A stretch of DNA of 64,000 nucleotides from Kineothrix sp. MB12-C1. GTDB lineage: Bacteria > Bacillota > Clostridia > Lachnospirales > Lachnospiraceae. The position numbers were made by a program, and so were the translations under genes. Under the pieces are notes generated by a model. The model saw only the letters and a list, made by a program, of their open reading frames with translations, did not search any database and was not told the origin of the DNA. The DNA is taken from contig NZ_CP132957.1 of assembly GCF_030863805.1 (NCBI RefSeq), forward strand, positions 1,054,001-1,118,000, in the 5' to 3' direction. This document shows, piece after piece, positions 1 through 64,000 of the stretch; the first letter of the stretch is position 1; each line of letters opens with the position of its first letter.

Positions 1-15
1 AGTCTGCTGTAACAT
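1..15 (-). CDS. 5' end of a gene running off the left edge
   Basis: Only five codons (MLQQT) are inside the window. The call rests on an ATG at 13-15 (minus strand) preceded seven bases upstream by a full AGGAGG ribosome site and, further upstream, by a sigma-A-like promoter carrying a LacI-type operator (72-100). It lies downstream of and in the same direction as the LacI regulator at 142-1131 and is its most likely target. The product cannot be known from this window. Confidence 0.55.
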
Positions 16-71
16 ATTTTTTCCTCCTATATTTTCCAGGTGTTTTCACTCTTTTTTATCTCTTACTAAGT

Positions 72-100
72 AAGATATCACAGGAAAACGTTTTCTGCAA
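72..100 (-). promoter_or_regulatory. Promoter with LacI-type operator in the spacer
   Basis: Read on the minus strand, TTGCAG (-35, 95-100) and TATCTT (-10, 72-77) are 17 bp apart, and the palindrome GAAAACGTTTTC (84-95) sits at the -35 end of the spacer. AAAACGTTTT is the usual core for LacI/GalR-family operators. It lies between the LacI gene and the gene that leaves the left edge, so it probably represses that downstream gene. Confidence 0.7.
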
Positions 101-141
101 CCGTCATTTTTTACATTTTTTCAATTTTATTTTGTATAATC

Positions 142-1131
142 TTAACAGATAATATCCATATACTTCATTCTTTCGATGGTATATGGGAGTACTAGATGCC
201 TTCCTTCACCGCCGCCTAACAAATAATGCAGTTCTTCTACCGCCGCTGCAGACACCCCTGCAAAATCCTGACGAATCGTATTCATCTGCTTGCCTGCATA
301 ACCCATTAATGTAATACCATCGAAGCCGCAGACCGGACGAAAGATGTCCATCTCCATTAACGCTCTCATCGCTCCAATTGCCATTAGATCGGAAGCACAT
401 ACGATGACATCCCTCTTTTTTGCATAGCGAAATGCAATATTTCTTGCTTGTAGTTCCGAGAAATCTCCGTTCTTGATAAGCAGATTCAATTCCATTTCCT
501 CCGCAAGTCTTTTCATCCCCTGCAAGCGCTCCCCCGTCACATATCCGTTTTTCTTTCCTGCAATATAGAGAACTTTCTGACAATCATTTTCCATCACGGT
601 TTTCTTCGCCACATCATATTGCGCCTGTTCCTGATTGACCCATATGGAAGATGTACTTCGATTACTAAGAGGCGCATCTACAAGTACAACCTTGAATTCC
701 TGGGATTCCACCAGCTTCTGCCAGACCATATCCTCCTTGGACATCCCGTAGATAATAATCCCATGAATGCTTTGCGCTTTCAGATATCTGGCAATTTCCT
801 CGGCACTTTTATTCTCGAACATGGAGAAAAAGAACGTGATAACATCGAGCCCCATTCCCATCGCTTTGTTGATGGCCCCCGAAATATACTGCATGACAAT
901 CTCATCGATCGCCTGTGTCTTCGTATTGAGATTCAGGAATAAAGCTACCCTTCCCGACTGCTTGGAGGAAAGCGCTGCTGCCACGGAATTCGGCACAAAA
1001 TTAAGTTCTTCCACTGCCCGATTGACCTTTTGTTTCGTTTCCTCACTGACATTCGGATAATGATTGAGAACCTTGGATACTGTGGATATCGCCACACCCG
1101 CATGTTTTGCTACATCTTTAATCGATACCAT
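142..1131 (-). CDS. LacI/GalR-family transcriptional regulator
   Basis: A 329-residue protein of standard family length. The N-terminal helix-turn-helix (about residues 3-50, with SIKDVAKHAGVAISTVSKVL and the hinge-proximal NSVAAALSS) is followed by a periplasmic-binding-protein-like effector domain (about 60-329). The ATG at 1131 has an AAGGGA ribosome site. The LacI-type palindrome at 84-95, just downstream of the gene, suggests it represses the gene starting at position 15. The ligand is probably a sugar but cannot be read from sequence; the immediate upstream neighbour is a Nudix gene with its own terminator. Confidence 0.92.
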   Translation of the reverse strand: MVSIKDVAKHAGVAISTVSKVLNHYPNVSEETKQKVNRAVEELNFVPNSVAAALSSKQSGRVALFLNLNTKTQAIDEIVMQYISGAINKAMGMGLDVITFFFSMFENKSAEEIARYLKAQSIHGIIIYGMSKEDMVWQKLVESQEFKVVLVDAPLSNRSTSSIWVNQEQAQYDVAKKTVMENDCQKVLYIAGKKNGYVTGERLQGMKRLAEEMELNLLIKNGDFSELQARNIAFRYAKKRDVIVCASDLMAIGAMRALMEMDIFRPVCGFDGITLMGYAGKQMNTIRQDFAGVSAAAVEELHYLLGGGEGRHLVLPYTIERMKYMDIIC

Positions 1132-1339
1132 ATCTTATTCCCTTTACCTTTTGACTCCAACATTATGTATATAAATATTACTTGCCTCTGCTGAAAAGGA
1201 TTCCTTCTCTGGCTCAGCGTAGTGTTGCCATAACCAGAGCATGGAAAACTTTCATACCATCTTTCTTCACAATCTGTATTTATTGTATATAAACTTTTCA
1301 CAACTTACCTGTTTCGCAATTACCTAATAAATATATAAT

Positions 1340-1368
1340 AAAAGGGTGATATTGTCTATCACCCTTTT
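1340..1368 (-). terminator. Rho-independent terminator of the Nudix gene
   Basis: An 11-bp perfect stem AAAAGGGTGAT / ATCACCCTTTT with a 7-base loop, followed on the minus strand by TTTTATTATA. It lies about 90 bases past the Nudix stop codon. Confidence 0.75.
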
Positions 1369-1454
1369 ACCTGTACTATTTTACCTGCTATAGTTTGTCC
1401 GCTAGTCAAATTGCACTTCCCAATTCTGATCCTTATAAGCTTGAAAGCACATTT

Positions 1455-1988
1455 CTATTTGTTTTTTGTAACTTTTTCCTCTGCGAGTATCGGCAGCTCA
1501 TCTACGGAAAAATATTCAGAACCGACCGTTTCAATATTTTCTGTAAACCCACCTCCCATTACCTCACACAGTACAAATACCTTACATACTCCGTAAGCAT
1601 ACGGGGGGATATTATGCTTATTTCTATCTTGTATAGCAATGATTCTCTCTGCTCTCACTTCCAGTCCGGCTTCTTCTCTTACTTCCTTTTCCGTATTGCT
1701 TTTGACAGATTCCAACACATCCACCCAACCGCCGGGCAAGGACCATGTTCCATTATTTTCATGAACAAGTAATATCTTATCCTCTTTGAATATGGCAGCT
1801 CTCGTATCCAATTTGGGTGTTTGGTATCCCTCTTCATTACAAAATAAATCTTTTACCTTTTCTACCGGAATCTCTGTTTTATAGCTTAATATTTCTGCCG
1901 ATATATCGCGCAAACGTTCGTAACGCTCCGTATCATATACATCCTTCGAAAAAGCCAATCCGGCTTGCGCCAGGCTTTGAATCTTCAT
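1455..1988 (-). CDS. Nudix hydrolase with N-terminal helical domain
   Basis: A 177-residue protein. Residues 1-60 form a helical N-terminal extension typical of the subgroup with a hydrolase-N-like domain (often ADP-ribose or nucleotide-sugar pyrophosphatases). The Nudix box spans about residues 87-109: G-x5-E-x7-KEVREEAGL, with Lys in place of the usual first Arg but all acidic metal ligands kept. Substrate cannot be assigned. It is transcribed toward its own terminator, downstream of a strong palindrome (2002-2028) and the terminator of the phosphorylase operon, so it is probably a separate unit. Confidence 0.88.
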   Translation of the reverse strand: MKIQSLAQAGLAFSKDVYDTERYERLRDISAEILSYKTEIPVEKVKDLFCNEEGYQTPKLDTRAAIFKEDKILLVHENNGTWSLPGGWVDVLESVKSNTEKEVREEAGLEVRAERIIAIQDRNKHNIPPYAYGVCKVFVLCEVMGGGFTENIETVGSEYFSVDELPILAEEKVTKNK

Positions 1989-2001
1989 TGCCTATTACAA
2001 C

Positions 2002-2028
2002 GTAACTGTTCAGTACTCTCACAGTTAC
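2002..2028. repeat. GTAAC-type short palindrome
   Basis: GTAACTGT and ACAGTTAC are perfect inverted arms around an 11-base loop. It is one of several intergenic palindromes in this window that begin GTAAC/GTTAC (see also 10432, 11729, 27576, 54121, 55348, 55607). It lies directly upstream of the Nudix start. Confidence 0.6.
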
Positions 2029-2037
2029 ATTACAACT

Positions 2038-2065
2038 TATAATATCACAATTGTAAGATATTATA
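2038..2065 (-). terminator. AT-rich hairpin at the end of the phosphorylase operon
   Basis: TATAATATC (2038-2046) and GATATTATA (2057-2065) form a perfect 9-bp stem that overlaps the stop codon of the preceding gene at 2061. There is no long T-tract, so this may be a weak terminator or a 3'-end stabilising hairpin. Confidence 0.4.
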
Positions 2066-5000
2066 AATGAAGAAGTAAATCTATTTTTTCTACCTTCCCA
2101 TCTCGAATAAGAGCTGCATCTTCTCCCGGTATCACGCCACTTTCATATTTCACTACCCTTTTGCTCTCATAATTTACAAGAGTGGTTAGCTTATAATTGC
2201 CCGGTACGTAACTCCTTCGTTCTTCAAAGAAAAGTGAAACAGGAGTTTTTCCTAGAAATACAGCTTCTACTTTTCTATCCTCACCGATAAGATATTCCGG
2301 TATCGTCGGCATAAAACGCAGCTTCAATTCTCCTTCTTCCTGATAGAACGGAGTTAATCCAAACATCATAATCTGCCACATATGGATAAATTCCGCGGTA
2401 GAACCACTAAGCCTTGCTACAAAACCTTTTCCATGTATTTTCTCGTTATGATTCGCACTGCTTACGATAAAGGATGAATTCTCCAACAGGCTTCTTCCAT
2501 ATACCTGTTCATCGAGAAAAGGTACTGCACAAGTCCTAAAGTCCTCGGAAAATTCTTCATACATTCCCGATTTCAGAAGCTCCAGTAAATATTTATACTC
2601 CATATGAAGCCAAATAGATTCGTTTTCCAACCAGCCCGGAGTAAAGGCTTTCGCACGCCCTATCTCGAAGCCTGCATCTTTTAGCGATTCATTGACTTTG
2701 TACATCTTGAGCTTTTCATCGTACATACCACTTTTTTTCACTCTTCGATACATACTCTTTCTCTCTTCCATCGATAGATTCAGCTTCATAAAGCGAACCG
2801 ATCCTTCCAGGAAATGAGGGAGCTGACCAATCTCCACTTCTTTTATATGAATACCATCTTCTCTCTTTTCATAATCCGTCACCTTATAGGTGAAGTATGC
2901 CGGAGCGATTCCCCCTCCATACTCTATCGCACGGCTGATGCCTGCTGAAACAAGAAGGCGGAAACGCTTCAGAATCTCCAGTGCCTCTGCTGCCGGAATC
3001 TCTGCCATAGTACCGCTTAAGCCAAACAAAGTCTTTTCGCGGTATTCTTCCTTTCTGTCATTAATGGCATTCCATGTATCCATATCCTTCCATGCTATTT
3101 CTCCGTTTCCATCCACAGCAGCTTCCAAGACTGCATTTAGATTCAGGAAAAGTGCCGCCATTTCCTCTGCACATAATACAGACCTATCATATTTCTCCAG
3201 TTGCGTAATAACAAAGTCCAAGTTCCTGTGTAATTCATAAGTCTCACACATGGAAGAACCGAGCAGCCCCGGCATACCGTTCAAAGCATCATACCAACCG
3301 GGCTTACCTCCCTCCATCTCAATTCCCATACCATAGGGATCCAATGCCGCGAACTTCACCGCGCATAAGAGAATAAGCTTTTCTATTAAAGTTCCACGAT
3401 ATATCTCACCTTTGCCGTAATCGGTGCGGACATATTCTCCCTTCACTCCTTCTTTCACCCGGTGATCCAGCGTATGGTATTGCCTGATTCCTTTTTCAGT
3501 TTCTTCGTAACGCAACCGTCTGGGATTGATCGTTGCCCGGGATTCATAATAGGTAAATGAAGCATCGTCAAAGAGCAACTCTTCCTCTCGTTCGGGATAT
3601 ACAGCTAGATAAGTTTCCACCAAATCCAGATTATAAGTCCAGTGATCCGTCCAATACCCCTCGCCGAACGAGGCATTCATCGCGCTATCCGCTTCATCCA
3701 TAACTTCACCGATCAATTCCTCTAACAGACAGTCTTCGCTTTTTCCCGCTGCCTCTTTTAAGATGTTCCGGTTTCGTACAAAACGAGCCAAACTTCCCGG
3801 GGTAAAAGAATCTTTCAATTCTTCTTTCAACTGACTCATACAGTCATCTTTGATAAGTCCACCTATTTTCGCAAGTTTTTCTTCCTTCACCGTATAAATT
3901 GCTTTCTGCACTTGGAGCGGATTATATCCATCGGTCTGGATGAGGTTATAGAAAGTCTTAATATTGCTATCGCCTACATAGGGGGTAAATAACACATCGC
4001 ATCTTCTATTCTGATTCACATCACGGAAGTTAGCATTTCCCTGAGAATAGAACTCCGGTGACATCTGAAAGAAGTTATAGTCGCGCTCGATATCCCCATG
4101 CTTTCTGGAATAAAGGTAGAAGATCTTCTTTCCAAGCCGTACCGGATAACCGCCGCGAAGCAGATTATCCAAATAAGTCTGCTTACAGTAAGCATCGAAG
4201 ACAGAATTCCCCGTTTTCGTATGAATTACTTCACATAACTCCTCTGTCAGTCGTATGGAATCCTGATGTTTTCTGAAGAAATACTCTTTTCCGACACACT
4301 TGTCAGAAAACGTTTTTAACCGCTCCTTACTTTCTACCATACCGGTCACTTCATATATTGTCACACTTTCCCCGTCTTCTAACTCCTTTTCCAAGGCAAA
4401 GAAACTGCAAGGAACATTGTTCTGTGTTATCTGCGGCCTGGAAAGCAGCTCAGAAAGATTCCCCTCCTCCAGTTCGACTGCTTTGGTCAAAGAGGTGTCA
4501 TATGAAAATATGACCTCCGGATCTACAATAATAGGCAACCTTTCTCCACTTTCTGTCACCGCAAAACTATAATTACCTTCCTCTATCTCCTGTACTGCAA
4601 TACTATCAGCCACACTAGCACGCACACGAAAATACGGCAATCCACTCTCCACATCTTCTACTTGCATCCATGCCTTCACAGTCTGCCCGATGTCCTTTAT
4701 ATGAGATAGGGATACCCCATAAGGAATGAGTGCGGGCATTCCATCCAATATTTGAAGCTTCATCCTCTTTCCGCTAATATTACGGAATGTGACCTCACGC
4801 ACCAGACCGCCAATCGCTTCTTCCGGAAGGGTATAATAAAGAACATTAGTCAAAAGCCCTTCTGTTTCATTGCGCTCTTCAATTTCGAATTCATTCTTGC
4901 CAATATACATTGTCAACTTGTTTTCATCGGTGGAAAAAGGCTCCAGATACTTGCCATCCTTCTTTACAAACGTACGAAATCCTTGCCGCTTCACCATTTG

Positions 5001-5201
5001 ATAAGCCTGATGTGCCGGGTAAAATTCCATAATGGAATGATCCTTATCCCCACTTCCAAAACTGGTGATTCCCTGTCCCCGATTCACATAAAAAGTCCAT
5101 ATAGGAATACCGAGCTTCCCGCTAATACCGGGTAGGAAACTGGCAAAGACACTTCCCTTCCCATAATTTTCTACTATATATCTCCCATTTTTATCAAACA
5201 T
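2061..5201 (-). CDS. Large GH94-related (clan GH-Q) phosphorylase-like protein
   Basis: About 1046 residues. The N-terminal half resembles the beta-sandwich of cellobiose-phosphorylase-type enzymes; the C-terminal half has an (alpha/alpha)6-barrel pattern with GKPGWYDALNGMPGL (the place of the ADWND general-acid motif of GH94, Asp retained) and GSTAEFIHMWQIMMFG, which matches the phosphate-site region GTAAW...SQ of GH94. It is much longer than cellobiose phosphorylase (about 810 residues), so GH94 (oligoglucan type), GH149 or GH161 are all possible. No signal peptide, so cytoplasmic. A TTG at 5225 would overlap the upstream gene; the ATG at 5201 with GGGAGAAG is preferred. It is 16 bases downstream of its paralogue. 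Substrate unknown. Confidence 0.8.
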   Translation of the reverse strand: MFDKNGRYIVENYGKGSVFASFLPGISGKLGIPIWTFYVNRGQGITSFGSGDKDHSIMEFYPAHQAYQMVKRQGFRTFVKKDGKYLEPFSTDENKLTMYIGKNEFEIEERNETEGLLTNVLYYTLPEEAIGGLVREVTFRNISGKRMKLQILDGMPALIPYGVSLSHIKDIGQTVKAWMQVEDVESGLPYFRVRASVADSIAVQEIEEGNYSFAVTESGERLPIIVDPEVIFSYDTSLTKAVELEEGNLSELLSRPQITQNNVPCSFFALEKELEDGESVTIYEVTGMVESKERLKTFSDKCVGKEYFFRKHQDSIRLTEELCEVIHTKTGNSVFDAYCKQTYLDNLLRGGYPVRLGKKIFYLYSRKHGDIERDYNFFQMSPEFYSQGNANFRDVNQNRRCDVLFTPYVGDSNIKTFYNLIQTDGYNPLQVQKAIYTVKEEKLAKIGGLIKDDCMSQLKEELKDSFTPGSLARFVRNRNILKEAAGKSEDCLLEELIGEVMDEADSAMNASFGEGYWTDHWTYNLDLVETYLAVYPEREEELLFDDASFTYYESRATINPRRLRYEETEKGIRQYHTLDHRVKEGVKGEYVRTDYGKGEIYRGTLIEKLILLCAVKFAALDPYGMGIEMEGGKPGWYDALNGMPGLLGSSMCETYELHRNLDFVITQLEKYDRSVLCAEEMAALFLNLNAVLEAAVDGNGEIAWKDMDTWNAINDRKEEYREKTLFGLSGTMAEIPAAEALEILKRFRLLVSAGISRAIEYGGGIAPAYFTYKVTDYEKREDGIHIKEVEIGQLPHFLEGSVRFMKLNLSMEERKSMYRRVKKSGMYDEKLKMYKVNESLKDAGFEIGRAKAFTPGWLENESIWLHMEYKYLLELLKSGMYEEFSEDFRTCAVPFLDEQVYGRSLLENSSFIVSSANHNEKIHGKGFVARLSGSTAEFIHMWQIMMFGLTPFYQEEGELKLRFMPTIPEYLIGEDRKVEAVFLGKTPVSLFFEERRSYVPGNYKLTTLVNYESKRVVKYESGVIPGEDAALIRDGKVEKIDLLLHL

Positions 5202-5217
5202 ACGCTTCTCCCTTCCC

Positions 5218-7914
5218 TCAGCCAAGCACCACTACAATCTCGTTCTCTCTCTTTGTCTGGCAGGAATTAAAATATTCTTTCCCGATAACAGCCTCTTTAC
5301 CAGCCACATGCTGCCCGTTCATAATGACTTCTTTTACTTTATACTCACCGTATTCTTTCCCCTGCTCATTCAAGTACTTCACATATAACTTCTTTCCTGC
5401 GAATTCCAGATGTACCGCCGCCTCGCGGTTCTTATCAAATTGCTCCGCCAGAAGCTTTGGCTCCAGCTTCAGATTCCCATATTCGCCCTTTACCCCATAC
5501 ATCTGCGTAAGTACTGTCATAAGCATCCAACTGGCTGCTCCCGTGAGATAATGGTAGACACCTCTTCCTTTCGGATCGATATATTCGGGAATTCCTGGAT
5601 ATATCTTACACTTTTCTGCATTGCTGGCATGACGGTAGAGACTTTGCACTACCCGGAAGCCTTCTTTTACAAATCCCCTCTTATATAAAGCATTGGCATA
5701 CATAGTCGTCATATGGCTGAACACAGCACCATTTTCCTTCTGCCCATAAGCAAAACCGAACATTCTTCCCATATCGGTCTTAATTTCTCCGAAATCATTA
5801 TTCAACCGATAACCACCAACCTCCGGTGTATATAAATATCTATCCGCTGCTTTTATAATCTCTTCTACCTGCGCTTTCTCAGCCGTTCCCGACATCACAG
5901 CGAATACCTGACCGGTCAGCATCATACGGACGCCCTTTTGATAATCTCCTTCCACACGTCTGCCGTTATTATCGTAATAACTGTTGTACCAAGAGAATCC
6001 TTCTTCATTTTTCTGCCATTCTGTCCTTCTAATATGTTCTTTTAACCATTCAGCCTTACCTTGTATATTTCGGGACAGCTCTTTTATATCTATCATAAAC
6101 CTCTCGCCGGATATCATATGACTACAGCTCGCACAGTAACGGGTCAATAACTTTTTTTTCTCTTCTATATTTTCATAAAGTGTCTCCCCTTCTTGCAGCA
6201 ACACTTTCATTTCCTGTAATAACGCAATGGTCTGCACTCCGCCTTGCTCCTGCATAAAAAGAAGCAGATTCGCTATCTCCTCCATATTGCCTGCATAAGC
6301 TGCTGTGAAAGCCACACTTTCTCCACGCTCGGATGCCATATCGAGGGCATCGTTCCAGTCAGCGCCCCTAAGCCGCATATGATTATGCTCGCCTACATCA
6401 TAAAAAGCCGTCAGATGTTGAAGAAGGATGTGTTCCAAAATTGTTCCCCGATAGATAATCCCTTCTCTCGTCTTCTGTTTGCAGCCGTCTTCCTGGCACC
6501 ATTCCTTATCCTGCCCTTCTCCCCGGAACCCTTGGGCATCCTTGAAGTATTCTGCTTCCTCTAACATAAATTCCAAGTCGCCGCTCTGCCTCATATATAA
6601 ATGAGATGTCATAAAGGGCCACATACCATGATCCATCCATACTCTGGCAATTCCATTCCTATCCGCAATAAATTCTCCTTGCCCCTTACCGATAATTGTT
6701 GCATTCGTACCATCCATGCGCACGCCGCCGAAATTAGACAGCAGCATTTCCCTGACGCCCGATGGATTCATCATAAGAAGTGCCAGACAATCCTGCCATA
6801 AGTCTCTCCATCCTCGTCCACCCTTCCCATAATCATGATGCGGCAGGAAGGAACAACCATAAATACGCCGAAGCATAGGTTGGAAATTCACCCAATACAT
6901 CCATTGGTCGAAGTTTTCGTCTCCTGATTCGTAAGATACGTTAATCTTCTCCTTCCAATATGTCTTAGTCCTCGTTAATTGTTCAAAGAAAGCCTCTTCC
7001 GTCAAGTAATGATCTGCCGCTACAGACAATTCCTGCACATCTTCCCCATAACCGAGAGCTATCACGTAGGAAACCTTTTCCCCGGGATTCAATGTAAATT
7101 CTTCAAACACAAGTCCTCCCAAGGCTTCCAGACCATCCACTCGGGTACCGGCAGGTACTGTATTGATGCTGTTACTATATAATGCTCCCGGAGTCTGGAA
7201 ATCTCCGCCTTCCCCGATAAAGTCTTCCGCTATCGGTAAAAATCCCGTGGGAAGTTCTCCATTTCCTCTTCCGAATACACCGTATACTACCGTATTTTTC
7301 CGATGTCCCCGTTCATCAAAGGTCAGTGTGGGATTCACCGCCACTCCGTTTTTCACCGTGAAAATCCGATGAAGCATACTCGTAACATTTCTGTGGTCCC
7401 TGATATTATCCGCACTTCTTCCATAAATAGGAATCGCCGCTACAGGCAAAGCCGTCACATAATCTTTCCCGGTATTCGTAATCGTCACCATGGTAAGCTC
7501 TACCTTGTCCTCGGTACAGGGAACAAAGGTCACGATTTCTGCGTTTAAATGATAGAGCGCTGATTTTCTCGTTATTTTATGCCACATAATGCCTGCCTCG
7601 AGAAGAGTTTCCTCTTTGGCTCCGGTAAACTTCTCCGCTTGCTGCTTTGCGGATGCTCCTGTTACGGACCAAAGGTTCCCATCCGTCATCTTAAGCCAGA
7701 AGTTACGGGTCGACTTATTGTTATGCAGGTTTTCACTGCTGACCGGTTCTAACAAAAATGTGTTCTGCCCTGTTTTTGAATCTCCTCCCAGTAAAGGGGT
7801 AATGCTGCTCATTACTCCGGATTCTCCCGCCACCGGGAAATAAAGATAACTGGTAAGCTCCGGATTCTCCACCTGAAAACTTCCTTCTTTGTCGGTAAAT
7901 ACATATTGCTTCAT
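5218..7914 (-). CDS. GH94-type glycoside phosphorylase family protein
   Basis: 898 residues, ATG with a good AAAGGAG site. Diagnostic clan GH-Q features are RGWRDLWQDCLALL (substrate-binding region), WMDHGMWPFMTSHLY, and RGADWNDALDMASERGE, which carries the ADWND general-acid Asp of GH94. The C-terminal YLTGAASWMLMTVLTQMYG and GNLKLEPKL correspond to the phosphate-binding TGTAAW...ILG and GLxIDPC of cellobiose phosphorylase. It lacks a signal peptide. It is first in a two-gene operon with the 1046-residue paralogue and divergent from an AraC regulator. Phosphorolysis of a beta-glucan oligosaccharide is the likely role, but the linkage cannot be read. Confidence 0.85.
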   Translation of the reverse strand: MKQYVFTDKEGSFQVENPELTSYLYFPVAGESGVMSSITPLLGGDSKTGQNTFLLEPVSSENLHNNKSTRNFWLKMTDGNLWSVTGASAKQQAEKFTGAKEETLLEAGIMWHKITRKSALYHLNAEIVTFVPCTEDKVELTMVTITNTGKDYVTALPVAAIPIYGRSADNIRDHRNVTSMLHRIFTVKNGVAVNPTLTFDERGHRKNTVVYGVFGRGNGELPTGFLPIAEDFIGEGGDFQTPGALYSNSINTVPAGTRVDGLEALGGLVFEEFTLNPGEKVSYVIALGYGEDVQELSVAADHYLTEEAFFEQLTRTKTYWKEKINVSYESGDENFDQWMYWVNFQPMLRRIYGCSFLPHHDYGKGGRGWRDLWQDCLALLMMNPSGVREMLLSNFGGVRMDGTNATIIGKGQGEFIADRNGIARVWMDHGMWPFMTSHLYMRQSGDLEFMLEEAEYFKDAQGFRGEGQDKEWCQEDGCKQKTREGIIYRGTILEHILLQHLTAFYDVGEHNHMRLRGADWNDALDMASERGESVAFTAAYAGNMEEIANLLLFMQEQGGVQTIALLQEMKVLLQEGETLYENIEEKKKLLTRYCASCSHMISGERFMIDIKELSRNIQGKAEWLKEHIRRTEWQKNEEGFSWYNSYYDNNGRRVEGDYQKGVRMMLTGQVFAVMSGTAEKAQVEEIIKAADRYLYTPEVGGYRLNNDFGEIKTDMGRMFGFAYGQKENGAVFSHMTTMYANALYKRGFVKEGFRVVQSLYRHASNAEKCKIYPGIPEYIDPKGRGVYHYLTGAASWMLMTVLTQMYGVKGEYGNLKLEPKLLAEQFDKNREAAVHLEFAGKKLYVKYLNEQGKEYGEYKVKEVIMNGQHVAGKEAVIGKEYFNSCQTKRENEIVVVLG

Positions 7915-8036
7915 CCTTTTCTATACTCCTTTCATTACATTGATTTTTCCTTATATAGCAAGTATAATGTATAAAAATATATTTATTCTATCTCAAAAAT
8001 GGTCTTTTATATAACAATATTGTTGAAAGGAGCTCT

Positions 8037-8939
8037 ATGGAAAAATTCAGACTTTTCCTCGACGATAACCTGAAAGAAAAAAATACTACTGATAAATACT
8101 CCTTTCCCTTTCGTGTCGGTTATGAACATCTATCCAATTACGAGCAGAATTCTTTTCCTATTCATTGGCACTACGAAGTGGAGTTCACCTATGTGACAGA
8201 AGGTTGTATGGAATACCAGGCAAACGATACTTTATATAAAATAAATGCCGGAAATGCAATTTTCACCAACTCCAACGTTCTCCATACTGCCAGGACTACC
8301 GACGGAGCATCGGATTGCAGCTATCTTGCCTTTGTACTGAATCCCGTTATTATATTCGGCTACGAGAACAGCCTTATTTTCAATCGCTATGTGGATCCTA
8401 TCTGTACCGATTCCGGATTATTTGCTAAGTATTTGAATGGGAATTCCTCATTTGGCGGCAAGGTGATCGCCCTGCTCTTAGAATCGGCACATATTCTGAA
8501 CGCGAAGGAAGATGGCTATGAACTTCTATTAACAGAAAAGTTATGTTCGCTCTGGTTTCTTCTTTTTCAGGAACTAAAACCATACCTGAATAAAAAAGAG
8601 ACAGGAACAGCTATGGATATTAAACGCTTAAAGGAAGCAATCGGCTTCATTCAATCTCATTATCATGAGGATATTTCTCTTCAGGAGATTGCCGCTTCTT
8701 GTTATGTGAGCAAAAGTGAATGCTGCCACCTCTTCAAACGTACGCTCCGCCAGACTCCTTTCACCTATCTACTTAACTATCGAATCCAAAAAAGCCTTCC
8801 CCTCTTACTGGCGAACGATAAATCCGTTACGGAAATTGCAGAAATGCTAGGTTTTCACGGGAGCAGCTATTTCTCAGAAACCTTTCGAAAATTTATGAAC
8901 TGTTCCCCCAGCAGCTATCGCAAAACCCATAGAAAGTAG
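8037..8939 (+). CDS. AraC-family regulator with N-terminal cupin
   Basis: 300 residues. An N-terminal cupin-like sensor (FPIHWHYEVEFTYVTEG, about residues 40-60) precedes a two-HTH AraC domain at about 200-300 with DISLQEIAASCYVSKSECCHLFK and the second helix SVTEIAEMLGFHGSSYFSETFRK. ATG with GAAAGGAG. It is divergent from the tandem phosphorylase operon across a 122-base gap, so it is the probable sugar-responsive activator of that operon. Confidence 0.92.
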   Translation: MEKFRLFLDDNLKEKNTTDKYSFPFRVGYEHLSNYEQNSFPIHWHYEVEFTYVTEGCMEYQANDTLYKINAGNAIFTNSNVLHTARTTDGASDCSYLAFVLNPVIIFGYENSLIFNRYVDPICTDSGLFAKYLNGNSSFGGKVIALLLESAHILNAKEDGYELLLTEKLCSLWFLLFQELKPYLNKKETGTAMDIKRLKEAIGFIQSHYHEDISLQEIAASCYVSKSECCHLFKRTLRQTPFTYLLNYRIQKSLPLLLANDKSVTEIAEMLGFHGSSYFSETFRKFMNCSPSSYRKTHRK

Positions 8940-8961
8940 CTGAGCATCTATTACATAAAAA

Positions 8962-9002
8962 AGAAGCCATACGCGATTTACTTCCATTCGCATATGACTT
9001 CT
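8962..9002. terminator. Convergent-gene hairpin
   Basis: AGAAGCCATACGCG and CGCATATGACTTCT pair over 14 positions with two mismatches between the convergent ends of the AraC and phosphofructokinase genes. A-tract on the left and T-rich sequence on the right fit use in both directions. Confidence 0.65.
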
Positions 9003-9049
9003 TCTATATTTCCTAAGCAATTATATTTAAGGTATTCGGAAGCGTTACC

Positions 9050-10282
9050 TTATTTCTTTCTTACAAGATGTCTCGGTAAGCCGTTAATGAATAAAGGCTG
9101 TAATTCACCGATGATAAGAGGTCTTGCATATCTTTCATAACCTTCGTTCAAGCCGCATCCATCTTCTGTAATCCATTCAGCAGGTACCGGTCTCTCTACG
9201 TTAGCGATTGCGTGGATATCGTATGCGCTTGTACCGCACTGATAAGGATCTTCACCATTTCTATTAAGGGTAATCATCATTCCGGTCTTTCCTTCTTCTG
9301 CTGCAAGAACAGCGTCATGTCCAACCTGGAATGCTTCGTTAATATCTGTTAAAGAAGCGAGGTGAGTAGCTGCACGCTGTAAAGTAGAGAATTCTACCGC
9401 ACGAGCCTTAAGACCTGTTTCTGCCGCTACTAAAGAGCAAAGATATGCAGCCGTACCGGACAACTGCTTGTGTCCAAATGCATCTACTGCCTTATCCGCA
9501 TCCGCAAGCTCACATACGAAACGTCCGTCTGCCAAAGCTACACCTTCGGATACAGCGATCACTACGGAACTCTTGGTCGCTCCTAAATGTTTTACTTTAT
9601 CCATAAACTTATCCATATCGAAAGCTACTTCCGGAAGATAAATAGCATCTACACCACTGCAGTCCTCTCCTTTTGCAAGAGCTGCTGCTGCTGTCAACCA
9701 TCCGGCATGACGTCCCATAATCTCTACAATACATACGGTAGGTTTCTCAACACCGAATGACTCGTTATCACGGATAATTTCTTTTAAGCTGGTCGCGATA
9801 TATTTCGCTGCCGAACCATATCCCGGGCAGTGGTCCGTAATCGGAAGATCGTTATCAATCGTCTTAGGCACGCCGATAAATCTCTGAGATTTATTATGAG
9901 CTGCTGCATAATCGGACAGCATCTTTACCGTATCCATGGAGTCATTTCCACCTGTATAGAACAGACATTCAATATCATGCTTTTCCATGAATTCAAATAC
10001 TTTTTCATATACTTCTTCATGTCCTTCGATTTTCGGCATTTTAAAACGGCAGGAACCTAAAAATGCGGAAGGAGTTCTCTTGAGCAGTTCGATACCCGTC
10101 TCATCACTAAGGTATTCATCGAGGTCACATAAGTTATCCTGTAAAAATCCCTGGATACCATGTACCATACCATATACTTTCTTTACACCTAATTTCTTAG
10201 CCGCTGCGTATACGCCCGCTACCGATGAGTTAATTACAGCCGTAGGGCCGCCGGACTGTCCAACAACAATATTTCCTTTCAT
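9050..10282 (-). CDS. pfp: Pyrophosphate-dependent 6-phosphofructokinase
   Basis: 410 residues. It catalyses fructose-6-phosphate + PPi to fructose-1,6-bisphosphate + Pi in glycolysis. GQSGGPTAVINSS at the N-terminus, GGNDSMDT at 111-118 (the GGDDS-type signature with Asp at the position that in ATP enzymes is Gly) and PKTIDNDL at 139-146 (Lys where ATP enzymes have Gly) indicate the PPi-dependent type; VEIMGRHAGW is the fructose-6-phosphate loop. Note Asn rather than Asp in GGNDS. ATG with AAAGGAGAGG. The 5' leader contains an unusual structured element (10319-10378). Confidence 0.93.
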   Translation of the reverse strand: MKGNIVVGQSGGPTAVINSSVAGVYAAAKKLGVKKVYGMVHGIQGFLQDNLCDLDEYLSDETGIELLKRTPSAFLGSCRFKMPKIEGHEEVYEKVFEFMEKHDIECLFYTGGNDSMDTVKMLSDYAAAHNKSQRFIGVPKTIDNDLPITDHCPGYGSAAKYIATSLKEIIRDNESFGVEKPTVCIVEIMGRHAGWLTAAAALAKGEDCSGVDAIYLPEVAFDMDKFMDKVKHLGATKSSVVIAVSEGVALADGRFVCELADADKAVDAFGHKQLSGTAAYLCSLVAAETGLKARAVEFSTLQRAATHLASLTDINEAFQVGHDAVLAAEEGKTGMMITLNRNGEDPYQCGTSAYDIHAIANVERPVPAEWITEDGCGLNEGYERYARPLIIGELQPLFINGLPRHLVRKK

Positions 10283-10318
10283 ATTTCCTCTCCTTTAATC
10301 TTCTTATCATTCTTTATT

Positions 10319-10378
10319 CCCGTGAAGGCAGCGAACGAAGGGGCATGCAAGCATGTCCGTTTGGCAACTGCCTGCGGG
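10319..10378. promoter_or_regulatory. Structured nested-hairpin element upstream of pfp
   Basis: Nested complementarity is visible: CCCG (10319) with CGGG (10375), AGGCAG (10326) with CTGCCT (10368), and an inner hairpin GGCATGC (10342) with GCATGTCC (10351). On the minus strand this lies 37 bases ahead of the pfp ATG, so it could be part of its 5' UTR. It may equally be a dispersed intergenic repeat; it does not match a riboswitch class I recognise. Confidence 0.45.
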
Positions 10379-10431
10379 TCCATTATCATCAACGATTATA
10401 ACAGATTCACCTTTGCAATACAAGCCAAAAT

Positions 10432-10504
10432 GTTACTGTTCACTCCGTGACCAGCAACACGCTACGCGATGCACACAAAATGTATAAAGCATGCATTTTG
10501 GCGC
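10432..10504. repeat. Intergenic repeat, copy 1 (73 nt)
   Basis: Shares GTTACTGTTCAC, ATGCACACAAAATG and TGCATTTTGGCGC, in the same order and spacing, with 55348-55419. It contains two hairpins: GTTACTGTTCAC / GTGACCAGCAAC and CAAAATG / CATTTTG. It sits between the SGNH gene and pfp. Confidence 0.7.
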
Positions 10505-10521
10505 TTTCCTAATTAACCTAT

Positions 10522-11646
10522 TTACAGGCAGCTCATAAAATATGCATAAAGGTTCTGATAGGTCTCCGCATTGTAATGAAGACCATCCACCAATTTATAC
10601 CCGATAGAATCCAGATAGCTGTGACTATCTATCCATTGCACATCACCGCTCAATCCGTTTTGAAGCTGACTATTGAAATACTCCACCTGTTCCTCCGTAA
10701 CATAAGGATTCTCCCATACCGGATTCACGGAGGCGTAGTAGACTCTGGCTCCCTTGCCGACCCACTCTGCCGCTTTTGCATTTACTAATGTCAAGTAATT
10801 GTTTAAATTGCCCGGATCATTGACACCAAGGTTAATGAGAATCTTGGAACCTTTCCCTACACTGCCGTCGATTCTCGCAATCGCATTTTCATTGAACCAG
10901 TTATAACCTTTTCCGCTCTCCGCAATCCATGTACAACTATTCTCCCCTACATTTTCCTGCATTTGCACAAATCTGGAGTCGCCTACTAAGATAACTCCTG
11001 CCACACTTTTCACCTCTGTAACTGCCTGTACCGGCTGTCCTGCCGGCTGCCCCTCATTTTCTGCGGCTGTTGGTATCGCTTCCTCTACAGGCATATTATC
11101 TTGAAGATATCGATTGCTTACGTATCCCTTTTCTTCCTCATATGAGATTTCAAACCATCCGGTATCTGCCTGACCGCTCACCAGAACTTCTTGCCCACGG
11201 TTCAAACTGCCTATCCTTTCATAATCAGTCGAAGGACCTTTTCTTATATTTACCGGATGAACTGCATACATTACCTTTGCCGATTCCAAAACTGATACCG
11301 TATATGGCGGGAAATCCTTTTTTATTTCTTCAGACTCAGAAGTTTCCGCATCTTCAGTATTTACAGAGTCCTCAGAAACTTTTTGGCCATTTGAACTTTG
11401 GGCCTTATCCTCCGTCTTCCCCTCCTTCTCACCATCAACTTCCATAACTGACTCTGGTTCGATCTGGTTCTTCGTATCTGCCTTCTTTTCTGCCTCCTGC
11501 ACTCTTGCCGCAACTGTCCCAGATTCCGCCATGGCTTCTTCAACCTCAGCTTCCCCAGGCTGACTGCAGCCATATAGGCCCAGTGCCAGTATCGATGCAG
11601 CAAGTACTACTACCATTCTTCCTTTCAGTGCGACGCCCTTTCTCAT
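10522..11646 (-). CDS. SH3-domain SGNH/GDSL-hydrolase lipoprotein
   Basis: 374 residues. A lipoprotein signal ends at the lipobox LYGC with Cys27. An acidic, Ser/Glu-rich linker (about 30-125) leads to a bacterial SH3 domain (about 128-182, VNIRKGPSTDYERIGSL) and then an SGNH hydrolase domain (about 215-374): LVGDSRF gives the catalytic Ser block I, GVND block III and DGLHY the Asp/His block V. It is anchored outside the membrane and may deacetylate cell-wall or exopolysaccharide; the SH3 domain suggests wall binding. ATG with GGGAGG. Single gene, not obviously operonic. Confidence 0.87.
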   Translation of the reverse strand: MRKGVALKGRMVVVLAASILALGLYGCSQPGEAEVEEAMAESGTVAARVQEAEKKADTKNQIEPESVMEVDGEKEGKTEDKAQSSNGQKVSEDSVNTEDAETSESEEIKKDFPPYTVSVLESAKVMYAVHPVNIRKGPSTDYERIGSLNRGQEVLVSGQADTGWFEISYEEEKGYVSNRYLQDNMPVEEAIPTAAENEGQPAGQPVQAVTEVKSVAGVILVGDSRFVQMQENVGENSCTWIAESGKGYNWFNENAIARIDGSVGKGSKILINLGVNDPGNLNNYLTLVNAKAAEWVGKGARVYYASVNPVWENPYVTEEQVEYFNSQLQNGLSGDVQWIDSHSYLDSIGYKLVDGLHYNAETYQNLYAYFMSCL

Positions 11647-11728
11647 AATAATATCCCTCCCATAATTTCTATCTTTTTCTTTTCATATATCCACTATCTA
11701 TTTTCCAGCATCTTTATTAAGTTTATAT

Positions 11729-11755
11729 GTAACTATGAAGGTACTAAACAGTTAC
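11729..11755. repeat. GTAAC-type short palindrome
   Basis: GTAACT and AGTTAC flank 15 bases, 83 bases upstream of the SGNH gene start. The rest of 11647-11989 is very AT-rich and holds no gene I can support. Confidence 0.5.
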
Positions 11756-11989
11756 GTTTATATTATAATACCAAAAATCCCCTTTTTTGTCTCACACGAC
11801 TTGTTGTAACATTTTCGTAATATTTTGTTTTTGTTTTTTATAGTTTTAATTTTAATTTTTAATTAGATTTTACATATATGTTTCTAAAAAACCCTGATAA
11901 AATCAATGTTTTTCATTTTTTTAATAATCATAATATGTATTTTTCTTGATTTTCCATTTATCTCCTATTGTTTAAATATTACGAAATTG

Positions 11990-12017
11990 TTACAATTTAT
12001 TTGTAGTTAGCTAATAC
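11990..12017 (+). promoter_or_regulatory. Promoter of the small peptide gene
   Basis: TTACAA (-35) and TAATAC (-10) with a 16-bp spacer, 37 bases before a consensus ribosome site. A plausible but not perfect sigma-A promoter. Confidence 0.45.
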
Positions 12018-12053
12018 AAATAAAAATAATTTAGAAATAAGGAGGGCAAAATT

Positions 12054-12122
12054 ATGTGTTTTAATTTTAATAGTTGTACCGAGTTATTAAACGCACTTTG
12101 CAATTACCTTAATCTCGGATAA
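12054..12122 (+). CDS. 22-residue cysteine-containing peptide
   Basis: A complete ORF of 22 codons with an excellent ribosome site (AAGGAGGGC, eight bases upstream) and a strong factor-independent terminator immediately afterwards. Cys occurs at residues 2, 8 and 16; the central part NSCTELLNALCNYLNL is amphipathic. No export signal or Gly-Gly leader is visible. It may be a stand-alone small protein, a signalling or modified peptide, or a leader peptide for the cupin gene 190 bases further on, but the terminator between them argues against simple co-transcription. I recognise no family. Confidence 0.6.
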   Translation: MCFNFNSCTELLNALCNYLNLG

Positions 12123-12151
12123 TGAACAGTAGATAAAATCTTATAGAAAAT

Positions 12152-12198
12152 AGAAAGAATCTGCATCGCGGTTATATACCGTTTTGCAGATTCTTTCT
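12152..12198 (+). terminator. Terminator after the small peptide
   Basis: A 14-bp perfect stem AGAAAGAATCTGCA / TGCAGATTCTTTCT with a smaller hairpin in its loop, followed by a T-rich stretch. Confidence 0.75.
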
Positions 12199-12311
12199 GT
12201 ATATATTAATTTTTCTATATTCATATCACAATATGTTGTGAAATTTAAACCGTAATATTTACAAAATTCCGTAATATAATAGTATTATAACTACTCTCAG
12301 GGGGAGATATC

Positions 12312-12758
12312 ATGGATTTTTTTAATAGCGACTGCTGTGATACTTACGATAATATCGATCAGGGTCCTAAGCCATTCGTTACCAATTTAAGACAGGACAC
12401 CTTGGAGAATACTAATTTCCGAACCGCCCGCTGGACATGCAAGAATATGCAGCTTACCCTTATGTCTGTACCGGTAGACTCTGATATCGGTATGGATGTT
12501 CACGATACTTCCGATCAATTCTTCTATATAGAACGCGGGTCTGCACTTGTCATTATGGGAAACTGCCCGGATTGCTTGAATTATCAGGCACATGTATATG
12601 AAAATTACTCGATACTCGTTCCCGCCGGTACATGGCACAATGTGATAAACACTGGTCCCGATAAGTTAAAAATGTTCTCTATCTATGCCCCGGCCCTGCA
12701 TCCCTACGGAACCATATACGAAACAAGAGATGAAGAAACTACTTATCTGGATCTTTGA
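12312..12758 (+). CDS. Cupin-domain protein
   Basis: 148 residues, a single cupin barrel. The second cupin motif is exact (PAGTWHNVIN, PxGxxHxxxN); the first is atypical, with one His (MDVHDTSDQFFYIERG) and Gln/Asp in place of the second His and usual residues. The N-terminal stretch contains adjacent Cys (SDCCDTY). Such small cupins bind a metal and may act on sugars or as sensors; no substrate can be given. ATG with GGGGGAGA. Monocistronic between the peptide terminator and the convergent beta-galactosidase. Confidence 0.8.
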   Translation: MDFFNSDCCDTYDNIDQGPKPFVTNLRQDTLENTNFRTARWTCKNMQLTLMSVPVDSDIGMDVHDTSDQFFYIERGSALVIMGNCPDCLNYQAHVYENYSILVPAGTWHNVINTGPDKLKMFSIYAPALHPYGTIYETRDEETTYLDL

Positions 12759-12806
12759 TATTATATGAAATACGTAACTATTCAGTAAAATACTTCCATT
12801 TACCTC

Positions 12807-12840
12807 TTACCGGCGTGTGGCTTTTTATCATTGCCGGTAA
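12807..12840 (-). terminator. Hairpin between cupin and beta-galactosidase genes
   Basis: TTACCGGC and GCCGGTAA make a perfect 8-bp stem in the gap between the two convergent genes; the loop includes a T-run. A half copy of the GTAACTATTCAGTA motif lies at 12774-12787. Confidence 0.5.
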
Positions 12841-12860
12841 TCAGGTGCACCATTTCCGTT

Positions 12861-14870
12861 TCAATTATCCACTAGTATGAGTTTCACATCATATTTAGAA
12901 AGTATTTCCTCTTCTTTTACCGTTTCTCCTGTCAGCATATCCATATTTCCTGCCAAGCTGGAAGGTACTTGAAGGTCTTTGTCCGTAAAGTTCATAACGA
13001 AGTAAAAACTATGATTATCCGCCTTTCTGCAAGTGATCTCAAGCTCAGACTTCTCGCTAATCACCGGATTCACATCCGCACTCTCCACAGCCATTTCAAG
13101 TATTTTATTGAGTCCTTCTTCCTCTATATCCGTTCCTATATAGTAAGTTACGCCGTTTCCATATTTGTTTTTCGTTGCAGCAGGCATTCCTTTATAGAAG
13201 TCACTTCCATATTTCGCAAGGCTTTCTGCGCCTTCAAGATGCATCAGATCGCATACAAGTCCACATTTTGCCTTTGTCCCATCATCGAAGATTACTTCAT
13301 TGGACTGCTCCGGCGCAAGGGCGTCAATTTCTTCCACCCAGACACCCGCTAACTCCCTAAGCGGTCCCGGATAGCCTCCAAGATGTACATTATCCGACTG
13401 ATCTACAATTCCGCTCATATAAGTAGTAATCAACGCTCCTCCATTTGCAGTAAACTCTTCCAGAGCCTCTCGCATCCCCTCCTTTACCATATAAAGAACC
13501 GGAGCTACCACAACCTTATACTTGCTAAAGTCAGCATCGAACGGAATCATATCCACGCCTATATTCTTATCATAGAAGAACTTATAATATTGGTGGATAT
13601 GCTTTACATATGTCAGATCAACAGAGGGGCCGCTTGTATATTCGAGTGCCCAATAATTATCCCAATCGAAAACAATCCCTACCTCCGATTCATTCACAGA
13701 ACCGAGCGTTGCATCTCCCAGGTTCTCCAGCTCCATTCCCAACTGTTGCACTTCCCGAAATACTCTGGTATTCTCTGTTCCCACATGTTCAATTACTGCG
13801 CCGTGAAATTTCTCACATGCTCCTGCACTGCGGCGAAGCTGGAAAAACTGTATCGTATCCGCTCCATGGGCAACTGTCTGATAACTCTGAGCCCGCATCT
13901 GCCCCGGTCTCTTAAGAGAATTATACTTCTGCCAGTTCTGCTGGCTCGGTGTCTGCTCCATAAGCATAAAAGGCGCATTCTTTAATCCACGCATCAAATC
14001 ATGGTTCATCGCTGTGAAGCTCCATGTGGTATCATAGCTCGGATAATTATCCCACGATACAATATCCATTTCCTTCGCCCATTTGAAATAATCGAGACCT
14101 TTATAAGTTCCCATCAAGTTAGTCGTTATCACGGTTTCTTTGTCAAACCGGCGAATAGCATCTCTTTCCATCTTGTAATTATCGAGCATGCTGTCCGAAT
14201 TAAATCTGCGATAATCGATGGAAATTCCTGCAAAAGCAGTGTTATCATCGAATAATCCTTCACTTAATGCATTAGGAAGCACGATCTCATCCCATTCATG
14301 GACGGTATGTCCCCAAAACTCGAGATTCCATGCCTTATTCAGCGCTTCCAGTGTCTTATACTTTTTCTTCAGCCATACACGGAATGCTTTTTCACATTTT
14401 TCGCAATAACAATCACCGCCATATTCATTATTGATATGCCAGCATACGATACGCTCATTATCTCCATAACGCTCTGCAAGTTTTCCTGCAAGCGTCGCCG
14501 CATACTTCTGATAGACAAGTGAATTCGCACATGCATTATGGCGCTGTCCGAATTTATGATGCCGCCCTTCATAATCCGTCCTTGCCACCTCAGGATATTT
14601 TTTCACCATCCAGGCAGGGAGCGCAGCCGTCGATGTGGCAAGCACAATATCATAATTCTCCTCGCTTAACATATCCACAATTTCATCCAATTGTGCGAAG
14701 TTATATTCTTCTTCCGATGGCTGAATCTTCGCCCATGAAAATACATTGATAGTAGCACTGTTGATATGAGCATTTTTGAATATTCTCATATCCTCATCCC
14801 AGATTTCCTTCGGCCACTGATTCGGGTTATAATCTCCCCCATATAAAATCCTTTGAAACTTTTTCTCCAT
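12861..14870 (-). CDS. GH42 beta-galactosidase
   Basis: 669 residues. The N-terminal GDYNPNQW and the TIM barrel are typical of GH42; the acid/base is Glu149 in NNEYG, and the nucleophile is the Glu in FMLMEQTPSQQNW (about residue 310). Four Cys (114, 154, 156, 159) match the structural zinc site of this family. A trimerisation domain and C-terminal beta domain follow. No signal peptide, so it acts on imported galactosides (lactose, galacto-oligosaccharides or galactan fragments). ATG with GAGAGGAG. Divergent from an AraC-type regulator. Confidence 0.93.
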   Translation of the reverse strand: MEKKFQRILYGGDYNPNQWPKEIWDEDMRIFKNAHINSATINVFSWAKIQPSEEEYNFAQLDEIVDMLSEENYDIVLATSTAALPAWMVKKYPEVARTDYEGRHHKFGQRHNACANSLVYQKYAATLAGKLAERYGDNERIVCWHINNEYGGDCYCEKCEKAFRVWLKKKYKTLEALNKAWNLEFWGHTVHEWDEIVLPNALSEGLFDDNTAFAGISIDYRRFNSDSMLDNYKMERDAIRRFDKETVITTNLMGTYKGLDYFKWAKEMDIVSWDNYPSYDTTWSFTAMNHDLMRGLKNAPFMLMEQTPSQQNWQKYNSLKRPGQMRAQSYQTVAHGADTIQFFQLRRSAGACEKFHGAVIEHVGTENTRVFREVQQLGMELENLGDATLGSVNESEVGIVFDWDNYWALEYTSGPSVDLTYVKHIHQYYKFFYDKNIGVDMIPFDADFSKYKVVVAPVLYMVKEGMREALEEFTANGGALITTYMSGIVDQSDNVHLGGYPGPLRELAGVWVEEIDALAPEQSNEVIFDDGTKAKCGLVCDLMHLEGAESLAKYGSDFYKGMPAATKNKYGNGVTYYIGTDIEEEGLNKILEMAVESADVNPVISEKSELEITCRKADNHSFYFVMNFTDKDLQVPSSLAGNMDMLTGETVKEEEILSKYDVKLILVDN

Positions 14871-15060
14871 TTCAATACTCCTCTCTCCAATGAATACTTA
14901 GGTATTTGCGAAATATCCAGATTAATGTTCTTCTTAGGTACATTATGTGATGTTGGGATCAAAAAGTGTTTTGATTCTGGTATCATTATATTATAATTGG
15001 ACAAGGGAATGTGTAGTATGTTAAGCTAAAAAATATAACATTTTGAAACAGGTGATACGT

Positions 15061-15879
15061 ATGCCAATTAAATTCAGAAGCACTCCTGTCAGCGAGCCTT
15101 TGACTTTTGACTCCATTGGAAATTCCTGGAACCAGGAAGATCTGTCCCGGCCGGAGGGCTATCCTCTTTATCACTATCTCCAAACAGAAAAAGGCACTGG
15201 CAGGATTACAATACAAGGGAAAAAATATATATTGAACGAAGGCGAAGGTGTTCTTATTGCGCCCTTTATTTCCCACTCCTATTACCGCCAGACAGAGGAG
15301 TGGATGACATCTTTTGCCACCTTTACCGGAGTTATTGAAAGCAGCATTTCCACAATGCTCGGAAACAGACAGGTTATTTTCATAGAAAAAGAACAGGGCA
15401 CTAAAATCAGTGCCCTTATCGCTAATGTGATGGAAAAATATGAAAACCCTCCAGTGGATGTAAAGCTGCTTTCCATTGATTGTTACTGTATGTTGATGAA
15501 TTTCGTAGATGGTATTTATACCAATGATCTGATTAATGACCCTTTATATCAAAGATATATAGATCCTGTAATAAAGGAAATCGAAACACATTATGACATG
15601 GAACTTACGGTTCAGGAACTAAGCGGACAAGTCTTTATCACTCCGCAGTATCTTTCCCGATTGTTTTCCCGTTTCCTCGGATGTTCTGCTTATGAATACC
15701 TGACAACTTACAGGATCAATAAAGCGAAGGAATTTCTATTAATCTATCCGCGGATGAAAGTAGAGGATATCGCGCAACGGGTAGGCTTTCTCGATGCCAG
15801 CCACTTTATCGCAAGATTCAGGAAGATAACCGGCATTACACCTCTTGAATTCCGAAAGCTCAACCGCTCCTATTCGTAA
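15061..15879 (+). CDS. AraC-family regulator next to the beta-galactosidase
   Basis: 272 residues from the ATG at 15061, which has AGGTG upstream; a TTG at 15043 is in frame but has no ribosome site. An N-terminal cupin-like sensor (LNEGEGVLIAPFISHSYYRQ) precedes two HTH helices at the C-terminus (MELTVQELSGQVFITPQYLSRLF; VEDIAQRVGFLDASHFIARFRK). Divergent from the GH42 gene across 190 bases, so it probably activates it in response to galactosides. Confidence 0.9.
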   Translation: MPIKFRSTPVSEPLTFDSIGNSWNQEDLSRPEGYPLYHYLQTEKGTGRITIQGKKYILNEGEGVLIAPFISHSYYRQTEEWMTSFATFTGVIESSISTMLGNRQVIFIEKEQGTKISALIANVMEKYENPPVDVKLLSIDCYCMLMNFVDGIYTNDLINDPLYQRYIDPVIKEIETHYDMELTVQELSGQVFITPQYLSRLFSRFLGCSAYEYLTTYRINKAKEFLLIYPRMKVEDIAQRVGFLDASHFIARFRKITGITPLEFRKLNRSYS

Positions 15880-15894
15880 AGAGGTTTATATGTC

Positions 15895-18438
15895 TTAGAA
15901 ACATAACAGTTTCTGGCTTATAATATCGGAATACAAGGTCATCCCTTCCGTCCGTGCCAGATGTATTACCTGTTCCCACTCTCCTTCTCTGGGCAGCATT
16001 TCGCCGAGCAGGTTTTTCCGGCACAGAAGTCTCTCCGGATAAAAGGAGGCTTCCGGCTCCCCATCGAAAATCGCCGCATAGAATATACCTGTTTCCACAA
16101 TATCTTGAAAAAAGTGACTTCCGAAGGATAACTCAGGCATAAGACCCGCCTGTCGGTATGACACTTCACAGATAGCCGCCATATTGCACAACTCACTGAA
16201 GTGAACCGGAACACCTAGAGACGGAGTGGACGTTCCCCATCTTCCCGGACCGATCAATAATACACTGCTTCCCTTGAACTTTTGATTTAGTATGCCTATC
16301 AGACGAGCAATCTGATGCTTTCTCTGTTCCGGAAGCCTGATATATTCTTCCGGTTTTACATAAATCACATAATCCAGCATCAGTCTTGCATTGCCTCCCA
16401 TGAAATTCCCTTCCGTCGAAAAGAAAATTTCATCCGGTTTAGGCTGCGGCAGTTCCACAGCCTTCCCAAGCCCTTTTGTCTGCAGCGGCCGGCATTGCAG
16501 CAAGTTGAACTTAAGAAGACCATCCCTGTTGAAATTTGCAGTGAATTCAATATCTACAGGATAATTGTAGGCCGCTTCCAGTTTGGATAACACTGTACGT
16601 ACAAGCTCAGGAAATTCTGTTTCCGACAACAATTTCTTGAAATCCAGAATTTGAGGAGCGGAGTCCTTTTGAATACCGTGCTCCTGCAACCAGGAAAGCG
16701 TACTGAAATCAACGCTGAAAAAAATTCTTTTATCTGTCTTCAAATCATAGACAAACAAATCATCCAATGGTATTTCTGTCAAACAATTCTCTCGCAGATT
16801 GATAACATCTGCTTTATGCTGAGAGAATTTCTTTTCATCTCCATAGTCGATGGGCGGCCTCTCCGCAGGGCGGTCCAAGGGCACAATTCTGGCGTAATCG
16901 CCGGAAATCCGATCTACGGCACGGGTACCCAATCCGAAAACCAGTCGCAGCATGCCGGCATCCGGGTCCATATCTTTGCTCCATACATACAGGTTAGAGG
17001 AATTCCCCACTCCTGCTATATGAGGGAAAAACAAATCTCCATAGTGATCACCGGAAACTCTCTGTACAATGATAGCCATCTGTTCATCCTGAGCCGTCAG
17101 CCCGCGGCTTTGACGGTATGCCAGGGCATCTTCACTCATACAACTGGCATATACCATACGTACTGCCTGCTCGAATGCTCTACAACGTTCCTCCGGAGAA
17201 CCTTGATTAGCACAAAAGATACTTTCATATTTTCCTGCAAAAGCATTGCCGAAATTATCTTCCAGCAATGAGCTCGAACGGACAATAATAGGAGACTGGC
17301 CGTAATGCTCCAACATCTGGAAAAATTGCTCTCTTATCATATCCGGGAATTTTCCTTGCAAGAGATTTTCCCGCAGTTCCTGTGCAATTGAGAAATAGCC
17401 TTCCGGGGTCTTTTGCTTTACGCGCAGCTTCCACCATCCATTCTGTACAATATAAGTATAGAAAATATCAGAACCGAGATAGTAAGAATCATGCACCTCC
17501 CAGCGATGCTCCAGAGTGTTCCACATATCTTTTTTAAGTATTTTCCTCCCCAACAGCATACCGACACTCTTCCCGCCGATAAATCCGGTTCCGATTTCCC
17601 GGGATGCGATACCCAGAATATCCTCCAATTTAAAATAGCGCATAGCAAGTTCTGTCATCCGGGGTTCCTTGCCGATTATCAATCCTATCAAAAGCCTCTT
17701 CATCTCCTCCTGCTTCTCTTTATCCTCTCCGAGAGTATCCTGTGCCTTCTCCAGCATGATTTCCCAATAATCTCTCGGTTGAGTGCTTATGCCAAGATCA
17801 GAAAGAAGAGCGGCCGCATCTGCGCTCGCAGTAATACAAATCGCAGTTTCCCCCTCTATCAAATGAGGAAAGAACATGGTGGGAGAATACCGCTCCCATA
17901 CCTTAAGCGGATGGATGCAGATTTTCTCACCGACACTATAAATATCCAATAAAAGCTGCGTTGTTTCTCTAATACGCGCAATCGTACTATGGGTATGGAC
18001 TCCTCGAATTAAGGCAAAATAAGCGACAGTGTCTAATTGATAAAGAAAGGGGCAGGTGACGCGAAAAAAGTTCCCGATCATCAGATCCGAATACCAGAAT
18101 TCCAATAACTCACTTAAGCAGTCAAACACATAAAAAGCCCTAAATCCCTCCTCTTCGATTATATTATATATTTGGGTAGTAAAGCTTTCAAAACCCTCCG
18201 ATGCATTCATTTCATACAGAACCGAAGGCTCATCCTCCCCCATCAATGGCTCATGGCTTCCGAAGCGAAAGTAAACAAGCCTACGCCCATCTTCTTGAGC
18301 CTGCCGTATATATGGCCTTACCACCTGCATATACTCTTCGATGGACTGAACCTGCCAAACTACATTATCCCCCAATCTTAACAAATCGATAGTCTGATCG
18401 AAACCGGAAATCCCGGTACTCACTTTATTGTCCAACAT
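15895..18438 (-). CDS. KaiC-like/PEP-synthase ATP-grasp fusion protein
   Basis: 847 residues from the ATG at 18438, which has a perfect AAGGAGGT site; the upstream in-frame TTG at 18510 does not. Residues about 1-250 resemble a degenerate RecA/KaiC-fold domain (STGISGFDQTIDLL at the start, but no clear Walker A). Residues about 280-780 match the PEP/pyruvate-binding ATP-grasp domain of pyruvate phosphate dikinase and PEP synthase (GKSVGMLLGRKIL, IVRSSSLLEDNFG, EQMAIIVQRVSG, LVFGLGTRAVDRISGDYAR). The mobile phosphohistidine domain and the PEP-binding TIM barrel are missing, so it cannot be a complete dikinase. Monocistronic; function unknown, perhaps phosphotransfer or regulation. Confidence 0.8.
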   Translation of the reverse strand: MLDNKVSTGISGFDQTIDLLRLGDNVVWQVQSIEEYMQVVRPYIRQAQEDGRRLVYFRFGSHEPLMGEDEPSVLYEMNASEGFESFTTQIYNIIEEEGFRAFYVFDCLSELLEFWYSDLMIGNFFRVTCPFLYQLDTVAYFALIRGVHTHSTIARIRETTQLLLDIYSVGEKICIHPLKVWERYSPTMFFPHLIEGETAICITASADAAALLSDLGISTQPRDYWEIMLEKAQDTLGEDKEKQEEMKRLLIGLIIGKEPRMTELAMRYFKLEDILGIASREIGTGFIGGKSVGMLLGRKILKKDMWNTLEHRWEVHDSYYLGSDIFYTYIVQNGWWKLRVKQKTPEGYFSIAQELRENLLQGKFPDMIREQFFQMLEHYGQSPIIVRSSSLLEDNFGNAFAGKYESIFCANQGSPEERCRAFEQAVRMVYASCMSEDALAYRQSRGLTAQDEQMAIIVQRVSGDHYGDLFFPHIAGVGNSSNLYVWSKDMDPDAGMLRLVFGLGTRAVDRISGDYARIVPLDRPAERPPIDYGDEKKFSQHKADVINLRENCLTEIPLDDLFVYDLKTDKRIFFSVDFSTLSWLQEHGIQKDSAPQILDFKKLLSETEFPELVRTVLSKLEAAYNYPVDIEFTANFNRDGLLKFNLLQCRPLQTKGLGKAVELPQPKPDEIFFSTEGNFMGGNARLMLDYVIYVKPEEYIRLPEQRKHQIARLIGILNQKFKGSSVLLIGPGRWGTSTPSLGVPVHFSELCNMAAICEVSYRQAGLMPELSFGSHFFQDIVETGIFYAAIFDGEPEASFYPERLLCRKNLLGEMLPREGEWEQVIHLARTEGMTLYSDIISQKLLCF

Positions 18439-18514
18439 TCTTTGATTACCTCCTTTTCCTCCTGCGTGAAGAGCATTTACATAATAGGAACGAACTTTCC
18501 TATTATACAAAAAA

Positions 18515-18540
18515 GCGCTTTGATGTCATCATCAAAACGC
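18515..18540 (-). terminator. Terminator after the ABC exporter
   Basis: GCGCTTTGATG / CATCAAAACGC stem with a tetraloop, followed on the minus strand by six T. It separates the permease stop (18604) from the next gene. Confidence 0.8.
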
Positions 18541-18603
18541 CTTCGTCTTTATCTAAATTGTATGGTAATCTTCCCCGCTTTGTCAACCGGAAAATAATTT
18601 TCA

Positions 18604-21600
18604 TCACTCCACGCTCTTAAGCGCTTCTACCATATTAATGCGGTCAAGGGAACGGTTAGTAATCAAATTAACAATTACCGCAAAACAGAACGTAATCGCT
18701 ACTGAGAATAAGTAACTGACCGGCTCTATATACACTGCAAAATGGATGGATGGCATATTGAGGGCGGTAGTAAGTAAACTACTTACCATGCGTCCCACCG
18801 GTAAACCGACAAGAATACCAATTACGGTAAGGATCAGTGTTTCTTTATTTACATACTGATATACCTCTTTCTCATAGAATCCCAGTACCTTAATGGTTGC
18901 CAATTCCCTGACACGTTCCGAGATATTCGTATTCGACAAAGTAAAAAGAACTACAAATGCAAGACCTCCTGCCATAACAATAAGCAGTAAAACTACCGCG
19001 TTAATTAAATCGAATCCGAAGTTCTCCAACAGGGAAGCTACGCTGACTGCGGAAAGTACCGAGTCATGATCGAGCAGCTTTTCGGCATATGCAGGCTGAT
19101 CCGCACAGACTGCGGATAGATGTGCCAGCACGCTGTTCGGTTCATATACGCCAAACAATGATTCATATAACTTTTGCGTCATATATACGTTATTACCTAA
19201 ATAGTTCTTTACAACTCCACTTACTGTTACCTCATTCTGTTCTAGCTGCAAATTCTGCAAGGAAGCAGTATCATCGGTTTTGAGTCCTAAAATCCGGGCT
19301 GCATTTTGCGTCACAAGAACACCGTTATTCTCTAATAGAATAGGCTTACCATCCGGCTTCTCAAGATGAATATAATCCTCTATAGAGCTTCCGTCCGGAA
19401 TCACTATTAGCTGCACAGCACTGGATTCCCCTTCGTCGCCCAGCAGTTTCACACTTTCCATCCTCAGATTGATATAATTCTCAATATTATCATCGCTTGC
19501 TATTTGCCGTATCATATCGTCGTTGTCCTTTTCTTCAAAGACAGCCAGCAAATCATACCGATAGATATCGTTATATTGGCTCGGTGCCAATTTAAGAACC
19601 GAATCCTTAATGGCGAAGCCGCAGATAATCAAAGCAGTGCAGCCGGCAATTCCCCCTATCGTCATAAACAAGCGTTTCTTATAACGAAATAAATTACGAA
19701 CGGTCACTTTATTTAAGAACTTCAAGCGATTCCAGATAACCGGAATATGCTCCAGCCATACACGGGTTCCCGCTCTGGGCGATTTCGGGCGTAAGAGAGC
19801 CGCCGGCATTTGTTTCAGCTCATTATGACAAGCAAGAGCCGTTGCCCCCATAATCGCAAGCATAAATAAGATGGCTCCTCCTACCCCATATAAAATATCA
19901 AAGCGTAGATAGTATTGCGGTAAACTGTAAAGTGTCTTTAGAATAATCTCCACAAAACGAGGCATAAAGATAAAGCCAAACACATCGCCCAAAATACCGC
20001 CAAGCACACAAGCCGCAAAAGCGAATAAAAGATATTTCCGATAGATATCCACATTTCCAAAGCCTAACGCCTTATAGGTACCGATCAATCCGCGCTCCTC
20101 TTCCACCATTCTAGTCATCGTAGTCAGACTCATAAGTACTGCAACGAGTAAAAAGATAACAGGGAAAAGCCTGCCCACACCTTCAATAGAGGACAAATCA
20201 CTATCGAGACTGGAATAACTATCCAAAGAAGTACGATCCTGTACATACCATTTCGTCATATCGATATCATTCAGCTCAGCATATGCATCGGCAAGTTCTT
20301 GCTGCGCTTCCTCTCGTTCCTCCGCATACTCCTGCTCTTTTTCGATTAATTCTATCTCACCTTCCTCTAGTTCTTCTTTCCCATCTGCAATTTCATTCCA
20401 GGCATCCTTAATCTTTATTCTGGCATCCGCTTCTTCCTTATTTAACTTCGCTTCCCCTTCTTTTATCTCCTCTTTTCCTTTTTCTAACTCACTTCTTCCT
20501 TTTTCTAGTTCCTTTTTTCCATCCTCCCACTGAGACCAACTCTCGGCAAGCTCCGCCTTTCCGCCTCTCCATTCATCCCAGCCTTCGGACAATTTGATCT
20601 TGCCGGCTTCCCATTTTGCTCTTCCTTCCTCTAGCTCTGCCTCGCCCGCTTTCCATTCTTCCCAACCTTTGGCAAGAGATTCTTTTCCGAATTCCAGTTT
20701 GCTTCTCTCCTCTGTCAGCCTGCTTTTCCCGACGTTCAGTTCCTCTTTTTGTGCTTCTATCATCCTTCGCATTTCGCCTAACTGTATTTCTCCTGCAATC
20801 AATTCTGCTTCCGATTCATCGATTTTTTGTAAAGCCGCCTCCTTTTGCAAGATAAAACTACTTTTTTGCTCATCCAACGATTGCTGGCCTCCGTTCACTT
20901 TACCCATTCCAAATGCTGCCTGGGCAACAACATCTGCGGCAGGGTCCGTTTGGCCCGTCTGCCCATTTATTTCCTCTATCACAGCAATCAGTGCCCCGTT
21001 CTCAGAAGCAGTGGCTGCTGCAATAGTGCCATCGTCCACCCCCGTTACAGCCAAGGCTGCCACAGCATTCACGAATGCATTCCATTCATTTACCGGCCAT
21101 TCATCACCAAAAGCATCTTTAAGCTGTGCGGCTCCGGACTCTGCTTGAATACGTGCAGCGTCCAGTTGGCTCTGCGCCTTGCTGAACTCTTTCTCCACAC
21201 CTGCAAATTGTTCCAAAGCCTTTTCACGTTCTTCTGCCAATAGCCGTTTACCTTCTGCCAGCTTTTGCGCATTCACCTCCAACTCTGCTTCACCTTGTAC
21301 GAGCTGCTTTTCTCCGTCTTCCAGTTGTTTTTCAGCTTCTATTAGCTGTTTTTCACCGGCAGCCAACTCTTGCTCGGATTTCATAAGCGTTTTTTTACCG
21401 GCTGCTAACTCCTGCTCACCCTCAATCAGCTTCTTTTCCGCTTCTTCCAGTTCCTTTTCTCCCTTAACGAGCTCTTTTTCACCGGCAGCCAATTCCTGCT
21501 CACCTATTCGCAGTTGTGCTTCCCCCTCTATAAGCTCTTCTTCTCCTATTCTTAGCTTCTCCTGTGCTTCTGCTATCTCCTGTTTCGCCTTTTCAAGCTT

Positions 21601-22554
21601 GTCGCGGGCCTCGGCTATTTTTCCCTCCGCATCTTTTTGCTCATCAAGAAGCGTTGCTTCTGCATCGAGCAACTCCTGCCTACCTTCACTGATGTCCATC
21701 CATGCATCCGCAAATTTCTGATCGGCCTCGGCAAACTTTTCATTCATAGTATCCTCGGCTTCTGCAATCTCTGTTTGCGCCTCGTTCAAAACATCATCGT
21801 AACGCGCCTGCTCCCGCTGCACTTTTATACGGCTTTCAATATTGTCGATTACCCCCCGCACTTTCCCTTCATATTCATCGGAGTAACAATTCAGCTCCTT
21901 CGTTTCGGATAAAACAAGATATACTACCGTGAAAATATCGTTGTCAGCATCTGCTTTCGTAATGAAGAATGTATAATCAGAGATAAGGGTAGAACGAAGG
22001 TTCTTTCCCATCTCGTCATTTCCCCGGATATCCTTAGGATCTAATACTACACCTGTGATGGTGTATATAGTATTCATAAGGGTAGATGTCTCCATATCCT
22101 CTTCTATCGTCAACGTATCGCCTATCATTTTCCCGCTTTCCTCCAAATAGTTAGGAGTCACGGCAATCTCGCCTTTTTTTGTCGGCATCACACCCGACAA
22201 TAATTGCGGCATATTAAGTCCCACTTCACTCAATACAGTCATATCCGCTGTCTTTCTGGTATCGGTCATATCGACGGAAACAGCTTCTATATATCCTCCT
22301 TCAACGGCGTCCACACCTTCTATCCGCGTTAAAATATCCACATCTTCTTGCGTCAGCCCTAATGTGGATAGGATTCTAATGTCAAACAGATTCTGTTCAT
22401 CAAAAAACTGATCCGCCGAATAATACATATCGAGGCAAGCTGCATACAAACCTGTCATCATCCCGACGCCCAGCGCAGTTATAATTAAAATAGATAGAAA
22501 ACGTTTCCAGCCCTTTCTTATCGAACGCCAAATATCCCTATGAAAAACTTTCAT
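18604..22554 (-). CDS. FtsX/MacB-type ABC permease with long coiled coil
   Basis: 1316 residues from the ATG at 22554, four bases after the ATPase stop; an ATG at 22596 would overlap the ATPase by 38 bases. One N-terminal membrane helix (FLSILIITALGVGMMTGLYAA), a large extracellular region, then an FtsX core (about 795-935, three helices) and a second FtsX core at the C-terminus (about 1190-1316). The extracellular region includes some 15 consecutive heptads of the form GExxLxx (about residues 335-440, DNA 21230-21550) plus further helical repeats to about 770. It pairs with the ATPase below and is probably an exporter or a mechanotransmitter acting at the envelope, not a solute importer. Confidence 0.88.
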   Translation of the reverse strand: MKVFHRDIWRSIRKGWKRFLSILIITALGVGMMTGLYAACLDMYYSADQFFDEQNLFDIRILSTLGLTQEDVDILTRIEGVDAVEGGYIEAVSVDMTDTRKTADMTVLSEVGLNMPQLLSGVMPTKKGEIAVTPNYLEESGKMIGDTLTIEEDMETSTLMNTIYTITGVVLDPKDIRGNDEMGKNLRSTLISDYTFFITKADADNDIFTVVYLVLSETKELNCYSDEYEGKVRGVIDNIESRIKVQREQARYDDVLNEAQTEIAEAEDTMNEKFAEADQKFADAWMDISEGRQELLDAEATLLDEQKDAEGKIAEARDKLEKAKQEIAEAQEKLRIGEEELIEGEAQLRIGEQELAAGEKELVKGEKELEEAEKKLIEGEQELAAGKKTLMKSEQELAAGEKQLIEAEKQLEDGEKQLVQGEAELEVNAQKLAEGKRLLAEEREKALEQFAGVEKEFSKAQSQLDAARIQAESGAAQLKDAFGDEWPVNEWNAFVNAVAALAVTGVDDGTIAAATASENGALIAVIEEINGQTGQTDPAADVVAQAAFGMGKVNGGQQSLDEQKSSFILQKEAALQKIDESEAELIAGEIQLGEMRRMIEAQKEELNVGKSRLTEERSKLEFGKESLAKGWEEWKAGEAELEEGRAKWEAGKIKLSEGWDEWRGGKAELAESWSQWEDGKKELEKGRSELEKGKEEIKEGEAKLNKEEADARIKIKDAWNEIADGKEELEEGEIELIEKEQEYAEEREEAQQELADAYAELNDIDMTKWYVQDRTSLDSYSSLDSDLSSIEGVGRLFPVIFLLVAVLMSLTTMTRMVEEERGLIGTYKALGFGNVDIYRKYLLFAFAACVLGGILGDVFGFIFMPRFVEIILKTLYSLPQYYLRFDILYGVGGAILFMLAIMGATALACHNELKQMPAALLRPKSPRAGTRVWLEHIPVIWNRLKFLNKVTVRNLFRYKKRLFMTIGGIAGCTALIICGFAIKDSVLKLAPSQYNDIYRYDLLAVFEEKDNDDMIRQIASDDNIENYINLRMESVKLLGDEGESSAVQLIVIPDGSSIEDYIHLEKPDGKPILLENNGVLVTQNAARILGLKTDDTASLQNLQLEQNEVTVSGVVKNYLGNNVYMTQKLYESLFGVYEPNSVLAHLSAVCADQPAYAEKLLDHDSVLSAVSVASLLENFGFDLINAVVLLLIVMAGGLAFVVLFTLSNTNISERVRELATIKVLGFYEKEVYQYVNKETLILTVIGILVGLPVGRMVSSLLTTALNMPSIHFAVYIEPVSYLFSVAITFCFAVIVNLITNRSLDRINMVEALKSVE

Positions 22555-22558
22555 CACA

Positions 22559-23260
22559 TCACCACTCAATCTGCGCGATAGGCATAGGCTTCTCATTTTG
22601 TTCCACCTTTACAACTTTACCGCTTTTAAAGTGAATGACCCGGTCTGCCATAGGGGCAATCGCGGCGTTGTGAGTAATAATTAGTACGGTGATATTATCC
22701 TTGCGGCAAGTATCCTGCAGAAGTTGCAGTATCTGCTTTCCTGTATTATAGTCCAGCGCTCCTGTAGGCTCATCACACAATAGAAGCTTGGGATTCTTCG
22801 CCATTGCACGTGCGATGGATACCCTCTGCTGCTCCCCGCCGGAAAGCTGTGCCGGAAAATTGCTTTTACGCTCCGCAAGTCCTACCTTATCGAGGATTTC
22901 CGATGCACCGAAGGAGTCCTGACAAATTTGTGCCGCCAATTCCACATTTTCCAGGGCGGTTAAATTCGGAACCAGATTATAAAATTGGAATACAAAGCCA
23001 ATATCAGTGCGGCGATAGCCCACCAATTGCTTGTCGTTATATTGGGAAATATATTCTCCGTCCACAATAACATCGCCGGATGTAACCGTATCCATACCGC
23101 CTAATATATTCAGCGCCGTCGTCTTGCCGGCTCCGGAAGCTCCTAAAATAACGGCCAACTCGCCTTTTTGTACCGAAAAACTCGCATCATCCAGCGCTTT
23201 GATAGATATTCCATCGGAAGTATATTCTTTCACAATATGATTAAATTCAATATAAGCCAT
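22559..23260 (-). CDS. ABC transporter ATPase (LolD/MacB type)
   Basis: 233 residues. Walker [11 protein letters not shown]-loop [17 protein letters not shown] (the LolD/MacB-type hallmark), signature LSGGEQQR, Walker [13 protein letters not shown] and the H-loop ITHN are all intact. ATG with AGGAG. It is four bases upstream of the large FtsX permease, which it powers, and is divergent from a TetR regulator. Confidence 0.94.
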
Positions 23261-23380
23261 TTCATTTTCTCCTGATATTTATAAGTTAGAAGCAAAAAGG
23301 TCAAGAAAACTGCAAAAAAATACAGCATCTTGACTCATGCCTACCTGTAGCTTATTATAAATACACAGTGTTGGATTGGC

Positions 23381-23439
23381 AACCGACAGAACATTTTTTC
23401 GCGTAGCATTCACAACACTTCGCCTTATAAATGTCGGTT
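23381..23439. promoter_or_regulatory. Inverted repeat between exporter operon and TetR gene
   Basis: AACCGACA (23381-23388) and TGTCGGTT (23432-23439) are perfect inverted arms 43 bases apart in the divergent intergenic region. They could be two half-operators or a stem; a TetR binding role is inference. Confidence 0.45.
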
Positions 23440-23484
23440 TCAGAACAAAAATATGAAAATTAATTGTAACAGTGAGGTACTCTT

Positions 23485-24036
23485 ATGAAGGAAAATAGAA
23501 AAACACGATATACCAGAATGGTGTTACAAGACAGTCTGATTGAATTAATGAAGGAAAAACGGATATCCAAAATAACGATTAAAGAACTGTGCGACAAGGC
23601 GGATATCAATCGATCCACCTTTTACGCACATTATACCGATCAATATGACCTCCTCCGTAAAATTGAAGACGATGTCCTTCTATGGCTGAAGGAGGCCATT
23701 ATCACCGTAATGGAGAAAACAGACAAGTCGGGAACCATTGAAGTTTTAGAAAAAATCTGTCAATATCTTGTAGAGAACAGCCGGCATCTTCAAGTTCTGA
23801 TGAGCGAACAGGGAGATATCGACTTTCAAAAGGAGCTGTTTACGCTCATCTATCAGCAATGCGGCATGTCATCCTCCACTTTCATGAAGAATGGCTTTGG
23901 AATGAGCGAAGATAGCTTTATATTTGTTGTAAACGGAAGCGTAGGACTCATCCGTCATTGGTTAAAAAACGGATTCACTAAATCAGCAAAAGAAATGGCC
24001 GAAGTCATATACGATATGGCGTTCCCGGTCCGATAG
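23485..24036 (+). CDS. TetR-family regulator
   Basis: 183 residues. The HTH is clear at about 10-55 (ISKITIKELCDKADINRSTFYAHYTDQYDLLRKI); the C-terminal domain is of the short type found in Firmicute regulators such as DhaS-like proteins. ATG with GTGAGG. Divergent from the ABC exporter, so probably its repressor. The ligand is unknown. Confidence 0.9.
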   Translation: MKENRKTRYTRMVLQDSLIELMKEKRISKITIKELCDKADINRSTFYAHYTDQYDLLRKIEDDVLLWLKEAIITVMEKTDKSGTIEVLEKICQYLVENSRHLQVLMSEQGDIDFQKELFTLIYQQCGMSSSTFMKNGFGMSEDSFIFVVNGSVGLIRHWLKNGFTKSAKEMAEVIYDMAFPVR

Positions 24037-24054
24037 TTCTTCGGACCGGTTATC

Positions 24055-24543
24055 TTATTCTTCTAAGAGCCTCACAATTTCGCTCTCCATATCTTCCGGC
24101 GCTTTGGCAGATCCGTAACGAGCCACTATATGACCTTCTTTATTTACGAGGAATTTGGTGAAATTCCACTTAATATTTTTTCCCATAACTCCTCCTTTTT
24201 GAGATTTCAAGTAAGTATACAAAGGATCTTCCTTTTCACCATTGACACAAATCTTCGAGAATTGATCAAATGTAATATGATATCTCAGACTGCAAAAATC
24301 GCTTATTTGGGCATCGCTGCCGGGTGCCTGATTAGCAAATTGATTACAAGGGAAATCCAGAACTTCCAATCCCTGTTCCTTATACTTCTCATACAAAGTC
24401 TGTAATCCATTGTATTGCGGCGTAAAACCACAGCCGGTCGCGGTATTCACAATGAGCAGAACCTTCCCCTTATACCGAGATAATGACACATCTTCCCCTT
24501 GCTTGTCCTTTACTACATAATCATAAATTCCCATATTATTCAT
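24055..24543 (-). CDS. Glutathione peroxidase-family thiol peroxidase
   Basis: 162 residues. The peroxidatic residue is Cys38 in NTATGCGFTPQY (Cys rather than selenocysteine), with the FPCNQFANQAPG block and the WNFTKFLV block supplying the catalytic Gln/Trp/Asn tetrad. Bacterial enzymes of this type usually use thioredoxin to reduce hydroperoxides in the cytoplasm. ATG with GAGAAGGG. Convergent with the TetR gene 18 bases away; single gene. Confidence 0.92.
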   Translation of the reverse strand: MNNMGIYDYVVKDKQGEDVSLSRYKGKVLLIVNTATGCGFTPQYNGLQTLYEKYKEQGLEVLDFPCNQFANQAPGSDAQISDFCSLRYHITFDQFSKICVNGEKEDPLYTYLKSQKGGVMGKNIKWNFTKFLVNKEGHIVARYGSAKAPEDMESEIVRLLEE

Positions 24544-24723
24544 CCCTTCTCTTTCCTATTTTTTTACTTATCATTGTTTCTTGTTTACCAACTTACATTT
24601 TTCATAATGATTGCGCACTATATAATTGTTGTAAATTCATTTTATTATGCCCAATTTATTTTTACTTGTCAATCATTTTTAGAACAAAAGTAATGCAACA
24701 AAGTCTTCCCTATAGAATAAAAA

Positions 24724-24761
24724 GCTCTTACCTATCGCTTTATAAGCGAATACGTAAGAGC
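24724..24761 (-). terminator. Terminator of the GH2/acyltransferase operon
   Basis: GCTCTTAC / GTAAGAGC outer stem with an inner TCGCTT / AAGCGA stem, followed on the minus strand by TTTTT and then ATTCTATAGGGAAG, a tail also found behind two other terminators. No gene is seen in 24544-24838. Confidence 0.8.
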
Positions 24762-24838
24762 CCTTTCCATCTTTATCGCATATTTACTTTTACAAAATCT
24801 TTTTAATAATTATCACATTTAATCGAAGCACAGAATAT

Positions 24839-25801
24839 CTAAGAACGGGCTGTTCGTTGGATATAGCACCCAATCCCAATAATGATAATGCATAACCCAA
24901 TGCCGAATCCGCTGCCCATTTTATAGAAGCTGCTGCTTTTCAAAACAAAGATAATAAGATTGCTGATCAACAGATAGAATAAACTGCTCTTTCCGACTAT
25001 GCTAACTATAGATAACCATTTTATCTTGCTTAAGTAACCTGCTGCCAGGTAGTAGCAATATAGAATGAATGCACCGCCGACTAACCATGGCAATGACAGC
25101 GGGAAGCGGGACGGATAGCCCTTTGTCAGAAACAGATAATCCACTATCATATAAGAGGTTCCGGCAATGGACACCAATAATACCTTCACGTCGAAAGCAA
25201 GCCTCCTCTTTGCCAAGTAAACCCCCGCCGCAAAATATATGTAGAAGGGAAGTACCGGAAAATATGCCCCGCCATTCCCTCCGATCAATGTTCCGAGAAC
25301 CGGCTTCACTTCGCGATGGGGCAGAACGCAAATCAGGAGTGCAAATATTCCAATCCCTAGTAATACTTTTGAATTCTTATGGGTTAACGGCTTCCATAAG
25401 ATAAACGTCACTAAAGTCAACATTGCAAAAGAGAACAAAAACTCTGACCATCCCGCCAGCCTCTGAAACAATAGCAGCTCTAAAATACGATCCTGCCGAA
25501 AAGGAATTCTTTCTATAAATATTGCGAAGGAAAATGCAGAAATATAATAAGCACCTAATAAAACAAGAATGTTTTTACTGCCTCTTTTAATCGCATATTT
25601 AAAATCCTTCTGCAAATATGCCAGATAATACGCAAATCCAAAGGCGAATACAAATCCCGAAAAAGTAGTGAGATTCACCCATTCACTAACAACTTTCCAC
25701 CCCGGCTCCTGCCCAAAGTCACAGAAAAACTGTAAACAATGGGCAAATACCATCTGTATTACCAAGATTCCTTTGAAGAAATCCAGCCTATTATCTCTCA
25801 T
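24839..25801 (-). CDS. Acyltransferase-3-like integral membrane protein
   Basis: About 320 residues from the ATG at 25801, which overlaps the end of the GH2 gene by 11 bases; an in-frame GTG at 25834 is less likely. The N-terminus RLDFFKGILVIQMVFAHCLQ matches the R-x-x-x-x-K-G...H pattern of membrane acyltransferase families, and about ten hydrophobic helices follow. Members transfer acyl groups to sugars or envelope glycans. Translational coupling to GH2 suggests a link to the oligosaccharide operon. Confidence 0.75.
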   Translation of the reverse strand: MRDNRLDFFKGILVIQMVFAHCLQFFCDFGQEPGWKVVSEWVNLTTFSGFVFAFGFAYYLAYLQKDFKYAIKRGSKNILVLLGAYYISAFSFAIFIERIPFRQDRILELLLFQRLAGWSEFLFSFAMLTLVTFILWKPLTHKNSKVLLGIGIFALLICVLPHREVKPVLGTLIGGNGGAYFPVLPFYIYFAAGVYLAKRRLAFDVKVLLVSIAGTSYMIVDYLFLTKGYPSRFPLSLPWLVGGAFILYCYYLAAGYLSKIKWLSIVSIVGKSSLFYLLISNLIIFVLKSSSFYKMGSGFGIGLCIIIIGIGCYIQRTARS

Positions 25802-27527
25802 TTTCCGGTTTCCACCTGCCTTCGTTAATAGCACGAATAATTTCTACCGGAATCTTGGGCTTTCTATCATAAGTGCACAGCCCGTTAATCTCCTGCTCCA
25901 CATCCGTTATTTCTGTATAACAGAAGCCTTGTACATGTTCGGACTTAAGCAGCGGACTTATCACATCATGGTACCTCTTCGCAAAGTCTTCATCGGAAGT
26001 AGCGCTGGAATATCCCCAACCCTCCCAGTTGCCCTTTTTATAAGAGATTCCTCCGAATTCAGTAACTAATACCGGTTGCCCTTTGTATTCCCAGCCATGC
26101 GCAAACAGAGGTCTGCCCCCCGGTGCATACTGAAGAACATTCTCTAACGTACGATATCTTTCCTTTAATATTTCCTTATTCCATTCGTAATCGTGAATGG
26201 TAACAAGATCGCTGCACGTATGCTCCCATCCATCATTAGAAATCACCGGTCTGGTCTGATCCAACGACTTGGTAATATGAACCATAGCTGCACTGTGGCT
26301 TTGCTCTTCCTTCTTATCTTTAATATGGAACACTCCCCAAGATTCATTAAGAGGTGTCCAAACTACAATACACGGATGATTATAATCCCGGAAGATTTCA
26401 TCCATCCATTCATCCGTAATTCTCTTTACATACTTTCTGGAATAAACATAAGCTGCCGGAAGTTCTCCCCACACGAGAAAACCCATTTTATCCGCATGAT
26501 ATAAGAATCTCGGATCTTCAATCTTCTGGTGCTTTCTAACGCCGTTGAATCCCATGGATTTCGCCAGCTCAATATCCTTAATAAAAGCTTCGTCCGTGGG
26601 GGCCGTTAGCAGAGAGTCTTCCCAATATCCTTGATCCAACAGAAGCTTCTGATAATAAGGGCGATTATTTAAAAGAAACTTTCCATTCTCTATCGATACT
26701 TTTCGCAGCCCGAAGTAAGAGGATACTGTATCCGCTTCCCTATCACCTTCATATACCACAAATTTCACATCGAACAGTCTCGGATTCTCCGGAGTCCATA
26801 CCAAATCTTCCTGCATATTCCAGCACTTAAGCAGTTGCTGATCGAGAAATACCTTAAAGCTTCCTTCCTTTCGCAATAAATCTGTGGTATTCACTGCCAT
26901 CAGCTCTTTTTCATAATAAATCTCTGTCCGCAGTTTAGTCGCCTTATCACTGCTCAATTCGTACTGAACTCCCAACTGCGCATAATCCAAATCAGGAGTG
27001 AGGAAGACTCTGCTAAGATGGACTTTATCCACTGCCTCTATCCATACGCTTTGCCAGATACCTGTAGAACGGGTGTAGAAGATACCTTCCGAATTATCTT
27101 TCCAATACTGCTTTCCCCGTGGAATCTCAAGGTCAGAAGGTGCATCTGTCACTTGCACAACAACCGTATTATCTTCATCCTTAAGAGCATCGGTAATATT
27201 TACTTCGAAACCGATATGACCTCCGATATGTTCTGTAATAAACACACCGTTCACCCATACCTTACAGCTATAATCAACCGCTCCAAAATGAAGGATAATC
27301 TCCTTACCTAACATCTCTTTTGGCAAATCTATCTTTTTACGATACCAAACAACCTCATGGGGTTCGTTAATACCAATTCCGGACAACTTTGACTGATATA
27401 CATAAGGAACCGTAATATTTTGATCGAAATTGTCCACATCAAAAGAAAACTCCCAGTTTCCATTTAAGCTCAGCCATTCCTCTCGAACAAATTGGGGCCT
27501 GGGATACTCATTTCTTGGAATATTCAT
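25791..27527 (-). CDS. GH2 glycoside hydrolase
   Basis: 578 residues: sugar-binding jelly roll (1-170), immunoglobulin-like domain (about 180-275) and TIM barrel (about 280-578). The acid/base Glu is in TPLNESWG and the nucleophile Glu in LVTEFGGISY. It is far shorter than LacZ and nearest in architecture to beta-glucuronidase/beta-galactosidase-like GH2 enzymes. No signal peptide, so it cleaves material imported by the ABC transporter encoded just upstream. Substrate uncertain. ATG with AAGGAAA. Confidence 0.88.
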   Translation of the reverse strand: MNIPRNEYPRPQFVREEWLSLNGNWEFSFDVDNFDQNITVPYVYQSKLSGIGINEPHEVVWYRKKIDLPKEMLGKEIILHFGAVDYSCKVWVNGVFITEHIGGHIGFEVNITDALKDEDNTVVVQVTDAPSDLEIPRGKQYWKDNSEGIFYTRSTGIWQSVWIEAVDKVHLSRVFLTPDLDYAQLGVQYELSSDKATKLRTEIYYEKELMAVNTTDLLRKEGSFKVFLDQQLLKCWNMQEDLVWTPENPRLFDVKFVVYEGDREADTVSSYFGLRKVSIENGKFLLNNRPYYQKLLLDQGYWEDSLLTAPTDEAFIKDIELAKSMGFNGVRKHQKIEDPRFLYHADKMGFLVWGELPAAYVYSRKYVKRITDEWMDEIFRDYNHPCIVVWTPLNESWGVFHIKDKKEEQSHSAAMVHITKSLDQTRPVISNDGWEHTCSDLVTIHDYEWNKEILKERYRTLENVLQYAPGGRPLFAHGWEYKGQPVLVTEFGGISYKKGNWEGWGYSSATSDEDFAKRYHDVISPLLKSEHVQGFCYTEITDVEQEINGLCTYDRKPKIPVEIIRAINEGRWKPENER

Positions 27528-27575
27528 AGTTTTTATTTCCTTTCTTCCGTAATCCTTCTTTATTCTATTTTATTT

Positions 27576-27599
27576 GTAACTGTTCTACTGAATAGTTAC
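27576..27599. repeat. GTAAC-type short palindrome
   Basis: GTAACTGTTC and GAATAGTTAC pair over 9 of 10 positions around a tetraloop in the gap between the second permease and the GH2 gene. Confidence 0.6.
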
Positions 27600-27619
27600 T
27601 TTATTTTTATACTTATACA

Positions 27620-28504
27620 CTATCCCTTAACACCTGATGATAACGATATTCCTCTTACGAAATATTTCTGTGTAAATATGTACAGGATAACCATCGGTAT
27701 GATCGCGATGGTCGCAACGGTACACATCCTTGCCACCTGAATTGTTCCATACACTCCCTTGGCAAGCTGCAAACCTGCAGTCAGTGTCAAATTATCGATG
27801 TTATTAATTGCGATGGAAGGCCATAGGAAATCATTCCAGTTTGCGGTAAAGGTAAATAAACCTACCGCAATAAGAATCGGCTTGCAATTGGGAATTACAA
27901 TTTTTGAAAATATCCTCCACTCTCCCGCACCATCAATCTTAGCTGATTCCAAAATCACATCGGGAATCGCATACATGAACTGACGAATGAGAAAGATATT
28001 CATTACTCCTGCCAAACCGGGGGCGATTAACGCCAAAGGTCCGTTCAACCATCCGAACACGTGCATAAGTTTATATAACGGAATGATGGTAGTAATTGCC
28101 GGAAAAGAAGACAGGAACATAATTCCAAGAAAAATAATATCCCTTCCTTTAAATTTTAACTTCGCATAAGCATATGCCGACATCGAATAAATAACTACCG
28201 CAATAATCGTCTGACTCCCCGACACGATTAAGGAATTGACGAACCATTTATAAATCGGCAGTTGCTTATTGGTAAAAGAAAGAAGCTCCTTAAAATTGCC
28301 GAGTGTCCATGTCTTTGGAAAGAGAAGAAATCCCCCCGCCTGCTGAATCTCCACATCCATCTTAAAGGAAGAAATCACAATCCACCCTAAAGGTATCAGC
28401 ATAATAACCGCGAATACCGTCAATATCGCAAAGGCGATCCACCCATCTCTTTTCGTATTTGGATAGACAAAAGAATCTTCCTGATTTTTCTTAATTCTCT
28501 TCAT
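27620..28504 (-). CDS. CUT1 sugar ABC transporter permease (MalG type)
   Basis: 294 residues, six membrane helices. The EAA loop is visible as ESAKIDGAGEWRIFSKIVIPNCKP, which docks the ATPase. It is the third gene of the binding protein-permease-permease unit. No ATPase gene is in the operon, as is usual for Firmicute CUT1 systems that share an MsmX-type ATPase. Confidence 0.93.
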   Translation of the reverse strand: MKRIKKNQEDSFVYPNTKRDGWIAFAILTVFAVIMLIPLGWIVISSFKMDVEIQQAGGFLLFPKTWTLGNFKELLSFTNKQLPIYKWFVNSLIVSGSQTIIAVVIYSMSAYAYAKLKFKGRDIIFLGIMFLSSFPAITTIIPLYKLMHVFGWLNGPLALIAPGLAGVMNIFLIRQFMYAIPDVILESAKIDGAGEWRIFSKIVIPNCKPILIAVGLFTFTANWNDFLWPSIAINNIDNLTLTAGLQLAKGVYGTIQVARMCTVATIAIIPMVILYIFTQKYFVRGISLSSGVKG

Positions 28505-28513
28505 GGGTTCCTC

Positions 28514-29404
28514 CTAATCTGAATTTTTCCGCATCAATATAAGCTGAGCGACGGCCACGCTGCCTATAATAATTCCGAGACAAGTTGACATAGCACTGGC
28601 CATACCCGCTACCGATTTACCTGTTCCAAATGCCAGATTACGAATATACATAATAAGAACAAAGGTCGATTCACTCGGTCCGCCTGCTGTTAACATAAGC
28701 GGCTGCCCATAAACATTGAACTGTGCGATGACCGATACGATAAGGGTATACACAAGAGGGAACTGAATGGAAGGAACTATAATATACCGGAAACGCTTCC
28801 ATCCGCTTGCACCGTCCAAATCCGCCGCCTCAAGAATTGATTTATCAATTCCCGATAATGCTGCAACATATATGATCAAGTTGCCTCCGATTCCCCACCA
28901 TATCGTAGTTGCCACGATCGTAATCCACGCCCAGGGCTGTGAAGCATACCAGTTAATATCCGTCCCGAACAACTTATTGAATAATCCGAGAGAACGGTTA
29001 AATATGAACAGCCATGTCAACGTCACGGAAGTAATGGAAAACAATGTGGGCATATAAAATATTCCCTGGAAGATATTACGTCCTCTGGGCCTTTTATTCA
29101 GGAGCAATGCCATGACCAAAGGAATCGCAAGCTGAAACGGGACACAGATCAATACGAAAATCACCGTATTCTTGAGTCCGTTCCAAAACTGTCTGTAAAA
29201 GACCGATTCCGTATCCGTCAAAAATACACTATAATTTTTCAACCCTACAAATGTAGGCGGTGTGAACAGATCCCATTTCGTAAAGGACGCATAAATACCA
29301 TAAAACATCGGCACCAAAAAAAATATAATAAATATAATCACATGGGGAGCGATAAACAGATATGGAGTAATATTAAGCTTTTTCTTTTTTTCACTTTTTT
29401 GCAT
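28514..29404 (-). CDS. CUT1 sugar ABC transporter permease (MalF/UgpA type)
   Basis: 296 residues, six membrane helices. Starts with a Lys-rich cytoplasmic tail; the EAA loop is EAADLDGASGWKRFRYIIVP. Nine bases separate it from the next permease and a strong hairpin separates it from the binding-protein gene. Confidence 0.93.
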   Translation of the reverse strand: MQKSEKKKKLNITPYLFIAPHVIIFIIFFLVPMFYGIYASFTKWDLFTPPTFVGLKNYSVFLTDTESVFYRQFWNGLKNTVIFVLICVPFQLAIPLVMALLLNKRPRGRNIFQGIFYMPTLFSITSVTLTWLFIFNRSLGLFNKLFGTDINWYASQPWAWITIVATTIWWGIGGNLIIYVAALSGIDKSILEAADLDGASGWKRFRYIIVPSIQFPLVYTLIVSVIAQFNVYGQPLMLTAGGPSESTFVLIMYIRNLAFGTGKSVAGMASAMSTCLGIIIGSVAVAQLILMRKNSD

Positions 29405-29430
29405 TCTACATCATCTCCTGTTACTTGTTG

Positions 29431-29477
29431 GAAGGGGATACTGCTTCGATATAACATCCGCTTGCGGTATCCCCTTC
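29431..29477 (-). other. Intercistronic hairpin between binding protein and permeases
   Basis: GAAGGGGATACTGC / GCGGTATCCCCTTC, a 14-position stem with one mismatch. In the operon's direction it has no T-tract, so it fits a 3'-stabilising or partial-attenuation hairpin that raises binding-protein over permease expression. Confidence 0.65.
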
Positions 29478-29492
29478 TTTTTGCATTACTTA

Positions 29493-30806
29493 TTACTCGC
29501 CCATCTCAATTCGGCCTTTTGTTTCCTGTACCGCCTGATTCAAAGCGTCTTCTGCTGTCATACGTCCAAATAATACTTCTCCTGTAATCTTATCCAAAGC
29601 TTCTACTGCATAGCCATAATATTTATAGTCATAAATCTTCAATTCTTCATTTTCATCTGCAAAGAATGCCTGCGGCATATCTTTGAATTCTGCAACTTCT
29701 TTAATTGCTACGTGTGCCGGCACCTGACCTGCTTTTGCCCATTCTAAGCCGTTATTTCCAAGATAGTCGATAAAAGCAAGAACTGCCTGTGTCTTTTCTG
29801 CATCTCTGTTCGGATTCTTAGGAAGTACGAACTGGTGAGATGATGTCCAGTTGCCCTTTGTTCCCGGCTCGAATACCGGATAATCGAACATCTTAGCATT
29901 GAGCCCTGTTTCTCTTACGTTGTTATACATCCAGATACCTTCCGGACAATAGAGCATCTTTCCGCCGAGGAAAAGCTGCCACGGATCATCGCCGTCTTTA
30001 TTGGTATATCCTAACTGCTCTAACTCTGTCCATGTATCGAATACTTGTTTTGCCTTGTCATTGTTGAAATCCGGAACAGAACCATCTGTACTCAATGTTC
30101 CGCCGAGCTGCGCATAGGAGGATAAGAACATAACTCTCTGCCATGTCATTCCTATCGGAATAATCTCGTCTGCCAAGCACGCTTCTCCTGCTTCTTTTAC
30201 TTCATCCCATGTCAGCACGCCATCATCCATAGATCCGTTGCCATATTTCTCATATAAATCCATATTTACATAAAGACTGAAAGAGTGAACATCGAGAGGA
30301 ATACCATAATGCCCTCCGGCAAGTTCTGTCATTGTCCATGCTTTCGGATTATAATTTTCAGGTTTCACATTAGAATCTGCTAACACTTCATTGTAATCAT
30401 CAAGAAGTCCCATCTCCTGGAACAAAGGAATTCTCTCGACATGATTAATTGCTACGTCAGGAACATCGGTTGCTGACTGAATTGCAAGAGGCATCTTCAA
30501 ATATAAATCGTTCGCTTCGATCGCACGATGATTTACTGTATAATCGGGGTTCGTTGCATTGTAAGCATCTACGATAGCCTGCATGGAGGAACCGTCCGCT
30601 CCCGTGAACACGGTCCAGAACTCAATAGACCCTTTCTTACCCGGTGCCACCGACACCTGTTCTTCTGCTGTCTCTTCTCCTTGCGCTTCTACTGCTCCGC
30701 TATCCGCTGCAGCTCCCTGGTTCGTTCCTGTACTAGAGCCGGAACATGCCATCAAGGAAAAACTTGTTACCATTGCCAGAAATAATGCGACTGCTCTTTT
30801 TGCCAT
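29493..30806 (-). CDS. Extracellular sugar-binding lipoprotein (CUT1)
   Basis: 437 residues. Signal peptide with lipobox LMAC (Cys about 21), then a Thr/Ala/Glu-rich linker and a solute-binding domain of the MalE type (IEFWTVFTGADGSSMQAIVDAYNATNP; YNNVRETGLNAKMFDYPVFEPG). It captures an oligosaccharide outside the membrane for the two permeases downstream; GH2 in the same operon suggests a beta-linked substrate. ATG with AGGAGAG. Confidence 0.92.
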   Translation of the reverse strand: MAKRAVALFLAMVTSFSLMACSGSSTGTNQGAAADSGAVEAQGEETAEEQVSVAPGKKGSIEFWTVFTGADGSSMQAIVDAYNATNPDYTVNHRAIEANDLYLKMPLAIQSATDVPDVAINHVERIPLFQEMGLLDDYNEVLADSNVKPENYNPKAWTMTELAGGHYGIPLDVHSFSLYVNMDLYEKYGNGSMDDGVLTWDEVKEAGEACLADEIIPIGMTWQRVMFLSSYAQLGGTLSTDGSVPDFNNDKAKQVFDTWTELEQLGYTNKDGDDPWQLFLGGKMLYCPEGIWMYNNVRETGLNAKMFDYPVFEPGTKGNWTSSHQFVLPKNPNRDAEKTQAVLAFIDYLGNNGLEWAKAGQVPAHVAIKEVAEFKDMPQAFFADENEELKIYDYKYYGYAVEALDKITGEVLFGRMTAEDALNQAVQETKGRIEMGE

Positions 30807-30929
30807 AACTTTTTCTCTCCTTTTTGTTTTATGTAAAATACTTTACCAAATTTTTAAAAACATAATTATTGTTTTTAATATTTTTCCCCTTTTTAATTAA
30901 TAACGACATTTATGTTTTAATATATTTAT

Positions 30930-30958
30930 ATAATAATACACTTTGTATATTATTTCAA
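30930..30958 (-). promoter_or_regulatory. Candidate promoter of the oligosaccharide operon
   Basis: Minus-strand TTGAAA (30953-30958) and TATTAT (30930-30935) are 17 bp apart, and the dyad ATACA-N3-TGTAT (30936-30948) fills most of the spacer. It lies about 125 bases upstream of the binding-protein ATG in a very AT-rich gap (30807-31121) that otherwise shows no gene; AT-rich sequence yields chance matches, so this is tentative. Confidence 0.4.
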
Positions 30959-31121
30959 TACTTTTTTTATTTATTTTATATATTTTTATTAACATTAGTC
31001 GTTTTTATAATTTACTTTTATGTTTTAAATCATTTCTCTTTTTGCTTTTACCATTTATTTAAAACAGTTTTTCTGTTTCTTTCGACAGGAATTGAATTCC
31101 AAAGACCTTTCCCGTGGAATA

Positions 31122-31182
31122 AAAAAAGGAACCCTTCCGTTAGATAATATCCAAAAACCTTATCCAACAAACAGGTACCTTT
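31122..31182 (-). terminator. Terminator of the ArsR-type regulator
   Basis: A long interrupted hairpin (AAAGGTACC...GGTTCCTTT with inner GTTGGATAA / TTATCTAAC) followed on the minus strand by seven T. Confidence 0.75.
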
Positions 31183-31245
31183 CATATCTGCCATTATAGT
31201 ACATAGATAAATCTCTTCTCTATTTTCTTCTTACCATTTTTCTAT

Positions 31246-32166
31246 TTAATATTCTATACTGAGTACGATATTCTGAGGGTGATCGCCGAATTTCTCCCCA
31301 AAGATATTAAATCCTCCCACGTACTTCGCATCCTTCTTATTACCTATGCGAACTACAATCGAAGATCCCTCACCAATATTCAGCATTTCAGTCGTAACAC
31401 TTCCCACCTTATTTTCATTGATGTAACAACCGTCCTTCCTCACTTCCCATGTTGTCAGAAGTCCATATTGGGTATTCCCGGACATGCAAGACGGCGGGGT
31501 AAGCCTCCCCCTTCTCGCTCCGAAGTCTCCCGGGCTTCGCCACATTCCGCAATCCACACCGTTAATCCACATCGTAATATCGGATTTCCAATCCTCTCTA
31601 TAATTCGGTGCCTCAGAACAGATCTCAAGAGATATCCCCAGACGTTTTAGATTCGCCTCTTTGGGGAGTTGATTAGGGAACTTGTATTCTACATATCCTG
31701 CAGAACTCCATAGGATCTGAGCATTGAGATGTTCCGGCAAGTAGAAGCAATAGGTCAAGTCTTCATTTCCGATAATTCCATCCTCATCCGCAATCCCGCA
31801 AGTGGAATACATCTCACAGTCAGTATAAGCTCCTATCGGCATACTTACACTGGTTACCATATTCACATTGCTCGGAGAACTATGTATGCCAATAGTCACC
31901 ACGTCATTCTTTCTACTGCACAAACGCACTCCGCCTCTCGTTCCCGGCTGCACTTCCGCATTAATCAACTGAGCCTTTTCCAGTATCCGGACATGCAAAG
32001 CAGCACTCGATGCCGCTATGCCGAGCTTCTCCGCTATTTCCCCAATATTTAAACTCTCCTCATTCAAAAGCTTCAATATATCCAGCCTCACCGGTGTGGA
32101 TAATGCTTTTCCAACATCGCACAATTCTTCCGTATTGTCCAAATTCAACGTCAACAACTTAGCCAT
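31246..32166 (-). CDS. ArsR-type winged-helix regulator with large C-terminal domain
   Basis: 306 residues, three times the usual ArsR length. Residues about 15-85 are a winged helix (LSTPVRLDILKLLNEESLNIGEIAEKLGIAASSAALHVRIL is the pattern, shown here only by its flanks). The remaining 200 residues are beta-rich with repeated aromatic and Gly positions (TMWINGVDCGMWRSPGDFG, LPEHLNAQILW), probably a ligand-binding sandwich. It is upstream of the sugar operon, in the same direction, with its own terminator; control of that operon is the natural guess. Confidence 0.8.
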   Translation of the reverse strand: MAKLLTLNLDNTEELCDVGKALSTPVRLDILKLLNEESLNIGEIAEKLGIAASSAALHVRILEKAQLINAEVQPGTRGGVRLCSRKNDVVTIGIHSSPSNVNMVTSVSMPIGAYTDCEMYSTCGIADEDGIIGNEDLTYCFYLPEHLNAQILWSSAGYVEYKFPNQLPKEANLKRLGISLEICSEAPNYREDWKSDITMWINGVDCGMWRSPGDFGARRGRLTPPSCMSGNTQYGLLTTWEVRKDGCYINENKVGSVTTEMLNIGEGSSIVVRIGNKKDAKYVGGFNIFGEKFGDHPQNIVLSIEY

Positions 32167-32350
32167 AGCACATTTTCTCCACCTTAATTTTCAAATCAAC
32201 ACTTTTTTCGTTAATTTATTATCATCATTATACAAGAATCGCGTAATTTTCACAAGATGCTAAACATGGCCGGCAATTCTTTATTTTAATTAGGATAGTC
32301 CATCAATAATTAAGCAACATATGTTCAAGCTGTATAATAACTAATACTAA

Positions 32351-32379
32351 TTGACACTTTGTCAGTTATATATTATATT
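32351..32379 (+). promoter_or_regulatory. Promoter with overlapping dyad for tetR-ABC operon
   Basis: TTGACA (32351-32356) and TATATT (32374-32379) with a 17-bp spacer. TGACA-N3-TGTCA (32352-32364) overlaps the -35 box, a natural autoregulatory operator for the TetR protein encoded 22 bases downstream. Confidence 0.65.
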
Positions 32380-32400
32380 AAGGTTACAAGGAGGTGCACC

Positions 32401-33057
32401 ATGCGAGATGTAAAAGACCCAAAGGTACGCAAGGCTGAGATTATGGAAGCGGCATTGTTTCTATTTGCACAGAAAGGTTATTTGAACACTACCACCCAAG
32501 ATATCATCGATAAAGTGAAGATATCCCGAGGCCTGCTGTACTACCATTTCAAAAATAAAGAAGATATACTCTATTGCCTGGTAGAACGCTATTCAGAACC
32601 GCTATTACAGAAACTTTCGACGATAGCTTATGAGCCGAATCGATCGGCAATGGAGAAAATAAAGTCTTTTATGGAGGTTACAATCATTTCACCGGATACT
32701 ATCACAAGCGAAATGATCGAGCTGCAAAAGACCGTCGACTTGGAGCAAAATCGTTATTTGATGGATCGTTTCTCCCATAATTTCACAAACAAGTTAATCA
32801 TATACTTTACCCATATTATCGAACAAGGTATCTCAGAAAAAGCATTTCACGTGGGCTATCCGTCAGAAACAGCCGCTTTCCTTATCACCGGATATGTGTT
32901 CGTTTCCAACGAGATTAAGACCTTACCTATAGATATAGAAAAATCAAAAGCCTATATTATCGCTTTCCAAACGCTATTGGCACGGACATTGGGAGCTGAT
33001 ATCTCTTTTTTACCAACTGAGTCAATGAAAATAAATATCGATTTTCTCAACACATAA
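32401..33057 (+). CDS. TetR-family regulator of the adjacent ABC exporter
   Basis: 218 residues from the ATG at 32401, which has AAGGAGGTG; an upstream in-frame TTG at 32359 lies inside the promoter and is rejected. HTH at about 10-60 (GYLNTTTQDIIDKVKISRGLLYYHFKNKEDILYCL). First gene of a three-gene operon with an ABC ATPase and permease, so probably an autorepressor relieved by a substrate of the exporter. Confidence 0.92.
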   Translation: MRDVKDPKVRKAEIMEAALFLFAQKGYLNTTTQDIIDKVKISRGLLYYHFKNKEDILYCLVERYSEPLLQKLSTIAYEPNRSAMEKIKSFMEVTIISPDTITSEMIELQKTVDLEQNRYLMDRFSHNFTNKLIIYFTHIIEQGISEKAFHVGYPSETAAFLITGYVFVSNEIKTLPIDIEKSKAYIIAFQTLLARTLGADISFLPTESMKINIDFLNT

Positions 33058-33089
33058 ACTGACACCTGGTTAACCCTGGAGGATTCATT

Positions 33090-33800
33090 ATGTTAGAAAT
33101 TAAGAACTTCACAAAAATCTATCAAGAAAAGAAGAAGGCTGTGGATAATTTATCTCTTTCCATAGAGCCGGGAGATATCTATGGTTTTATCGGAGCCAAC
33201 GGTGCCGGAAAAACAACAACCTTAAAAGCAGTGGCCGGCATTCATGATTTTGACGGCGGCAGTATTCGCATTGACGGTCATTCCATAGAAACAGAACCTC
33301 TTATCTGCAAAAGAATGTTGGCATACATTCCTGATAATCCTGATTTATATGAGCATTTAACCGGACATCAATATATCAATTTTATCGCCGATTTATTCGA
33401 GGTACCCTTTTCTGAACGTATGGAAAAAATAAAAAAATATGGAGACTTATTCGAAATGACCAACCATCTCGGAAGTATCATTTCCTCCTATTCTCATGGA
33501 ATGAAACAGCGTACAGCCATTATCTCAGCATTGGTACATTCTCCTAAGTTGCTGATTCTGGACGAACCATTCGTAGGTCTTGACCCCAAGGCAACATTTA
33601 TATTGAAACAAGTAATGCAAGAATGTATTTCTGACGGTGGTGCCATTTTCTTTTCTACGCATGTACTTGACGTAGCAGAGAAGCTATGTAACAAGATTGC
33701 AATTATAAAAAACGGAAAACTGATTGCAAGCGGAATGACTGAGGAAGTCAAAGGAAATCAATCCTTAGAAGCTTTCTTCATGGAGGTACAAGATACATGA
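33090..33800 (+). CDS. ABC transporter ATPase (drug/bacteriocin exporter type)
   Basis: 236 residues. Walker A GANGAGKTT, the variant signature YSHGMKQR instead of LSGGQ (common in the CcmA/NatA-like group), Walker B LLILDEPFVGLD and H-loop STH are present. ATG preceded by GGAGG. Stop overlaps the permease start in ATGA, so the two are translationally coupled. Confidence 0.92.
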   Translation: MLEIKNFTKIYQEKKKAVDNLSLSIEPGDIYGFIGANGAGKTTTLKAVAGIHDFDGGSIRIDGHSIETEPLICKRMLAYIPDNPDLYEHLTGHQYINFIADLFEVPFSERMEKIKKYGDLFEMTNHLGSIISSYSHGMKQRTAIISALVHSPKLLILDEPFVGLDPKATFILKQVMQECISDGGAIFFSTHVLDVAEKLCNKIAIIKNGKLIASGMTEEVKGNQSLEAFFMEVQDT

Positions 33801-35359
33801 ACAGAACATGGTTACTTCTCCGGATACAAATAATAAACACTCTTCCTATTAATGAAATCCGCGAACCGGGAAATAAGAAGAAAAATACCGCAATTCTTAT
33901 GGGGATCGGCATGATAACAATTGCACTCCTGCTTTTTTCCTACAATATCCTTACCGCTCAAGCCTTGGCACAGACCGGCGCGCAGAAGTTGATACCTGCT
34001 TATATGGCAGCAATATCCAGTTTCGCCATTATAATTCTGACGATGTTTCGTTCCAACGATATATTATTCGGAAGCCGTGATATAGAGATGCTTTTCTCCT
34101 TGCCCATCAAGTTCGGAGAAATCATTAGCAGTAAGTTTTTATTCCTATATTTACTGAACTTTATAGTAAGCTTCATTTTCATGGTTCCGGGCGGAATTAT
34201 CTGGATTATAAATACCGATATGGATATTTCTCGATTTACACTTTATTATATAACCATTTTCTTTGTACCTTTGCTACCTATGTGCATAGCATCCTTCATC
34301 GGTATCCTTATCACGCTGGTCACTTCCCGCCTTAAAAACAGGAACATTATTTCCCTGATACTTTCGTTTGCAGCCATCGGATTAATCGGATATATCAGCG
34401 CATACAGTTCACAGGAGGGGAGCGATATTTCCATTCTTAGCACAATGCTGGCTCAGCAAATTACCAGGATCTATCCGCCCTCCAAACTGTTTCTGGAGCA
34501 CCTTGGTTTTTCTGCCTTGGCGGGTATGGGAACTTTTATTCTTCTATCTTTCATGGTCTTTTATTTATTTGTAAAAATAACAGCATCAAGATATCTCTTA
34601 TTTCGTACCTTGGCAACCACATCCTCCCAATATGTTATACGTAAAGGAACTGCAAAAGCACATTCCCCGTTCATCGCTCTCTACCGAAAAGAGCTGGGGC
34701 GATTCTTCAATTCCTATACAACCGTTTTGAATACCGGATTCGGAGTGATATTCTTATGTATTTTTAGCATTTTTCTATTGGTTGTTCCTTTACAGCAGTT
34801 AGGTAACTATGTGGGAGTTGCAAATATTAATGAATTTCTTGCTGATTATGCCCCGGTGGTCATCGCCTCCATGCTCTCTTTAAGCTGCCCTGCGGCATCT
34901 TCCATCTCCTTGGAGGGCAGGAATATTTGGATACTCCAAAGCTCCCCAATCTCTACCAAAATGATTCTAAACAGTAAGCTTGCAGTGACTCTGACACTAC
35001 ATGCCTTCGGCTATCTTTTTGCCGTACCTGCCATTATCCTTCAAGTGGATATGAACTTCATACAATTTATCAGCCTTTTGCTCGTCCCTATCTGCTACTC
35101 TCTCTTCACCGTCACGCTCGGTATTTCTCTAAACAAGAAATACCCCAATTATGAATGGGACAACGAGGTGACCGTTGTAAAGCAGAGCATGCCTGCCATG
35201 ATATCCAGTATCTTCGCAATGATCGCTATAGGAATTCCCGTATTGCTTCACCTGCTCCTGGCATTCCCCCTTTTACCGACACTCTTAGGAACGGCAACTA
35301 TTTTAATAATAGCTGCAGGCATTATGCATCATAAAGCTTGTATGGCAAGTTATCTTTGA
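33797..35359 (+). CDS. ABC-2-like exporter permease
   Basis: 520 residues with about twelve hydrophobic helices in two halves (about 35-275 and 310-515). Partner of the ATPase with which it overlaps by four bases. Long permeases of this type occur in antimicrobial-peptide or small-molecule export systems; the substrate is unknown. No terminator is evident before the GntR fragment that follows. Confidence 0.85.
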   Translation: MNRTWLLLRIQIINTLPINEIREPGNKKKNTAILMGIGMITIALLLFSYNILTAQALAQTGAQKLIPAYMAAISSFAIIILTMFRSNDILFGSRDIEMLFSLPIKFGEIISSKFLFLYLLNFIVSFIFMVPGGIIWIINTDMDISRFTLYYITIFFVPLLPMCIASFIGILITLVTSRLKNRNIISLILSFAAIGLIGYISAYSSQEGSDISILSTMLAQQITRIYPPSKLFLEHLGFSALAGMGTFILLSFMVFYLFVKITASRYLLFRTLATTSSQYVIRKGTAKAHSPFIALYRKELGRFFNSYTTVLNTGFGVIFLCIFSIFLLVVPLQQLGNYVGVANINEFLADYAPVVIASMLSLSCPAASSISLEGRNIWILQSSPISTKMILNSKLAVTLTLHAFGYLFAVPAIILQVDMNFIQFISLLLVPICYSLFTVTLGISLNKKYPNYEWDNEVTVVKQSMPAMISSIFAMIAIGIPVLLHLLLAFPLLPTLLGTATILIIAAGIMHHKACMASYL

Positions 35360-35363
35360 TTCC

Positions 35364-35615
35364 ATGAATACTTATCCATACATAGAAATTGCGTGTACAC
35401 TAAAATACCGCATTCTAAATGGAAGCTACCAGCCCGGACAACAGCTTCCCTCTATCCGAATAATCGCCGCACAGGAAAAATGCAATACTGCAACAGCCCA
35501 GCATGCAACAATAAGCCCAATTTTATCAAAACAAACAGCCTTGACTCTGCCCTTGGGACACAGTTTATACTATCTTCAAGGGAGGAGAACTATATGGCAT
35601 TGCTTGTTCAGATAG
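35364..35615 (+). pseudogene. Truncated GntR-family regulator
   Basis: The first 45 or so residues (YIEIACTLKYRILNGSYQPG, then QQLPSIRIIAAQEKCNTATAQHA) match the winged helix of YtrA-type GntR regulators. After that the match is lost and the frame runs through a MerR-type promoter. About 75 further residues of such a protein are missing. It directly follows an ABC exporter, a normal place for this regulator type. Confidence 0.65.
35541..35571 (+). promoter_or_regulatory. MerR-type promoter with 19-bp spacer
   Basis: TTGACT (-35) and TATACT (-10) are 19 bp apart, the over-long spacing that MerR-family activators correct by DNA twisting. The spacer has an imperfect dyad (CTCTGCCC...GGGACACAG). 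A merR gene is last in the same transcription unit. Confidence 0.7.
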
Positions 35616-36975
35616 TAAGAAAAAGAGCCTTTTTATCATTTGCAACAGTTTGCACGAGTGTTTTGTTTGCTACAGTTACATTATGGTGGAATGCGCAGTT
35701 AAGCGATATTATTGATACCATTAGCGGAGGGGGCACTAGCGACAGAGACAATCGTATTAGCGATTATTGCGATGGTCGCCATGTGCCTTTCCAGTTTGCT
35801 GAAAACATATCTTTCCGGCTATGCTTGCGAGATTCTCACTCATGACTTGCGGATAGGTTATGCCCGATATTTTTCATTATTACCTATATCTGAAATTGAA
35901 CGACTCAATGCCGGAGAGCAGCTATCAAAACTACAAAACGAGATTGCAGATGTTTCGGGATACTTAAACAATAATTTATTTCAGTTGATAAATGATGGAA
36001 TAAGTTTCATTACTACGCTCGGCTGGCTGCTAATTCTGAATACAAAGCTGACACTGGCAGTAAACTTACCAGTGCTTGTCATTATGATATATGTATTCTA
36101 CTCCAGCAAAATCATTAGCAATGCCACTGAGCATAGTCAGCAAGCCAAAGGGCGAATGAATAAATACGCCGATACCCTACTGACATTATTTCCGATAATC
36201 CGGCTTTACGATGCAACGCAAATGATACTCAGGAATTACAATAACGAGGTTACCGAATGGGAACGTCAGACCATTCGAATTGAAAGATTGCGGGCACGGC
36301 TGATGTCATTATCAGGGTTTTTAAGTAATATTCCGCTTATGTTGTTGTTTCTCGTTGGCGGCGGCAAAAGCACCTTGTTAAAATTGGTAAGCGGGCTTTA
36401 CGATGTACCGGATGGCAGGATAATAATCGGTGAATCTCAGACATCCCCAGAAAGACGCAAGCATGTTGCCTGACGGACTCGATACTTTTGTCGGTGAGCG
36501 GGGCGGTCAAATTTCCGGCGGTCAGGCGCAGCGTATTGCCATTGCGCGGGCTATGCCGAGACTAAACAAGAAATCTCTTGAAGCCACGGCGAAAAACACG
36601 GGAGAATTAACCGCACTCATTACATGCACTGATGTTGCTTTGTTATATGGCGGACAGGATTACCTGATAAAGAGATTTGAACAGCGCAGTTTAGAATTAT
36701 TGCGTGCAAGAATGGAAATACACAAACGAAATGCGCTGGGCGCCGCTATTTTGCCATTATTCGGGCTTGGCGGCTATCTTGTGCTTTTGATGGCGAACAG
36801 CACATGGATTTCTAACAGGCTACTCACTTTTGGCGATTTAACCGCGGCGTTCCAATATCGAAACGGTGTTCTAATCGGCTCAATGATGCTGATAAATTGC
36901 ATAGTTTCAATACAGGCAAGTATGGCGGGGCTGCACCGCATTAACGAAATAATGGCAGAAAAGACGGAGGAATAA
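35594..36975 (+). pseudogene. Collapsed remains of two ABC half-exporters
   Basis: ATG at 35594 after a GGAGGAG site begins an ABC exporter transmembrane domain. The frame shifts at a run of five G (35729-35733), resumes to about 36350, then jumps directly to a Walker A fragment (GGGKSTLLKLVSGLYDVPDG), breaks again near 36470, continues with the ABC signature ISGGQAQRIAIARA, and then passes straight into the transmembrane domain of a second half-exporter that ends just before its ATPase domain should start. No intact nucleotide-binding domain remains, so no working transporter is made from this locus. Confidence 0.8.
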
Positions 36976-36976
36976 T

Positions 36977-37459
36977 ATGGAGTCAGTTTTGATGCGAATC
37001 GGTGAGGTTGCTGCATTTTTCAATGTGTCGGTCAAGGCGATGCGTATATATGAAAAAATGGGCATCTTGAAACCGGTAAAAGTCGATGAAAAGACTGGCT
37101 ACCGTTATTATAGCGCCGACCAAATAAAACAGCTCGATGCCCTTTTGGAGCTTCGAGAACTCGGCTTTTCTCTTGCGGAGATAAGGGACTTATTGGAAAA
37201 TGGCATAACGCAAGAGCAATACATGGAGGTGCTTGTTCATAAAAAAGTCATGTGGCAGGAAAAAATGTCGCAGGCTCAAGATAGAATTGATACCATTGAC
37301 GAAGTTATTGAGAAACTGGTAAATTCAAAACCTCCGGTAAAACTGCATGAGTTGACAGAGGCGGAACGCGCGCATTTATTAAGTCGGTTAGCTTGCTTAG
37401 ATGTCAATTTACATGAGTTACATGGGCGTAATATACTCAGCGAAGCATTGTGGTTATAA
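36977..37459 (+). CDS. MerR-family regulator
   Basis: 160 residues. HTH at about 5-45 (MRIGEVAAFFNVSVKAMRIYEKMGILKP pattern), then the long dimer helix (about 85-115). The C-terminal ending VLSEALWL-like resembles MerR regulators linked to multidrug exporters. ATG one base after the pseudogene stop, with a GGAGG site. It probably acts on the 19-bp-spacer promoter upstream, whose exporter genes are now degraded. A 9-bp stem (CGGCAAGGG/CCCTTGCCG, 37475-37512) follows; 37460-37687 holds no gene I can support. Confidence 0.88.
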   Translation: MESVLMRIGEVAAFFNVSVKAMRIYEKMGILKPVKVDEKTGYRYYSADQIKQLDALLELRELGFSLAEIRDLLENGITQEQYMEVLVHKKVMWQEKMSQAQDRIDTIDEVIEKLVNSKPPVKLHELTEAERAHLLSRLACLDVNLHELHGRNILSEALWL

Positions 37460-37687
37460 TTATTTCTAACACTACGGCAAGGGTGGATGGTCGAAAGGCA
37501 CCGCCCTTGCCGATTATTATAATTCCATCCAAACAACAGTCTACGGAGCGTGGATTGTTTACGAAATTCCTATCCATTATACTTAGATCATCGCAAATAA
37601 CATGGATGCAGAAAGGGAACTTTATTTTCAGAAGCATCATAAAAGCAATATGATGTAAAGATAATTAAGATTTAGGAGGTTTCGTAA

Positions 37688-38152
37688 ATGAACGAAAAAA
37701 TTGTAATGACAGCCGATAATTATGACCGTATCGATGGCAGGAATGCCTATCGGTCCGATATAAAAAAACTGACTTTGGGTACTCCTGTGCTTGCCGAAAA
37801 TCAGAACATGCAGATAGCCGCTCAAATATGGAAGGAAAACATCGATGGTCAGCAGGAAATATATATAGAACTTCCCATTCATCAAATATTTGATCTGATG
37901 ATATTTTTAAGCCGAACGCTCTTACACTTTCGCGAGGCCTATCGGCTTCCTCTGTTGTATGACCCGCAACAACCGACGATAGAGCGCATCGGTATACAGG
38001 GTGAGGCAATGCCTGTTACTATTTGTACCGACAATCCAAATATAAATGAGGATATTCAGGCATTTTCGCAAGCGCTGAATGACCTTGGCGAATTAAGCGG
38101 TGAACGCCTGCGCGTGCTTACACGTATTTTAGAAGAAATGGAGTATTATTAA
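37688..38152 (+). CDS. Conserved protein of unknown function paired with AAA/VWA gene
   Basis: 154 residues, no signal peptide or membrane segment. ATG with TAGGAGG. The N-terminus is MNEKIVMTADNYDRIDGRNA and the middle is mixed alpha/beta. It ends one base before the AAA/VWA gene, so the two proteins are almost certainly made together. I do not recognise a characterised family. It may be an adaptor or substrate of the ATPase. Confidence 0.75.
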   Translation: MNEKIVMTADNYDRIDGRNAYRSDIKKLTLGTPVLAENQNMQIAAQIWKENIDGQQEIYIELPIHQIFDLMIFLSRTLLHFREAYRLPLLYDPQQPTIERIGIQGEAMPVTICTDNPNINEDIQAFSQALNDLGELSGERLRVLTRILEEMEYY

Positions 38153-38153
38153 C

Positions 38154-40202
38154 ATGAAGAGTTCTACGGGTTTGTCCCCCTATCGACAACTTACGAAAGA
38201 AGAGGAAAAGCTTGTTTGGGAAAAGCCCCTCTCCCATATAGAAAGTGAGGCAGAGAATCGAATCTATGCCGAAGTAAAAAGAAACTGGCACAGCAAAGAA
38301 ATGAAAATTACGAATATTCTCCTGGAGGGGGATGCAGGGTCGGGAAAAACACAACTTGCAAAGGCACTTTCCGCTGATTTCGGATTACCATATACCAAAA
38401 TCACTTGCTTTGCAGATATGGATAAATCCGATGTGCTCGGCTCCATTCTGCCTGTTCTATCGGAAGATGGACATAGCGCCCAAGAGGTGTGCTATGAGTT
38501 CTATCCCTCCGAAATCGTTAATGCTTACGAAAACGGATGGTTATTGGAGATACAGGAACCCACTGTCATTCGGGACGCTGCCGTTCTAATGGCACTGAAC
38601 TCCGCGCTGGAACCGGATGGCAGCATCAATCTGCCTAACCGCATTGTTCACCGGCATCCTGATTTCATTGCCATAATTACTACAAATAGAGGATACAATG
38701 GCTGCCGGCCGTTGAACGAGGCATTGCGAGACCGAATCCATCACACCGAGAAAATGGACTTGCCCCCTAAGGCCGTTATGATGGAGAGGGCTATTGCCAA
38801 AACCGGATATTCTAAAGAAGACATTTTATCCTTGTTGGCAGATATGATTATCACTCTGGATGAAACAGCCAAGGCTAACGCCATTAAAGGTGTGGCAGGT
38901 ATGCGTTCTTATCTCTTTTGGGTAGATGCCGTGGCAAACGGAGCTTCACTTCGCTCCTCCATGTATTATAAGGTGATTTATAAAATTACGACCGCTCCGG
39001 ATGAAATCTCCATTTTAGAACAAGCTCTGCTTTCCAAAGGTCTGCTGGAACAACTAGAGCAAATAGAGGCAGCACAATCTCTCGGGCAGAAAAAACAGAG
39101 TTCGGATGCGATAGAATTACATTTATCCGAAGATGGGCATTTCTATGGAAATGAAGAAGAAATATCGGAAGATTCCGACGCCCTGCGTTTACGAAAATCA
39201 AAGGATAGCGACAGTCACTCCGATCAAATCTCCGACAGCACAATAGAGGAAACAAAAAGCAGCGATAACAACGAAAACGGCACTCCCCTTTATCACGAAT
39301 TAGATGGGAGAATCCCCACAGAACAGCAAAAACAAGAGTTCCGGAAAAAAATCAATCGAGAAGCACGCGAAAGTATAAAAAACAGCATACATCAGCAGAT
39401 AAAGCTGATTGTTCACCGCCCCGAAGTAACCGAGGAAAATCGAAAAACTTATCAAAAGCAAGCATCTGCGCTTGCTCCGATCATTCGCGAACTGATTCAG
39501 AAGACACGCCCTTTGTTGGAACATGAAACCGCCACCGAATTCTCATCGGGGCAGCTATATGGAACGAACTTCTGTGCCAATCGTATCGCAATGCAGGATT
39601 TCCGCTATTTTGCAAGGAAGCGGCCTCCGGAAGATGATCCATCCCTTGCTGTGGCTTTGCGCATAGACGAATCGGCCTCCATGTCGGCTTTCGGGCGGCT
39701 GGATGCAGCAAAACAGGCTGCGATCGCCCTCTATGAATTTTGCTATGGCTGTGGTATTCCCGTTATGATTTATGGCGATACTGCCGATCGTTCGCGCATG
39801 GAACAAATGTCCCTTTACTCCTATGTGGACTTCAATAGCAATAATCCTGACGATAAGTATTCTTTAGTCAGCATTCAAGGCAGAAGCAACAACCGCGATG
39901 GAATGGCAATCAGAATTATTGCAGACCGACTTATGACAGCCCCTGAGAAAACAAAATTATTTATAAGCATTAGCGATGGACAGCCCAAAGCGATGCCGGA
40001 CTACACAGGCGATTTGGCTGTGACCGATATGAAGAAGACTTTACAAGAATACCGCCGTAAAGATATACACTTTCTAGCCGCTGCCATCGGACAGGACAAG
40101 GAAATCATCAGCGATATTTATGGAAAAGAGAATGTATTGGACATCACCGACCTAAAGCAACTTCCGGCCCGATTGATTCAGATTATTGCAAGATATTTAT
40201 AA
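38154..40202 (+). CDS. MoxR-type AAA ATPase fused to a VWA domain
   Basis: 682 residues. Residues about 45-290 are an AAA+ domain of the MoxR/CobS kind: Walker A GDAGSGKT (59-66), a Walker B-like LLEIQEP, sensor ITTNRGYNG and arginine finger region LRDRIHH. An acidic, low-complexity linker (about 330-410) follows. Residues about 500-682 are a von Willebrand A domain with an intact MIDAS (DESASM at 505, and ISDGQP). This is the arrangement of chelatase-like and NorQ/NorD-like pairs but in a single chain. Probably an ATP-driven remodelling machine; target unknown. Confidence 0.85.
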   Translation: MKSSTGLSPYRQLTKEEEKLVWEKPLSHIESEAENRIYAEVKRNWHSKEMKITNILLEGDAGSGKTQLAKALSADFGLPYTKITCFADMDKSDVLGSILPVLSEDGHSAQEVCYEFYPSEIVNAYENGWLLEIQEPTVIRDAAVLMALNSALEPDGSINLPNRIVHRHPDFIAIITTNRGYNGCRPLNEALRDRIHHTEKMDLPPKAVMMERAIAKTGYSKEDILSLLADMIITLDETAKANAIKGVAGMRSYLFWVDAVANGASLRSSMYYKVIYKITTAPDEISILEQALLSKGLLEQLEQIEAAQSLGQKKQSSDAIELHLSEDGHFYGNEEEISEDSDALRLRKSKDSDSHSDQISDSTIEETKSSDNNENGTPLYHELDGRIPTEQQKQEFRKKINREARESIKNSIHQQIKLIVHRPEVTEENRKTYQKQASALAPIIRELIQKTRPLLEHETATEFSSGQLYGTNFCANRIAMQDFRYFARKRPPEDDPSLAVALRIDESASMSAFGRLDAAKQAAIALYEFCYGCGIPVMIYGDTADRSRMEQMSLYSYVDFNSNNPDDKYSLVSIQGRSNNRDGMAIRIIADRLMTAPEKTKLFISISDGQPKAMPDYTGDLAVTDMKKTLQEYRRKDIHFLAAAIGQDKEIISDIYGKENVLDITDLKQLPARLIQIIARYL

Positions 40203-40246
40203 AATAATGAAAGACATCACTTTTATTAGTGGATGTATTATACATT

Positions 40247-40891
40247 TCAACTAATCTCTTCCATATAATATTTGGATATTAGAAGCATGCCAACGACAGT
40301 TCCTCCTATCCAGCTAACAGCACCTAGCATAAAAAATATAGCAATCGAAGATACAGCACCGATAATAAAGAATGCAGCACACCCGATACTTGCTATAAAT
40401 AGACTTAAACGAATTCCATTCCGAAATAGTATTCCTTCAAAGAACAACGATATGCACATGAAAAAATATGAACCCATCAATGCAAAAAATACAGAATTGG
40501 GATAACCGGATACCAGTTTCTCTAAGCCAATTAGAGAATCACTCACAATACTTGGCATTACAGTAATGAGCTGAATCAAATAATTGGCTAATGAGATGCT
40601 GATATAAACTAAGCCAAAATTCATTGCTAAATGGCTCCATACTTTTTGTTCGTCATCTGTCAAATAATAAACACTGACACAAAAAATTAAAAATGATACT
40701 GCTAAAAACATCGAAGGAATGACCGTTAATAGTTGTATCGGTTTGAAACTCGCCGCATAACTTTCGATTCCGTTCCAAGTATCAAAATTAAATGTAGTAA
40801 TCAGTGCGATTATAAAAAGGACTACAAAAATAGCGACAGCAACGGATGATATAATAGCCATTTTTATAGTAATTCTCTTAGTATCTTTCAT
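40247..40891 (-). CDS. Six-helix membrane protein of unknown function
   Basis: About 214 residues. ATG at 40891 has AAGGTGAGGTG and is preferred to an upstream ATG at 40912. Six hydrophobic segments at about 10-35, 55-80, 88-112, 130-155, 158-180 and 185-208. No family recognised. Convergent with the AAA/VWA gene. Confidence 0.7.
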   Translation of the reverse strand: MKDTKRITIKMAIISSVAVAIFVVLFIIALITTFNFDTWNGIESYAASFKPIQLLTVIPSMFLAVSFLIFCVSVYYLTDDEQKVWSHLAMNFGLVYISISLANYLIQLITVMPSIVSDSLIGLEKLVSGYPNSVFFALMGSYFFMCISLFFEGILFRNGIRLSLFIASIGCAAFFIIGAVSSIAIFFMLGAVSWIGGTVVGMLLISKYYMEEIS

Positions 40892-40982
40892 AGGACACCT
40901 CACCTTAATCATTACTATCTACACACTAGATATATATAAATTACAATATGAAATTGCCTTTGAATATTATCCGTTCATTAAG

Positions 40983-41246
40983 TTATAAAGGATAATCGCA
41001 CACATCTTTAATTTCTTCTCTTTTTTCCAGCGACTCCGGAGGAAAAAGTATTGTTTGCCCTCCTAATAAATATACCCCTTTCTCGAAAGCAACTCTTGTA
41101 CGTATGCTGGAGTCAGGAAAAAACATCACCACAGTTTTCCCTGACAGAAAATGAGCGTATTCCCCACTGTGCAGTTCATCTGCGATATTGAATATCCTCA
41201 GGATATCATCCTTGCTGTAATCTCTTAGCCTCACCAAACTCTTCAT
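40983..41246 (-). pseudogene. Truncated ornithine/aspartate-type carbamoyltransferase
   Basis: 87 residues from the ATG at 41246 (GGGAGAA site). It matches the carbamoyl-phosphate domain: SLVRLRDYSKDDILRIFNIA, then SSIRTR (the STRTR carbamoyl-phosphate loop) and FEKGVYLLGGQTILFPPES. A full enzyme is about 310-340 residues; here the frame stops after DVCDYPL and no continuation is visible downstream, so this is a 3'-deleted gene. Confidence 0.75.
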
Positions 41247-41304
41247 ATCGATTTCTCCCTTATATAGCCGGATTTTAAACCCCATTCTCATACAGTCTCA
41301 TTGG

Positions 41305-42180
41305 TTATGACAACAGACTGTCAATCAAAATCCCATTAACTTCCTCCGCTATTTCATGATTTATTCCATGGCCAACTTCAGGGAAAAATCGTGCGTTCAT
41401 TTTGTATTGCAGCAGTTTTTCCTTACCTCCCAATCGGGCAAAGGGATCTGCCTCCCCTACTAAAAATAATGTCTTTTCTCGAATTGTTTCCACCTCTTCC
41501 TCGCTAAAAGGCTTTATCTTATGCCAGCGCATCGCCATATTGTTAAAGCCCTTAAGCAAAGAGCGGTAATGCTCCAAAACAACCGGGTTTTCGATAAATA
41601 CCCCGCTGTTTTTTCCGCTTAATTTTAATAGTAGTTTTATAGTATTACGTTTTGTCGGGAACAACGCTTCCGGTAAAAAGATCTTCATCATCGTTTTCAT
41701 AGGACCGGAACTGCCAACCGGAACAGAACCGGCCATGCATACCATTTTTATTACTCTATCCGGACGATGAAGCCCATAGTACTGAGTCAGGTAAGCACCA
41801 TTAGATACGCCTGCCACAAATACCTTATCGAGCTTAAGACCTGCCAGTACCTCATCGATCCATTGTGTATTATCAAAATTTTTATTATAATTTTCATTCG
41901 GACAGCTCTTGCCCGGTCCCCCGATTGTATCAATCGCATAAATACTAAAATGACGTGCCAGTGCCTTGGCATTGTACAGCCACATCAATGCAGAATCATC
42001 CCCCACTCCGTGAAAAAGAACAAGAGGCGGCTTATCTTCATTTCCGCATACAATCACATGCGTAGTTCCGTAAGTTGTCGAAATATCCCTTTCTTCCTTT
42101 TCCAAATCCCACATGGCAAGTAATTTATCGTATGTATTGAGGATATTCCTCTGTGCAGCAGCATTTCTATAAACCTTCAT
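41305..42180 (-). CDS. Alpha/beta-hydrolase
   Basis: About 291 residues from the ATG at 42180 (AAAGGGG site), overlapping the TetR gene end by 14 bases; an ATG at 42303 would overlap by 137 and is rejected. LFHGVGDDS forms the oxyanion region, GVSNG the nucleophile elbow, VGEADPF the acid and VGHGINHE the catalytic His. Cytoplasmic esterase/hydrolase of unknown substrate, coupled to and probably controlled by the TetR regulator. Confidence 0.87.
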   Translation of the reverse strand: MKVYRNAAAQRNILNTYDKLLAMWDLEKEERDISTTYGTTHVIVCGNEDKPPLVLFHGVGDDSALMWLYNAKALARHFSIYAIDTIGGPGKSCPNENYNKNFDNTQWIDEVLAGLKLDKVFVAGVSNGAYLTQYYGLHRPDRVIKMVCMAGSVPVGSSGPMKTMMKIFLPEALFPTKRNTIKLLLKLSGKNSGVFIENPVVLEHYRSLLKGFNNMAMRWHKIKPFSEEEVETIREKTLFLVGEADPFARLGGKEKLLQYKMNARFFPEVGHGINHEIAEEVNGILIDSLLS

Positions 42181-42883
42181 AAGTCGGTTCCCCTTTCCGA
42201 TTATCAGCAATGACCTTTTCCAAGCAGCAGTTCCAAAGATCGTATTCAACACCCAAACCCTGGAAACAAAAACGAACAACCGCTCTAAAAGTATCCGCTT
42301 CATTTTCCAACGCCCCTTGCTCTCCCATAATTAACTTAGAATATTCAAAAACATTTGCAACAAACACAGACCAAAAGCTGTTAGCCGCACTGCTTGGGTT
42401 GGTATGAGGAATAACTCCCTGCCTTACTCCCCTTTCTATTATATCTGCCAACGATCTTCTGTGAATATCAGATTTTACAGCCCCTTCCTCCCACTTTTCC
42501 GTTCCAAACACAGCAAATGCATCAAAAGGAGCACGCATATAGAATTGCATCATAAGCGGCTTTTCCTTATTTGCCCCAAACATACCGTAAGCGTAATACA
42601 TGAGCTGTTCTACCGGATCCATATCCTTTGACGCCTCCAGCAAGGCATCGGAGAACAAAAATCCTTCACGAAACATCCATGTATAAAGTTCGGTAAATAA
42701 TTCTTTTTTAGTCCTGTAATAGTAATAGACCAACCCCTTTGCCAGCTTTGCTGCCTCCGCTACATCATCCATATTTGTACCGTGATATCCAGCACGAATA
42801 TATACGGAAAGTGCCGCCTCGAGTATTTGCTGCCTTCTGCTCTCTCGTACAAAAGCATTCTTCTCCAAGTTCCTTGGCATCAT
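42167..42883 (-). CDS. TetR-family regulator of the hydrolase gene
   Basis: About 238 residues (two adjacent ATGs; GAGGTGAA site). HTH at about 20-65 with GYHGTNMDDVAEAAKLAKGL, then YYYYRTKKELF. First gene of a two-gene unit; a perfect 22-bp palindrome at 42896-42917 just upstream is a likely autoregulatory operator. Confidence 0.91.
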   Translation of the reverse strand: MMPRNLEKNAFVRESRRQQILEAALSVYIRAGYHGTNMDDVAEAAKLAKGLVYYYYRTKKELFTELYTWMFREGFLFSDALLEASKDMDPVEQLMYYAYGMFGANKEKPLMMQFYMRAPFDAFAVFGTEKWEEGAVKSDIHRRSLADIIERGVRQGVIPHTNPSSAANSFWSVFVANVFEYSKLIMGEQGALENEADTFRAVVRFCFQGLGVEYDLWNCCLEKVIADNRKGEPTYEGL

Positions 42884-42895
42884 TTCACCTCATTT

Positions 42896-42917
42896 ATTGA
42901 CTTAACTTTAAGTCAAT
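42896..42917. promoter_or_regulatory. Perfect 22-bp palindromic operator
   Basis: ATTGACTTAA and TTAAGTCAAT are perfect 10-bp arms with a two-base centre, 13 bases upstream of the TetR start. The TTGACT/TTGACTTAA within it may also be a -35 element. Length and position suit a TetR dimer. Confidence 0.7.
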
Positions 42918-43023
42918 GATATTTAATATATATGCTGATGTCAAGATTTTTCTGCTATTAACACTACTCAAAGAGAAACGGCAGTCACTACTTCATTTTT
43001 AACACATTTTCTAACATGTCAAT

Positions 43024-43797
43024 TTACATAAGAGGGGGCAGATGATTCATTTTACAAAAATACCGGTAAAACGCCAGCGCCGATTCCTGCTGATCCGTAT
43101 TTACGAGTAACCGTGTCATTTCGGACAGTATATGATTCATTACCGTACCGGAACAATACTTAAATGCCGTATTTCCCCAACGCGGCGTGGTACTCTCATC
43201 GAAATGATCCCAAAACAATAAAATATTCTCAGACGGAAGACGCATTTGATACTTCGGATGTCCTTCGATCAGTCCGTCATGTACATCCTCCCCAAAGAAA
43301 TCCTCTCTGACCATAAATGCACCTATAATTCGTCGTTCTTGCTCCGGCTGTCCTCTCCTGCGTTCAGTCAGCAGGCACATCGAATTAGGCTTCAATCTCT
43401 CTGCAACTCGTGGCTGTCCTTTTGAATGCCCACTCAAGTATCGTCCCGTCGAAACTATAGGTGTCTTGCAGACATGTTCTACTTGTTCCGATATAATGTC
43501 AAAAACAGCATGTGAGTTGGCTGTTATGGAGAAATTGAGTAATTTCTGCCTTCTCTCCTGTTCGGCCTTTTTCACCTGACGCTGTCGCTTTATTTCAGCT
43601 TCTTTCTTAACAATTTGCGCTGTGATATGCCGTTGCATATTCTTATCTCTCAAAATCAAATACTCTCCGAATGCATCCGGATAGATAAACTTTTTTTCGC
43701 CCTCAGGGAAGCATACTGTTATTGTTTTGGCAGTTAAAGCCGTAACAACACCCGCGCCGAAAGTTTTATGTTTAATTGCCTGACCTTTAATATTCAT
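43024..43797 (-). CDS. Conserved hypothetical protein with KOW/SH3-like N-terminus
   Basis: 257 residues, soluble. Residues about 1-45 (GQAIKHKTFGAGVVTALTAK, ITVCFPEGEKKFIYPDAF) resemble the small SH3/KOW-like barrel found at the C-terminus of UvrD/PcrA helicases. A charged helix (about 60-90) and an unrecognised C-terminal domain follow. No function assigned. It stands alone between a TetR operon and the L25 gene. Confidence 0.7.
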   Translation of the reverse strand: MNIKGQAIKHKTFGAGVVTALTAKTITVCFPEGEKKFIYPDAFGEYLILRDKNMQRHITAQIVKKEAEIKRQRQVKKAEQERRQKLLNFSITANSHAVFDIISEQVEHVCKTPIVSTGRYLSGHSKGQPRVAERLKPNSMCLLTERRRGQPEQERRIIGAFMVREDFFGEDVHDGLIEGHPKYQMRLPSENILLFWDHFDESTTPRWGNTAFKYCSGTVMNHILSEMTRLLVNTDQQESALAFYRYFCKMNHLPPLM

Positions 43798-43880
43798 TTT
43801 TATACCCTTCTGCGCGCTCCGTGCGCACTTAAATCAATAGGTTGAATACGTATTTTATTCAACCTTCTCTTTTCTAATGT

Positions 43881-43931
43881 GAAAAAGAACTTCTAATCCT
43901 GATCTGAAGACCAAAGATGGAAGTTCTTTTC
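43881..43931. terminator. Terminator after the L25-like gene
   Basis: GAAAAAGAACTTC / GAAGTTCTTTTC stem with a 26-base loop; T-rich on the minus strand, in line with the end of the L25-like gene at 43956. Confidence 0.65.
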
Positions 43932-43955
43932 AAAAATGTGATCGATAAAAGGTTA

Positions 43956-44516
43956 TTACTCTGTTTTCACCCCGGCACGTTTTTTATCACTTATGCGCAG
44001 AACAATACTACCCGCATCGGCCTGTAGTTCAATTTTATCGCTTTGAAATTCCGGGATATCTCCAATTGTAAGTGTTGTCCCAGTCGGTATATTTTCAAGA
44101 TCGACTGTAACGGTATCGAGCAGATATTCCGGCTCAGCGGCGTGAGGAACCTGCAGTTGCATCTGCTCCAGAACTCCGGACACTTTTTCCTTGTTTATGA
44201 GCACAATATCAGCAACGCTATTGAATTTTTTCTTGGCATCCAACACTTGGAAACTGATATGGAGTATTTCGTCATTCATGCCGTTATATTCCAAATCCTT
44301 AATTAGCGTCGGATAGGTTTTTCCTTCTGTCTGTATATTCACCTTGCTTCCGTTACGCTTGGTTCGCAAAAGTTGCCTGGCCGTACTCTGGTCGATTTGG
44401 ACGGAGAGCGATTCCTTCAATTCCGCACCACAAATGATGCACGGTATAATTCCTGAACGTCTCAATTGTTTAGGCTTTGCAGTTACGTCGCGCTTCTGCG
44501 CCAAAATAGTATTCAT
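43956..44516 (-). CDS. Ribosomal protein L25/general stress protein Ctc family
   Basis: 186 residues from the ATG at 44516 with AGGAGG. The N-terminal L25 5S-rRNA-binding domain (about 1-90; LRRSGIIPCIICG where the usual sequence is LRRxGxIPAVVYG) is followed by the TL5 beta domain. The Cys-containing loop is unusual for L25 and could mean a paralogue rather than the housekeeping copy. Single gene. Confidence 0.85.
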   Translation of the reverse strand: MNTILAQKRDVTAKPKQLRRSGIIPCIICGAELKESLSVQIDQSTARQLLRTKRNGSKVNIQTEGKTYPTLIKDLEYNGMNDEILHISFQVLDAKKKFNSVADIVLINKEKVSGVLEQMQLQVPHAAEPEYLLDTVTVDLENIPTGTTLTIGDIPEFQSDKIELQADAGSIVLRISDKKRAGVKTE

Positions 44517-44759
44517 CTTAACTCCTCCTATTAAATAAATTGGTGTCTTGTTTAAAAAAAAGAAAGGCTCTTCATAGTACGCCAATCAGCGCAATATCAA
44601 AAGCCCTTCTCAAAGACGGTTCTTTTATATTTAACTTTTATCAGTATAACATAGCTTCGAAAGTAAAGCAAGCATCCCAATCAATACATCCGGTTCCACT
44701 ATTGATATATCTTAATATAATATTATTAATATTTATGCCATTTTTAAAGGAGAAATCAA

Positions 44760-45137
44760 ATGGATAATTTTCATCAGGAAGACTTTATAGATTTCCAGAG
44801 CAGGCAACCACAAAGAGGTCCCGGTTATGGTCCTGGCCCTGGCCCCGGTCCTGGTCCCGGTCCAAATCCTGGCGGTCCTTCGGGAAATGCTCCCCGGTCG
44901 GCTCCCCCAAACTATATCCCTTCCAGACAAGCGACTACATTTCGAGTTGACTCTTCTTCTATTCGAAACTGTATGGGGCGTTTTACCTATGTCTGGTTAA
45001 GTAATGGAGAAGAATTTTGGATGTATCCTATTCAAGTAAGCCGCAATACCGTGTCCGGATTCCGTTGGAACCGGTTGTTCGGATGGACTTTCTTTGGAGT
45101 ATCCCTGCATCGGATCGATGCTTTTATGTGCGTATAG
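44760..45137 (+). CDS. Small Pro-Gly-repeat protein, possibly spore associated
   Basis: 125 residues with AAAGGAG. A Gln/Arg-rich start leads into a collagen-like (PG)n stretch (about residues 20-38) and then a compact aromatic domain (about 60-125, FTYVWLSNGEEFWMYP, SGFRWNRLFGWTFFG). This layout is shared by small clostridial proteins often seen in sporulating species; a coat or surface role is inference. Followed by its own terminator. Confidence 0.7.
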   Translation: MDNFHQEDFIDFQSRQPQRGPGYGPGPGPGPGPGPNPGGPSGNAPRSAPPNYIPSRQATTFRVDSSSIRNCMGRFTYVWLSNGEEFWMYPIQVSRNTVSGFRWNRLFGWTFFGVSLHRIDAFMCV

Positions 45138-45162
45138 TCTATTATACCATGCCCCCCAGAAT

Positions 45163-45190
45163 AAAACCCTCGATAATTATCGAGGGTTTT
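45163..45190 (+). terminator. Perfect 28-bp terminator palindrome
   Basis: AAAACCCTCGATAA and its exact inverse, followed by ATCATATTTTTT. A near copy lies at 45483-45508. Confidence 0.85.
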
Positions 45191-45243
45191 ATCATATTTT
45201 TTTACCATTTGCACATACTAATCAAAAGCAGGAGGACAATCAT

Positions 45244-45426
45244 ATGAAAGCAACCGACAAAAATAAATCCATTCCCACCGTACCCGACGGTTCTTGGGAG
45301 GCTACACCACCCCGACAAGGTTTTAAAAATCCGGGAACCTCAACAGCCGATTTGCAAAACGACGGTTATCCGTCAGCAGCACCGCTTCCTAATTCGGAAG
45401 AGGAAGAGCGTCCGAGAGAACATTAA
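45244..45426 (+). CDS. 60-residue hydrophilic protein
   Basis: ATG with AGGAGG and a terminator 57 bases after the stop. The product is Pro/Glu/Lys-rich and probably disordered (TVPDGSWEATPPRQGFKNPG), without membrane segment or Cys. No family recognised. It lies between two nearly identical terminators, so it is a separate short transcript. Confidence 0.6.
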   Translation: MKATDKNKSIPTVPDGSWEATPPRQGFKNPGTSTADLQNDGYPSAAPLPNSEEEERPREH

Positions 45427-45482
45427 CACTCTCTCGGTACATAATTAGTAGAATTATGCAGTATGAAATGCAACACAAAAAT

Positions 45483-45508
45483 AAAACCCTCGATAATTCG
45501 AGGGTTTT
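45483..45508 (+). terminator. Terminator between the 60-residue gene and tRNA-Leu
   Basis: AAAACCCTCGA / TCGAGGGTTTT, perfect 11-bp stem. It faces the end of the tRNA on the opposite strand and could serve both. Confidence 0.8.
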
Positions 45509-45512
45509 ACGC

Positions 45513-45592
45513 TGCGGATGACAGGACTTGAACCTGCACGGTCGCCCACCAGAACCTAAATCTGGCGCGTCTGCCAATTCCGCCACATCCGC
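45513..45592 (-). tRNA. tRNA-Leu (UAG)
   Basis: Cloverleaf with acceptor GCGGATG/CATCCGC, a long variable arm typical of class II tRNA, T-loop GTTCAAGTC and anticodon loop TTTAGGT (anticodon TAG). CCA is not encoded. Confidence 0.93.
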
Positions 45593-45634
45593 TTATTCTC
45601 CTGCTCTAAGCAACAGAATTTTCTCACGTAAACC

Positions 45635-45663
45635 ATCTTAACATCTCATCGTTTTTCTGTCAA
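45635..45663 (-). promoter_or_regulatory. Promoter of tRNA-Leu
   Basis: Minus-strand TTGACA and TAAGAT with a 17-bp spacer, about 40 bases upstream of the tRNA 5' end. Confidence 0.7.
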
Positions 45664-45748
45664 TATGTCTTATCACAATATTGTTACGACTAAATCTTAT
45701 TTTCACCATCCTTTTTATATCCCGCCCTTGGCAATAAACAGCAGAAAA

Positions 45749-47110
45749 TCAATCGGCAAGCGAAAGCATGAAGGTAAATGTACTGCCTTCTCCGGGTTTG
45801 CTGTTAACCGAGATACTGCCGCTGTGGGCTTCCACTATCCATTTGACCATAGAAAGCCCAAGACCTACTCCACCCGACTTTGCTGACGTTCTCGATGGAT
45901 TTATTTGATAAAAACGCTCCCAGATGCGATTGAGATGTTCCTCAGCTATCCCAATTCCATCATCGGCAATAGAACCGACAATTTTGTTTCCGTCTTTTTC
46001 AAGTCCAATTAGGATATGTCCACCCGGTTTACCATATGTAACGGCATTCGATACGAGGTTAATGAGCATCCGAAGTATCATCGTTTCATCAGCCTGCACA
46101 TATAATCCGGATGTGATATTCGTTTGAATTTCAATTCCTTTTTCATTTGCTGCTTCATACTGTTCCTCCGCGACCATCTCGGTAAGCTCACTCAAATTGA
46201 GCAGCTCTAAAGTCAGCATCTTATGTCCCATATCAATTCTGGAAAACATCAAGAGATGGGAAATCAATCCTGATATCTTGCGCGCTTGTGCCAGCACAAC
46301 CGAAAGCGCATCTTTCGCCTCTTCCATCGTTTTTGCATTCTCCAAAGCATATTCGCTCTGCGATACAATCGCCGAGACAGGCGTTCTCAACTCGTGGGAA
46401 ACATCTAAGGTAAATTGCTTCTCGCTTTCAAACGATTGTTCCAGGCGCCCAATCATATCGTTAAAAGTTTTTACCAGGGTATATATTTCATCCTTGCCCT
46501 CTCCGACTTGAATTCTCTGTGAAAGGTCCCGGCCTCCCCCAATACGCTCCGCCGCCTCGTTAATCTGCCTTACGGGCTTAAACGCCTGCCTTGTAATAAA
46601 GTATCCTCCCAATGAGACAACGACAACCTGAAACGGCAACATAACTCCTGCAATGGAAAGCATTGTAATCAACGCACTTTCAGAATCGGAGATAGCCGTA
46701 ATTCCCCGTATCCATACATCACCGTACTCCTCAAAGGAAATACAGCGATCATACACATACCACTTGGAGTTACCGTTATTTATCGTACTCACCGTATTAT
46801 CTGTGAAGCCCCGGGGACTCTTAAGGTTTTCCGGCAATTCTCCGTATACTTTCTGCATATCCTTGTTATATACGGATAAGTATACTTGGAGATAGAAGGA
46901 GTCAAAGTCATTATCAATCTTCAATTCTCCGTTTTTGTAGTAAATTTTATCAAGTCTATCCTCAATCACCCCAACGAGAACGTTTTTCGTCGAGGTCTCC
47001 TCAAGACCTTTGCTAATGAAAAATATAAACAACATCATAAGCGCAACGATTACGACTATCAAGGTGGTATACCAGAGAGTCACTTTCGTTTTAATTGAAG
47101 TCCTATTCAT
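45749..47110 (-). CDS. Sensor histidine kinase
   Basis: 453 residues. Two membrane helices (about 10-33 and 147-170) enclose a roughly 110-residue extracellular sensor. HAMP (about 175-225), HisKA with phospho-acceptor His239 in DVSHELRTP, and HATPase with NLVSNA, DDGIGI and GVGLGLSM follow. Start overlaps the response-regulator stop by eight bases. The mirror-image boxes at 47824 and 48089 point to regulation of itself and of the neighbouring decarboxylase subunit gene. Confidence 0.94.
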   Translation of the reverse strand: MNRTSIKTKVTLWYTTLIVVIVALMMLFIFFISKGLEETSTKNVLVGVIEDRLDKIYYKNGELKIDNDFDSFYLQVYLSVYNKDMQKVYGELPENLKSPRGFTDNTVSTINNGNSKWYVYDRCISFEEYGDVWIRGITAISDSESALITMLSIAGVMLPFQVVVVSLGGYFITRQAFKPVRQINEAAERIGGGRDLSQRIQVGEGKDEIYTLVKTFNDMIGRLEQSFESEKQFTLDVSHELRTPVSAIVSQSEYALENAKTMEEAKDALSVVLAQARKISGLISHLLMFSRIDMGHKMLTLELLNLSELTEMVAEEQYEAANEKGIEIQTNITSGLYVQADETMILRMLINLVSNAVTYGKPGGHILIGLEKDGNKIVGSIADDGIGIAEEHLNRIWERFYQINPSRTSAKSGGVGLGLSMVKWIVEAHSGSISVNSKPGEGSTFTFMLSLAD

Positions 47111-47780
47111 TATCCTCCTTTAGAACATAACCTGTTCCTCTAATCGTATGAATCAGCTTTTGAGAAAAATCCTCATCTATCTTTTTTCTTAGATAACGGA
47201 TATATACATCGATCACATTGGAGCCTCCCTCGTAATCGTAGTTCCAGATATGTTGTGAAATCTTTTCCCTTGTAAGCACAATACCTTTATTATGCATCAT
47301 AAATTCAAGTATTGCGAATTCCTTACTGGACAGCGATATATAGGTGCCGCCGCGTGTTACTTCCCTGAAATCGCAATTCATAGTTAAGTCTGCAATAGAA
47401 ATAATATTGCTCACATGACCGGAGGAACGCCGGATCATGGCACGAATCCTCGCCATTAACTCATCAAAAGCAAATGGTTTTACGAGATAGTCATCCGCCC
47501 CTTGGTCCAGACCAGCCACACGATCTTCTATACTGTCGCGTGCCGTCAACAGCAAAACCGGTGTTTTATTGTTTTGGGAGCGGATTTCTCTTAATACCTC
47601 AAGACCGCTGATACCCGGTAACATGATATCGAGAATAATGGCATCATATTCCGCACAATTAATATAATTAAGAGCCTCACCGCCGTTCATACACCAATCT
47701 ACGGCATAATGCTCCGATTCCAGCTTCTTCACTATAACATCATTCAAATCAGGTTCATCTTCAACTACCAGAATTCGCAT
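47103..47780 (-). CDS. OmpR/PhoB-family response regulator
   Basis: 225 residues. Receiver domain with phospho-acceptor Asp51 (IILDIMLPG), Thr and Lys switch residues (LLTARD, LVKPF), and a winged-helix DNA-binding domain (REKISQHIWNYDYEGGSNVIDVYIRYLRKK pattern, about 160-215). First gene of the two-component operon. Confidence 0.95.
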   Translation of the reverse strand: MRILVVEDEPDLNDVIVKKLESEHYAVDWCMNGGEALNYINCAEYDAIILDIMLPGISGLEVLREIRSQNNKTPVLLLTARDSIEDRVAGLDQGADDYLVKPFAFDELMARIRAMIRRSSGHVSNIISIADLTMNCDFREVTRGGTYISLSSKEFAILEFMMHNKGIVLTREKISQHIWNYDYEGGSNVIDVYIRYLRKKIDEDFSQKLIHTIRGTGYVLKEDNE

Positions 47781-47823
47781 ATGTCACCTCCATGAAATTT
47801 TATTATCTATTCTAAGCGAACCT

Positions 47824-47841
47824 CATTAAAGAAAGATTAAA
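47824..47841. promoter_or_regulatory. Response-regulator box upstream of the two-component operon
   Basis: CATTAAAGAAAGATTAAA, the exact reverse complement of 48089-48106. It contains TTAA-type hexamers 11 bp apart, the spacing expected for tandem OmpR-family binding. It lies 44 bases upstream of the regulator start. Confidence 0.7.
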
Positions 47842-48088
47842 TTTATGACCGATTCCTTATACTTTGAACCGAGAACAACTTATCTTTCGCAACAGCAATG
47901 CTATTATACTATGTTCTTCATTTCTGCCGCCTTGATACATGTATTGATGATTATACCTCTTATATAGGAAGCGTTTCAACCTTTCCGCCTTCGGTATCAG
48001 TATATGGTTCGAAGTCCGGTCTCGGTATTTTTCCCGTACTGATGACATCCCTATGCTTCATGTAAAGAAAGCGCTAAGAAGCTACCGC

Positions 48089-48106
48089 TTTAATCTTTCT
48101 TTAATG
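48089..48106. promoter_or_regulatory. Response-regulator box upstream of the decarboxylase gene
   Basis: TTTAATCTTTCTTTAATG, with TTTAAT repeated at an 11-bp step; mirror copy of 47824-47841. Between the two boxes (47842-48088) I see no convincing gene; a 63-codon minus-strand frame there lacks a ribosome site. Confidence 0.7.
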
Positions 48107-48227
48107 AAATGCAATTAGAATACAAGAGGTAAAAATTCAGGAGTCCTCTAAGGAGTGTTCCATCTTTATTATTACTATCGAGGGTTACACAAAAATATAG
48201 GACCTACACATCAAGGAGGCTTTATAC

Positions 48228-49382
48228 ATGACATTCTGGAACAAACTTTTTTCTAACTTCGGGCTTATACAAATAACTCTACCACAGGTTATTATGATAT
48301 TGCTCGCTTTGTTGTTAGCATATCTCGCCATCGTCAAAAAATATGAACCGCTATTACTTCTTCCTCTCGCCTTTGGCATGATGATCGCCAATATTCCGTT
48401 GGCAGCTCTTTCCGCATATAATGAAGGAGGCCTAATTTATTATTTATATCGAGGAATTGACTTGGGCATTTACCCGCCAATGATTTTTTTATGTATCGGC
48501 GCTATGACCGACTTCGGCCCTTTGATTGCCGCTCCCCGCAACGCACTTATCGGCTTGGGCGGCCAGCTCGGTATTTTTGTCGCTATGGGAGGAGCCTTAT
48601 TAATAGGGCTGGCCCTTACATACATCATCCCCGGATTCGAACCCTTTACCCTGAGCGAGGCCGCTGCTATTGGTATTATCGGCAGTTCAGACGGACCAAC
48701 TTCTATTTATACCGCCGATCGTCTTGCACCTGATCTCCTACCCGTAATTACTATTGCCGCTTATTCATACATGGCTCTGGTTCCGATTATCCAACCACCG
48801 ATTATGCGTGCTCTTACCACACCCGAGGAACGGGTCATTGTGATGCCTCAATCGAAAAAGGTAACCCGTAAGCAGAAAATCTTCTTTTCATTTGGTATAA
48901 CCCTTGCCACATTGCTTTTAGTTCCTGCGGCGGGTTCATTGATCGCTATGCTGATGCTTGGAAATCTAATTAAAGAAAGCGGCGTAACTAAAAGATATAT
49001 TCATTCGTTACAAAATGATTTATTAAATATATTAACATTGCTAATCGGTCTTTCCGTCGGTGCAACTGCTACCGCAGAACGGATTCTGACCCCTCACACA
49101 ATCCTGATTATTTGCTTAGGGTTATTCGCCTTCGCATTCGGAACGATTGGCGGTATTATTATAGCAAAGATTCTGTGCAAAGTAACCGGCGGAAAGGTGA
49201 ACCCTTTAATCGGGAACTCAGGTGTATCCGCTATGCCGATGGCCGCCCGCGTTTCTCAGAAACTAGGGCAGGAATATAATCCTCATAATTATCTTTTAAT
49301 GCATGCCATGGGACCTATCGTATCCAGCACGATTGGTTCAGCATTAATAGCAGGTATTTTCATCACCCTTTTCGCTTCATAA
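48228..49382 (+). CDS. Sodium-translocating decarboxylase beta subunit
   Basis: 384 residues, about ten membrane helices, of the OadB/GcdB/MmdB family. The conserved SSDGPTSIY loop carries the membrane Asp implicated in Na+ transport, and GNSGVSAMPMAARV is the second re-entrant loop. The beta subunit converts decarboxylation of an enzyme-bound carboxybiotin into Na+ export. The carboxyltransferase, gamma and biotin-carrier genes are not adjacent. ATG with AAGGAGG. Confidence 0.92.
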   Translation: MTFWNKLFSNFGLIQITLPQVIMILLALLLAYLAIVKKYEPLLLLPLAFGMMIANIPLAALSAYNEGGLIYYLYRGIDLGIYPPMIFLCIGAMTDFGPLIAAPRNALIGLGGQLGIFVAMGGALLIGLALTYIIPGFEPFTLSEAAAIGIIGSSDGPTSIYTADRLAPDLLPVITIAAYSYMALVPIIQPPIMRALTTPEERVIVMPQSKKVTRKQKIFFSFGITLATLLLVPAAGSLIAMLMLGNLIKESGVTKRYIHSLQNDLLNILTLLIGLSVGATATAERILTPHTILIICLGLFAFAFGTIGGIIIAKILCKVTGGKVNPLIGNSGVSAMPMAARVSQKLGQEYNPHNYLLMHAMGPIVSSTIGSALIAGIFITLFAS

Positions 49383-49456
49383 CATCGCTTGAAGAAAATC
49401 GAGGAAATCTCTGCACATAAGAACATGCAATCCTATTCAAGGTCTATAGTAAAGAT

Positions 49457-49490
49457 GAAAAGCCCTTTGGAGAAATCCGAAGGGCTTTTC
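49457..49490. terminator. Terminator between decarboxylase beta and MATE genes
   Basis: GAAAAGCCCTT / AAGGGCTTTTC perfect 11-bp stem; T-rich in both directions and placed between convergent genes. 49491-49669 shows no gene I can support. Confidence 0.8.
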
Positions 49491-49669
49491 TTATAGAGTT
49501 TATATAAATAATTTTTCAAAATAACAAAGTCAATCCTGTAACAAATACAATAAAAATTAACGCCCATGCAGGAAGTTATGACTGTCTTGTTACCTGTTCT
49601 AACTGTTCCAACATATAATGGTTGATTTTATGATAATTCGCCACATTCTCTACAAAGGAGAAGCATAAA

Positions 49670-51052
49670 CTATTCCGTTACCGTATTCTTTTCTTTCCCA
49701 CCGATATGACTGATTATCTTCTTGTTAATACGTCGAAGGAATAGTGCAGACATTCCCACTGATACTATCTCCGCAACCGGGAAAGCCCACCATACATAAT
49801 CCACATTTCCAAGCCTGGACAATAAATAAGCTACCGGAATAAGAACAATCAACTGTCTGGCTAAGGATACCATCATGCTGTATACACCGTTTCCAAGCGC
49901 CTGAAACACCGAACTGCACATAATGCTGAAGCCAGCTCCCAGGAAACTGATACTGATAATACGAAGGGCCGGTATTCCGATAGCAAGCATCATTTCGGAT
50001 GCGTCAAACATCTGCAGCAGGGTCTGTGTGAAGAATTGAAACAGCAGAAAGCCAACAATCATCAAAAGTGTAGCATACGCAATACTGAGCTTCACCGTCT
50101 TAATAAGACGCTCCTTCTTTTCTGCTCCATAGTTATAGGCAACAATAGGAACCATACCATTCGTCAGACCGAATACCGGCATGAAAATAAAACTTTGAAG
50201 CTTAAAATATACACCAAACACCGCCGTTGCCGTTGCGGTAAAGGAAATCAGAATAAGATTCACACTATAAACCATCAACGAACCGAGAGCCTGCATTATA
50301 ATAGAAGGAACTCCTACCACATAAATATGACCGATAATACCTTTATCAGGCCGAAACCCTTTTATCTGTAATCTAACTTCGTGATTCACCTTTTGGTTAA
50401 TGATGATCGCCAAGATACCTGCTGTAATCTGTCCGATAACAGTAGCGATCGCCGCACCCGCCACGCCGAGCTTAGGCATTCCAAAGAGACCGAAGATAAG
50501 AATAGGATCCAGAATAATATTAATGATTGCACCGATACCCTGAACAATCATTGTATACATAGTCTTACCCGTGGATTGCAGCATACGTTCAAAGGTAATC
50601 TGCATAAAAACACCGATAGATGCCACACATACTATCATCAAATACTGAGTCCCATATTCTATAATCATGGTGTCTGTCGTTTGGCTTTTATAGAAAGGCA
50701 CCACCATAAACAAACCTATAACGAGGAAGATCAAATAAGATAAAACCGCCAAAAAAACACCGTTTGACGCGGCCTTATTCACCCTCTCCATATTCTTCTC
50801 GCCCAGCGCTTTGGATAATACAGCATTAACGCCCACGCCGGTGCCTACCGCCACGGCGATAATAAGACTTTGAATCGGAAATGCCAGCGACACTGCTGTC
50901 AAAGCTTTCTCATCGATCATCGCCACAAAAATACTATCTACAATATTATACAACGCCTGTACGAGCATGGAAACCATAATCGGCAGCGACATAGTCAGTA
51001 ACAACTTGTTGACAGGCATATGACCCATCTTATTTTCTTTTTGTAATTCCAT
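49670..51052 (-). CDS. MATE-family efflux transporter
   Basis: 460 residues, twelve membrane helices in two bundles. N-terminal PVNKLLLTMSLPIMVSMLVQALYNIVDS pattern is typical of the DinF/NorM-like MATE branch; cation-coupled export of drugs or metabolites is expected. ATG with AAAGGAG. The leader (51053-51180) contains short inverted repeats but no riboswitch I recognise. Confidence 0.92.
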   Translation of the reverse strand: MELQKENKMGHMPVNKLLLTMSLPIMVSMLVQALYNIVDSIFVAMIDEKALTAVSLAFPIQSLIIAVAVGTGVGVNAVLSKALGEKNMERVNKAASNGVFLAVLSYLIFLVIGLFMVVPFYKSQTTDTMIIEYGTQYLMIVCVASIGVFMQITFERMLQSTGKTMYTMIVQGIGAIINIILDPILIFGLFGMPKLGVAGAAIATVIGQITAGILAIIINQKVNHEVRLQIKGFRPDKGIIGHIYVVGVPSIIMQALGSLMVYSVNLILISFTATATAVFGVYFKLQSFIFMPVFGLTNGMVPIVAYNYGAEKKERLIKTVKLSIAYATLLMIVGFLLFQFFTQTLLQMFDASEMMLAIGIPALRIISISFLGAGFSIMCSSVFQALGNGVYSMMVSLARQLIVLIPVAYLLSRLGNVDYVWWAFPVAEIVSVGMSALFLRRINKKIISHIGGKEKNTVTE

Positions 51053-51182
51053 ATTTTCTCCTTTTTATTCCGCGTACGTAGCCGCGCATCGTTTACCCGC
51101 AGGGTCTTTATTCTATCGGTCTATAGAATCAACGCTTTTACACTTTAGTGTGGCAAGGCCTTCCCTATAGAATAAAAAAAGA

Positions 51183-51211
51183 ACATCTCATATCTTGTCA
51201 GATAAAGATGT
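51183..51211 (-). terminator. Terminator of the six-tRNA operon
   Basis: ACATCT.TATC / GATA.AGATGT interrupted stem, then on the minus strand seven T and ATTCTATAGGGAAGG, the same tail as behind the terminator at 24724. Confidence 0.65.
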
Positions 51212-51224
51212 CGCTTCATTATAA

Positions 51225-51296
51225 TGAGGCATCGGGGATTCGAACCCCGGACAACTTGATTAAAAGTCAAGTGCTCTACCGACTGAGCTAATACCC
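51225..51296 (-). tRNA. tRNA-Lys (UUU)
   Basis: Complete cloverleaf; anticodon loop CTTTTAA (anticodon TTT), T-arm GGGTTCGAATCCC. CCA not encoded. Last in the six-tRNA operon. Confidence 0.94.
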
Positions 51297-51306
51297 CCTA
51301 TTTAAA

Positions 51307-51378
51307 CTGGGCTAGCTGGATTCGAACCAGCGACTGCAGGAGTCAAAGTCCTGTGCCTTACCGCTTGGCGATAGCCCA
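51307..51378 (-). tRNA. tRNA-Gln (UUG)
   Basis: Acceptor TGGGCTA/TAGCCCA, anticodon loop CTTTGAC (anticodon TTG). The leading U of the acceptor is typical for tRNA-Gln. Confidence 0.94.
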
Positions 51379-51444
51379 TCACTTGTAACACCAAGCTTAT
51401 CCTCCCGAAGTTACGGGAGCGCTTTACTCCTTTAATAAGGAAAG

Positions 51445-51519
51445 GGTGGGTAAAGGGATTCGAACCCTCGACCTTCAGAACCACAATCTGACGCGCTAAC
51501 CAACTGTGCTACACCCACC
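51445..51519 (-). tRNA. tRNA-His (GUG)
   Basis: Anticodon loop TTGTGGT (anticodon GTG); the extra 5' G(-1) opposite discriminator C, diagnostic for tRNA-His, is encoded. Confidence 0.94.
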
Positions 51520-51557
51520 ATATGAGATAATAAAAATTATGCTTCCTATATCTCAAA

Positions 51558-51631
<74 letters not shown>

Positions 51632-51634
51632 GGA

Positions 51635-51705
51635 AGCGGGTGATGGGAATCGAACCCACGTATCTAGCTTGGAAGGCTAGTGTTCTACCATTGAACTACA
51701 CCCGC
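51635..51705 (-). tRNA. tRNA-Gly (UCC)
   Basis: Acceptor GCGGGTG/CACCCGC, anticodon loop CTTCCAA (anticodon TCC). Three bases from tRNA-Arg. Confidence 0.94.
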
Positions 51706-51734
51706 ATATATTTTACAACTTGCACTATTCAAAA

Positions 51735-51809
51735 TCGGGGTGACAGGATTCGAACCTGCGACCTCCTGGTCCCAAACCAGGCGCTCTAGCCAAGCTGAGC
51801 CACACCCCG
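51735..51809 (-). tRNA. tRNA-Pro (UGG)
   Basis: Acceptor CGGGGTG/CACCCCG, anticodon loop TTTGGGA (anticodon TGG). First tRNA after the operon promoter. Confidence 0.94.
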
Positions 51810-51843
51810 GTATATCTTCGATTCTTGTCACAGCGCAAGACAT

Positions 51844-51872
51844 ATTATATAATATGCATTCCCCTATGTCAA
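51844..51872 (-). promoter_or_regulatory. Consensus sigma-A promoter of the tRNA operon
   Basis: Minus-strand TTGACA and TATAAT with exactly 17 bp between them, about 35 bases upstream of tRNA-Pro. Confidence 0.88.
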
Positions 51873-51935
51873 CTGATTTTTATAACTTTCTTTTTTGTTT
51901 TTCTTTCTTTTACATTTTTCCCAGAAAACCGCACT

Positions 51936-52415
51936 TTAAAGATAATTAATTGTAAATTGTGCCTTATTTTCGTCATCTAATTCCATTATAATATAAGAAG
52001 GACGCTTACCTTCTTGTCTTGGGTAAGAGAGACTTCCCGGATTGATCGCTATCACTTTACCGCTCATATCGATAAGGGGTCTGTGTGTATGCCCGTACAT
52101 AACGATATCCGCACCGCGCGCCAGCGCCTCTTCTTTAATTATCTGGCACCCCATCGACACATGGTAATTATGCCCATGAGTCAACCACACATGGTAGTTG
52201 CCTATTTGAAACTCTCTTTCCCGGGGAAGATCTGAAAAAAAGTCATTATTTCCAGTTACCATTTCCACTTGGCAGCCGGCACTTTCACAAATCATATATT
52301 CGCTTCCTTCCACATCCCCACAATGTACTACCATGTCTATAGGTCTTACTTGTTCCAGAACCTTTAAATAATTTGCGTTCTGTCGATGCGTATCACTTAT
52401 TATCAGTACCCTCAT
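51936..52415 (-). CDS. YfcE-type metallophosphoesterase
   Basis: 159 residues with the full metal-ligand set: ISDTHR, HCGDVEG, TGNND, THGHNYHV and GHTHRP. A phosphodiesterase acting on cyclic or aryl phosphodiesters; biological substrate unknown. Twelve bases downstream of the RdgB gene, in the same operon, an arrangement common in Firmicutes. Confidence 0.93.
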   Translation of the reverse strand: MRVLIISDTHRQNANYLKVLEQVRPIDMVVHCGDVEGSEYMICESAGCQVEMVTGNNDFFSDLPREREFQIGNYHVWLTHGHNYHVSMGCQIIKEEALARGADIVMYGHTHRPLIDMSGKVIAINPGSLSYPRQEGKRPSYIIMELDDENKAQFTINYL

Positions 52416-52427
52416 ATTGACCTCTCT

Positions 52428-53024
52428 TTAGAATCTCTTCTTCAGTTCTTCTTTCATTTTACGAAGCGCTTCCCCTCTATGGCTCACGCTATTCTTCTCA
52501 TCGTCGCTTAACTGTGCCGTCGTTTTTCCAAGCTGCGGCAGATAGAAGATAGGATCATAACCGAAGCCATTTTCTCCTTTTTCTTCATAATCAATTCTTC
52601 CTTCAACCTGCCCATAGGTGGTGATCACTTCTCCGTCGGGGAAAACAGCAGCTATCGCACAGATAAAACGAGCTGTCCTCTCCTCATCCGACACCCCCGA
52701 CAGCCTTTCTATCAAATTGGCATTCTTAATTCGATAGGACGTGTCCTCTCCCATATACCTGGCAGAATAGATTCCCGGTTCCTTATTCAGATAATCGATT
52801 TCTAACCCTGAGTCATCCGCAAGGACAATTTCTCCACATTTCTCCGCCACAGCTTTCGCTTTTATTACCGCATTTTCTTCGAAGGTCACACCGTCTTCCT
52901 CAATGGATAGATCGATTCCCTCTTCTTTCATTGACACTACATGGAATTCTGTATCGGCAAGAATCTCTCTGATTTCTTTCATCTTTCCGGCATTGCCTGT
53001 AGCAAAAACAATTTTTCTATTCAT
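52428..53024 (-). CDS. rdgB: XTP/dITP diphosphatase (RdgB/HAM1)
   Basis: 198 residues. It removes non-canonical purine triphosphates (dITP, XTP) by release of PPi. Conserved blocks: FATGNAGKMKEIREIL (nucleotide site), VLADDSGLEID (Mg2+ acids), GFGYDPIF and SHRGEALRK. Between the amidase-like gene and the phosphoesterase gene in one operon. Confidence 0.95.
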   Translation of the reverse strand: MNRKIVFATGNAGKMKEIREILADTEFHVVSMKEEGIDLSIEEDGVTFEENAVIKAKAVAEKCGEIVLADDSGLEIDYLNKEPGIYSARYMGEDTSYRIKNANLIERLSGVSDEERTARFICAIAAVFPDGEVITTYGQVEGRIDYEEKGENGFGYDPIFYLPQLGKTTAQLSDDEKNSVSHRGEALRKMKEELKKRF

Positions 53025-53042
53025 TATAAGCCGACCTTTCGT

Positions 53043-54104
53043 TTACTCTCCTTGCAACAGTTCAGTACCTTCTTCTCTTTCATATGCCTTGATAATCGCC
53101 TGATAGATCCCCGAGGCAATATAATCAAGGTAAATCTCATTTCTTAAAAGAGATGCTTCCTTTTCATTTGTAATATGCCCTACCTTTATACCAGCTGCCG
53201 GTATTTCCGCCTCCTGTATAACATAATCGCCTTCACCCGCAGGCTCAAGCCCGAGGGCTTTCCCCTTAATGCTTGTTACAACCTCCCGTTCCAGCAGATC
53301 CGCAAGTTCAACGCTTCCAAAGTCCGGAATGAAATAGCGCTCATTATAAACTGCCGATGTACCAAAATCCATGGTATCCTGAGATTCCCCCACTTCAATG
53401 CGTATCAGCATATCCGCTTTTACATCATTGGCAATGGAAACCCTCGTCTCTTCTTCCGGATACACATCCTCCATTCGCGTATAATACACTTTGATATCCG
53501 TAATATCTAACTTTTCCTTCAACTTCCTCGCAATTCCAAGGACCACATCTTTCTCCGCCAATCCATAGGCAGAGGCACCTGACTGTTCTTTCCCCCCTGC
53601 AGGATCGATGACTACAATCTTCTCGTGCAACTCTCCCGGGGGCAGGAATTCTATGTATAAATTATTTTCTTCCAAAATACTACGATATTCATATACTCCT
53701 GTCAATGAGAACTTTAGCATGGTTCCGCTTTCTTCACTCTCACAATAACCGAATTTTATGTTATCCCGATTTCCGGTAATCGAAGTTCTGCCATAGAAAT
53801 CGCTATAATCATTTTCGAATATTACCCACAATTCTTTTGACATATAGTAGTTCTCAATTTTGACAGCCTCAGCCTTACTCGCACCCGGCAGGGGGATACA
53901 TAGGTAATTCGCATCGCCCTCTCCCTCTCCGAAAGAGAGAGGCCCCCTCTCCTGCCCCGCTTCTCTATCCATGGTCCGCACTTCATCCTGTGCCACATCG
54001 GCAATGACCACCACCTTATGAGAGGCCATATACACAATAACCGCCATCGATACGGCTGCAAAAGCCACACTATATCCTATGGTCTTTTTCATCAGTTGCT
54101 GCAT
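53043..54104 (-). CDS. Amidase_3-like protein with altered zinc site
   Basis: 353 residues. One N-terminal membrane anchor (about 8-28) and an outside domain; residues about 165-345 have the N-acetylmuramoyl-L-alanine amidase (Amidase_3) fold: IVVIDPAGGKEQSGA, YGLAEKDVVLGIA, VYYTRMEDVYP, RVSIAND. The two zinc His of active enzymes (DPGHGG and SIHxN) are replaced: the first by Ala, the second position reads IRIEVGES. Only the Glu ligand remains. It is therefore unlikely to be a zinc amidase and may be a wall-binding or regulatory protein. Second gene of its operon. Confidence 0.8.
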   Translation of the reverse strand: MQQLMKKTIGYSVAFAAVSMAVIVYMASHKVVVIADVAQDEVRTMDREAGQERGPLSFGEGEGDANYLCIPLPGASKAEAVKIENYYMSKELWVIFENDYSDFYGRTSITGNRDNIKFGYCESEESGTMLKFSLTGVYEYRSILEENNLYIEFLPPGELHEKIVVIDPAGGKEQSGASAYGLAEKDVVLGIARKLKEKLDITDIKVYYTRMEDVYPEEETRVSIANDVKADMLIRIEVGESQDTMDFGTSAVYNERYFIPDFGSVELADLLEREVVTSIKGKALGLEPAGEGDYVIQEAEIPAAGIKVGHITNEKEASLLRNEIYLDYIASGIYQAIIKAYEREEGTELLQGE

Positions 54105-54120
54105 AACTTCTAACTCCCAT

Positions 54121-54149
54121 TAACAGCTCAGCCTTCGGCTAAACTGTTA
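54121..54149. repeat. GTAAC-type short palindrome
   Basis: TAACAGCTCAGCC / GGCTAAACTGTTA, 11 of 13 paired, three-base loop, in the gap between the methyltransferase and amidase-like genes. Confidence 0.55.
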
Positions 54150-54158
54150 CAATTCCCA

Positions 54159-55322
54159 TTATTTCTCTGCATCGGATCTTGGCTTTTTTGCCGGCTTCGG
54201 CCCCATAAACTGATAATAATAGGTCTTCATCATACCGTTATATATTTTCCTGTTCTTGTCCGCTCTTCTTCCGATATCTCTCTCCGCATTTTCATAAGAA
54301 GTAATCATATACAAAGACCATGCATCCAGCATACGGTAACGCTCACCGAGAGCCTCATATAAGATATGAAGATTCTCTTTATCCTCAAGACGCTCACCAT
54401 AAGGCGGATTGGTAATGATAAACCCATATTTTTTCCCGTGACTTAAATCTTTCACATCTCTTTTCTGGAAGTGAATCAGCTTGTCCACTCCTGCAAGCCG
54501 CGCATTCTCCCTTGCAGCCGCAACAATATCCTCATCCGCATCATAACCTTGAATATCCGTCTCTACGCTCAAATCTACCATTTCATTCGCTTCTTCAAAC
54601 GTATCATGCCAAATCTGCTTCCCTACGACGTGAGACCAATTCTCCGCAGTAAAAAAACGATGCATTCCCGGAGCCATATTAGCTGCCATCATTGCTGCTT
54701 CTATCGGGAAAGTTCCACTTCCGCAAAAAGGGTCTACAAGAATTCTGTCCGCCCTCCATGGAGTCAGCATAATAAGCGCTGCTGCCAGGTTCTCCGCAAT
54801 CGGAGCTTTCGCTGTCAGCTTACGATATCCTCTCTTATGAAGCGATTCCCCGGTTGTATCAAGGCCTATCGTCACCTCGTCTTTTAATAAGAAGACTCTT
54901 ATAGGAAAAGATTCTCCATCTTCTTCAAACCAGCTCACTCGATACACTTCCTTTAGACGGTCCACCATCGCCTTTTTCATAATGGACTGGATGTCCGAAG
55001 GGCTGAACAGCTTACTTTTTACACTGCCTGCCTTTGCCACCCAGAACTTACCATCCTTAGGAATATAATCCTCCCATGAAAGATTCTTAGTTCCCTGGAA
55101 AAGCTCCTCAAAAGTCTCCGCATGAAAGCTGCCCACTTTAATAAGTATTCGTTCCGCTGTTCTTAAAAAGATGTTCGCACGGCATACTGCCTCTTCGTCA
55201 CCAAAAAAGGTGACTCTTCCATCTTCCACATTGCTAATATCATAGCCCAAATCGATAATTTCTTTTTTCAAAACTGCTTCCAGACCAAAGTGGCATGGAG
55301 CAATCAATTCATATCTTCTCAT
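54159..55322 (-). CDS. THUMP-domain rRNA (guanine-N2)-methyltransferase family protein
   Basis: 387 residues: N-terminal ferredoxin-like/THUMP RNA-binding part (about 1-155; FLRTAERILIKVGSF) and a Rossmann methyltransferase (about 160-375) with VDPFCGSGTFPIEAA (SAM site) and the catalytic NPPYGERL. Similar to the YpsC/RlmL-N family that modifies 23S rRNA. First gene of the operon with the amidase-like, rdgB and phosphoesterase genes. Confidence 0.92.
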   Translation of the reverse strand: MRRYELIAPCHFGLEAVLKKEIIDLGYDISNVEDGRVTFFGDEEAVCRANIFLRTAERILIKVGSFHAETFEELFQGTKNLSWEDYIPKDGKFWVAKAGSVKSKLFSPSDIQSIMKKAMVDRLKEVYRVSWFEEDGESFPIRVFLLKDEVTIGLDTTGESLHKRGYRKLTAKAPIAENLAAALIMLTPWRADRILVDPFCGSGTFPIEAAMMAANMAPGMHRFFTAENWSHVVGKQIWHDTFEEANEMVDLSVETDIQGYDADEDIVAAARENARLAGVDKLIHFQKRDVKDLSHGKKYGFIITNPPYGERLEDKENLHILYEALGERYRMLDAWSLYMITSYENAERDIGRRADKNRKIYNGMMKTYYYQFMGPKPAKKPRSDAEK

Positions 55323-55347
55323 CTTATCCTCGATTCCTTAATTTATA

Positions 55348-55419
55348 GTTACTGTTCACAGCTTTGCTGCTCACAGCAGCAGAATGCACACAAAATGCAA
55401 TCGAACTGCATTTTGGCGC
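55348..55419. repeat. Intergenic repeat, copy 2 (72 nt)
   Basis: Same ordered blocks as 10432-10504 (GTTACTGTTCAC, ATGCACACAAAATG, TGCATTTTGGCGC). The second half is a perfect 9-bp hairpin CAAAATGCA / TGCATTTTG. Confidence 0.7.
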
Positions 55420-55431
55420 CTGAAGCACTCG

Positions 55432-55480
55432 CAAAATCGCATAGAAATGCCAAGATAAAGCATTTGGCATCGCGATTTTG
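55432..55480. repeat. Long nested hairpin next to repeat copy 2
   Basis: CAAAATCGC / GCGATTTTG outer stem and AATGCCAA / TTTGGCAT inner stem. It echoes the CAAAAT...ATTTTG design of the neighbouring repeat, as if a diverged tandem unit. 55323-55655 contains only such palindromes and no gene. Confidence 0.55.
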
Positions 55481-55606
55481 ACTTCGCGGAATAGCGATTG
55501 CTAATAATAACTATTTATAACAATTCAGTCCCCTCACTATTATATACGGAAAATTTGTATATGTTTTATATTAATGCCTCTTCCCACTACATGTCAATTG
55601 ATTGTT

Positions 55607-55639
55607 ATAGTTACATCTACGGTTGCGCATTGTAACTAT
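55607..55639. repeat. GTAAC-type short palindrome
   Basis: ATAGTTACA / TGTAACTAT, perfect 9-bp arms 15 bases apart, just beyond the terminator of the Asn-rich gene. Confidence 0.55.
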
Positions 55640-55655
55640 TTTTAAACAACGAAAA

Positions 55656-55690
55656 AAGCGGGCGCTATTTATATAAATAGCATCCGCTTT
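55656..55690 (-). terminator. Terminator of the Asn-rich small gene
   Basis: AAAGCGG...CCGCTTT with a fully paired GCTATTTA / TAAATAGC inside; six T follow on the minus strand. Confidence 0.85.
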
Positions 55691-55729
55691 CTTTGCCATC
55701 CGCTAAAACAAAAGCATCCTTAGCAATTA

Positions 55730-55879
55730 TTACTTTTCTGATTTGTTGTTAGAAGAGTTGTTGTTATTGCTATTTTTTTGGTTCTGATTCTGTTTGTTAC
55801 TGTTGTTGCTGTTGTTGTTATTGAACTTGCTCTCCTGACTCTGCTTGTCACTGTTCTGGTTATAATCGTTTTTAGACAT
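55730..55879 (-). CDS. 49-residue Asn/Gln/Ser-rich protein
   Basis: ATG at 55879 with a consensus AGGAGG and a terminator right behind the stop. The product is about half Asn with Ser, Lys and Gln (for example KFNNNNSNNSNKQNQNQK) and has no hydrophobic core. The composition recalls gamma-type small spore proteins, but without their repeat motif the assignment is only a guess. Monocistronic. Confidence 0.65.
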   Translation of the reverse strand: MSKNDYNQNSDKQSQESKFNNNNSNNSNKQNQNQKNSNNNNSSNNKSEK

Positions 55880-56035
55880 GTTTCATTCCTCCTGATTAAT
55901 TTTTGTTACAAGAGTAGTATGTCTGCTTCTATACAAAAGTATTCATTTACATTCATTTTCTTATGTAAGACTTTAGTACCATTTTTTTATTCAATTTGCA
56001 CAAAAATGAATTAGGACTTTGGTACTATTTTTGAC

Positions 56036-56063
56036 TTGCATTTTCCAAAATTCGTGCTATAAT
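56036..56063 (+). promoter_or_regulatory. Extended -10 promoter of a small RNA
   Basis: TTGCAT (-35) and TGCTATAAT (extended -10, hexamer at 56058-56063), 16-bp spacer. Two imperfect 18-bp direct repeats (GACTTTRGTACYATTTTT at 55969 and 56015) lie just upstream. Confidence 0.6.
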
Positions 56064-56069
56064 GACATT

Positions 56070-56175
56070 GTAAACAGAAATAACCCTTCATCATTTCTGT
56101 TTACAGACCCTTATATTAATTATTTATACTCCCCTCATGCAGAGCGTCAGACCCTTTCTGACGCTCTGTTACTTT
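56070..56175 (+). ncRNA. Candidate small noncoding RNA
   Basis: A promoter is followed at the expected start site by a perfect 12-bp hairpin (TGTAAACAGAAA 56069-56080 / TTTCTGTTTACA 56094-56105), an unpaired stretch, and a perfect 12-bp terminator stem (CAGAGCGTCAGA 56140-56151 / TCTGACGCTCTG 56157-56168) with TTACTTTTTATTT. There is no ORF with a ribosome site between them. The terminator has a T-tract only in this direction. No known RNA family is recognised. Confidence 0.55.
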
Positions 56176-56179
56176 TTAT

Positions 56180-56629
56180 TTACCGAATTCTATTTTGAAA
56201 AATACGAACAACCATAACCACACATAAAACAGGAAGAAAAATGGGAAGAAGCACAGATACGACAGAGCCAATAATACCAATAATAAAAATTACTACTATA
56301 ACAGCCAAAAGGACAAATAACCAGACAGGCATGCGATAGATACCGCTGCCGAATCCTCCTTTTTCCTTTTCATCAGCACCTTCTTCATATACTTCGTCAT
56401 ATTCCTGGTACCCGCTGCCCGTTCCTTCCCGCTTCTTCGCTTCTAGAATCGTCTTAGCCAGCAGCCTCGGATCGCCAAGACTTTCTATGACTTCCTCCTC
56501 ACTCGTTCCCAGCCTGATCTGTACATCGATATAGTCCTGATAATACCTTATATTTTCATTTACAGAGCTGCTGCTCAGATTTCCGGCCAGTGCCATCTGC
56601 AAAGTCTCAATAAATTCTTTTCTCGTCAT
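56180..56629 (-). CDS. DUF1700/HAAS-type membrane protein
   Basis: 149 residues. N-terminal helical domain MTRKEFIETLQMAL...YYQDYIDVQIRLGTSEEEVIESLGDP (about 1-65), an acidic linker, then two closely spaced membrane helices (about 98-140). Such proteins often accompany PadR-type regulators, but none is adjacent here. Function unknown. Confidence 0.8.
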   Translation of the reverse strand: MTRKEFIETLQMALAGNLSSSSVNENIRYYQDYIDVQIRLGTSEEEVIESLGDPRLLAKTILEAKKREGTGSGYQEYDEVYEEGADEKEKGGFGSGIYRMPVWLFVLLAVIVVIFIIGIIGSVVSVLLPIFLPVLCVVMVVRIFQNRIR

Positions 56630-56697
56630 CGTTTCTCACTCCGCTAAAAGTATTCCATTTGTTTCTTTTATTATTCTATAGAATTCTATAAAACAAA

Positions 56698-56734
56698 AAA
56701 ATCTCCACATCACATTTATGATAATGGAGATTTT
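56698..56734 (-). terminator. Terminator of the cellobiose ABC operon
   Basis: AATCTCCA / TGGAGATT stem with partly paired interior and, on the minus strand, seven T after it; the following sequence contains ATTCTATAGAAT. Confidence 0.8.
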
Positions 56735-56789
56735 TCATTTCGTCAAATTACATTTTTATTAAAAATATCTATCTTTTATATAAAGCTAA

Positions 56790-57674
56790 TTACTCTTTAA
56801 CACCGCCAAGGGCCACGCCGGCAATGATATATTTCGACAGGATAAAGTATACGATAAATATTGGCAGTATCGTAATAACGAGTCCCACATAGATAATACC
56901 ATAATCAGTTCGGAAACGCTCTCCCCTCATTAACTGAACGAACATCGGAAGTGTATATAATTTCTGTGAGGACAGCAGCATGGAAGGCGTATAGAAGTTA
57001 TTCCATGAAGCGATAAATACGAAAATTGCCTGAGTCGCAACAGCAGGCTTCATAAGAGGCACTGCAACCGTATTAAAGGTTCTGAATTCCGGGGAACCAT
57101 CAATTCTGGCCGCATCGATAATCTCTAGCGGCAGAGCGCTTAACATATATTGCCTCATAAAAAATACCGTTGCCGGAGCTGCAATCGCGGGTACGATAAG
57201 GGGCATATAATTATTACTGAATCCCAACTGATACATAAAACGGAAAAAGCCTACAGAAGATACCTGTGTCGGAATCATCATAATTGCCATAATAAATGCC
57301 CATGCAAACTGGCTGCCTTTGAATTTATAAACAGTTACACCATATGCGGTAGCCGTGGAAAAGTATACCGACAAAACAGTACTTAAGCCTGCAATTATAC
57401 AGCTATTTACCATATAGCGATATAACGGTACGTTTTGATTCGTCTGGTAAAGCAGCTTCTGGACATTCTCCATAATATGGGTGGAAGGAATAACGGAAAA
57501 TGCCATCTGTATATCGGTGCTGGACCTTGTTGCATTAACGAGCATAATCCAGAAAGGAATCAAACTTAAGAAGCAAAGAAAAATACAAACGATATTTCTG
57601 AAAATAGATGCTGCCAGCACTCTTCCATGAGCACCATCCTTCACTTTGACTTCGCGTGCATCATTTGCTGCCAT
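56790..57674 (-). CDS. CUT1 sugar ABC permease (MalG type), cellobiose locus
   Basis: 294 residues, six helices, EAA loop IIDAARIDGSPEFRTFNTVAVP. Overlaps the upstream permease by 14 bases, so the two are coupled. The operon has no ATPase gene. Expected to import cellobiose or cellodextrins for the divergent phosphorylase. Confidence 0.93.
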   Translation of the reverse strand: MAANDAREVKVKDGAHGRVLAASIFRNIVCIFLCFLSLIPFWIMLVNATRSSTDIQMAFSVIPSTHIMENVQKLLYQTNQNVPLYRYMVNSCIIAGLSTVLSVYFSTATAYGVTVYKFKGSQFAWAFIMAIMMIPTQVSSVGFFRFMYQLGFSNNYMPLIVPAIAAPATVFFMRQYMLSALPLEIIDAARIDGSPEFRTFNTVAVPLMKPAVATQAIFVFIASWNNFYTPSMLLSSQKLYTLPMFVQLMRGERFRTDYGIIYVGLVITILPIFIVYFILSKYIIAGVALGGVKE

Positions 57675-58692
57675 ATTGCTTTCCCTCCTTTCTTGCTAAT
57701 TCTTTGCGTACTGCTTTATGTTGCTTCTTCTCCAAGATCGCATCCTTATCACGCATAATATAGAAAAGAATGAGGCTGAAGAACAAGGTGACAACAAACA
57801 ACACCACAGAAGTCGCTGAGGCCTTACCCATCTGTCTCGCCCCCGTAAACGCTAATTCCCGCATGTACATCGTAATCGTTCGCGTTGCATAATCAGGATC
57901 ACCATATCCGCTCGTCGTAAGCAGTTTAGGAATATCGAACATCTGCAGGCCACCAATCGCGGAGTTAACTAGTGTAAACAACAGGATAGGACGGAGTAAC
58001 GGCAATGTAATCTTTTTGAATATCTGAAAGTTGGAAGCGCCATCCACCCTTGCCGCTTCGAAAAGCGATGGACTGATTCCCAACACACCGGCGGTCAGTA
58101 CGACCATCGTATTTCCATACCACATCCAGAAATTAATAAAGGAAATGATTCCTCTTGTCGCCCATCTATTCTTAAAAAACCGAAACGGCTGATCCAAAAT
58201 GCCGAGCTGCATGAGAAACTGATTCACTGGTCCGTTAGGATCATTGAACAAGCTATAGAACAATACCGAAATAGTAGCCGCCGTAATAATATTAGGCATG
58301 AAGGTCATAATCTTATATGCGCCCTGTGCCCTTAACTTCACTCGCGTGTCCGTAAACCACACCGCAAGCAGAAGTGCCAGAAGTATCTGGGGAATGAAAT
58401 TCATCAGCCACATAATAATCGTATTCCACAAAGACTGAAAGGTATAAGTTCCGAATAACGTACCATCCTTGCTGATAAACACCGTCTTAAAATTCTCGAA
58501 TCCATTAAATACAGGCCCAACTTCCACGTTAAACATCGTATCGATATAATTCTCACAAAAGGCCAGACCAATCGTATATATTAGCGGCCAAAACTGAAAT
58601 ATTGCAAACACAATAAAAAATGGAGCAATAAAGTAGTAACCGTATCTACCATATTCCACTGTCTTGTGTTTTTTCTTTGCAGGCTTTGCCAT
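57661..58692 (-). CDS. CUT1 sugar ABC permease (MalF type), cellobiose locus
   Basis: About 343 residues from the ATG at 58692; an ATG at 58746 is possible, while a TTG at 58803 would place a hairpin inside the gene. Lys-rich N-terminus (MAKPAKKKHKTVEYGRYG), six main helices and the EAA loop FEAARVDGASNFQIFKKITLP. Second gene after the binding protein. Confidence 0.9.
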   Translation of the reverse strand: MAKPAKKKHKTVEYGRYGYYFIAPFFIVFAIFQFWPLIYTIGLAFCENYIDTMFNVEVGPVFNGFENFKTVFISKDGTLFGTYTFQSLWNTIIMWLMNFIPQILLALLLAVWFTDTRVKLRAQGAYKIMTFMPNIITAATISVLFYSLFNDPNGPVNQFLMQLGILDQPFRFFKNRWATRGIISFINFWMWYGNTMVVLTAGVLGISPSLFEAARVDGASNFQIFKKITLPLLRPILLFTLVNSAIGGLQMFDIPKLLTTSGYGDPDYATRTITMYMRELAFTGARQMGKASATSVVLFVVTLFFSLILFYIMRDKDAILEKKQHKAVRKELARKEGKQYGSK

Positions 58693-58768
58693 TATTTTCA
58701 CATCCTCTTCTTTGTCAAATATCCATCCCTTTATTTCGATAGGCATTCTTACATTGCCCCTATAATAT

Positions 58769-58796
58769 CTGTACCGGCCCGATAGAGCCGGTACAG
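58769..58796 (-). other. Intercistronic hairpin between binding protein and permease
   Basis: CTGTACCGGC / GCCGGTACAG, a perfect 10-bp stem, 19 bases past the binding-protein stop, without a T-tract. Same placement as the hairpin at 29431-29477 in the other sugar operon. Confidence 0.7.
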
Positions 58797-58814
58797 AGTT
58801 CAAATATAATTTCT

Positions 58815-60197
58815 TTATTCTACTGTTACAGCCGGATAAGCTTCTGCCACTGCCGTTTTGAAGTCAGCAACTGCCGTGTCCTTATCTTTGTTTCCCAATG
58901 AATATTCTATTACCTGTGTATCCAACAACGCATTTACTTTCTGGTCATATGCGCTCATCCAAGATACGTCTACATCTTCTGCAAGAGGTGAGAAGATAGA
59001 AATGAAATCCTGTCCCCCAAGGAAGTCATAGGAACCTTTGCCTGCATCCGACAAAGTTTTCATAGCCGCCTTATTGTTCACATAATCGAGAGTTTCCTCT
59101 GACATCTTTGTCATAATCTCTGTATCAGTGCAAAGGGCTTTCATAATCTTTCCTGCCAGTTCTTTATCGGAACAGCCTGCTGTCGCTCCAAGCCAAGTTC
59201 CTCCCCAATAGTAAGGAGCCGGTCCCTGTGCCATATTCCAAAGTCCATAAGTTCCTTCTCCAACTGCCTCACCGCCGCAATTCGCTTTGATGGTCCAATG
59301 TAGGAACCACGTACATCCGAAATAACCGAATACAGAATCACTGGAAGGGCCTGCGTTCCATTCTTCACTCCACTGAGTAGTCTTCTGGGTCAAATCTTCC
59401 GTCTCCAATACCTTAACAATATCCATATATTCGAGCATTGCATCGTCCATATGGAAAACACCTTCTTTATCCACCCATGGCTGGGTCTTATTGGATAGGA
59501 ATGCGTTCACTACGTCACCGTTTGAGGAAAGCATTCTCGTTGCATCGCCGGACTTCTCTTTAATTTCCCTTGCTGTATCGAGGAAAGCTTCCCACGTGCC
59601 AATCTTAGCTTGCATTTCTTCCGGAGAAGTTACACCGAGATATTTCTCAGCCAGGTCTGTTCTATAGATAAAGGATCCAGGACAGCTCTGCCAGGAAAGA
59701 CCTTTTAAGGAATTATCTCTTTGATCCGTTGCGATGGTCAATGTATAAGGATACATTTGCGCAAGGTCTTCATCGGTAATACCCAAATCAGTAACAGGAA
59801 GCGTATAATCACTATTGGTATACTTCATAATATAAGCCGCCTCAAAAGCAATCAAGTCCGGATAATCCGGTGCATCGGGTGTTTGCAATAACTGATCCAC
59901 CTTCTCTTGATATACCGAATCATCCCCTACATTTACATATTCAATTCTGTCTGCAATTTCCGGATATGCATCATATACATACTGCAATCTTTCGCCAAGT
60001 TCCGTATTCCATGAATAAATATAGAACTTATCCGTAGACGTTTCCCCGCCCTCCGCAGGTACTTCTTCCTTTACTGCCTCCGCCTTTTCCTCTGCCGGAG
60101 CTTCTGTAGTTGCTGTCGGTGCACTTTGGCCACAGCCTGCCAGCAAGCCGGCAACCATAGTCAGTGAAAGTAAAGCACTAAGCACTCTTTTCTTCAT
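58815..60197 (-). CDS. Extracellular sugar-binding lipoprotein, cellobiose locus
   Basis: 460 residues. Lipoprotein signal with lipobox LAGC (Cys22), an Ala/Glu-rich linker (about 25-55), then a MalE/CUT1-type binding domain (KFYIYSWNTELGERL; WNMAQGPAPYYWGGTWLGA). Aromatic-rich cleft regions suit an oligosaccharide. With the divergent cellobiose phosphorylase, cellobiose/cellodextrin is the likely ligand. ATG with GGGAGGAAAAG. Confidence 0.92.
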   Translation of the reverse strand: MKKRVLSALLSLTMVAGLLAGCGQSAPTATTEAPAEEKAEAVKEEVPAEGGETSTDKFYIYSWNTELGERLQYVYDAYPEIADRIEYVNVGDDSVYQEKVDQLLQTPDAPDYPDLIAFEAAYIMKYTNSDYTLPVTDLGITDEDLAQMYPYTLTIATDQRDNSLKGLSWQSCPGSFIYRTDLAEKYLGVTSPEEMQAKIGTWEAFLDTAREIKEKSGDATRMLSSNGDVVNAFLSNKTQPWVDKEGVFHMDDAMLEYMDIVKVLETEDLTQKTTQWSEEWNAGPSSDSVFGYFGCTWFLHWTIKANCGGEAVGEGTYGLWNMAQGPAPYYWGGTWLGATAGCSDKELAGKIMKALCTDTEIMTKMSEETLDYVNNKAAMKTLSDAGKGSYDFLGGQDFISIFSPLAEDVDVSWMSAYDQKVNALLDTQVIEYSLGNKDKDTAVADFKTAVAEAYPAVTVE

Positions 60198-60298
60198 TTA
60201 CTTTTCCTCCCTTTGAATTATTAATAATAGGTGTGTTGTTTGTTTGCATTTATTTAATTGCCATAGAATTAGTTTGGGTTTTCCCATGGCAACAATGC

Positions 60299-61312
60299 CT
60301 AATTTATAGTTCCCACTGATTTCCCTTCGAAAACTTCCCCTTCTACCACCACTTGCTGAATCAGCGTCGTCTTAGGATGTTCAATTAGGTCGATCAGGCA
60401 CTCTGCCGCCTTCGCCCCTACCAATTCGGTATCCTGGCGCAAAGTGGTAAGTTGTGGTTCCAGATGTCTTCCTATCCTTATTCCGTCATATCCCACTACC
60501 GATATATCTTGAGGAATGCTAAGTCCTCGCTCTTTAATAGCGTTAATTCCACCGAAACTTGCGAAGTCGTCCGGATATAAAATGCAGGTTGGCGGATTTG
60601 GTAAATCCAAAAGCTCCTGTGTCTTCTCAAAAGTAGCTTTCGTATCTCTATACGCCGCCTCTTTTATGTATTCATCCGGAATCTCCAGTTCGAGTTCTTG
60701 CGCCGTCTTATAGAAAGAAGACAAGCGGCTTTGTGTTACTGCTGAATCCATGCCGTGTATGTAGGCTATTTTACGGTGGCCTTTGTTATATACGAAAGTG
60801 AGAAGATCTCTCATTCCCTTCACATTATCAGAAATAATTGCAATTCTGTTATTAAACAAATGGTCGATGGTCACTACCGGAATATCACTTCTTACAAGAT
60901 CCATTACCTCCGGATCATAGAAATCGATGCAAGCAATTACCACTCCATCAAAGCCCCGATATCTGGCATGATCCAGATAAGACATCTTATTGTTTCTCGT
61001 CTTGCAGCAGTTGATAAAAGTCATATCATAGCCTTGCTGTTCTGCTGTTTGCTTAAAACTGTCGAGCACATAGGCGAAGTAGTCATGCTTCAAACCGCTT
61101 TGCGCATCATCAACAAAAAGTACACCCAGATTGTAAGTACGGTTTGTCTTCAATGCCTTTGCCGCAGAATTAGGAAAATACCCCATCTCTTTTGCCGTCT
61201 TCCTAATATATTCCTTCGTCTCTTCTCCAATATCGCTATGATTATTTAATGCCTTGCTTACCGTCGCTACCGATACTCCGCATGCTGCGGAAATATCTTT
61301 CATTGACACCAT
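60299..61312 (-). CDS. LacI-family regulator of the cellobiose locus
   Basis: 337 residues from the ATG at 61312 with AAGGAG; the 24 extra upstream codons to 61384 have no ribosome site. HTH with SMKDISAACGVSVATVSKAL (about 2-50) and a sugar-binding effector domain. Three operator-like ACGTTTTC sites lie in the gap to the phosphorylase, one at this gene's own start of transcription, so it likely represses both itself and the phosphorylase. A weak hairpin (60260-60293) separates it from the binding-protein gene. Confidence 0.92.
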   Translation of the reverse strand: MVSMKDISAACGVSVATVSKALNNHSDIGEETKEYIRKTAKEMGYFPNSAAKALKTNRTYNLGVLFVDDAQSGLKHDYFAYVLDSFKQTAEQQGYDMTFINCCKTRNNKMSYLDHARYRGFDGVVIACIDFYDPEVMDLVRSDIPVVTIDHLFNNRIAIISDNVKGMRDLLTFVYNKGHRKIAYIHGMDSAVTQSRLSSFYKTAQELELEIPDEYIKEAAYRDTKATFEKTQELLDLPNPPTCILYPDDFASFGGINAIKERGLSIPQDISVVGYDGIRIGRHLEPQLTTLRQDTELVGAKAAECLIDLIEHPKTTLIQQVVVEGEVFEGKSVGTIN

Positions 61313-61384
61313 ATCGTCTGCTCCTTCGAATCTCCAACCAAACAAGTAGATGCTTTGTTCTGAAGATAAGTATTTTTGATTCAC

Positions 61385-61433
61385 TTAATCGTTTTCGTAA
61401 TTCCAATATATAACACTTTTTATAATTTTTCAA
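61385..61433 (-). promoter_or_regulatory. Promoter and operator of the LacI regulator
   Basis: Minus-strand TTGAAA (61428-61433) and TATATT (61405-61410) with a 17-bp spacer; TTAATCGTTTTCGTAA (61385-61400) lies right after the -10, a position for autorepression. Confidence 0.6.
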
Positions 61434-61567
61434 TAGTTTTTTAATTTTATTTGTTTATTTTTAATATTTTGTGAGTTTTTAACAGTTTTAAGCAGTTGTT
61501 TTTTTATAGTTTTTACAATTACATTCCACGATCAGGAGTAATTCTCCCGCTCTCTCTTTACTTTCAC

Positions 61568-61637
61568 TTGACTTTTACTTAAACGTTTTCTATAATTCAA
61601 TTCTAAGAAGTACTTTTGCTATCATTTAACGTTTTCG
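61568..61637 (+). promoter_or_regulatory. Promoter and two operators of cellobiose phosphorylase
   Basis: TTGACT (61568-61573) and TATAAT (61591-61596), 17-bp spacer, with TTAAACGTTTTC filling the spacer. A second site TTTAACGTTTTCG (61625-61637) lies downstream, 46 bp away. Other parts of 61434-61567 are AT-rich with no gene. Confidence 0.75.
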
Positions 61638-61712
61638 TGCCTTTACCTTTACTAATTATTACTTAAACAATTACCACCCAATCATAAACACTTATGAGAT
61701 ATGGAGGAAATT

Positions 61713-64000
61713 ATGAAATTTGGATATTTCGATGATAGCAGGAAGGAGTATGTCATTACCACGCCTACAACTCCTCTCCCCTGGATTAATTATCTGGGAT
61801 GCAACGAGTTCTTCAGCCTTATTTCCAATACAGGCGGCGGATACTCCTTCTATAAAGATGCAAAGCTTCTGCGTCTTACCAGATACCGCTACAACAATGT
61901 TCCCGCTGACGGGAACGGCAAATACTTTTATATCAAAGATAACGATACCATCTGGAATCCGGGTTGGCAGCCCACCAAAACAACACTCGATAACTATGAA
62001 TGCCGCCATGGCATCGGCTACAGCCGTTTCCTATCTTCCAAAAATGAAGTGACGGCCTCAGTCCTTACCTTCGTTCCTCTTAATGATAATTGCGAAGTCA
62101 GCACTCTGACGCTAACAAATAACTCCTCCGCCCCGAAAAACCTCTCTCTTTTTTCTTATGTAGAATGGTGTCTCTGGAACGCGGATGATGATATGAAGAA
62201 TTTCCAACGTAACCTTAATATCGGAGAAGTGGAAATTATCGGGTCTGCCATTTATCATAAGACAGAGTATCGAGAACGAAGAAACCATTATGCAGTCTAT
62301 GCGGTCAATACCTGCATCGATGGCTTCGATACGAACCGCGATGATTTCCTAGGCCCCTATCGCGGCGCAGATTCTCCTCTCGCCGTAGAAAACGGTTCAT
62401 GCACCGGATCCATAGCCAGCGGATGGTCGCCCATCGCTTCTCATCAAATCACAATGGATTTGGCACCCGGGGAAACGAAATCATTTATTTTCGTGCTCGG
62501 ATATTTGGAGAACCCAAACGATGAGAAGTGGGAAACTGCCGGAGTTATTAACAAGAAACCGGCGGAAGAAATGCTCTCACGATACCGGACCGATGGGGAT
62601 GTAGAAAAGGCTTTTACCTCCTTAAGAAATTATTGGGACGCTTTACTTACTAAATATACCGTTAAATCTTCTAATGATAAAGTTGACCGCATGGTAAATA
62701 TATGGAATCAGTATCAGTGTATGGTGACCTTTAACCTATCGCGCTCTGCCTCCTACTATGAATCAGGAATTGGTAGAGGGATGGGATTTCGCGATTCCTG
62801 CCAGGATCTCCTCGGCTTCGTACATCTCATTCCTGACCGGGCGAGGGAACGCATTATAGATATCGCTTCCACCCAGTTCCAGGACGGCAGCGCTTACCAT
62901 CAGTATCAACCCCTTACGAAAAAAGGGAATTCCGATATCGGAAGCGGCTTCAACGATGACCCTCTCTGGCTGATTGCCGGTACCAGCGCCTATGTGAGAG
63001 AGACAGGCGATACATCTATCTTAACAGAGTCCGTCCCTTTCGATAACGATATATCCGTGGCAGCTCCTCTCATGGAACATTTAAAACGCTCTCTCGACTA
63101 TATCATAACCCACAAAGGTCCTCATCACTTACCCCTTATCGGACGTGCCGATTGGAATGACTGCCTGAACTTAAACTGCTTCTCAGAACATCCCGGCGAA
63201 TCCTTCCAAACCTTCGGTCCAAGCGAAGGAGCCGTGGCCGAATCGATATTTATTGCAGGCATGTTCGTGAAGTATGGAGAAGAATATGCACAGCTATGTG
63301 ACTTAATGGGAATGCCTACGGAAGCCGGGCGCGCCAGGCAAGAAGTGGAAAGTATGAAAGAAGCCATCCTAACGCACGGCTGGGACGGCGATTGGTTTCT
63401 CCGCGCTTATGATGCTTACGGACAAAAAGTCGGCTCTGCTGAATGCGAAGAGGGACAGATTTTTATTGAACCTCAAGGCTTTTGCGTTCTTGCCGGCGTT
63501 GGCGTAGCGGAAGGCATTGCCAAAAAGGCATTGAATTCTGTTAAAAGAAGGTTAGATACCGATTATGGGGTTATGATCTTGCAGCCTGCTTACACCCGCT
63601 ATCATCTGGAGCTTGGAGAGATTACCTCCTATCCACCGGGTTATAAGGAGAATGCCGGAATCTTTTGCCACAATAACCCTTGGGTTTCCATTGCGGAGAC
63701 GGTGCTCGGACGCGGTGACCGCGCCTTTGAAATCTACCAGAAAACGTGTCCTGCCTATGTAGAGGAAATCAGCGAGATCCACCGCACAGAACCTTATGTT
63801 TATGCACAAATGATTGCCGGACGCGATGCGAAATTCCACGGGGAAGCCAAAAATAGCTGGCTGACAGGTACGGCGGCATGGACCTTTATTAATATTTCCC
63901 AGTATATTCTGGGTCTATATCCCACCCACCAAGGGCTCTCCATAGACCCTTGCGTCCCTAAAGATTTTGGCGACTTCGAGTTGACCAGACAATTCCGGGA
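61713..64000 (+). CDS. cbp: Cellobiose phosphorylase (GH94), 3' end outside the window
   Basis: About 762 codons are present of an expected 810 or so. ATG with ATGGAGGAAA. It splits cellobiose + Pi into glucose-1-phosphate + glucose in the cytoplasm. The N-terminus [20 protein letters not shown], the [13 protein letters not shown] block, [37 protein letters not shown] (general acid Asp) and the phosphate site SWLTGTAAW with GLSIDPCVP follow characterised clostridial cellobiose phosphorylases throughout. The frame is open to the right edge. Divergent from the LacI regulator and transporter. Confidence 0.96.

Follow-up and report, generated by a model that had tools for sequence, protein, structure and literature searches.

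A fused MoxR/VWA motor gene, its DUF6530 partner and a scattered gene set with a putative shared operator in Bacillota

What might keep two closely spaced, apparently functional genes in a stretch of chromosome where their neighbors have decayed, and with what, if anything, do they work? The window considered here comprises 64,000 nucleotides of Kineothrix sp. MB12-C1 (NZ_CP132957.1, positions 1,054,001 to 1,118,000), and the pair in question encodes a 154-residue protein and, after a gap of a single base, a 682-residue protein. The original prediction had these lengths, the coordinates and the spacing right, and its placing of the pair amid pseudogenes was equally sound. On one flank there is an ABC-exporter relic spread over several reading frames (35.4-37.0 kb) with a GntR fragment at 35364, and on the other a truncated carbamoyltransferase (40983-41291). 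The larger gene has diverged from its nearest homologues by 48% at third codon positions and by 9-16% at first and second positions, and is thus under purifying selection. Features of the window are collected in Table 1.

Table 1. Positions of the gene pair, its control elements, the motifs of the fusion protein and the adjoining relics in the window
Feature	Position	Strand	Basis
Upstream relics (GntR fragment and deleted/rejoined ABC-exporter pieces), outside the module	35364..36975	+	ORFs, Pfam
17-bp operator TCTACGGAGCGTGGATT, imperfect palindrome TCTACG-GAG-CGTRGA, exact copy	37540..37556	+	Motif search
-10 box TATACT, 21 nt past the operator	37578..37583	+	Spacing conserved across sites
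Ribosome-binding site aggagg, before the DUF6530 ORF	37674..37679	+	Sequence
DUF6530 protein gene (PF20140), 154 aa	37688..38152	+	ORF, Pfam, structure prediction
AAA+/VWA fusion gene, 682 aa	38154..40202	+	ORF, Pfam, alignment
Walker A GDAGSGKT, residues 59-66	38328..38351	+	Alignment
Walker B end L-L-E, residues 130-132	38541..38549	+	Alignment, against CbbQ YLDE
Variable charged linker, AAA+ to VWA, about residues 300-400	39051..39353	+	Alignment
MIDAS D-E-S-A-S, residues 505-509 (D505-x-S-x-S)	39666..39680	+	Alignment
MIDAS second aspartate D608 in S-D-G, residues 607-609	39972..39980	+	Alignment

Judged by its sequence, the 682-residue protein is an intact single-chain fusion of the NorQ/NorD kind. 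Residues 54-194 score above the Pfam cut-off as an AAA_5 domain (E 1.6e-11), and the C-terminal VWA domain is akin to those of CobT and NorD (CobT_C, E 0.001; NorD chain 9qhd, E 2.4e-5). With DxSxS and the second aspartate of the MIDAS also in place, the proposal of a MoxR-like ATPase and a MIDAS-bearing VWA domain in one chain is borne out. The homologues, too, are mostly one chain of about 670-790 residues, and they conserve the Walker A motif GDAGSGKT, the sensor-1 asparagine (TTN) and the catalytic glutamate (LLE). DxSxS is present in 78 of 78 sequences, and a single one lacks [ST]DG.P; the MIDAS threonine position is occupied by asparagine. In the Walker B motif the Mg-binding aspartate has given way to leucine and the catalytic glutamate is kept (WLLE in the window protein against YLDE in CbbQ). 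Either LLE or ILE stands in all complete homologues examined, and since the aspartate is missing throughout, the ATPase rate may be low.

NorQ/NorD and CbbQ/CbbO share with this protein the NorQ-type AAA+ core, the MIDAS with DxSxS and second aspartate, and a flexible linker before the VWA domain. They are, however, two-chain systems, whereas the window protein is one chain, carries leucine for the Walker B aspartate, has a dedicated DUF6530 partner and is not located with nor, cbb or other metalloenzyme genes. The CobS/CobT cobaltochelatase has the CobT_C-like VWA domain in common with it, but there are no cobalamin genes nearby and scores fall far below the NCBIfam cobaltochelatase cut-offs. 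Midasin (Mdn1/Rea1) likewise joins AAA+ and a C-terminal MIDAS VWA domain on one chain. It has six AAA modules against one in the window protein, which has no known link to ribosome assembly; the comparison is one of architecture only.

The 154-residue partner had been called unknown. It is indeed uncharacterised, but its family can be assigned: it belongs to Pfam PF20140, DUF6530 (E 2.2e-51, 174.3 bits against a gathering score of 23.7, residues 3-153), and our literature search found no paper mentioning that family. The predicted structure is a beta4-alpha unit followed by C-terminal helices; no confident known fold was found among the structure matches, which barely covered the part beyond residue 85. 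Of 398 genomes drawn from across the phylum, 64 contain DUF6530. Scanning named genomes gave 243 relatives, 80 of which were taken as loci, and by clustering DUF6530 is the most constant neighbor of the AAA/VWA gene in that set (66 of 80). The family also occurs without the motor, and a GIY-YIG-like gene then adjoins it at 33 of 59 loci. Many sampled genomes carry such highly conserved stand-alone copies, often with the GIY-YIG-like gene (L002-L031 and other loci).

Is the pair the whole unit? The original prediction took it to be, and this has to be corrected: in most Clostridia it forms part of a four-gene regulon. The clostridial gene order is a GIY-YIG-like gene (117 aa), DUF6530, AAA/VWA and a regulator of roughly 200 aa, in which an XRE helix-turn-helix is fused to a desulfoferrodoxin-like domain. 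The set is conserved, widely transferred and new to the literature searched, in which no paper on it was found. The product of gene one has the GIY-YIG fold: a profile search matched it to I-TevI at E 4e-9, and so did the structural model, with a TM of 0.75 on the target. In the alignment the catalytic tyrosine of GIY is retained in 1 of 43 sequences, as is the catalytic arginine (1 of 43); the nuclease catalytic residues have been lost. The regulator shares with desulfoferrodoxin/superoxide reductase the Cys4 of site I, found in 26 of 26 sequences, and the His-His-Cys of site II, where two histidines and the cysteine are invariant. It differs in its fusion to the XRE domain and in the other histidine ligands, present in 10 and 21 of the 26 sequences. 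Because site II is incomplete in this respect, the regulator probably acts as a sensor rather than as an enzyme. It may sense iron or oxygen/superoxide through the invariant Cys4, although, with site II incomplete, the signal itself is a guess.

The complete operon was found at 8 loci in 7 of the sampled genomes and at most clostridial loci of the 80-locus set. Among the 398 genomes, about ten have a clear AAA/VWA homologue and eight a close copy (one of them, G386, broken). Close copies of the GIY-YIG-like and regulator genes occur in 8 of the 398, the same eight, where "close" means at least 50% identity for gene one and 60% for gene four, a cut picked after the scores had been seen. The exception to this co-occurrence, G151, has a broken regulator and also keeps a VWA remnant. 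The four genes need not be adjacent. No remnant of gene one or gene four lies beside the pair in the window; the single close GIY-YIG-like copy of this genome is at 797 kb and the regulator at 2372 kb, neither of them near the pair. Similarly, twenty further genomes include ten clostridial ones without a local gene one and/or gene four, and in nine of the ten whatever is missing locally is present at another site. In the tenth (G402), gene one survives solely as a broken copy.

What, then, would hold such scattered genes together? An exact copy of the 17-bp palindrome TCTACGGAGCGTGGATT, absent from the earlier description of this locus, stands ahead of the DUF6530 gene. Allowing up to 3 mismatches, a motif search of the window returned this one match against 0.16 expected. 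Most upstream regions of 34 operons and scattered genes contain TCTACGGAGCGTRGATT, which is found with no more than one mismatch at about 47 of the 80 loci. A TAWWNT -10 box was recognised in 35 of 62 distinct operator sites, 21 nt downstream in 33 of them and 20 nt in two, and conservation of the -10 columns extends to the full set of 62. The 21-nt spacing puts the center of the palindrome near -43, where activators typically sit. A weak -35 follows directly after the operator, and for this reason the regulator is probably an activator.

Scanning 52 whole genomes with at most one mismatch gave 33 operator sites in 23 genomes and none in the other 29, and all 23 hold the module or its genes one and four. 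A congener (G432, L204:4522-5727) has the GIY-YIG-like gene, regulator and operator without DUF6530 and the motor. In the window genome there are two operator sites only, the one at 37540 and one before the 797-kb GIY-YIG-like gene, so that at least three of its four genes, the pair and gene one, are predicted to be tied by one 17-bp operator. The sharing of the operator by the pair and the scattered gene one, with two sites in the genome, argues for a regulon and not a decayed remnant. The regulator gene of this genome has no operator and is placed behind a GGDEF gene.

Which protein would bind the operator? Sites are found before lone regulator genes (G416, G003, G404 and G407), and at L115 and L121, whose regulators share only about 39% identity, the site has changed too (TCTACGATAAGTAGG and TCTACGAATCGTAGG). 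Both observations point to the XRE regulator as the likely candidate. The operator is absent from the regulator-less Enterococcus/Paenibacillus-type loci of the 80-locus set, save for a two-mismatch site in L119, and was not found at stand-alone DUF6530 loci. Its core also turns up in five published papers whose titles and abstracts indicate that they are unrelated.

The four genes of the window genome differ in ancestry. In the AAA/VWA tree the window protein groups with L073-L078 (99/97), whereas in the regulator tree the window copy is outside the clade of that type and placed in another. The window DUF6530 and motor are nearest to Peptococcaceae/Syntrophomonadaceae-type copies, and the GIY-YIG-like gene is apart again. 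Within the genus, a close motor gene is found in 4 of 16 genomes, the window's included, the other three being at 63-69% identity; the tree is at odds with taxonomy. Given these differing ancestries and the patchy motor within the genus, the set was most likely assembled from several transfers.

In Kineothrix alysoides (L211:2644-4400) an IS110 transposase separates the operator from DUF6530, whose start resembles, by eye, that of the GIY-YIG-like protein (MDIKRKHELLNEWKN), an apparent deletion scar; an intact GIY-YIG-like copy with its own operator is present elsewhere (L210). A scar of gene one between operator and DUF6530 was also sought in the window and dropped, the alignments being no better than shuffles.

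Enterococcus and most Paenibacillus keep the DUF6530-AAA/VWA pair without genes one and four and with a different operator, so those two genes are not essential parts everywhere. Many of these loci have TTAGTAAATTACTAA-like boxes, mostly in arrays, directly upstream of the pair or of a lone motor, and the rest of each 20-kb locus is almost free of them. They are found at L120, L126, L127, L129, L130, L136, L137, L139-L143, L145, L146, L148, L151 and L152; searches at L119, L123, L125, L138, L144, L147, L149 and L150 did not find the box. In Enterococcus, the shikimate operon, a LytR gene and a DegV gene precede the pair, whose chromosomal place is fixed.

Taken as a whole, we consider it an even call that the two genes encode motor and partner at the core of a dedicated remodelling machine, which is run as one regulon. 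Analogy offers a plausible mechanism. In NorQD, an AAA+ hexamer is combined with a VWA protein that grips the target by its MIDAS (PMC13036017, PMC9976466), and the kinship of the fusion protein to MoxR/VWA pairs suggests that it should work in the same way. Its AAA+ part would form a hexameric ring, and the VWA domain of the same chain would grip the target by the MIDAS and transmit the ATP-driven force. As the constant companion of the motor, DUF6530 is the leading candidate for the role of target or adaptor, and together with the GIY-YIG-like protein it may constitute the target complex or its adaptor. The regulator would read the iron or oxygen/superoxide state through its Cys4 site, bind the operator and, at about -43, probably activate the operon; its desulfoferrodoxin-like domain suggests iron or oxygen stress as the signal. 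The fuller version remains tentative, and we lean against it somewhat: an iron- or oxygen-responsive regulon of anaerobic Bacillota, in which the single-chain MoxR/VWA motor remodels a complex of DUF6530 and the pseudo-GIY-YIG protein under one operator, despite scattered and differently descended genes.

Such a regulon would matter in several ways. To our knowledge, the targets of MoxR/VWA chaperones are mostly unknown; a fused, Walker-B-altered branch is added to them here, and DUF6530 can now be linked to a partner motor, with a candidate regulator and a putative binding site. Shared operator and co-occurrence together expose a functional set that gene neighborhood misses in the window genome.

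The best-placed alternative is that the motor is a metal-cofactor insertase of the NorQD or CobST kind, serving one metalloenzyme encoded elsewhere with DUF6530 as adaptor. Metal insertion by a MoxR/VWA pair is known for NorQD (PMC13036017, PMC9976466), and both the sequence kinship to NorQ/CbbQ and NorD/CobT and the iron-site domain of the regulator are consistent with it. However, no metalloenzyme is a recurrent neighbor in Enterococcus or at 53 clostridial loci. The conserved association with one metal-cofactor enzyme, which the original prediction had named as the mark of an ordinary insertase, did not appear. This makes an insertase role less likely, with room left for an unlinked target. 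Neither of the two close operator sites in the window genome is at a metalloenzyme, and in many genomes DUF6530 and the GIY-YIG-like gene do without the motor (the 33 of 59 loci above). On balance we regard an insertase as unlikely.

A conflict or anti-phage module, with the GIY-YIG-like protein and DUF6530 acting on invading nucleic acid, we consider decidedly improbable. MoxR-vWA ternary conflict systems, with VMAP, iSTAND, FtsH or beta-propeller components, are a known class (PMC7159879), and they share a MoxR-type AAA+ and a vWA with further linked components. The module here differs in being fused, in its distribution in Bacillota and in its constant partners: no effectors are exchanged around the core, and either the four components or the pair is constant throughout the loci. 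The suggestion of a mobile conflict module stood as to mobility, given the patchy presence in the genus and a tree at odds with taxonomy, but the association with phages, plasmids and defence did not. The pair gives only weak PADLOC matches, which fall in the generic AAA region, and the defence genes among 143 neighbors are scattered single matches apart from a few generic-looking mad2/mad3 ones; the tally is unremarkable, and a defence-island reading was set aside. Searches of phages and plasmids found module copies to be nearly absent. The phage evidence consisted only of partial matches, a few IMG/VR contigs and three 'Listeria phage' records that are short and lack annotation, and a phage origin was rejected. 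The fixed synteny of the core in Enterococcus argues against a defence role as well, and gene one, for all its GIY-YIG fold, has lost the catalytic residues.

Quite as improbable, in our estimation, is a nucleic-acid or ribosome remodeller, in which a PUR/PC4-like DUF6530 and the GIY-YIG-like protein bind single-stranded nucleic acid, to be displaced under stress by a midasin-like motor: the one-chain AAA+ and C-terminal VWA, the nucleic-acid-type fold of the partner and the beta4-alpha topology of the DUF6530 model, which fits PUR/PC4, would suit it, but those folds appear among weak, non-significant matches (Foldseek E 0.4 or worse; Z about 3), and the homology, prompted by topology and by eye, gained no support from Foldseek, VIA-align or the hhalign profile comparison with PC4 and was kept as a rival.

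Returning to the proposed regulon, two further kinds of locus may be mentioned. Decaying copies of the module are seen at L172 (G386), where the motor is in three pieces without DUF6530, and at L173 (G151), with the VWA remnant and broken regulator. Finally, in some genomes the operator also stands before an MFS exporter gene adjoining the module (L085:1069, L106:7805, L109:647 and L205:55), and this exporter is predicted to be a further member of the regulon, L205, at a contig edge, being judged by promoter likeness.
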